From IMG/VR virus record IMGVR_UViG_3300032080_000021, positions 1-25,657 of that record: a stretch of DNA of 25,657 nt. One strand, given 5' to 3'. Below the pieces are notes generated by a model. It was given only the letters and a program-made list of their open reading frames with translations, had not been told where the DNA came from and did no database searches. Shown in pieces: positions 1 through 25,657 of the stretch; the first letter of the stretch is position 1; each line of letters begins with the position of its first letter. This stretch comes from a virus. Position numbers and translations under genes: made by a program.

Positions 1-1
1 A

Positions 2-229
2 GTGAAGAACGGTCACGACCAGCACTGCACATGTATCGGGGTGTGGCTCTGCCATACGGACCATGCGTTCATCCACGCACACCCCGGGAAAGCCAAAGAG
101 AACGGCTACATCATTGCTCCGCACGAGACGGAGCCGTGGTTGATGCCGATCCTGACCTATGCGGGTTGGGTGACGTTCGACTGCGTGGGCGGTGTAGCTG
201 TCTACGATAAGGAAGGAACAGGGCCATGA
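2..229 (+). CDS. small hypothetical protein, possibly 5'-truncated by the window edge
   Basis: Open frame from base 2 (GTG) to TGA at 227-229, 75 residues if the GTG is the true start. The real start may lie before the window, and no ribosome binding site can be seen because the sequence begins here. The product has a His/Cys-rich beginning (HDQHCTCIG, then CHTDHAFIHAH), which might bind a metal, and an aromatic C-terminal half. I recognise no family. Its stop overlaps the next ATG as ATGA at 226, so it belongs to the same rightward operon of small phage genes. Confidence 0.6.
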   Translation: MKNGHDQHCTCIGVWLCHTDHAFIHAHPGKAKENGYIIAPHETEPWLMPILTYAGWVTFDCVGGVAVYDKEGTGP

Positions 230-444
230 CACACGGATTGAGCCTTGAAGTCACCATCCCGCCCACTGTCGATACCGCCTCGGTCATCGCAATCGGTGCG
301 AGCGTATGCGATGTGGACACCGACGAAGAGATGACTCTTTCAGACGCGCTCGAATGGGCCTTCTCTTCGTCGGTCGGGGTGATGCAACTCGCGTTGCTGG
401 GCATTTCATGGTCAACGGCACACACAGGAAGAGAGGCCGCATGA
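226..444 (+). CDS. small hypothetical protein
   Basis: 72-residue frame. The ATG at 226 overlaps the upstream stop (ATGA) and sits behind an AAGGAA-type ribosome binding site (about 210-215). It also ends in an ATGA-type overlap with the next gene. The protein is acidic in the middle (DVDTDEE) and ends in a short hydrophobic stretch (VGVMQLALLGIS). I see no signal peptide and recognise no family. Reality rests on the chained stop-start overlaps on both sides, which are typical of phage operons. Confidence 0.6.
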   Translation: MTHGLSLEVTIPPTVDTASVIAIGASVCDVDTDEEMTLSDALEWAFSSSVGVMQLALLGISWSTAHTGREAA

Positions 445-677
445 GGATCACGACGACGTTCGACAAAATCAAGCATGTCGAGAAGCGGAACGGCGTGTGC
501 CCGGTGTGCGGCAAGCGGGTCCAGCGTTCGCAGACGTTCGAGGAAACGCTGAACCCGTTCAACCGGAACGCGGACGGTACGGTCAAGACGCGGGCTGAGG
601 TTCAGGCTTCAGTCCGCGCCAAAGGAAAAGCGTGGGAACCAAACTTCACGCACTGGAATTGCATGGGAGCAAAATGA
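441..677 (+). CDS. small zinc-ribbon-like protein
   Basis: The ATG at 441 overlaps the upstream TGA (442-444) and gives a 78-residue protein; the frame is open further upstream but without a better start. A CPVCGKRV knuckle near residues 20-27 and a terminal HWNCMG give a possible Cys/His zinc site. The middle (TLNPFNRNADGTVKTRAEVQ) resembles a short basic loop. Small zinc-ribbon proteins of this kind are common in the early regions of actinobacteriophages, mostly without known function. The gene ends in an ATGA overlap with the next frame. Confidence 0.7.
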   Translation: MRITTTFDKIKHVEKRNGVCPVCGKRVQRSQTFEETLNPFNRNADGTVKTRAEVQASVRAKGKAWEPNFTHWNCMGAK

Positions 678-922
678 CAAGCATGAGCAGGAAATTTTAC
701 AAGGCCCTAGCGGCGAAGTACGCGAAGTTGCGCCCGGTCCCCACCGACTCGGCACCAGCGTACGAGATGTGGGAAGCGATGGTCATCGGGACCGTCAACT
801 GCATCGCGGAGGGCAACCCGTCGTTCGACCGGGCGCGTTTCCTCGATGCTTGCGGGCATGACCCGTCGATGTGGTGGGAGGCCCACCGGGAAGCCCACCG
901 GAGCGCGGCGCTTTCCCGGTAG
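674..922 (+). CDS. small hypothetical protein
   Basis: Translation most likely starts at ATG 674, which overlaps the upstream TGA (675-677), giving 82 residues; an in-frame ATG at 683 (MSRKFYK) is the alternative. The N-terminus is basic (SRKFYKALAAKYAKLRP) and the rest is predicted mostly helical, with a Trp-containing end (DPSMWWEAHREAHRSA). No family recognised. It is the last gene of the first small operon: a GC-rich hairpin follows at 947-968 and the next gene begins 100 bases later. Confidence 0.65.
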   Translation: MTSMSRKFYKALAAKYAKLRPVPTDSAPAYEMWEAMVIGTVNCIAEGNPSFDRARFLDACGHDPSMWWEAHREAHRSAALSR

Positions 923-946
923 CAACAGCCGATCAGAGGCCGGGGT

Positions 947-968
947 GGGTGGTTATAGCTGACCACCC
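947..968 (+). terminator. GC-rich hairpin after the first small operon
   Basis: GGGTGGT (947-953) and ACCACCC (962-968) form a 7-bp perfect stem around an 8-base loop, 24 bases after a stop codon. No T-run follows, so it is either a weak terminator of the kind seen in high-GC genomes or a processing/stability hairpin in the leader of the next gene. Confidence 0.4.
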
Positions 969-1001
969 CCCTCGGCCCCTCACAGAGCCGTACAGCGGCC
1001 C

Positions 1002-1022
1002 GACTACCAGAAAGGAAGAATC
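1002..1022 (+). promoter_or_regulatory. repeated start-associated leader, copy 1
   Basis: GACTACCAGAAAGGAAGAAT followed by CATGG. Nearly the same leader precedes the gene at 4607 (GACTACCAGAGAGAAGGAAA then ATCATGG). It contains the purine-rich ribosome binding site (AAAGGAAG). The GACTACCAGA part upstream of the Shine-Dalgarno core is not needed for ribosome binding, so its conservation suggests a shared start-associated signal. Confidence 0.45.
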
Positions 1023-1502
1023 ATGGAGGTACTCAGCCTCATCAACCCTTGGTGGGTGTGGGCAATCGCCGCGTTCATCATCATGCCGTTCCTCGGCGTC
1101 CGCTTCTACGAGGCAGACCGGCTATCCGAGCTTGACCGGCAGAGCCTGCCCGGCGTGATTTGCTGGGCCGCTGTCTGCGCGTTGCTTTGGCCGGTCATTC
1201 TAGGCATCGGTCTGGTCCTGCTCGTGACGGTCAGCCCCACGCTGTACTTCATCGGCAAACGGAAGGACCGGCTGGACCGGGAGGAACTTGAAGCCCGGCG
1301 CGAGCGTGAAGTCCTCACACAACTCGAAGCCGAGAAGAAGGCTGAGGACGAGAAGCTAAAGTGGCAGTTCGCGGAAGCCGGGATCACAGAGCCGGAACCG
1401 CCGCACAAGAACCCGCAGGGCCAGATGCGGAAATCCCAGAACGAGCAGTTCTACATTGAGTTCGGCTGGCCCGACCGCTTGACGAAGCGCTACCGGAAGT
1501 AG
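1023..1502 (+). CDS. membrane protein with cytoplasmic coiled coil
   Basis: 159 residues from ATG 1023, behind the AAAGGAAG site in the repeated leader. Two hydrophobic segments (about residues 8-28, WWVWAIAAFIIMPFLGV, and about 43-77, from VICWAAVCALLWPVI on) are followed by a highly charged helix (about 78-125, rich in Glu, Arg and Lys) that should form a coiled coil. The C-terminal tail is hydrophilic and ends with FGWPDRLTKRYRK. The layout suggests an inner-membrane anchor with a cytoplasmic rod. In an early phage region this could be an exclusion or host-modifying protein, but nothing specific shows that. Its TAG stop runs straight into the 1503-1518 palindrome. Confidence 0.75.
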   Translation: MEVLSLINPWWVWAIAAFIIMPFLGVRFYEADRLSELDRQSLPGVICWAAVCALLWPVILGIGLVLLVTVSPTLYFIGKRKDRLDREELEARREREVLTQLEAEKKAEDEKLKWQFAEAGITEPEPPHKNPQGQMRKSQNEQFYIEFGWPDRLTKRYRK

Positions 1503-1518
1503 TGTCCAAGCTTGGACA
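1503..1518. repeat. dispersed palindrome site 1 (operator-like), intergenic
   Basis: TGTCCAAGCTTGGACA, a perfect 16-bp palindrome extending to 18 bp as GTGTCC...GGACAC (1502-1519). It begins in the stop codon of the upstream gene and ends 4 bases before the -35 box of the next gene, the position expected of an operator controlling that promoter. Confidence 0.85.
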
Positions 1519-1523
1519 CATCC

Positions 1524-1552
1524 TTGAACTTGTAAAACAGATTGGATAAAAT
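1524..1552 (+). promoter_or_regulatory. sigma-70-type promoter giving a leaderless transcript
   Basis: TTGAAC (1524-1529), a 17-base spacer, then TAAAAT (1547-1552). The start point expected 6-8 bases downstream falls at about 1558-1560, that is, on the ATG of the Rad52-like gene. There is no Shine-Dalgarno sequence before that ATG. Leaderless transcripts are common in actinobacteria, so both observations fit. The 1502-1519 palindrome abuts the -35 box, so occupancy by a repressor would be expected to block this promoter. Confidence 0.65.
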
Positions 1553-1557
1553 AGACC

Positions 1558-2292
1558 ATGAGCGAAACGACTACCACTCGACGACCCCTGACCATCCGCC
1601 AGCGCAACGGCCTAGTCGGAGACTTGCGCAAGGAACGCACCAAGAAACTCCCCGGCAAAGGCGACCTCACCTACATTGAATCGTGGGATGTGATCGCCAC
1701 CCTCATCAAGGTGTTCGGCTTCGGCGGATTCTCGTCCGAGCTACAGGACATGCAGATCATCAAGATCGAAACGGATGTCCCCAACGCCAGCGGCGGGACC
1801 ACCAAGTTCCGCGTCACGGCGATGGGCACCGTGAAGCTGACCATCCACCAGACCGGCGCGGTCTACACCGAAGCGGCGGCGACCTCGCAGTCCGGCGCAG
1901 TGATCGGTGACGTGATGGACTTCGCGATCAAGACCGTCGAGTCTGATGCGCTGAAGCGTGCGGCCCGGTTCCTCGGCACCCAGTTCGGCCTGTCGCTCTA
2001 CGACGACGGCAGGCTCACCGATGTCGTCGGTGTTGTGATGGCACCGGGCGGGGAATGCCCTCCGACCCCGGAGGAACTCGTCGAGTGGAACGCATGGGCC
2101 GACGAGCAGGACCGCATCCGCGCTGAGATGACCAAGGCGCAGGGCAGGGAAGGCGCGGCGGCTAATCCCCGGCTCGACACCGGCCCAGCCGAAGGCGTCA
2201 CCGACGAACAGCACGCCGACAACCTCGCCCTCGTGAACAAGGCGATCCGCTCCAAGAAACAGGCCGAAGCGAAAGCCGAAGCCACCACCTAG
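1558..2292 (+). CDS. Rad52/22-family single-strand annealing protein
   Basis: 244 residues. The family signature is visible twice: LTYIESWDVIATLIKVFGFG at about residues 37-56, then FSSEL, and a later block at about 119-150 containing DFAIKTVESDALKRAARFLG and QFGLSLYDDG. These match the DNA-binding core of phage Rad52-like annealases, which coat single-stranded DNA and pair complementary strands during recombination and replication. Past about residue 155 the tail is Ala/Glu/Lys-rich and probably flexible, a usual place for SSB contacts. The ATG at 1558 has no ribosome binding site but coincides with the predicted transcription start, so it is probably leaderless. The Cas4-like nuclease at 2669 is the likely partner: nuclease plus annealase is the standard two-component phage recombinase. 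Family assignment is confident; the partner is inferred. Confidence 0.88.
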   Translation: MSETTTTRRPLTIRQRNGLVGDLRKERTKKLPGKGDLTYIESWDVIATLIKVFGFGGFSSELQDMQIIKIETDVPNASGGTTKFRVTAMGTVKLTIHQTGAVYTEAAATSQSGAVIGDVMDFAIKTVESDALKRAARFLGTQFGLSLYDDGRLTDVVGVVMAPGGECPPTPEELVEWNAWADEQDRIRAEMTKAQGREGAAANPRLDTGPAEGVTDEQHADNLALVNKAIRSKKQAEAKAEATT

Positions 2293-2424
2293 ACCTGATG
2301 TATCCCGTCAACGTCACCCCGCCCGGACGGCCAAAAGCCGGCGCGGGGATCGAAGGCCCAACGCTTAGGCAGTGCCGACTTGTCGTTCAGTTCCCGGCAC
2401 CGGGCCTGCGGGGTACATCACCAA
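2293..2424 (+). ncRNA. tandem structured element, copy 1 (candidate RNA)
   Basis: Starts directly after the annealase stop codon. Closing stem P1 pairs 2297-2307 (GATGTATCCCG) with 2409-2419 (CGGGGTACATC): 11 pairs, one G-U. Inside are P2 (CCCCGC 2317-2322 with GCGGGG 2343-2348), P3 (GGCCC 2355-2359 with GGGCC 2402-2406) and P4 (GTGCCG 2372-2377 with CGGCAC 2395-2400). Flanks are ACCT before P1 and ACCAA after. Copy 2 follows with no spacer, the same flanks and a matching fold. It could act as a transcribed leader or ncRNA, or as a folded single-stranded DNA site such as an origin. Strand is assumed from the neighbouring genes. No known RNA family is recognised. Confidence 0.55.
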
Positions 2425-2548
2425 ACCTGATGCGTTCCGTCAACGTCACCCGCCCAACCAACACTGCTAGGGATAACGGGATCGAAGGTTCGGATAGTGG
2501 ATACCTGCATAGTCCACGGAACGCCGTTCCTGCGGAACGCATCACCAA
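2425..2548 (+). ncRNA. tandem structured element, copy 2 (candidate RNA)
   Basis: P1 pairs 2429-2439 (GATGCGTTCCG) with 2533-2543 (CGGAACGCATC), 11 perfect pairs. Against copy 1, stem positions 5, 6 and 8 change on both strands (T-A to C-G, A-T to G-C, C-G to T-A) and position 7 goes from T-G to T-A, so pairing is kept while sequence changes. P2 is CCCG (2449-2452) with CGGG (2477-2480); P4 is GTGGA (2497-2501) with TCCAC (2513-2517). Unpaired blocks are identical to copy 1: TCAACGTCACCC, GGGATCGAAGG, CCTGCGG and the ends ACCTGATG and CATCACCAA. An extra hairpin (GGAAC 2518-2522 with GTTCC 2526-2530) competes with the 3' arm of P1. Confidence 0.55.
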
Positions 2549-2550
2549 CT

Positions 2551-2638
2551 GTTGTGGCCCGGCCGGTCTATAAGGAGACTGCCCGGCGCTACGTGAGGAC
2601 GGACCACTTCATCGGTGGCAGTCGTTCCGGGCCACAAC
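2551..2638 (+). other. 12-bp inverted repeat with nested stem, leader of the nuclease gene
   Basis: GTTGTGGCCCGG (2551-2562) and CCGGGCCACAAC (2627-2638) are perfect reverse complements enclosing 64 bases. A second stem lies inside (GACTGCC 2577-2583 with GGCAGTC 2617-2623). It follows structured copy 2 and ends 30 bases before the nuclease ATG. It lacks the conserved blocks of copies 1 and 2, so it is a separate structure, perhaps a regulatory leader. Confidence 0.45.
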
Positions 2639-2668
2639 TTCACCACCACCAAGAGAGACGAGAGAGTA

Positions 2669-3745
2669 ATGAGCGAAGCACCAGTACAGGAATTTCTAGC
2701 CGAAACGGACGAGGGCGACACTCCCCGGTCCGGCGCACGCGAGATGTCCATGCTCGAACAGTTGTCGGCGGATACGGTCTACGGCGCGATCCAACATGCG
2801 GCGGACAACACCGACCGCGCCCGGCAGGCCGCAGAGTTCGTCCTCGGGGTGTCCAACCTTGGACACTGCCGACAGCACGCCGTCCTGACCGTCCGGCAAA
2901 CCCCGCCGTCAGACGTGCGGGACAAGACCGCCGCGTTCATCGGTCGAGTTCTCGGTGCCGCCATCGAGGAACAGATGAAGATCGAACACCCCGACTGGCT
3001 GTTCCAGTCCGAGGGCACCGTGACCGCACCGTCCGGCTGGGCGCTCGACGGCCACCCCGACATCGTGATCCCGGCCAGCGCCGCGACCGAAGAGTACCCG
3101 CAGGGCGTCTGGGATTTGAAGTCCAAGGACAAGCTCGAAGTCGTCAAACGGTACGGGCAGTCCAAACAGCAGAAGTACCAACTCGTCTCGTACTGCGAAG
3201 CGAAGATCGCGGACGGCACCCTCGACCCGGACCAGCCGATCTGGCTCGTCGATGTCTACTACGACAGGTCCGGCGCATCCGACGAGTGCTACGCCATCGG
3301 GTTCTGGTATGACCCGGCAGACATCAACGAGATTGACGACTGGGTGGGCGATGTCATCTACGCCGCCGCACACGGCGAGGACGCATCCCGCGACATGCCG
3401 CGTGAGTTCTGCTGGAAGTATTGCGAGTACGCCACGATCTGCCGTGGCCCTGACACCGACGTTGAGGGACTCATCGAGGATGTCGAAGTCAAGGCCGCTG
3501 TGGACATGTACCGCGAGGGCCTCGATCTGGTGACTGAGGGCGAGAAGCTGAAGAAAGAAGCGAAGGCGGTCATCCCACCGGGTTTATCTGGTTCCACCGG
3601 GGCAAACAATATCCGGTTCATCCACGTCAACGAGGCTGAGATGAAGGCGTACACCCGCAAGGCGTACGACCGCATCTCGGTGACGCCAACACCCGGCCCC
3701 GAGATGGCGAAGCCGAAACGTAAGACCCGCGCCAAGAAAGCCTGA
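2669..3745 (+). CDS. Cas4/RecB-like PD-(D/E)XK nuclease with likely Fe-S cluster
   Basis: 358 residues from ATG 2669, behind a purine-rich GAGAGACGAGAGAG stretch. The nuclease core is clear: GHPD with Asp131, then WDLKSK with Asp149 and Lys151 (the (D/E)-x-K pair), then a QxxxY motif (Gln171, Tyr175). Cys67 together with Cys248, Cys252 and Cys258 (FCWKYCEYATIC) gives the split four-cysteine pattern that holds a 4Fe-4S cluster in Cas4 and AddB-type nucleases. The basic tail (KPKRKTRAKKA) could contact DNA. Such enzymes resect double-stranded ends, and the Rad52-like annealase upstream is the expected partner for the exposed strand. A copy of the 16-bp palindrome is embedded in the codons just before Cys67. 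No CRISPR genes are nearby, so a recombination role is favoured. Confidence 0.85.
   Translation: MSEAPVQEFLAETDEGDTPRSGAREMSMLEQLSADTVYGAIQHAADNTDRARQAAEFVLGVSNLGHCRQHAVLTVRQTPPSDVRDKTAAFIGRVLGAAIEEQMKIEHPDWLFQSEGTVTAPSGWALDGHPDIVIPASAATEEYPQGVWDLKSKDKLEVVKRYGQSKQQKYQLVSYCEAKIADGTLDPDQPIWLVDVYYDRSGASDECYAIGFWYDPADINEIDDWVGDVIYAAAHGEDASRDMPREFCWKYCEYATICRGPDTDVEGLIEDVEVKAAVDMYREGLDLVTEGEKLKKEAKAVIPPGLSGSTGANNIRFIHVNEAEMKAYTRKAYDRISVTPTPGPEMAKPKRKTRAKKA
2850..2865. repeat. dispersed palindrome site 2, inside the nuclease gene
   Basis: TGTCCAACCTTGGACA, with outer G/C extending it to 2849-2866. Both 7-base arms are intact and only the centre (CC) breaks symmetry. Read here as Val-Ser-Asn-Leu-Gly-His. 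Confidence 0.85.
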
Positions 3746-3747
3746 CC

Positions 3748-4092
3748 ATGCACGACAATCTGCTCCCAAAGAAAAAGGGTCCGCAACTCTGGGAGGACGT
3801 TGCCCTGCCCGGATTCGAGGAACCGGAAAAGCCCGCGCCGCCGCCACTGACGGCGTGGGAGAAGAAAAAGCTCAAAGAGAAGGAGGCGCAGATTGTTTAT
3901 CGAAAGCACAACTCAACCCGCAAAACGACATGCCAAGACTGCGCGGAATTACTCGCGGCAGGGAAAGCGCGGGGAGTGTTCAACGCGACCTACGTCCGCA
4001 TCCAAGGGAGCAAGAAACGCTACCTGTGTTTCCAGCACCACAACGAATGGCGCAACAACGAACTGCTCGGGAAACCCGGTGGGCCACAGTAA
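3748..4092 (+). CDS. small zinc-binding-like hypothetical protein
   Basis: 114 residues from ATG 3748, two bases after the nuclease stop. The N-terminal third is Pro/Lys-rich and disordered-looking (KKKGPQLW, then EPEKPAPPPL). A Lys/Glu helix follows (TAWEKKKLKEKEAQ). The last half carries a TCQDC pair (about residue 61-65) and a LCFQHH block (about 93-98), which together could form a C-C-C-H zinc site. I do not recognise a named family. Its position directly behind the nuclease suggests co-transcription in the recombination operon, but no function follows from that. Confidence 0.7.
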   Translation: MHDNLLPKKKGPQLWEDVALPGFEEPEKPAPPPLTAWEKKKLKEKEAQIVYRKHNSTRKTTCQDCAELLAAGKARGVFNATYVRIQGSKKRYLCFQHHNEWRNNELLGKPGGPQ

Positions 4093-4105
4093 GTCCGAGC
4101 GGAAC

Positions 4106-4321
4106 ATGCTACGGGGATGTACGAACCGCGACATACGGAAACTCCTGAAGGAAGTGTTCGCGTCCGGCGTCCGATACCGGGCGGCGCGCAACGGCGTCGT
4201 CGTCTACGGCCCCATCGGCACCAAGCCAATCTCGATCCACCTCACCGTCTCGGACCACCGGGCACACCTCAACCTGCGGCGCGACCTGCGCTCCATCGGA
4301 ATCGAACTGAAGGAGAAATAG
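4106..4321 (+). CDS. HicA-like (dsRBD-fold) small protein
   Basis: 71 residues from ATG 4106; a GTG at 4079, overlapping the upstream gene by 14 bases, would add nine residues and cannot be excluded. The block from NRDIRKLLKEVFASG through VVVYGPIGTKPISIHLTVSD to HRAHLNLRRDLRSIGIEL matches the alpha-beta-beta-beta-alpha outline of HicA-like phage proteins, including the closing 'S-D-H-R...L-R-xx-G-I' helix. HicA toxins cleave mRNA using a His in a GSHH-type motif. That His is not present here (ARNGVVVYG), and no HicB antitoxin lies next to it, so a non-toxic RNA-binding role is more likely. The fold assignment is from pattern only. Confidence 0.6.
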   Translation: MLRGCTNRDIRKLLKEVFASGVRYRAARNGVVVYGPIGTKPISIHLTVSDHRAHLNLRRDLRSIGIELKEK

Positions 4322-4325
4322 TGAA

Positions 4326-4562
4326 ATGGAAAACACCACAGCAACGGGCCAAGCTACTCGCCGTCCAGAGACGGCTGTCGTCGGGGACCACCTCATACGG
4401 TTCAAGAAAATCGCCTTCGCCCGGAACGGGAACAACGCCGACATTGCCAACGGCGAAGAGGTCGTCCAAGGATGCTGGGTCCAGTTCAAGCGACACTGGA
4501 TTTTCATCCCCGGACTCACCGTTGAAGGACTCCAAGCCCTGATCGAGGGCGACCCTTTTTAG
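4326..4562 (+). CDS. small hypothetical protein
   Basis: 78 residues from ATG 4326. AGGAG at 4311-4315 lies 10 bases upstream. The same site is 5 bases from a GTG at 4321 that opens a different, Ser/Pro-rich frame, but the ATG frame reads like a real protein (DHLIRFKKIAFAR, GCWVQFKRHWIFIPGLTVEG, LQALIEGDPF). It seems to be a beta-rich domain with a short C-terminal helix. No family recognised. The stop is followed after two bases by palindrome site 3, so the gene probably ends a transcription unit. Confidence 0.65.
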   Translation: MENTTATGQATRRPETAVVGDHLIRFKKIAFARNGNNADIANGEEVVQGCWVQFKRHWIFIPGLTVEGLQALIEGDPF

Positions 4563-4564
4563 GC

Positions 4565-4580
4565 TGTCCAAGCTTGGACA
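4565..4580. repeat. dispersed palindrome site 3, intergenic
   Basis: Perfect TGTCCAAGCTTGGACA two bases after a stop codon and directly before the repeated leader of the next gene (4583-4606). As with sites 1 and 5, it follows a stop codon almost immediately. Confidence 0.85.
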
Positions 4581-4582
4581 CC

Positions 4583-4606
4583 TGACTACCAGAGAGAAGG
4601 AAAATC
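4583..4606 (+). promoter_or_regulatory. repeated start-associated leader, copy 2
   Basis: TGACTACCAGAGAGAAGGAA then AATC and the ATG at 4607. It matches the leader at 1002-1022 except for small differences within the purine stretch. It contains a GAGAAGGA ribosome binding site. Confidence 0.45.
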
Positions 4607-4978
4607 ATGGCTGAAGCCAAGATGGACATGAACGTCCATGTGAATGTGAACTACCCCAAGCCCCCGTCCACCCAGCAGGAACGCATCGACGCCCTGCGGG
4701 AAGCCAAGACACTCGTCACCGGCAGGGACCAGAGCGTCACCGGCACCCTGTTCGGAAGCGCGACAGGCTCGATCCGGCAGACGGGCGAGGGCGTGCTGAC
4801 CCTCCTGCGGCTGGCCGAATACATCACCACCGGGCACGACTACCTCGACACCCACCCGACCCCGCCCGATCCGAGCAAGAAGGAAATCCGGCGCGCTGTC
4901 CGCAAGGAAATGAAGAGAGTCACGAAGCTCGGGGCCGGGAAGCTCATCATGCCCAAGATCGTGAGGGGTGAAGAGTGA
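4607..4978 (+). CDS. hypothetical protein
   Basis: 123 residues from ATG 4607, with an AGAAGGA site 7 bases upstream in the shared leader. The N-terminus alternates Met/Val/Asn (MDMNVHVNVNYPKPP), likely a short beta strand. A helical, charged middle follows (QQERIDALREAKTL, LTLLRLAEYITTG), and the tail is very basic (PSKKEIRRAVRKEMKRVTKL), so nucleic acid binding is possible. No family recognised. The stop overlaps the next GTG as GTGA at 4975. With its own palindrome and leader it appears to head a second early operon running to 7887. Confidence 0.75.
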   Translation: MAEAKMDMNVHVNVNYPKPPSTQQERIDALREAKTLVTGRDQSVTGTLFGSATGSIRQTGEGVLTLLRLAEYITTGHDYLDTHPTPPDPSKKEIRRAVRKEMKRVTKLGAGKLIMPKIVRGEE

Positions 4979-5148
4979 CCGAGCTACGCGACAAGATCGC
5001 TGACATCGTGAACGACCACGCCCCCGTCCAGCCGATCCGCCACCTGCCGAACGTCGAGTGCGCCACCCCGGCCTGCAACTTCCGGGGCGAGTTTCAGGCA
5101 CACGCCCGGCACGTAGCAGACCTGATCCTGAAGGTAATCGAGAGGTGA
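4975..5148 (+). CDS. 57-residue C2H2-type zinc-finger-like protein
   Basis: GTG at 4975 overlaps the upstream TGA (4976-4978), and the frame closes at TGA 5146-5148, overlapping the next GTG. The product begins MTELRDKIADIVNDH and holds VECATPAC, then FRGEFQAHARH. That is Cys-x4-Cys followed about ten residues later by His-x2-His, the spacing of a small zinc finger, and a short helix closes it. The gene is below the usual length cut-off, but overlaps at both ends and the metal motif support it. Function unknown; perhaps a DNA-binding or adaptor peptide. Confidence 0.7.
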   Translation: MTELRDKIADIVNDHAPVQPIRHLPNVECATPACNFRGEFQAHARHVADLILKVIER

Positions 5149-5600
5149 AGCGGCTACTGGTCACAGGGTCGCGGACGTGGACCGACCGGCAGGTCATCTA
5201 CGACGCGCTGTACGAGGCGTATCAGGAACTCGGCGGACCCGCCGAACAGATCGTCCTCGTCCACGGCGCGGCCAAAGGCGCGGACCTGATCGCGTCATCC
5301 GAGTGGAGCCGCAACGCCGGAATGGATCAGGAACCACACAGGGCGATGTGGGAAATGTTCGGGAAGAAAGCAGGCCGGCTTAGGAATGAGGTGATGGTTC
5401 AGCGGGGCGCAGACCTCTGCTTGGCATTCATTGTTGATGGGTCCAGCGGCGCGAGTCATTGCGCGGCGCTGGCTGAGGAAGCGGGCATCCCGGTCAGGTA
5501 TTTCCGGGTGTCCAATCTTGGACAGGAGACGGACGATGGCGACAGTTCAGATATGCGACCAGTGCGGGAGGCAGGGAAAGATGCCGTATCAGGTGACTGA
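5145..5600 (+). CDS. DUF2493 / SLOG-superfamily (YspA/YpsA-like) protein
   Basis: 151 residues from GTG 5145 (overlap with the upstream TGA). The Rossmann-like SLOG pattern is plain: KRLLVTGSRTWTD at the N-terminus, a second strand and glycine loop VLVHGAAKGADLIAS (about 46-60), then the family's GRLRNEVM and ADLCLAFIVDGSSGA. SLOG proteins are thought to bind nucleotides or nucleotide-derived ligands; phage versions have no settled role. The usual family end (IPVRYFR) is reached at about residue 121. The remaining 30 residues begin with palindrome site 4, read as VSNLGQ, and overlap the next gene by 65 bases, so the C-terminal tail may be an unselected read-through. Confidence 0.82.
   Translation: MKRLLVTGSRTWTDRQVIYDALYEAYQELGGPAEQIVLVHGAAKGADLIASSEWSRNAGMDQEPHRAMWEMFGKKAGRLRNEVMVQRGADLCLAFIVDGSSGASHCAALAEEAGIPVRYFRVSNLGQETDDGDSSDMRPVREAGKDAVSGD
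5509..5524. repeat. dispersed palindrome site 4, gene end / next gene's start region
   Basis: TGTCCAATCTTGGACA: both arms perfect, centre TC. It lies inside the tail of the SLOG gene and 11 bases before the ATG of the zinc-ribbon gene, with that gene's ribosome binding site (AGGAGA 5524-5529) touching its last base. A bound protein here could block translation or transcription of the gene at 5536. Confidence 0.85.
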
Positions 5601-5700
5601 GGACAACGGCGACGAATACGACATCTGCTCAGCGAAGTGCTACTCAGACCATGTAAGGAAGATGCGTGATACCAAATCCAAAACACGAGCATCCGGCTAA
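5536..5700 (+). CDS. 54-residue zinc-ribbon protein
   Basis: ATG 5536 follows AGGAGA (5524-5529) at good spacing. The product has ICDQCGRQGKMPYQV, then YDICSAKCYSDHV: two CxxC-type knuckles about 21 residues apart, a classic treble-clef or zinc-ribbon arrangement, with a basic tail (KMRDTKSKTRASG). It overlaps the SLOG gene by 65 bases in another frame and the SNase-like gene by 35 bases. The intact ribosome binding site and metal motif make it credible despite the overlaps. Function unknown. Confidence 0.68.
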   Translation: MATVQICDQCGRQGKMPYQVTEDNGDEYDICSAKCYSDHVRKMRDTKSKTRASG

Positions 5701-6190
5701 GATCATCCGCTGGATAGACCCGGACACCGTGGACCTCGAAGTGTCGCTCGACTACATGATGGTCGGGCGACCTTTACGGCACCGCCTGTTGTGGCTCGAC
5801 TCCCCGGACAAGAACCCGGAACGGGAGAAGGCCGCGATGGATTGGATCAACGCGATCTGCCCGGCAGGTTCGCGCATCCTCATCCGCTCCTACAAGGACG
5901 TGGGTGACAAGGACAGTTTCGGGCGGTGGCTGGCAGAGATTTACGTGCCGGGCGCTCTGGAACCGAACCTCTCGATGAACGAGTACATGCTCATGAACGG
6001 ACTTGCCGACCCGTACATGCAGGGACTGCGGACCATTGAGCAGATCGCGGAACCCATGCCAAGCACCCAGCAGGCGTGGCTCCAACTCACAGCGGCGGCG
6101 TCGAAACTCGGCTTCGCGGCGGCTGAGTTCCAAAACGCAAGGGACGCCTACGTCAAAACCGATCCATATGGAAGGAGCGCCGATGCCTGA
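5666..6190 (+). CDS. SNase-like (staphylococcal nuclease fold) protein
   Basis: 174 residues from GTG 5666, with AAGGAAG (from 5656) well placed upstream; the 35-base overlap with the zinc-ribbon gene is therefore likely real. The OB-fold nuclease pattern is present: IIRWIDPDTVDLEVSL, then RHRLLWLDSPD with the first catalytic-type Arg, ILIRSYKDVGDKDSFGRWLA with the second Arg, and NEYMLMNGLADPY at the domain end. The acidic residue that follows 'P' in SNase (PE) is Asp here (SPD), so activity is uncertain. The C-terminal 50 residues are a helical extension. It may be a nuclease used in host DNA breakdown or phage DNA processing. Confidence 0.75.
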   Translation: MIPNPKHEHPAKIIRWIDPDTVDLEVSLDYMMVGRPLRHRLLWLDSPDKNPEREKAAMDWINAICPAGSRILIRSYKDVGDKDSFGRWLAEIYVPGALEPNLSMNEYMLMNGLADPYMQGLRTIEQIAEPMPSTQQAWLQLTAAASKLGFAAAEFQNARDAYVKTDPYGRSADA

Positions 6191-6410
6191 CGGCTACCAC
6201 CTGACGCGAGTCCTTTACAGGACGGACGCGACCGTCGAGGAACCCGAGTACATCGGCTCGTATTCCAGCACCATTCCAGAGTCGGCGCTCAGGAACAGCC
6301 AGATCGTGAACGTTGACTGGTCGATCCGGGGATGGGTGGAAGTCACCTACCTCCGCTCTGGCGAACAGGACGGTGGCAACGTCCCGTACCCCGGAGTCCC
6401 TGATGCCTAG
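6183..6410 (+). CDS. small hypothetical protein
   Basis: 75 residues from ATG 6183, preceded by a strong GGAAGGAG site (6171-6178) and overlapping the upstream stop by eight bases. Predicted beta-rich (YHLTRVLYRTD, IVNVDWSIRGWVEVTYLRSG), ending with a Gly/Pro-rich tail. It might be a small barrel domain. No family recognised; the ribosome binding site and overlaps make it a convincing gene. Confidence 0.7.
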   Translation: MPDGYHLTRVLYRTDATVEEPEYIGSYSSTIPESALRNSQIVNVDWSIRGWVEVTYLRSGEQDGGNVPYPGVPDA

Positions 6411-6666
6411 ATTGAAAGCGTCCGCCCGGTACGCACTGCGGGAAGTCCGCGATGCGTGGGTTCGGGCGGCGCTCCACTCAGGACGCTTCACCTATCAACA
6501 GCGAGGCCACAGAATCAAATGCACCATCTGCGGCCGGACGGGATACTCAGACGGTTACTGGCTCGACAACTGCCTGAAAGGACACCGGTTCGTGTGTTCC
6601 TGCGGGAACGCATTCTCAACCAAACAGGCCCTCGGCACCCACCGGAGGCACCACCCACACCACTAG
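6403..6666 (+). CDS. small protein with zinc knuckle and C2H2 finger
   Basis: 87 residues from ATG 6403, behind GGAG (6392-6395), overlapping the previous gene by eight bases. A basic N-terminal helix (LKASARYALREVRDAW) is followed by KCTICGRTG, a Cys near residue 58, and FVCSCGNAFSTKQALGTHRR ending in His residues. The last block has the C-x-C, Phe, Leu and His-x3-His-type spacing of a C2H2 DNA-binding finger. A DNA-binding or regulatory role is likely; the target is unknown. Confidence 0.72.
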   Translation: MPRLKASARYALREVRDAWVRAALHSGRFTYQQRGHRIKCTICGRTGYSDGYWLDNCLKGHRFVCSCGNAFSTKQALGTHRRHHPHH

Positions 6667-6674
6667 GACAAGCC

Positions 6675-6881
6675 ATGCAACAGACCATCGTCTTGGTCGG
6701 CGGGCCACTCGACGGGCAGGAGGCGGTCGTCGTGCTCGACTCGTTCGACATACCGCCCCTACTCCGGGCCTACCAGATGGCCGAAGTGATGGACGGCGAA
6801 GTGGCCGTCCTCCACATCGACTACTGGCGCACCGACAGGTGCAACGAACACGGCTACCTCATCTATCAATACACACCCTAG
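6675..6881 (+). CDS. small 'GGPLDG' phage protein
   Basis: 68 residues from ATG 6675, eight bases after the upstream stop, with only a weak GGACAAG ribosome binding site. It opens with IVLVGGPLDGQEAVVV, a motif found at the N-terminus of many small uncharacterised actinobacteriophage proteins. It ends in a strand-rich CNEHGYLIYQYTP. The family's function is not known. It sits in the second early operon between two metal-binding proteins. Confidence 0.7.
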   Translation: MQQTIVLVGGPLDGQEAVVVLDSFDIPPLLRAYQMAEVMDGEVAVLHIDYWRTDRCNEHGYLIYQYTP

Positions 6882-6889
6882 GAGACACC

Positions 6890-7273
6890 ATGACCGAACG
6901 ATTCGAGATGACCGCCCTGTACCCGCCGCACACAGGCGAGGACGACGCGGCGTGGACAAACCGCATACTCTCCCACTCCCGCGATCATGGCGTGAACCGC
7001 CAGTGCTCGATCAACTGGCACGAGGAATGCTCGAACCCGGCAGGCGACCAGTGCAACTGCATCTGCCATGACCCGGCGACAAGGATTTACTCCGTCGAAG
7101 GCCACCCCGAAGGCGTAACTCAGGTCGTGACACGATCCGAGGAAGGCCGGATCAGGATGCCCCCGGTGCCCGGCGAACCCGAAGGCACATGGGCCGAATG
7201 GATTTACGGCTACAGCGAGGATGACGCCGCCCGGCGTGCCATCAAGAAACAGGAGGCCAAGGCCAATGCCTGA
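6890..7273 (+). CDS. Cys/His-rich hypothetical protein
   Basis: 127 residues from ATG 6890 with GGAG (6881-6884) upstream. A cluster from about residue 38 to 60 (RQCSINWHEEC, then GDQCNCICHDPA) carries six Cys/His positions, suggesting one or two bound metals. The C-terminal half contains GTWAEWIYGYSEDDAARRAI, which looks like a strand followed by a helix common in phage proteins that end with a short 'ED-AARR' helix. No family assigned. It overlaps the next ATG by eight bases. Confidence 0.7.
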   Translation: MTERFEMTALYPPHTGEDDAAWTNRILSHSRDHGVNRQCSINWHEECSNPAGDQCNCICHDPATRIYSVEGHPEGVTQVVTRSEEGRIRMPPVPGEPEGTWAEWIYGYSEDDAARRAIKKQEAKANA

Positions 7274-7481
7274 AAGAACAGCCGAAGAGGCAACCGAGAT
7301 ACGGCAGATCGCGCTACAGTCCATCGCTGAGATAGACCGGGGCCTGCGGATCGCGGAGATGCAGTTCCGTGGCGGCGCGTTCATGGCCGCGAAGCAGACC
7401 ATCGCTGACACCCGCGCCATCCTGCAAGTCCACGAGGGGACGGTTCAGGAGATATTGAAATGGTCGAAAGATGACGGCTGA
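7266..7481 (+). CDS. small helical hypothetical protein
   Basis: 71 residues from ATG 7266, preceded by a consensus AGGAGG (7251-7256). The sequence is almost entirely helical and amphipathic (ERTAEEATEIRQIALQSIAE, then MAAKQTIADTRAILQVHEG), consistent with a helical hairpin or coiled-coil dimer. No family recognised. It overlaps the RusA-like gene by 11 bases, so the two are probably translationally coupled and it might be an accessory to the resolvase, though this is only inference. Confidence 0.7.
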   Translation: MPERTAEEATEIRQIALQSIAEIDRGLRIAEMQFRGGAFMAAKQTIADTRAILQVHEGTVQEILKWSKDDG

Positions 7482-7887
7482 GGAAGTCGTCGTCTTTGAG
7501 TGGGACCAGATGATCCACTCGGACTACGTTCTCAACCAGAACCACGTCTACCGGCACTGGTCCCACAAAGCCAAGCGTGTCGAGCACTGCAAAGACCTCG
7601 GCAGGGTGCAGTCCCTGCGACTGCCGAAGTTCAAGACGGCGCGGCTCGACGTTGAGGTGTACTACCCGGTTGCGTGGAAAGCCGACGTGAACAACTGGCA
7701 ACCCACCATGAAGGCGTACGTCGATGGGCTGGTCAACGTCCACCCCGTCACAAAGCTCGGGCAAGGAATCCTGTTCGACGACAACGACCGGTATTTTTCA
7801 GGGCCGCACATGACAAAAGGCCCCGGCAAATCCGGCGTCAAAGGATGGTTCCGGTTCCACTGCAAACTGACCGGCATCAGACGATAG
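7471..7887 (+). CDS. RusA-like Holliday junction resolvase
   Basis: 138 residues from ATG 7471. The RusA-type core is visible: ARLDVEVYYPVAWKADVNNW with conserved Asp/Asn, then PTMKAYVDGLVNV (the 'K-a-x-x-D-G-L' helix), and GILFDDNDRYFSG, where two acidic residues follow a beta strand. RusA enzymes are dimeric, metal-dependent resolvases that cut four-way DNA junctions made by recombination. With the annealase and the Cas4-like nuclease it completes the pathway: resect, anneal, resolve. It is the last rightward gene; its TAG stop is followed at once by palindrome site 5 and the two-way terminator. Confidence 0.78.
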   Translation: MTAEEVVVFEWDQMIHSDYVLNQNHVYRHWSHKAKRVEHCKDLGRVQSLRLPKFKTARLDVEVYYPVAWKADVNNWQPTMKAYVDGLVNVHPVTKLGQGILFDDNDRYFSGPHMTKGPGKSGVKGWFRFHCKLTGIRR

Positions 7888-7903
7888 TGTCCAAGCTTGG
7901 ACA
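7888..7903. repeat. dispersed palindrome site 5, convergent junction
   Basis: Perfect TGTCCAAGCTTGGACA (18 bp with flanking G/C, 7887-7904), directly after the stop codon of the RusA-like gene and four bases before the terminator stem. Its place at the meeting point of the two transcription blocks fits a stoperator-like site better than a promoter operator. Confidence 0.85.
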
Positions 7904-7907
7904 CCCG

Positions 7908-7946
7908 AAACCCCCCAGCAGAAGGGCGACCTTGGCTGGGGGGTTT
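7908..7946. terminator. bidirectional terminator between convergent gene blocks
   Basis: AAACCCCCCAGC (7908-7919) and GCTGGGGGGTTT (7935-7946) form a perfect 12-bp stem around a 15-base loop that itself contains AAGG/CCTT. Rightward transcripts then read TTTCTTCGTTT. Leftward transcripts end the stem in TTT before a GC-rich run, so termination may be weaker that way. It separates the rightward early genes (stop at 7887) from the leftward protease gene (stop at 7977). Confidence 0.85.
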
Positions 7947-7976
7947 CTTCGTTTCCCCGGAGACGGTAGGGGAAAT

Positions 7977-8678
7977 CTATGCGGCCCCGTACGAACGACG
8001 GTACGGCACGCACGCCTCCCCGTCCTGACGGAGAAGCCAATCCAGTTTCGACTCCCTGATCCACGCGAGTCCGTTCTTGCCATACTCAGGCCCCCACGAA
8101 TTGAGCCAGCCGACAGCCCGCTCATCCGGGAACACCCGGCCCTTCGCGGCGACGGCACGAGCGAGGATACAGTGACCGCCCACCATATCCCCGCCCACTT
8201 CCACTATCCCATCGGGTGCCTCGTACATCGACTCGTACCACGGAATGCCCAGCACCACCGGGCCGGTCGTCAGGATGCCTGTAACGACATCCGCCGCGCC
8301 GAACGCCCAGCGGTATTCCTTCAGCAGGCCGAGGCCCTTCATGACCTTCGCACCCGCGAGGACAGACGTGCCCTCGTAGTTCTCGCCCTCCCACTCGTCG
8401 ATCCTCTGCGCCTGCCGGTACAGGTCGCGGGCGAACAGGTCCGGGTTGTAGACCTTCGCACCGGCCACCCGTTCCAGCCGGACCGGGACCGGCGTGGACA
8501 GCGCCTCGTGCGTCCAGCCGAACCCTACGCAGGCACCCTCCCGGCCCTGATCCAGCGGGTCCGGCGCACGCCACGCCCTCGACTCAACTCTGGGAGCTTT
8601 GACCGCCCCACGGATCGCGTATCCGCGCGACTCTGGATCGAACCGTGGCGACCAGTCGAGCGTCCTTTCCTGAGTCAT
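7977..8678 (-). CDS. papain-like (C1 family) cysteine protease
   Basis: 233 residues from ATG 8678, which overlaps the stop of the upstream minor tail gene (ATGA). All four papain landmarks appear in order: oxyanion Gln44 and nucleophile Cys50 in DQGREGACVGFGW (spacing of six, as in papain Gln19/Cys25), His169 in VGGHCILARA, and Asn193 in WLNSWGPEYGKNG, the typical N-S-W-G motif. There is no signal peptide or long propeptide, so it would be made active in the cytoplasm or packed into the virion. It is the last gene of the structural block, behind the probable receptor-binding protein. Possible roles are tail maturation, digestion of surface protein or peptide cross-links at entry, or lysis; the sequence does not choose between these. 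Confidence 0.82.
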   Translation of the reverse strand: MTQERTLDWSPRFDPESRGYAIRGAVKAPRVESRAWRAPDPLDQGREGACVGFGWTHEALSTPVPVRLERVAGAKVYNPDLFARDLYRQAQRIDEWEGENYEGTSVLAGAKVMKGLGLLKEYRWAFGAADVVTGILTTGPVVLGIPWYESMYEAPDGIVEVGGDMVGGHCILARAVAAKGRVFPDERAVGWLNSWGPEYGKNGLAWIRESKLDWLLRQDGEACVPYRRSYGAA

Positions 8679-11233
8679 TTCCTGTATCCCTTCAGTGACA
8701 CCCAGTTCGTCGTAACCCCAGCGCCAGCGGTCTGCACGAGTACCCTTGCGAACCGTGGCATGACATCCTGCTGAACATCCTTCGTCTGCGCATTCGCGGC
8801 AGGGGTCCACGTAGCGCCGATGTTGTACCAGCTACTGCCATCCTCGGAGCCTTGCAACAGGAGGTTGGGAGGTGTCGTTGCGGCCCCGAGGCTGACAGTG
8901 GTCTGGAAGTAGTTGCACCCGTCCACGATGTACGTAGGCGTCGTTGCGTTCAGTGTCTGAAGGTTCACCGTCCGGTCGAAGAACTGCTTCACAATCTCCC
9001 CCGGCTGGGAGAACTGAAGCCGGTTGATTGCGTGCGTGAATGACGGTGATGCGCCGCCGATGGTACGCACGTACCGATACCGGGTGCCGTACGTGGCCCG
9101 GATCATGGGGGACACGTAGGAGCCTGTGGCGGTGATGCGCGGGAAGTCGTAGATGCGTACCCAGTTGGTGCCGTTGTCCGGCGACTCTTCTATGCTGACG
9201 TCGAACGTCGGGTTCGTACCCGAGACGGCCGTGACCACGACTTGGAAGGTGTGCGCGTACGTGCCGATGGAACCCACCGATGCGGGGGTAATCGCAGACG
9301 TGGTGGACGACCCGGTGAGCGCCGCTGAAGCCACGTCTGCGACAAGGAAGCCGCCCCAGCCTGCCGCAGACCAGATGGTCGAGCTAGAGCCGGTCGTTTG
9401 GGAAACGGACACGGTGCCTGATGCGAGGGACACTGGCACCGAACCGTTCGCATCCGAGGTGTTGCCCTTCCCGCCGACAATCTCAGCGACCAACCGGGTG
9501 TAATCCATGACGCGGGCGAAGTGGAGCCTGATGTCCGTACGCCGGAACACCGCACCGCCAGTGTTGATCGAGGTGAAGTTCTCGCCCGGCGCTTCCAATT
9601 CCAGAGTCGTCGTCGAGACGCGAAGCACCTTGTAGGCACCCTCATGTTCAGGCGCTTGGTCAAGCCCGTGGACCTGAACATATTCGCCCGGCAACGGGCC
9701 GGACCATGTGGCGTTGCCGATCAGGGTCAGGACATTGTTCGTGCGCGAGATGGACTGGACAGCCTGCCCGAGCACACCCGGCGCTGTGACCTGTCCATGA
9801 TTCACCCACACCGCGCCGCCAGCCGAAGTGGCCGTCGTCGAGCTACCCCACGTCAGCGTGTACGTCGTATCAGATGGCACCGACGCCACTGCGATCCATG
9901 TGCTTTGGTTGCCGAAGTTCGTTTGGTCACGCACGCCGTAGCCTTGCACGTAGTCGCCCACGGCAAGACCATGTGGCCGGTCCATCGTGACTGTCGCGAC
10001 CGCCGAGGCCGTCTTGGTGACAGACACAATTCTGCCCACTATCTTCGTTGTCCCGGCAAGGATGCGCGCCCGGAAGTGAAGCGCGTACTGAAGTTCCTCA
10101 TCAGGGATGCCTTGCGTGAACTTCACGTAACCGTTCGTGGAGGCGTTCGAGTCCGAGGCATAGGACCGGGCGACGGCCTCGTCCATCGACAGGTAAAGCT
10201 CTTGGTTGCCAGCAGAGTTGAACGCATCCGTGTACGGGCTGGTGTTCGACTGGGTGGCTGTTGTCGTCGCCACTGTTGAAGCGGTCGAGCGGAACTTGGC
10301 CCCGTTACGCCGGGCCACAATTGACGCCGTGGTCACTGAGGTCGAGTCGCCCCACAGGTAGCCCATGCCGTTCTTGACGTACCGCAGTGGATCAACGATG
10401 CGGACGATGCCGCCGACAGTGGAGTACGAGGCGCTGGTGATGGTGATCGGGACCGTGAATGTGTCAGCCGTTACGACCGTCACGGCAACAGGGCCGACGT
10501 TCATGCGGTGGTCGGCGCAGTCGATGATGTTGATCCTGTCGCCGCCCTTCAGGCCATGCTGGGCGACGGTGAACGTGGCAACGTTCGACGCAACCGTGGC
10601 CACAGCCCCGGTGATCGGTTTGTCCTCGACCGGATCAATTTTCGGGATGTTGCCGTCCTCATCAACGGCCACCATCCCGACGAAGAACTCCTGTCCCGAA
10701 ATGCGCTGGGACGCGGAAATGCCCCAGCCGACGCGCATCGGGAACGCAAACCTGCGGCGCGAGGTCAGCGACAGTCCCTCGGACTCGACAAACGGGTTCA
10801 GGGAAATGCGGAGGTAGCTCGATCCCGCCGAGTCGCCGCCTTGGTCAATGAAGTGCGTGCCGGGCGTGTCCTCTTCCAGAATCCATGTGTCCGGGTTCGG
10901 CTGGACTGTGCCCTGCTGGGCGAATCCGTCGCGGAACTTCTGCCGGGCGTTGCCGACCACGATCCGGTCGTATGAGGCATCCCCGAATGACGTGTCGTAA
11001 TCCACGCGGATGACGTGGCCGTCCATGCCGGATGTATCCTTGTCCAGCGTCAGGACGTTCCCGTTGAACGTGGCGCGTGAGGACGGGTCCATGAAGTTGT
11101 AGAGCAACTGGCCGGTGGTGACGTTCGTGACAAGCGCCAGCCGGGCAATGTCCATGTCCTCGTCGAAGTCGTTGAACGTGATCGTTCCCGCCGCCGCGTT
11201 GAACTCGGTGTTCCGAAGTACCTGCTTGGACAT
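8675..11233 (-). CDS. large modular minor tail protein, candidate receptor-binding protein
   Basis: 852 residues from ATG 11233, with AGGAG upstream in the 10-base gap. The sequence is Thr/Ser/Val-rich and almost all beta. At least three related modules can be seen at about residues 208-278, 400-475 and 492-565. Each has a 'V-A-T-V/F-T/L' strand, then HGL with a following G-D/E-Y/R stretch (AQHGLKGGDRINI, PHGLAVGDYVQGYG, PGEYVQVHGLD), then a 'V-x-V-T/S-x-x-T-F/Y/L' strand. The C-terminal third holds another beta sandwich (SIEESPDNGTNWVRIYDFPR), followed by a similar GSEDGSSWYNIG block, a spacing often seen in phage tail-tip or fibre domains. It likely binds the cell surface. Confidence 0.72.
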   Translation of the reverse strand: MSKQVLRNTEFNAAAGTITFNDFDEDMDIARLALVTNVTTGQLLYNFMDPSSRATFNGNVLTLDKDTSGMDGHVIRVDYDTSFGDASYDRIVVGNARQKFRDGFAQQGTVQPNPDTWILEEDTPGTHFIDQGGDSAGSSYLRISLNPFVESEGLSLTSRRRFAFPMRVGWGISASQRISGQEFFVGMVAVDEDGNIPKIDPVEDKPITGAVATVASNVATFTVAQHGLKGGDRINIIDCADHRMNVGPVAVTVVTADTFTVPITITSASYSTVGGIVRIVDPLRYVKNGMGYLWGDSTSVTTASIVARRNGAKFRSTASTVATTTATQSNTSPYTDAFNSAGNQELYLSMDEAVARSYASDSNASTNGYVKFTQGIPDEELQYALHFRARILAGTTKIVGRIVSVTKTASAVATVTMDRPHGLAVGDYVQGYGVRDQTNFGNQSTWIAVASVPSDTTYTLTWGSSTTATSAGGAVWVNHGQVTAPGVLGQAVQSISRTNNVLTLIGNATWSGPLPGEYVQVHGLDQAPEHEGAYKVLRVSTTTLELEAPGENFTSINTGGAVFRRTDIRLHFARVMDYTRLVAEIVGGKGNTSDANGSVPVSLASGTVSVSQTTGSSSTIWSAAGWGGFLVADVASAALTGSSTTSAITPASVGSIGTYAHTFQVVVTAVSGTNPTFDVSIEESPDNGTNWVRIYDFPRITATGSYVSPMIRATYGTRYRYVRTIGGASPSFTHAINRLQFSQPGEIVKQFFDRTVNLQTLNATTPTYIVDGCNYFQTTVSLGAATTPPNLLLQGSEDGSSWYNIGATWTPAANAQTKDVQQDVMPRFARVLVQTAGAGVTTNWVSLKGYRK

Positions 11234-11242
11234 GTCCGTCTC

Positions 11243-12226
11243 CTAGAGCACTATCGCCATAGCTACCGCTGTAGCTCTGATGGTATCGAGAGCCTGCTGT
11301 GCCGCCAGTGCCGAAGCCGCCGCCGCGTCGGCGCTCTGCCCGGTGGACTGTCCAAGATTGGACACCTCAGCCGCTTTGTTCACCGCTGTCGTAGCCGCCG
11401 CCTGCGCCTCATCACGGGCGTTCAGCGTGACCGACTGCGCCGTGAGAACCGTGGACCTCGCCGCCTGCGCGTCGTCGCGTGCCGCCTGAGCGTCATTCCT
11501 TGCCGACACCGCCGCGTCCCTTGCACCCTCGGCCCCGGTACGCGCCGCGTTCGCCGCCGTCGCCGCCGTCTGCGCGAGTCCGGCAGATGCCACCGCGTTG
11601 TCCTCGGAGAGGCCCGCGTCGTCAGCGGAGTTCCCGGCCTCGGCCATAGCGAGTTCCGCCACCGCCGCGTAACCCTCAGCGTCGTTCCGGTGGGACAGGG
11701 CAATGGCCGCTGACTCCCCGGCGTTGAACGCACTCGACCCGGCCCGGTCAGCGGATTCTTCAGCCAATGTGGCGGACACGGCGGCAGAGTCCTGAGAATC
11801 CACCGCCGCATCCTGAGCGGCCTCAGCGGCTTCCCTACTTCCCCTAGCGTCAGCCGCCGCAAGAGCCGCCTGAGTCGCCAGTGTATCCACATGCCCGTAC
11901 CAAGCGGGATCAGGCGTGCCCGAATCCGGGTTCAACGTCGCCGGGTCCACCTTCACCAGATCGTCGTACTGGATAGGCTCGACCGCATCCGGCACCAGCA
12001 CGTATTCGATCCGGGCCTGCCCGAAAGCGACGTTCACCGCGACCTTCCACGCCCCGCCGAGCGGGGTCGGGGACAGTTCAACGGCCTCGAACCCGTCAGC
12101 GCCGACCGACGCGGTGAAGCTGGACGCATCCAGAGTCCCCATCGGGGTGAACCGGACCCTGCCGTCAGCGGGCACCTCGACGCCCTCCGGGTCGGTGCGC
12201 GTAAGCGTGAAGTTCACGGTGGACAT
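11243..12226 (-). CDS. tail fibre stalk-like protein with Ala-rich coiled coil
   Basis: 327 residues from ATG 12226, behind TAGGAGCAGAG. About residues 1-110 are a beta domain (VNFTLTRTDPEGVEVPADGR, LGGAWKVAVNVAFGQARIEY), of the kind that anchors fibres to a tail tip. Residues 115-325 are Ala/Asp/Ser-rich with repeating heptad-like Ala-x2-Ala spacing (EAAEAAQDAAVDSQDSAA), a long parallel coiled coil. No globular C-terminal domain follows, so the next protein (852 aa) may provide the tip. Palindrome site 6 is encoded in the stalk as VSNLGQ, breaking the Ala pattern for six residues, which suggests the DNA rather than the protein is selected there. Confidence 0.7.
   Translation of the reverse strand: MSTVNFTLTRTDPEGVEVPADGRVRFTPMGTLDASSFTASVGADGFEAVELSPTPLGGAWKVAVNVAFGQARIEYVLVPDAVEPIQYDDLVKVDPATLNPDSGTPDPAWYGHVDTLATQAALAAADARGSREAAEAAQDAAVDSQDSAAVSATLAEESADRAGSSAFNAGESAAIALSHRNDAEGYAAVAELAMAEAGNSADDAGLSEDNAVASAGLAQTAATAANAARTGAEGARDAAVSARNDAQAARDDAQAARSTVLTAQSVTLNARDEAQAAATTAVNKAAEVSNLGQSTGQSADAAAASALAAQQALDTIRATAVAMAIVL
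11349..11364. repeat. dispersed palindrome site 6, inside the stalk gene
   Basis: TGTCCAAGATTGGACA, both arms perfect, centre GA (TC on the coding strand). Read by the leftward gene as Val-Ser-Asn-Leu-Gly-Gln, the same frame as sites 2 and 4, although the three proteins are unrelated. Confidence 0.85.
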
Positions 12227-12234
12227 CTCTGCTC

Positions 12235-12561
12235 CTAGACAGGCTTGACCGGCGAACCGGGACGGGTCGGACGGTAGCCCACCGCGAGGGCCATCGACAC
12301 GGTGTTCACCGCGACGAGAATGATGCCGCCAGCCGCCGCCGCCCTCTCATAGCTGATGACATCGAACAGCGGGAGCAGGCCCGCCAGCAGGATCGCGATG
12401 ACGTTCACGATCAGACACCCGATATAGACGGCGGTGCGCGCCTTGGCTGAGATGTGCGGAGGTGTCCCCGAGTTCTCGTCGGCGGCGACAGCGGCCTCAT
12501 GGTCGATTACGCCGTCCGGGGGAACGTCGGCTTCGTGCCTACCTTGGTATTCCTCGGTCAT
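12235..12561 (-). CDS. small holin-like membrane protein
   Basis: 108 residues from ATG 12561 (MTEEYQGRHEADV), with AAGGAGAGGG upstream; the longer upstream frame lacks a good start. A hydrophilic acidic N-terminus (about 45 residues) is followed by two transmembrane segments, about 50-71 (AVYIGCLIVNVIAILLAGLL) and about 80-102 (AAGGIILVAVNTVSMALAVG), and a short basic tail (RPTRPGSPVKP). Size and topology fit a class II-like holin, but many actinophage small membrane proteins look alike. It overlaps the upstream membrane protein gene by 23 bases. Confidence 0.7.
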   Translation of the reverse strand: MTEEYQGRHEADVPPDGVIDHEAAVAADENSGTPPHISAKARTAVYIGCLIVNVIAILLAGLLPLFDVISYERAAAAGGIILVAVNTVSMALAVGYRPTRPGSPVKPV

Positions 12562-20026: not shown

Positions 20027-23000
20027 CTAGCCCACCTTCGCATTCCGCGCCAGCACGTCGAGCAGTTGGTTCGCCGCCGTCTTGCCATCCCGCACCTGAG
20101 TCTGGAATTGGATCGCGCCCGGCTGGAACACCGTCTGCGAACCTGCCGGTGCCGGTGCCGTCCCGGCAACACCGGGGCCGGTGCCGATGGTGAGCCGACG
20201 TTCCGCCGCAGTGAGTTCCGGCGTGAGCCTGTCGAGCGCGCCGGACACAAGCGCCTTGTTCGACGTGAGTCCTTTGGCGAGAGCTTCCGCCGCCGCCCGG
20301 CCCTCGTCGTACATATGGCTGAACCCTGCCGCGACAGTCGCCGCGAGTTGCTCGGACGCCGACATTAGCGGGCGTTCCATAGCCTCGCCGCCGAGAATGA
20401 AGCCCTGCCATGTCTGCCGGGCCATCCACGCCATCAGGCGGGATGGGGACCGGATGCCAAGGAAGTTCTTCACAGCGTTCACAGCGTTGCCCACGGCGCT
20501 CATTGCCGCGTCGAAGATGCGCCCGGCCATCGACGAGATGCCGTTCACGAAGCCCTGCATCATCGAGGAACCCATAGCCGACAGCCGACCGCCCAGACCG
20601 CTGAGAGCGCCGACGATCCGGCCCGGCAGGGAACCGATGAAGCTCATGACCCGGCTTACGCCGCCAGAGACGGCACTGCCGATCCGGCCCATAGCACCGG
20701 ACACGAAGCTGACCGCCGAGTTCCACGCCGACGAGATGGAACTGCCGACGCGGGACATCCACGAGGACACCGCAGAGCCGACCCGCGACATGCCGCTGGA
20801 CACGAAGCTGACGACCCGGCCAAGAGCGCCGGACACGGTGGTCGAGATGTTGTTCCAGATGTTCCTGAAGAAGTTGAGCGCCCCCGTCAGGCCGGACCGG
20901 ATCAGGGCGAGGGCGCGGCCCACGATGTAGACCTGAATGAACCCGACAACGGCCTGCACAGCGCCCGACACGACCTTGACGATGCCGCCGAAAATCTGGA
21001 CGAACATGTTGCCAAGGGACTGCATGGCACCCGGCACGTCGTTCGTGAAAATCTTCCTGAAGAAGTCCGACATCCCCTGAATGATGGCCCGGATGATCTG
21101 CACTACGCCCATAATCATCGTTGACAGACCTTGGAAGATCATGACTACGCCTTGGATCATCCCGGCAAGCATGGGACCAAGGATCGGCGCGAGCATACCG
21201 ACGATGAAGGCGATCAGTTCACCGAACACCCCGATGACGGGAGTTACGGCGGCGACAATCTGCTGGATGGCCGGGATCAGGATAGGCGCGATCACGCCCA
21301 CCACCTGAAGGACAGCCTGCACAATCGGCAGGATCGCCGCGACCAGTGCGTTGAACAGCGGTGCAAGGGCGATGACTGCCTGTTGCAGGAGCGGGCCAAG
21401 AATGCCAGCGATCTGCATCAGCGGCGGGAGCAGAGGCTGTATCGCCTGACCGACCACGAGGAACAGTTGCGCGAGGATGTTCAGGATGCCCAGTTGCGAC
21501 ACCACCGCCAGAACCTGCGCGATGATCGGGAGCAGTTGGCCCACTGTGGACATCAGGTTCGCGAACATCGCGATAGTCTCCGGTGTCACAAGGATCGCCA
21601 TTGCCTGCCCAAGCCCGACAAGCAGTGGCCCGATGGAGCGCATGATCGTCTCGGCGTTGTTGAACCATTCGATCATCGTGGCGCGCCCGGCCTCGGTGTT
21701 CATCCAAGCCGTGAAGCGGTCAACGATCTGCGTCAGGGAAGCGAGCATCCGGTTCCCGCTGTCCGCGCCGATACCGAACAGGGTGCCAAGGGACATGACC
21801 AGCGAGCCGGTGAAGTCGAGCACCGCGAGCAGGGACTCCCGCATCTTTTCGAGCACCGCCGTCAGGACGCCCGAGGCGCGTGCCTTCTCAACTGCCTCAC
21901 CGATCTTCTGACCCCACCCGGCGAAGTCCTGCCCAAGCTGTTGCGCCACAGGCGCGGCCCCGGCCATGAACGAGAACAGCGCCCCGGTCAGCCCGGCGAA
22001 GCCGATGCCAAGCCCGCGCACAGCGTTCGGGATGGTCCCTGTCATGGCCTGCATGAAGGCCGCGAACCCCGGCCCGGACACTACGTTGTTGAAGGCGTCC
22101 GTGATGTTGGCGAAGGCGGTGCCGAAGGCCGCACCAAAGTCGTACTTGCCGATCTGCGCCGCGAAGTTAGCGAGCAGGCGTTCGAGCGCGCCTTCCCAGT
22201 TCCGGCCGAAGGCGTCCGCCTGCGCCGTCCATGTGTTCGAGATGGAATCCAGCGCCGCCTGCACGCCGGGCACCCGAGCCTTGATTTCGTCGAAGGACGA
22301 CACCGCGAGGCCCACGCCGACAGCGATACCGGCCAGCGCCGGGGTAAGGGCACCAAGGGCACCGATGCCCAGAGCAAGGGAGGACGCAATCGCAGTACCG
22401 GCCCCGGCAAGACCGGAGCCGAGTGTAGCCATCGGGCCAGCCGCCGCCGCGATCAGGCCCATGACCATGCGGACAGTCGAGTCGGTGCGGGACCACGACA
22501 GCTTCACCTTGTCGGCTATGCCGGACATCAGCGCGAGCACCCTGTTGTGCTTGCCGCCCTCGCTTGCCGTGTACTTGAACATGCCCCCGAGGGCGCGGAG
22601 CGTGCCAACGAACCCGCGCTTCTTCCGGTCAGTGTCTGCGGTGACGGACCCGTCCTCGCGCATCTGCTCGGTGTGGCCCTCCATCAGATCGTCGAGCGTT
22701 GATTCGACCTCGATCAGTTCGGTGGTGGCCGCGACGTGCTGGACGATGGCGTCCGTGTGTTCCTGAGTGGCGGCGGCAAGGTCGCGCTGGACGAACAGTT
22801 CCTGCTGTTTGGCTTTGATGACGTTGCGGACTTCGTTGGTGACTTCCTGATACTGCTTCTTGGTGAGCTTCCCGCCCTCGCGCATCTCTTCGATGAACAG
22901 TTGGATTTTCTCTGAGGCGGCGTCCAAGTCCTTCGAGTCGAACTTGCCGATCAGGCGGTCCCAGTCAACCGAGTCCCCCGAATACATGGCATCGAGCAGG

Positions 23001-23185
23001 GCCTCCCACTGATCGCCCATGCTCGCTTCGAGGCGCTTCTTCCAGCCGTCAGAGAACTTGTCCGCGTTGGCGATACCCGCCTTGCGCGCATCCTCACCGG
23101 CCTTGTTCAACTGCTTCCGAAAGGGCGACAGGTCGCCGTGGACATCAATGTACGCTTCCGCAACTTCGCGTGATGTCAGTGCCAC
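20027..23185 (-). CDS. tail tape measure protein
   Basis: 1052 residues from GTG 23185, with a consensus AGGAGG nine bases upstream that overlaps the end of the chaperone fusion frame. The N-terminus (AEAYIDVHGDLSPFRKQLNK) and a long helical lead-in are followed by many hydrophobic, Gly/Ala/Leu-Pro-rich segments (about residues 240-300 and 540-700) as expected for a tape measure that also crosses the host membrane. Then come SxxSSAW/GRIGS-type repeats (about 770-870) and the typical FLGIRSPSRLM near residue 915. No lysozyme or peptidase domain is seen. It sets tail length; at about 1.5 angstrom per residue it predicts a tail of roughly 155-160 nm. Its place after the frameshifted chaperone is diagnostic. 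Confidence 0.93.
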   Translation of the reverse strand: MALTSREVAEAYIDVHGDLSPFRKQLNKAGEDARKAGIANADKFSDGWKKRLEASMGDQWEALLDAMYSGDSVDWDRLIGKFDSKDLDAASEKIQLFIEEMREGGKLTKKQYQEVTNEVRNVIKAKQQELFVQRDLAAATQEHTDAIVQHVAATTELIEVESTLDDLMEGHTEQMREDGSVTADTDRKKRGFVGTLRALGGMFKYTASEGGKHNRVLALMSGIADKVKLSWSRTDSTVRMVMGLIAAAAGPMATLGSGLAGAGTAIASSLALGIGALGALTPALAGIAVGVGLAVSSFDEIKARVPGVQAALDSISNTWTAQADAFGRNWEGALERLLANFAAQIGKYDFGAAFGTAFANITDAFNNVVSGPGFAAFMQAMTGTIPNAVRGLGIGFAGLTGALFSFMAGAAPVAQQLGQDFAGWGQKIGEAVEKARASGVLTAVLEKMRESLLAVLDFTGSLVMSLGTLFGIGADSGNRMLASLTQIVDRFTAWMNTEAGRATMIEWFNNAETIMRSIGPLLVGLGQAMAILVTPETIAMFANLMSTVGQLLPIIAQVLAVVSQLGILNILAQLFLVVGQAIQPLLPPLMQIAGILGPLLQQAVIALAPLFNALVAAILPIVQAVLQVVGVIAPILIPAIQQIVAAVTPVIGVFGELIAFIVGMLAPILGPMLAGMIQGVVMIFQGLSTMIMGVVQIIRAIIQGMSDFFRKIFTNDVPGAMQSLGNMFVQIFGGIVKVVSGAVQAVVGFIQVYIVGRALALIRSGLTGALNFFRNIWNNISTTVSGALGRVVSFVSSGMSRVGSAVSSWMSRVGSSISSAWNSAVSFVSGAMGRIGSAVSGGVSRVMSFIGSLPGRIVGALSGLGGRLSAMGSSMMQGFVNGISSMAGRIFDAAMSAVGNAVNAVKNFLGIRSPSRLMAWMARQTWQGFILGGEAMERPLMSASEQLAATVAAGFSHMYDEGRAAAEALAKGLTSNKALVSGALDRLTPELTAAERRLTIGTGPGVAGTAPAPAGSQTVFQPGAIQFQTQVRDGKTAANQLLDVLARNAKVG

Positions 23186-23198
23186 GGCGACTGTCCTC

Positions 23199-23785
23199 CT
23201 ACAACTGCTCCAACTGCTTCATCTCATCCTCGATGAGAGACTCCATCGACTGACGCGGCAACGGCTTGTCGAGTTCCGCCTCCCACCTCTCCGCATCCTC
23301 CTGTGACAGGTGCTCCTTGGTCCAGACGTAAACTACGCTGAGGAAGCGCGAGAGCGGGAGCGTGAGGATGTCGATCCCGAGGCCCGAGAAGTGCCCGTCG
23401 ATTGCTTGCCAGTTACTCGTCGCGGTGGCTGATAGTCGGCAGGCATATTGATAGCTTTTTTTGACGACCACTCCTTGATGAGGTTCTCCCAGATGTCGAA
23501 GATGCCGCCCTTCGATTCCAGTTCAAACGAGTCATCAGCGTCGAGCAGGCGCGTCGTCAAATGGCGCCGGGTTGCGTCGTCCATCAGGTCGAAGAACAAC
23601 TGGATGAACAGCGCGCTCGCTTCGAGGTTGATTTCGCGCGTGCCCATCGTCATCATGATCGCGGCCTGACCGGGCATCGGTTCGTAGAACGTGACAGGCA
23701 CACCGTCAACCTTGAACTTGGTCGCTGTTTTCGGGTCGCGCTTCTTGCCCAGTGTGGGCTTGGCGTCGGTTACGAAGTCTTTCAC
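23199..23785 (-). CDS. tail assembly chaperone, -1 frameshift fusion (G-T type)
   Basis: About 195 residues. Translation begins at GTG 23785, slips back one base on the run of seven A at 23462-23456 (complement), and continues in the second frame to the stop at 23199. The joined product passes from WSSKK into SYQYACRLSATATSNWQAID and on to a charged helical tail (TKEHLSQEDAERWEAELDKP). The second frame has no sensible start and no stop between the slip site and its end. In lambda and most siphoviruses the short and frameshifted forms bind the tape measure and recruit tail tube subunits at a fixed ratio; the virion does not contain them. Position directly upstream of the tape measure gene supports this strongly. 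Confidence 0.85.
23333..23785 (-). CDS. tail assembly chaperone, unshifted form (G type)
   Basis: 150 residues from GTG 23785 behind CTAGGAGACGTA. The frame is open upstream to 23935, but that part reads through palindrome site 10 and has no other good start. Core: KDFVTDAKPTLGKKRDPKTA, PVTFYEPMPGQAAIMMTMGT (a 'P-x-P-G-Q-A-A' motif common in actinophage chaperones), LEASALFIQLFFDLMDDATR and WENLIKEWSSKK at the slip site. After the slip site the unshifted frame runs on with a Ser/Arg/Thr-rich, low-complexity tail (TGTSRASGSTSSRSRSRASS) that looks unselected, which fits a conserved fold that ends at the slip site. Confidence 0.85.
   Translation of the reverse strand: MKDFVTDAKPTLGKKRDPKTATKFKVDGVPVTFYEPMPGQAAIMMTMGTREINLEASALFIQLFFDLMDDATRRHLTTRLLDADDSFELESKGGIFDIWENLIKEWSSKKAINMPADYQPPRRVTGKQSTGTSRASGSTSSRSRSRASSA
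23456..23462 (-). promoter_or_regulatory. -1 ribosomal frameshift slippery site (A AAA AAA)
   Basis: On the coding strand the codons are TCA AAA AAA GCT. Seven A in the phase A_AAA_AAA let both tRNA-Lys re-pair after a one-base backward slip, giving AAA AAA AGC. A run of seven A is unusual in this GC-rich sequence. No stop codon interrupts the shifted frame before 23199. Confidence 0.85.
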
Positions 23786-23813
23786 TACGTCTCCTAGAGT
23801 CGTGTCTCCGGGG

Positions 23814-23829
23814 TGTCCAAGCTTGGACA
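23814..23829. repeat. dispersed palindrome site 10, intergenic, before the chaperone gene
   Basis: Perfect TGTCCAAGCTTGGACA in the 61-base gap between the HK97 gp10-like gene and the chaperone start (GTG 23785). No promoter is evident beside it. It lies within the structural operon, where a bound protein could act as a roadblock. Confidence 0.85.
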
Positions 23830-23846
23830 GTCTCAGAGTACCGCGC

Positions 23847-24350
23847 CTACCAGCGCGTGTAGGTGAGCCGACCTTCCGCCAGCATCGCCGCTGACAGTGC
23901 ATTCGCGAGGAACGGGTTGGCTCGCTGACCCGCAACGCTTCTGGTTGTGAAGTACGGTTTCGGGTCGCCGCTTCCGTACCCGCCCGATGCGATCCATGAC
24001 CGGCGCAACAGCGAACCGCTCGGATTCATTGGCCCGCCCGCGTAGCTCATGCGCGGAATCGTCAGGTAGCCCTTGCCCTTCGCGCTGATCCTCGGCGTGC
24101 CGTCATGTACATGCAGTACGTGCCCGGCGTTGTTGTAGACCAGTGACGCCGCACGCAACAGGCCGGTCGGCTTGGGCCGGTTCGCGCGCGTGGCCCCGGC
24201 CAGTTTGCCGGTACGCCGGGGTGCCGTAGCGCGGGCAATCGTCCGCGTGTTTTTCGCTATGTCCCAAATCAGGTCATTCACTTCGCCGCCCGGCATGATG
24301 TACCTGCCGACCTGACGTTCGTGAACGCGGAACCGGACCGGACCCGCCAT
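23847..24350 (-). CDS. HK97 gp10-like neck/tail-completion protein
   Basis: 167 residues from ATG 24350, coupled to the upstream gene by a TGATG overlap. It contains VNDLIWDIAKNTRTIARATA then PRRTGKLAGATRAN, matching the 'A...aP.rTG.L..s' motif of the HK97 gp10-like family, followed by a beta region (LVYNNAGHVLHVHDGTPR) and a C-terminal helix (NPFLANALSAAMLAEGRL). Proteins of this group sit at the head-tail joint or help finish the tail. The major tail tube gene would usually follow, but here the next gene is the chaperone. Confidence 0.72.
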   Translation of the reverse strand: MAGPVRFRVHERQVGRYIMPGGEVNDLIWDIAKNTRTIARATAPRRTGKLAGATRANRPKPTGLLRAASLVYNNAGHVLHVHDGTPRISAKGKGYLTIPRMSYAGGPMNPSGSLLRRSWIASGGYGSGDPKPYFTTRSVAGQRANPFLANALSAAMLAEGRLTYTRW

Positions 24351-24832
24351 CAGTATTCACCGACGCTGACGGTCCACGTACCGCCGACAAGATCGCCGTA
24401 CGGTCCCTGCGGCGTGAACGAACCGAGGACCACCAGTTCGAGTTCGTCCTTCAGCTTCACCAGCGCCCGGTGCATCGCCTTCATGTCGTTCGTCAGGAGA
24501 TGCGCCGCGTCGGTGTTCTGCTTGTCGCTCGGCGGATACGCCTTGCCCGCGATCATCTGCACCGTGGGTGCCGGACGGTACACGCCGACCTCCACCGGGA
24601 AGGCCAGCGTGTACGCGCAGTTGTCGAGCGTGACATCGGACGCCGGGAACGCCGCTGACGGATGCGCCGAAGTCAGCCGGACCCACACGATGCCGCCGCA
24701 CCCGCCGTAGTCGAGCGGGATGCTGTCGCCGGGAAACAGCGACACCGCGCACAGGTTCTCGGCGGTGCCGTCCGCGATCAGTTCCTTGTGGAGATTGTCG
24801 AGCAGGACATCCATGATGCCGTTGATGTCCAT
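24350..24832 (-). CDS. probable tail terminator protein
   Basis: 160 residues from ATG 24832, inside a TGATG overlap with the adaptor gene; the longer open frame to 24910 is out of place. The pattern GGCGGIVWVRLTSAHPSAAF, then CAYTLAFPVEVGVYRPAPTV, and at the end GPYGDLVGGTWTVSVG resembles the actinophage protein placed after the head-to-tail adaptor and generally assigned as tail terminator. It would cap the tail tube and join it to the head. The assignment relies on pattern and order together. Confidence 0.62.
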   Translation of the reverse strand: MDINGIMDVLLDNLHKELIADGTAENLCAVSLFPGDSIPLDYGGCGGIVWVRLTSAHPSAAFPASDVTLDNCAYTLAFPVEVGVYRPAPTVQMIAGKAYPPSDKQNTDAAHLLTNDMKAMHRALVKLKDELELVVLGSFTPQGPYGDLVGGTWTVSVGEY

Positions 24833-25551
24833 CAGCCTGTCACCGTCCGGGGACGCTTGTGGTCCGGCGAGTACACCCTCGGCTTCACCTTCAGCAGGTT
24901 CGGGTTCCACATCTGCACATACAGGTCAACCTCGCGGATGCCGGTCTGCCCGTTCGGGAACAGCCCCGTCTCCAATGTCAGGTTCATACCCTGCCGGGCG
25001 ATGGAAGTCGTCTCAGCCGGGAGCCTGCACTTCCGTTCGTCCGTGAGTGCCATCAGGAACTCGTTCGCGAGGATACCGCCGACGAACTCGCCCAACTCAT
25101 CGACCTCGTAGCCGTTGAGGTACGTCACCGTGAAGTTATCCCCGGCGCACGCTGGCCAACTCTTCCCATCGAGCCGGACCAAGCGTGTGCCGTCCTCCAC
25201 CCGGTAGGCGGAAGGAAGCAGGGCCACACCGTCCACCCTTACATCAACGATGTACCCCACCGGGCCTTCGAGGGTGACGCCGGGGACGTTGCCGCAGTTG
25301 CACCCGTCAGAGCAGAAGCAGTTCCCGTACATGCCGTTGTCCAGCAGGACCGGGTAGAAGGACGTGTTACTGAGGAACGGTCGGCAACACGTCCGCGCAC
25401 AGGGCATGACCGTGATCGGCTCACCGCCGACCTGATACAGCGTCAGCTTCCGCAATGCGCCCGTCGCGAGAAGCTCGGCGTGCCGCACCTGATCCAGTGT
25501 CGCGCCCTCCGGGGGATTCCCGCCCGGCCACGCTATCGGCCACTCGGCCAT
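24832..25551 (-). CDS. head-to-tail adaptor protein (actinophage Cys-rich type)
   Basis: 239 residues from ATG 25551, with AAGGAG seven bases upstream. Recognisable marks are EPITVMPCARTCCRP (Cys cluster) and YGNCFCSDGCNCGN (about 75-88), together perhaps a metal site; the beta block GPVGYIVDVRVDGVALLPSA and YRVEDGTRLVRLDGKSWPAC; then ETTSIARQGMNLTLETGLFP with NGQTGIREVDLYVQMWNPN and RVYSPD near the end. These are shared by the head-to-tail adaptors of many actinobacteriophages, which form the ring below the portal. The Cys-rich insertion is a hallmark of this group. Confidence 0.85.
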   Translation of the reverse strand: MAEWPIAWPGGNPPEGATLDQVRHAELLATGALRKLTLYQVGGEPITVMPCARTCCRPFLSNTSFYPVLLDNGMYGNCFCSDGCNCGNVPGVTLEGPVGYIVDVRVDGVALLPSAYRVEDGTRLVRLDGKSWPACAGDNFTVTYLNGYEVDELGEFVGGILANEFLMALTDERKCRLPAETTSIARQGMNLTLETGLFPNGQTGIREVDLYVQMWNPNLLKVKPRVYSPDHKRPRTVTG

Positions 25552-25561
25552 GTCAGGCTCC

Positions 25562-25657
25562 TTAGCTCAGCAGGGCCGCTTTGGTGCCCCAGACTTGCAG
25601 GATCGTCGCCTCGTCATTCGAGGCGACCGCACACTCCAAGCGTGAACCCTTCGGTAT
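25562..25657 (-). CDS. partial gene at the right edge (C-terminal 31 residues)
   Basis: The frame enters from the right edge and ends at TAA 25562-25564, giving IPKGSRLECAVASNDEATIL and then QVWGTKAALLS. The stop overlaps the ribosome binding site (AAGGAG) of the adaptor gene. It is open across all 32 codons to the edge and in the same operon. From position it should be a capsid-region protein (major capsid, capsid decoration or, less usually, tail tube), but the fragment is too short to tell. Confidence 0.6.
   Translation of the reverse strand: MPKGSRLECAVASNDEATILQVWGTKAALLS

Follow-up and report, generated by a model that had tools for sequence, protein, structure and literature searches.

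Besides tRNAs, few conserved non-coding RNAs are known in double-stranded DNA phages, and the cases that are understood, namely pRNA and put RNA, revealed new mechanisms. The pRNA of phi29 is built on a three-way junction and is a feature of phi29-like phages, where it is encoded close to a genome end. The put RNA of phage HK022 is also phage-encoded and needs no phage protein; in the early operons it works in cis, with RNA polymerase as its target (PMC9378689). Other structured RNAs that invite comparison are the phage tRNAs and the stable-RNA clusters, the hammerhead and other small self-cleaving ribozymes, and the small RNAs of Gram-positive bacteria, in which C/U-rich loops pair with Shine-Dalgarno sites.

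The window considered here is a viral DNA stretch of 25,657 nucleotides (IMG/VR record IMGVR_UViG_3300032080_000021), which contains two adjacent structured units (table 1). Both belong to an RNA family that had not been described before, of which 144 distinct elements were recovered (77-152 nt when 10 bp of the closing helix P1 are included), all with one architecture, a three-way junction of the form P1-G[UCAA]C-P2-G[AA]G-P3-C[UG]C-P1'.

With phage tRNA genes and stable-RNA clusters the elements share the traits of small structured RNAs with a terminal helix, co-transcription (inferred for the element), exchange as cassettes and presence in one or a few copies per phage, and they adjoin phage tRNA genes in 11 loci. 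They differ from tRNAs in having a closing stem of 11-13 bp, three arms only, no T-loop and no CCA-tailed 7-bp acceptor. A tRNA or tRNA-like identity was rejected, with 0 genes called by ARAGORN in the window and no RF00005 match at the elements; the resemblance of the 3' end to a tRNA acceptor, pointed out in the initial annotation, is not homology, although elements often adjoin real tRNA genes. The three-way junction is shared with the phi29 pRNA, but the junction sequence differs, and the elements are found at many positions in larger genomes with siphovirus-type tail genes; a phi29-type pRNA was excluded on the basis of this spread over the genomes and of the lack of an Rfam match. As for put RNA, no partner protein has been found for the element; unlike put RNA, it forms a three-way junction, and its positions are unrelated to one another, operon ends included. 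A riboswitch or put-type cis regulator is also poorly supported, given the inconsistent types of downstream genes and a pairing with the element's own Shine-Dalgarno site that is no better than with swapped ones. The arrangement of three helices about a small invariant core and the scattered occurrence in phages recall the hammerhead and other small self-cleaving ribozymes, but the UCAA/AA/UG junction differs from the CUGANGA/GAAA/UH hammerhead core and there is no Rfam hammerhead match. Finally, part of the family exposes a UCCUUUC-type loop like that of the Gram-positive small RNAs; in contrast to these, only a third of the members carry it, no target has been shown, and it is the junction, rather than the loop, that is conserved.

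The initial annotation had described two head-to-tail units without spacing, with shared sequence blocks and with closing stems of 11 bp that differ at four pairs, three of them compensatory. This description held: the units abut, the blocks are shared as stated, and unit 1 differs from unit 2 at four pairs (U-A to C-G, A-U to G-C, U.G to U-A and C-G to U-A), of which three have changed on both sides. Direct reading of the sequence gives closing stems of 12 bp, of which the 11 bp initially reported are the inner part. Folding of the + strand was equalled by 0/200 and 1/200 shuffles for units 1 and 2, respectively (z-scores in table 1), and that of the - strand is weaker (z=-1.35 and -2.14). 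A covariance model (R2), built from an alignment of 75 elements (A5) from which the window and its relatives were excluded, recovered both units in 502 kb with the E-values listed in table 1; thus, the units are not due to chance. No promoter or terminator was found in the window's array. A third stem-closed structure follows unit 2 after the same spacer of approximately 6 nt, without the conserved junction core; it may be a diverged or a different unit, and its membership of the family is uncertain.

Table 1. Positions of the structured units, of their parts and of the flanking genes in the window.
Feature	Position	Strand	Evidence and remarks
Rad52-family single-strand annealing protein gene	1558-2292	+	Pfam PF04098, E=1.2e-16; directly upstream of array
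Unit 1, three-way-junction RNA element	2293-2424	+	R2 model E=3.0e-4; folding z=-3.58
Unit 1 P1, 5' strand	2296-2307	+	Partner 2409-2420; sequence and covariation in family
Unit 1 J1/2 UCAA	2308-2311	+	Conserved in A1/A5 alignments and syntenic Arthrobacter phage copies
Unit 1 CGAAGG: P2 end, J2/3 AA (2353-2354), P3 start	2351-2356	+	A1/A5 alignments, syntenic copies
Unit 1 CC (P3 close) and J3/1 UG	2405-2408	+	A1/A5 alignments, syntenic copies
Unit 1 P1, 3' strand	2409-2420	+	Sequence, folding
Unit 2, three-way-junction RNA element	2425-2548	+	R2 model E=5.4e-5; folding z=-2.89
Unit 2 P1, 5' strand	2428-2439	+	Partner 2533-2544; sequence
Unit 2 J1/2 UCAA	2440-2443	+	Sequence, A5 alignment
Unit 2 CGAAGG, including J2/3 AA (2485-2486)	2483-2488	+	Sequence, A5 alignment
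Unit 2 CC (P3 close) and J3/1 UG	2529-2532	+	Sequence, A5 alignment
Unit 2 P1, 3' strand	2533-2544	+	Sequence
Third stem-closed structure, 12-bp P1 (2551-2562/2627-2638)	2551-2638	+	z=-3.29; 8 bits with model R1
PD-(D/E)XK (Cas4/RecB-like) exonuclease gene	2669-3745	+	Pfam PF12705, E=1.8e-4; downstream of array

The family loci were gathered by scanning viral contigs with the core words, and they come from many unrelated phages. The constant part across members is G[UCAA]C - G[AA]G - C[UG]C, an invariance that is partly the result of construction because most members were collected via exact core words; independent evidence for the core is provided by copies located by synteny and by anchor-free model matches. 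In the latter, covariation extends even to the pairs that border the junction, as with the P2 closing pair of L185 (G-C to A-U), a P3 pair in the second copy of L184 (G-C to U-A) and a P1 pair of L081 (C-G to A-U). A non-circular test of P1 showed that 33 of 121 matches found with the core words only extend by at least 7 more in-register pairs, as opposed to 0-1 in shifted registers. Both in A5 and in an alignment of 39 elements (A1), 88% of the cells are paired, and A5, with 36-49% paired in slid controls, contains 310 double-changed cells as compared with 96 in shuffles; for example, the P2 pair at alignment positions 17-57 is C-G in 33 cases, G-C in 12, U-A in 9 and A-U in 7. Internal P1 positions comprise 952 Watson-Crick, 20 G.U and 8 A.C pairs. 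The excess of G.U over A.C is as expected of a sense-strand RNA but small, and G.U pairs are favoured by the model search as such, so that the pair counts alone, with their few G.U pairs, leave a DNA-level role open as a possibility. An atypical member, L186, has almost no P2. In a subfamily (L075 1833-1959, L089 8844-8966, L096 6408-6530 and similar elements) a second conserved block, CUGCCAUGAA, was observed on the 3' side of P3, and it may represent an additional internal motif of that subfamily.

In an Rfam 15 cmscan that covered the window together with 28 loci bearing elements, no family reached the gathering threshold at any element, and a scan of positions 2250-2700 at relaxed E-value yielded only a chance miRNA match. 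The open-access literature that was searched (subscription papers and most preprints were outside its coverage) contains nothing on such an RNA. The family is therefore called new. The initial annotation had inferred a real fold from covariation within the pair, had suggested a new phage non-coding RNA, and had proposed a covariance-model search and an Rfam scan as checks. The fold held, with pairing conserved across the 144 distinct elements, and the non-coding RNA held as a new family, although a discrete RNA has not been shown; the former check led to a large family and the latter to no match. The outcomes that it considered as a refutation, namely unconserved pairing or conserved codons with synonymous changes, were not seen, and the range of element lengths is not frame-preserving.

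In the window, the stop codon of the Rad52-family gene lies 3 nt before P1 of unit 1, and the array is located within a + strand gene block, the structural genes being on the - strand. The PD-(D/E)XK exonuclease is homologous to exonucleases of Arthrobacter phages, which encode the same pair of Rad52-family and exonuclease proteins. In BruhMoment, Odyssey395 and Ranunculus the gap between these two genes contains one unit, located by synteny without any sequence anchor, in which the core is kept and most of the other sequence has changed; the R2 model scores the Arthrobacter phage copies at E values from 6e-9 to 1.3e-3. In Tank, Wilde, Rizwana, SilentRX and AWGoat the gap lacks a unit and contains plain hairpins only, and a search of the complete sequences of four non-carrier relatives gave no R2 match with E <0.2. 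The gaps of phages without the element (L004-L013) hold one or two very stable plain hairpins, and thus the gap tends to be structured group-wide. A DNA search of named phages with the window's units gave no real match, while the same search with other members identified one Arthrobacter phage group, Bridgettevirus and RootBeer.

A separate observation concerns a 16-bp palindrome, TGTCCAANNTTGGACA, which occurs 10 times in the window, nine of them exactly, as compared with 0.07 expected (1503-1518, 2850-2865, 4565-4580, 5509-5524, 7888-7903, 11349-11364, 14205-14220, 16380-16395, 19864-19879 and 23814-23829). The sites are present in both early and late regions, one of them just 5' of a promoter-like site at 1524-1552, and the palindrome is absent from every other locus of the analysis. 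Judged from sequence alone, the set may be a repressor operator/stoperator set.

Across the family, the best upstream gene candidate is on the strand of the element in 112 of the 126 cases with a call, a figure that is lowered by errors of the simple gene caller. Genes of unrelated kinds flank the elements (those for the major and minor head proteins, the terminase, scaffold and portal proteins, HNH, exonuclease, primase and Rad52), and the element often starts 3-20 nt past a stop codon. A Shine-Dalgarno sequence with a start codon follows 67 of 144 elements at a distance of up to 70 nt (47%, 20% for random positions), and intrinsic terminators downstream of elements are limited to 4/144. L096 and L280 directly precede such a terminator, which leaves no downstream gene to regulate. 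Elements that are 80-85% alike occur in non-homologous flanks, with homology ending near the P1 ends except for up to approximately 20 nt upstream. The presence of near-identical elements in unrelated flanks thus indicates lateral exchange as cassettes.

Eleven elements lie 2-115 nt from a tRNA gene, always on the same strand, while about 0.7 would be expected, and 9 of these 11 tRNAs are Rfam-confirmed. ARAGORN alone placed a tRNA no more than 120 nt away from 8 elements (random placement within these loci would give 0.67), the tRNAs at L124 and L128 being calls without Rfam confirmation, and Rfam added the neighbours of L118 (2 nt), L104 (43 nt) and L329 (45 nt). At L118 (4820-5140, - strand), where the Rfam tRNA is downstream, the apparent 3' end of another tRNA was observed approximately 50 nt upstream. 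A comparison of ORFs between carriers and non-carriers revealed no protein family that spans all examined carriers and is missing from non-carriers.

When 84,980 genomes of bacteria and archaea were scanned with a strict pattern, 12 of the 16 matches were credible, all of them in Actinomycetota; the four weak ones (L159, L170-L172) were dropped as they lie inside coding ORFs. Elements were present in 5/400 genomes of Microbacteriaceae and in 2/396 across the phylum, a low frequency as expected for prophages, which the bacterial occurrences probably are, although the loci have not been individually checked for prophage genes. A plasmid search with four elements gave no match. Of the 60 whole records that bear the element, 53 have a single copy, and tandem arrays were found in the window and G851 (2 units each), G852 (3) and G846/L301 (4 by eye, two with altered cores). 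The three- to four-unit arrays of L301 (8183-8700, - strand) and L307 (2731-3100, - strand) have CAAG replacing GAAG in some units, and an ORF (MKTTRPAS...) runs through part of the array; a coding function is disfavoured by a frameshift between units in L301. The L301 array precedes a protein that resembles, by eye, a YqaJ-type exonuclease.

The variable arms are enriched in the word UCCUUUC (CCTTTC in 30 elements, 3.9 expected; TCCTTT in 21, 1.9 expected), which is found in either P2 or P3, is mostly unpaired and, with close variants, is present in 40 of 127 elements, or about a third. UCCUUUC corresponds to the 3' tail of 16S rRNA, i.e. the anti-Shine-Dalgarno. In cis, the loops pair with their own downstream Shine-Dalgarno site or flanks no better than with swapped ones, and P2-P3 loop kissing showed no convincing self-preference. 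From the lack of preference for its own downstream site it follows that the word, if important, probably acts in trans, and from its limited occurrence that it does not represent a universal function, the universal feature being the junction. That the pyrimidine-rich loops point to translation as the target remains a possibility, both target and mechanism being inferred.

The best explanation of a usually single-copy, sense-strand, context-independent, tRNA-associated and laterally exchanged fold is a trans-acting stable RNA. We thus propose that the elements form a new family of phage-encoded RNAs of this type, the junction of which is bound by a host factor, with translation as the most likely target, a proposal that we regard as being as likely to be right as wrong. 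Each unit would be transcribed within a phage operon and would fold into three arms around the fixed G[UCAA]C, G[AA]G, C[UG]C core, sealed by the long P1 helix, to act in trans as a discrete RNA like the adjacent phage tRNAs. The invariant junction would be recognized by a host factor common to Actinobacteria, while the variable arms would display a pyrimidine-rich loop, with the anti-Shine-Dalgarno word in approximately one-third of the members. Because of the latter, translation, by way of the Shine-Dalgarno sites of mRNAs or of the ribosome, would be the most likely target. The sequences themselves show the fold and its core, the sense orientation, the small number of copies, the tandem arrays, the variety of contexts, the tRNA adjacency and the cassette exchange, whereas transcription and processing to a separate RNA, action in trans, the host partner and the translation target are only inferred, with no RNA-seq data. 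What is expected of a trans-acting stable RNA is met as far as independence of gene function, usual single copy, sense strand and stable-RNA neighbourhood are concerned. Against it are the 47% of elements followed closely by a Shine-Dalgarno site and a start codon, as expected of a cis-acting 5' UTR element, and the scarcity of G.U pairs in P1, and against the translation reading is the restriction of the anti-Shine-Dalgarno-like word to 40/127 elements. A riboregulator or decoy role, as the initial annotation had suggested, remains possible.

None of the alternatives accounts for the combination of data, although each covers some of them. The one that survives best, and remains possible, is a cis-acting mRNA element, a compact intercistronic barrier like REP and exonuclease-blocking structures, which would either protect the upstream 3' end or a fresh downstream 5' end from exonucleases or separate the expression of adjacent genes. 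It is supported by the frequent start shortly past a stop codon, the frequent position downstream of highly expressed capsid and minor head genes, and the strong plain hairpins that element-free Arthrobacter relatives hold in the Rad52-exonuclease gap. However, there is usually one copy per genome despite dozens of gene junctions, a plain hairpin does not need an invariant junction, and clustering with tRNA genes is not accounted for. A new class of self-cleaving ribozyme, with a hammerhead-like three-way junction scattered in phage genomes, is unlikely. The short invariant unpaired junction with three variable arms, the single copies in varied phage contexts and the lack of an Rfam match to known ribozyme families would fit it, but there are no cleavage data, the hammerhead core is missing, and the long GC-rich P1 would keep the cleavage products joined. 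Still less probable is a DNA-level element acting as single-stranded or cruciform DNA, such as an origin, a primosome assembly site or a recombination site. The usual single copy, the nearly strict Watson-Crick P1 and the recombination genes adjoining the elements in the window, its relatives and L301 are in its favour. Against it are the orientation, which follows the local coding strand, the better folding of the sense strand, the modest excess of G.U over A.C, the tRNA clustering, the tandem arrays and the absence from close relatives; the origin-type hairpin that had been suggested initially is less likely for the orientation, clustering and arrays. A riboswitch-like or put-like antiterminator regulating the downstream gene in cis is the least likely, since the 67/144 elements with a Shine-Dalgarno site and start downstream and the tandem units, as in some riboswitches, are outweighed by downstream genes without common function, by the terminator or tRNA that follows some elements and by loops that pair no better with their own Shine-Dalgarno site than with those of others.

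A bolder version of the trans-acting stable RNA proposal, which we would not favour over its negation, is that of a phylum-specific mobile cassette, co-encoded with tRNAs in some phages, whose junction would be bound by a conserved actinobacterial host factor in favour of infection, and whose anti-Shine-Dalgarno loops would act on translation in part of the family. The family, which is widespread in actinobacterial phages, including cultured Arthrobacter phages, and has a sharply defined core amenable to mutagenesis, offers an immediate route to a phage-host RNA interaction, and the models and alignments would allow its annotation in existing phage genomes.
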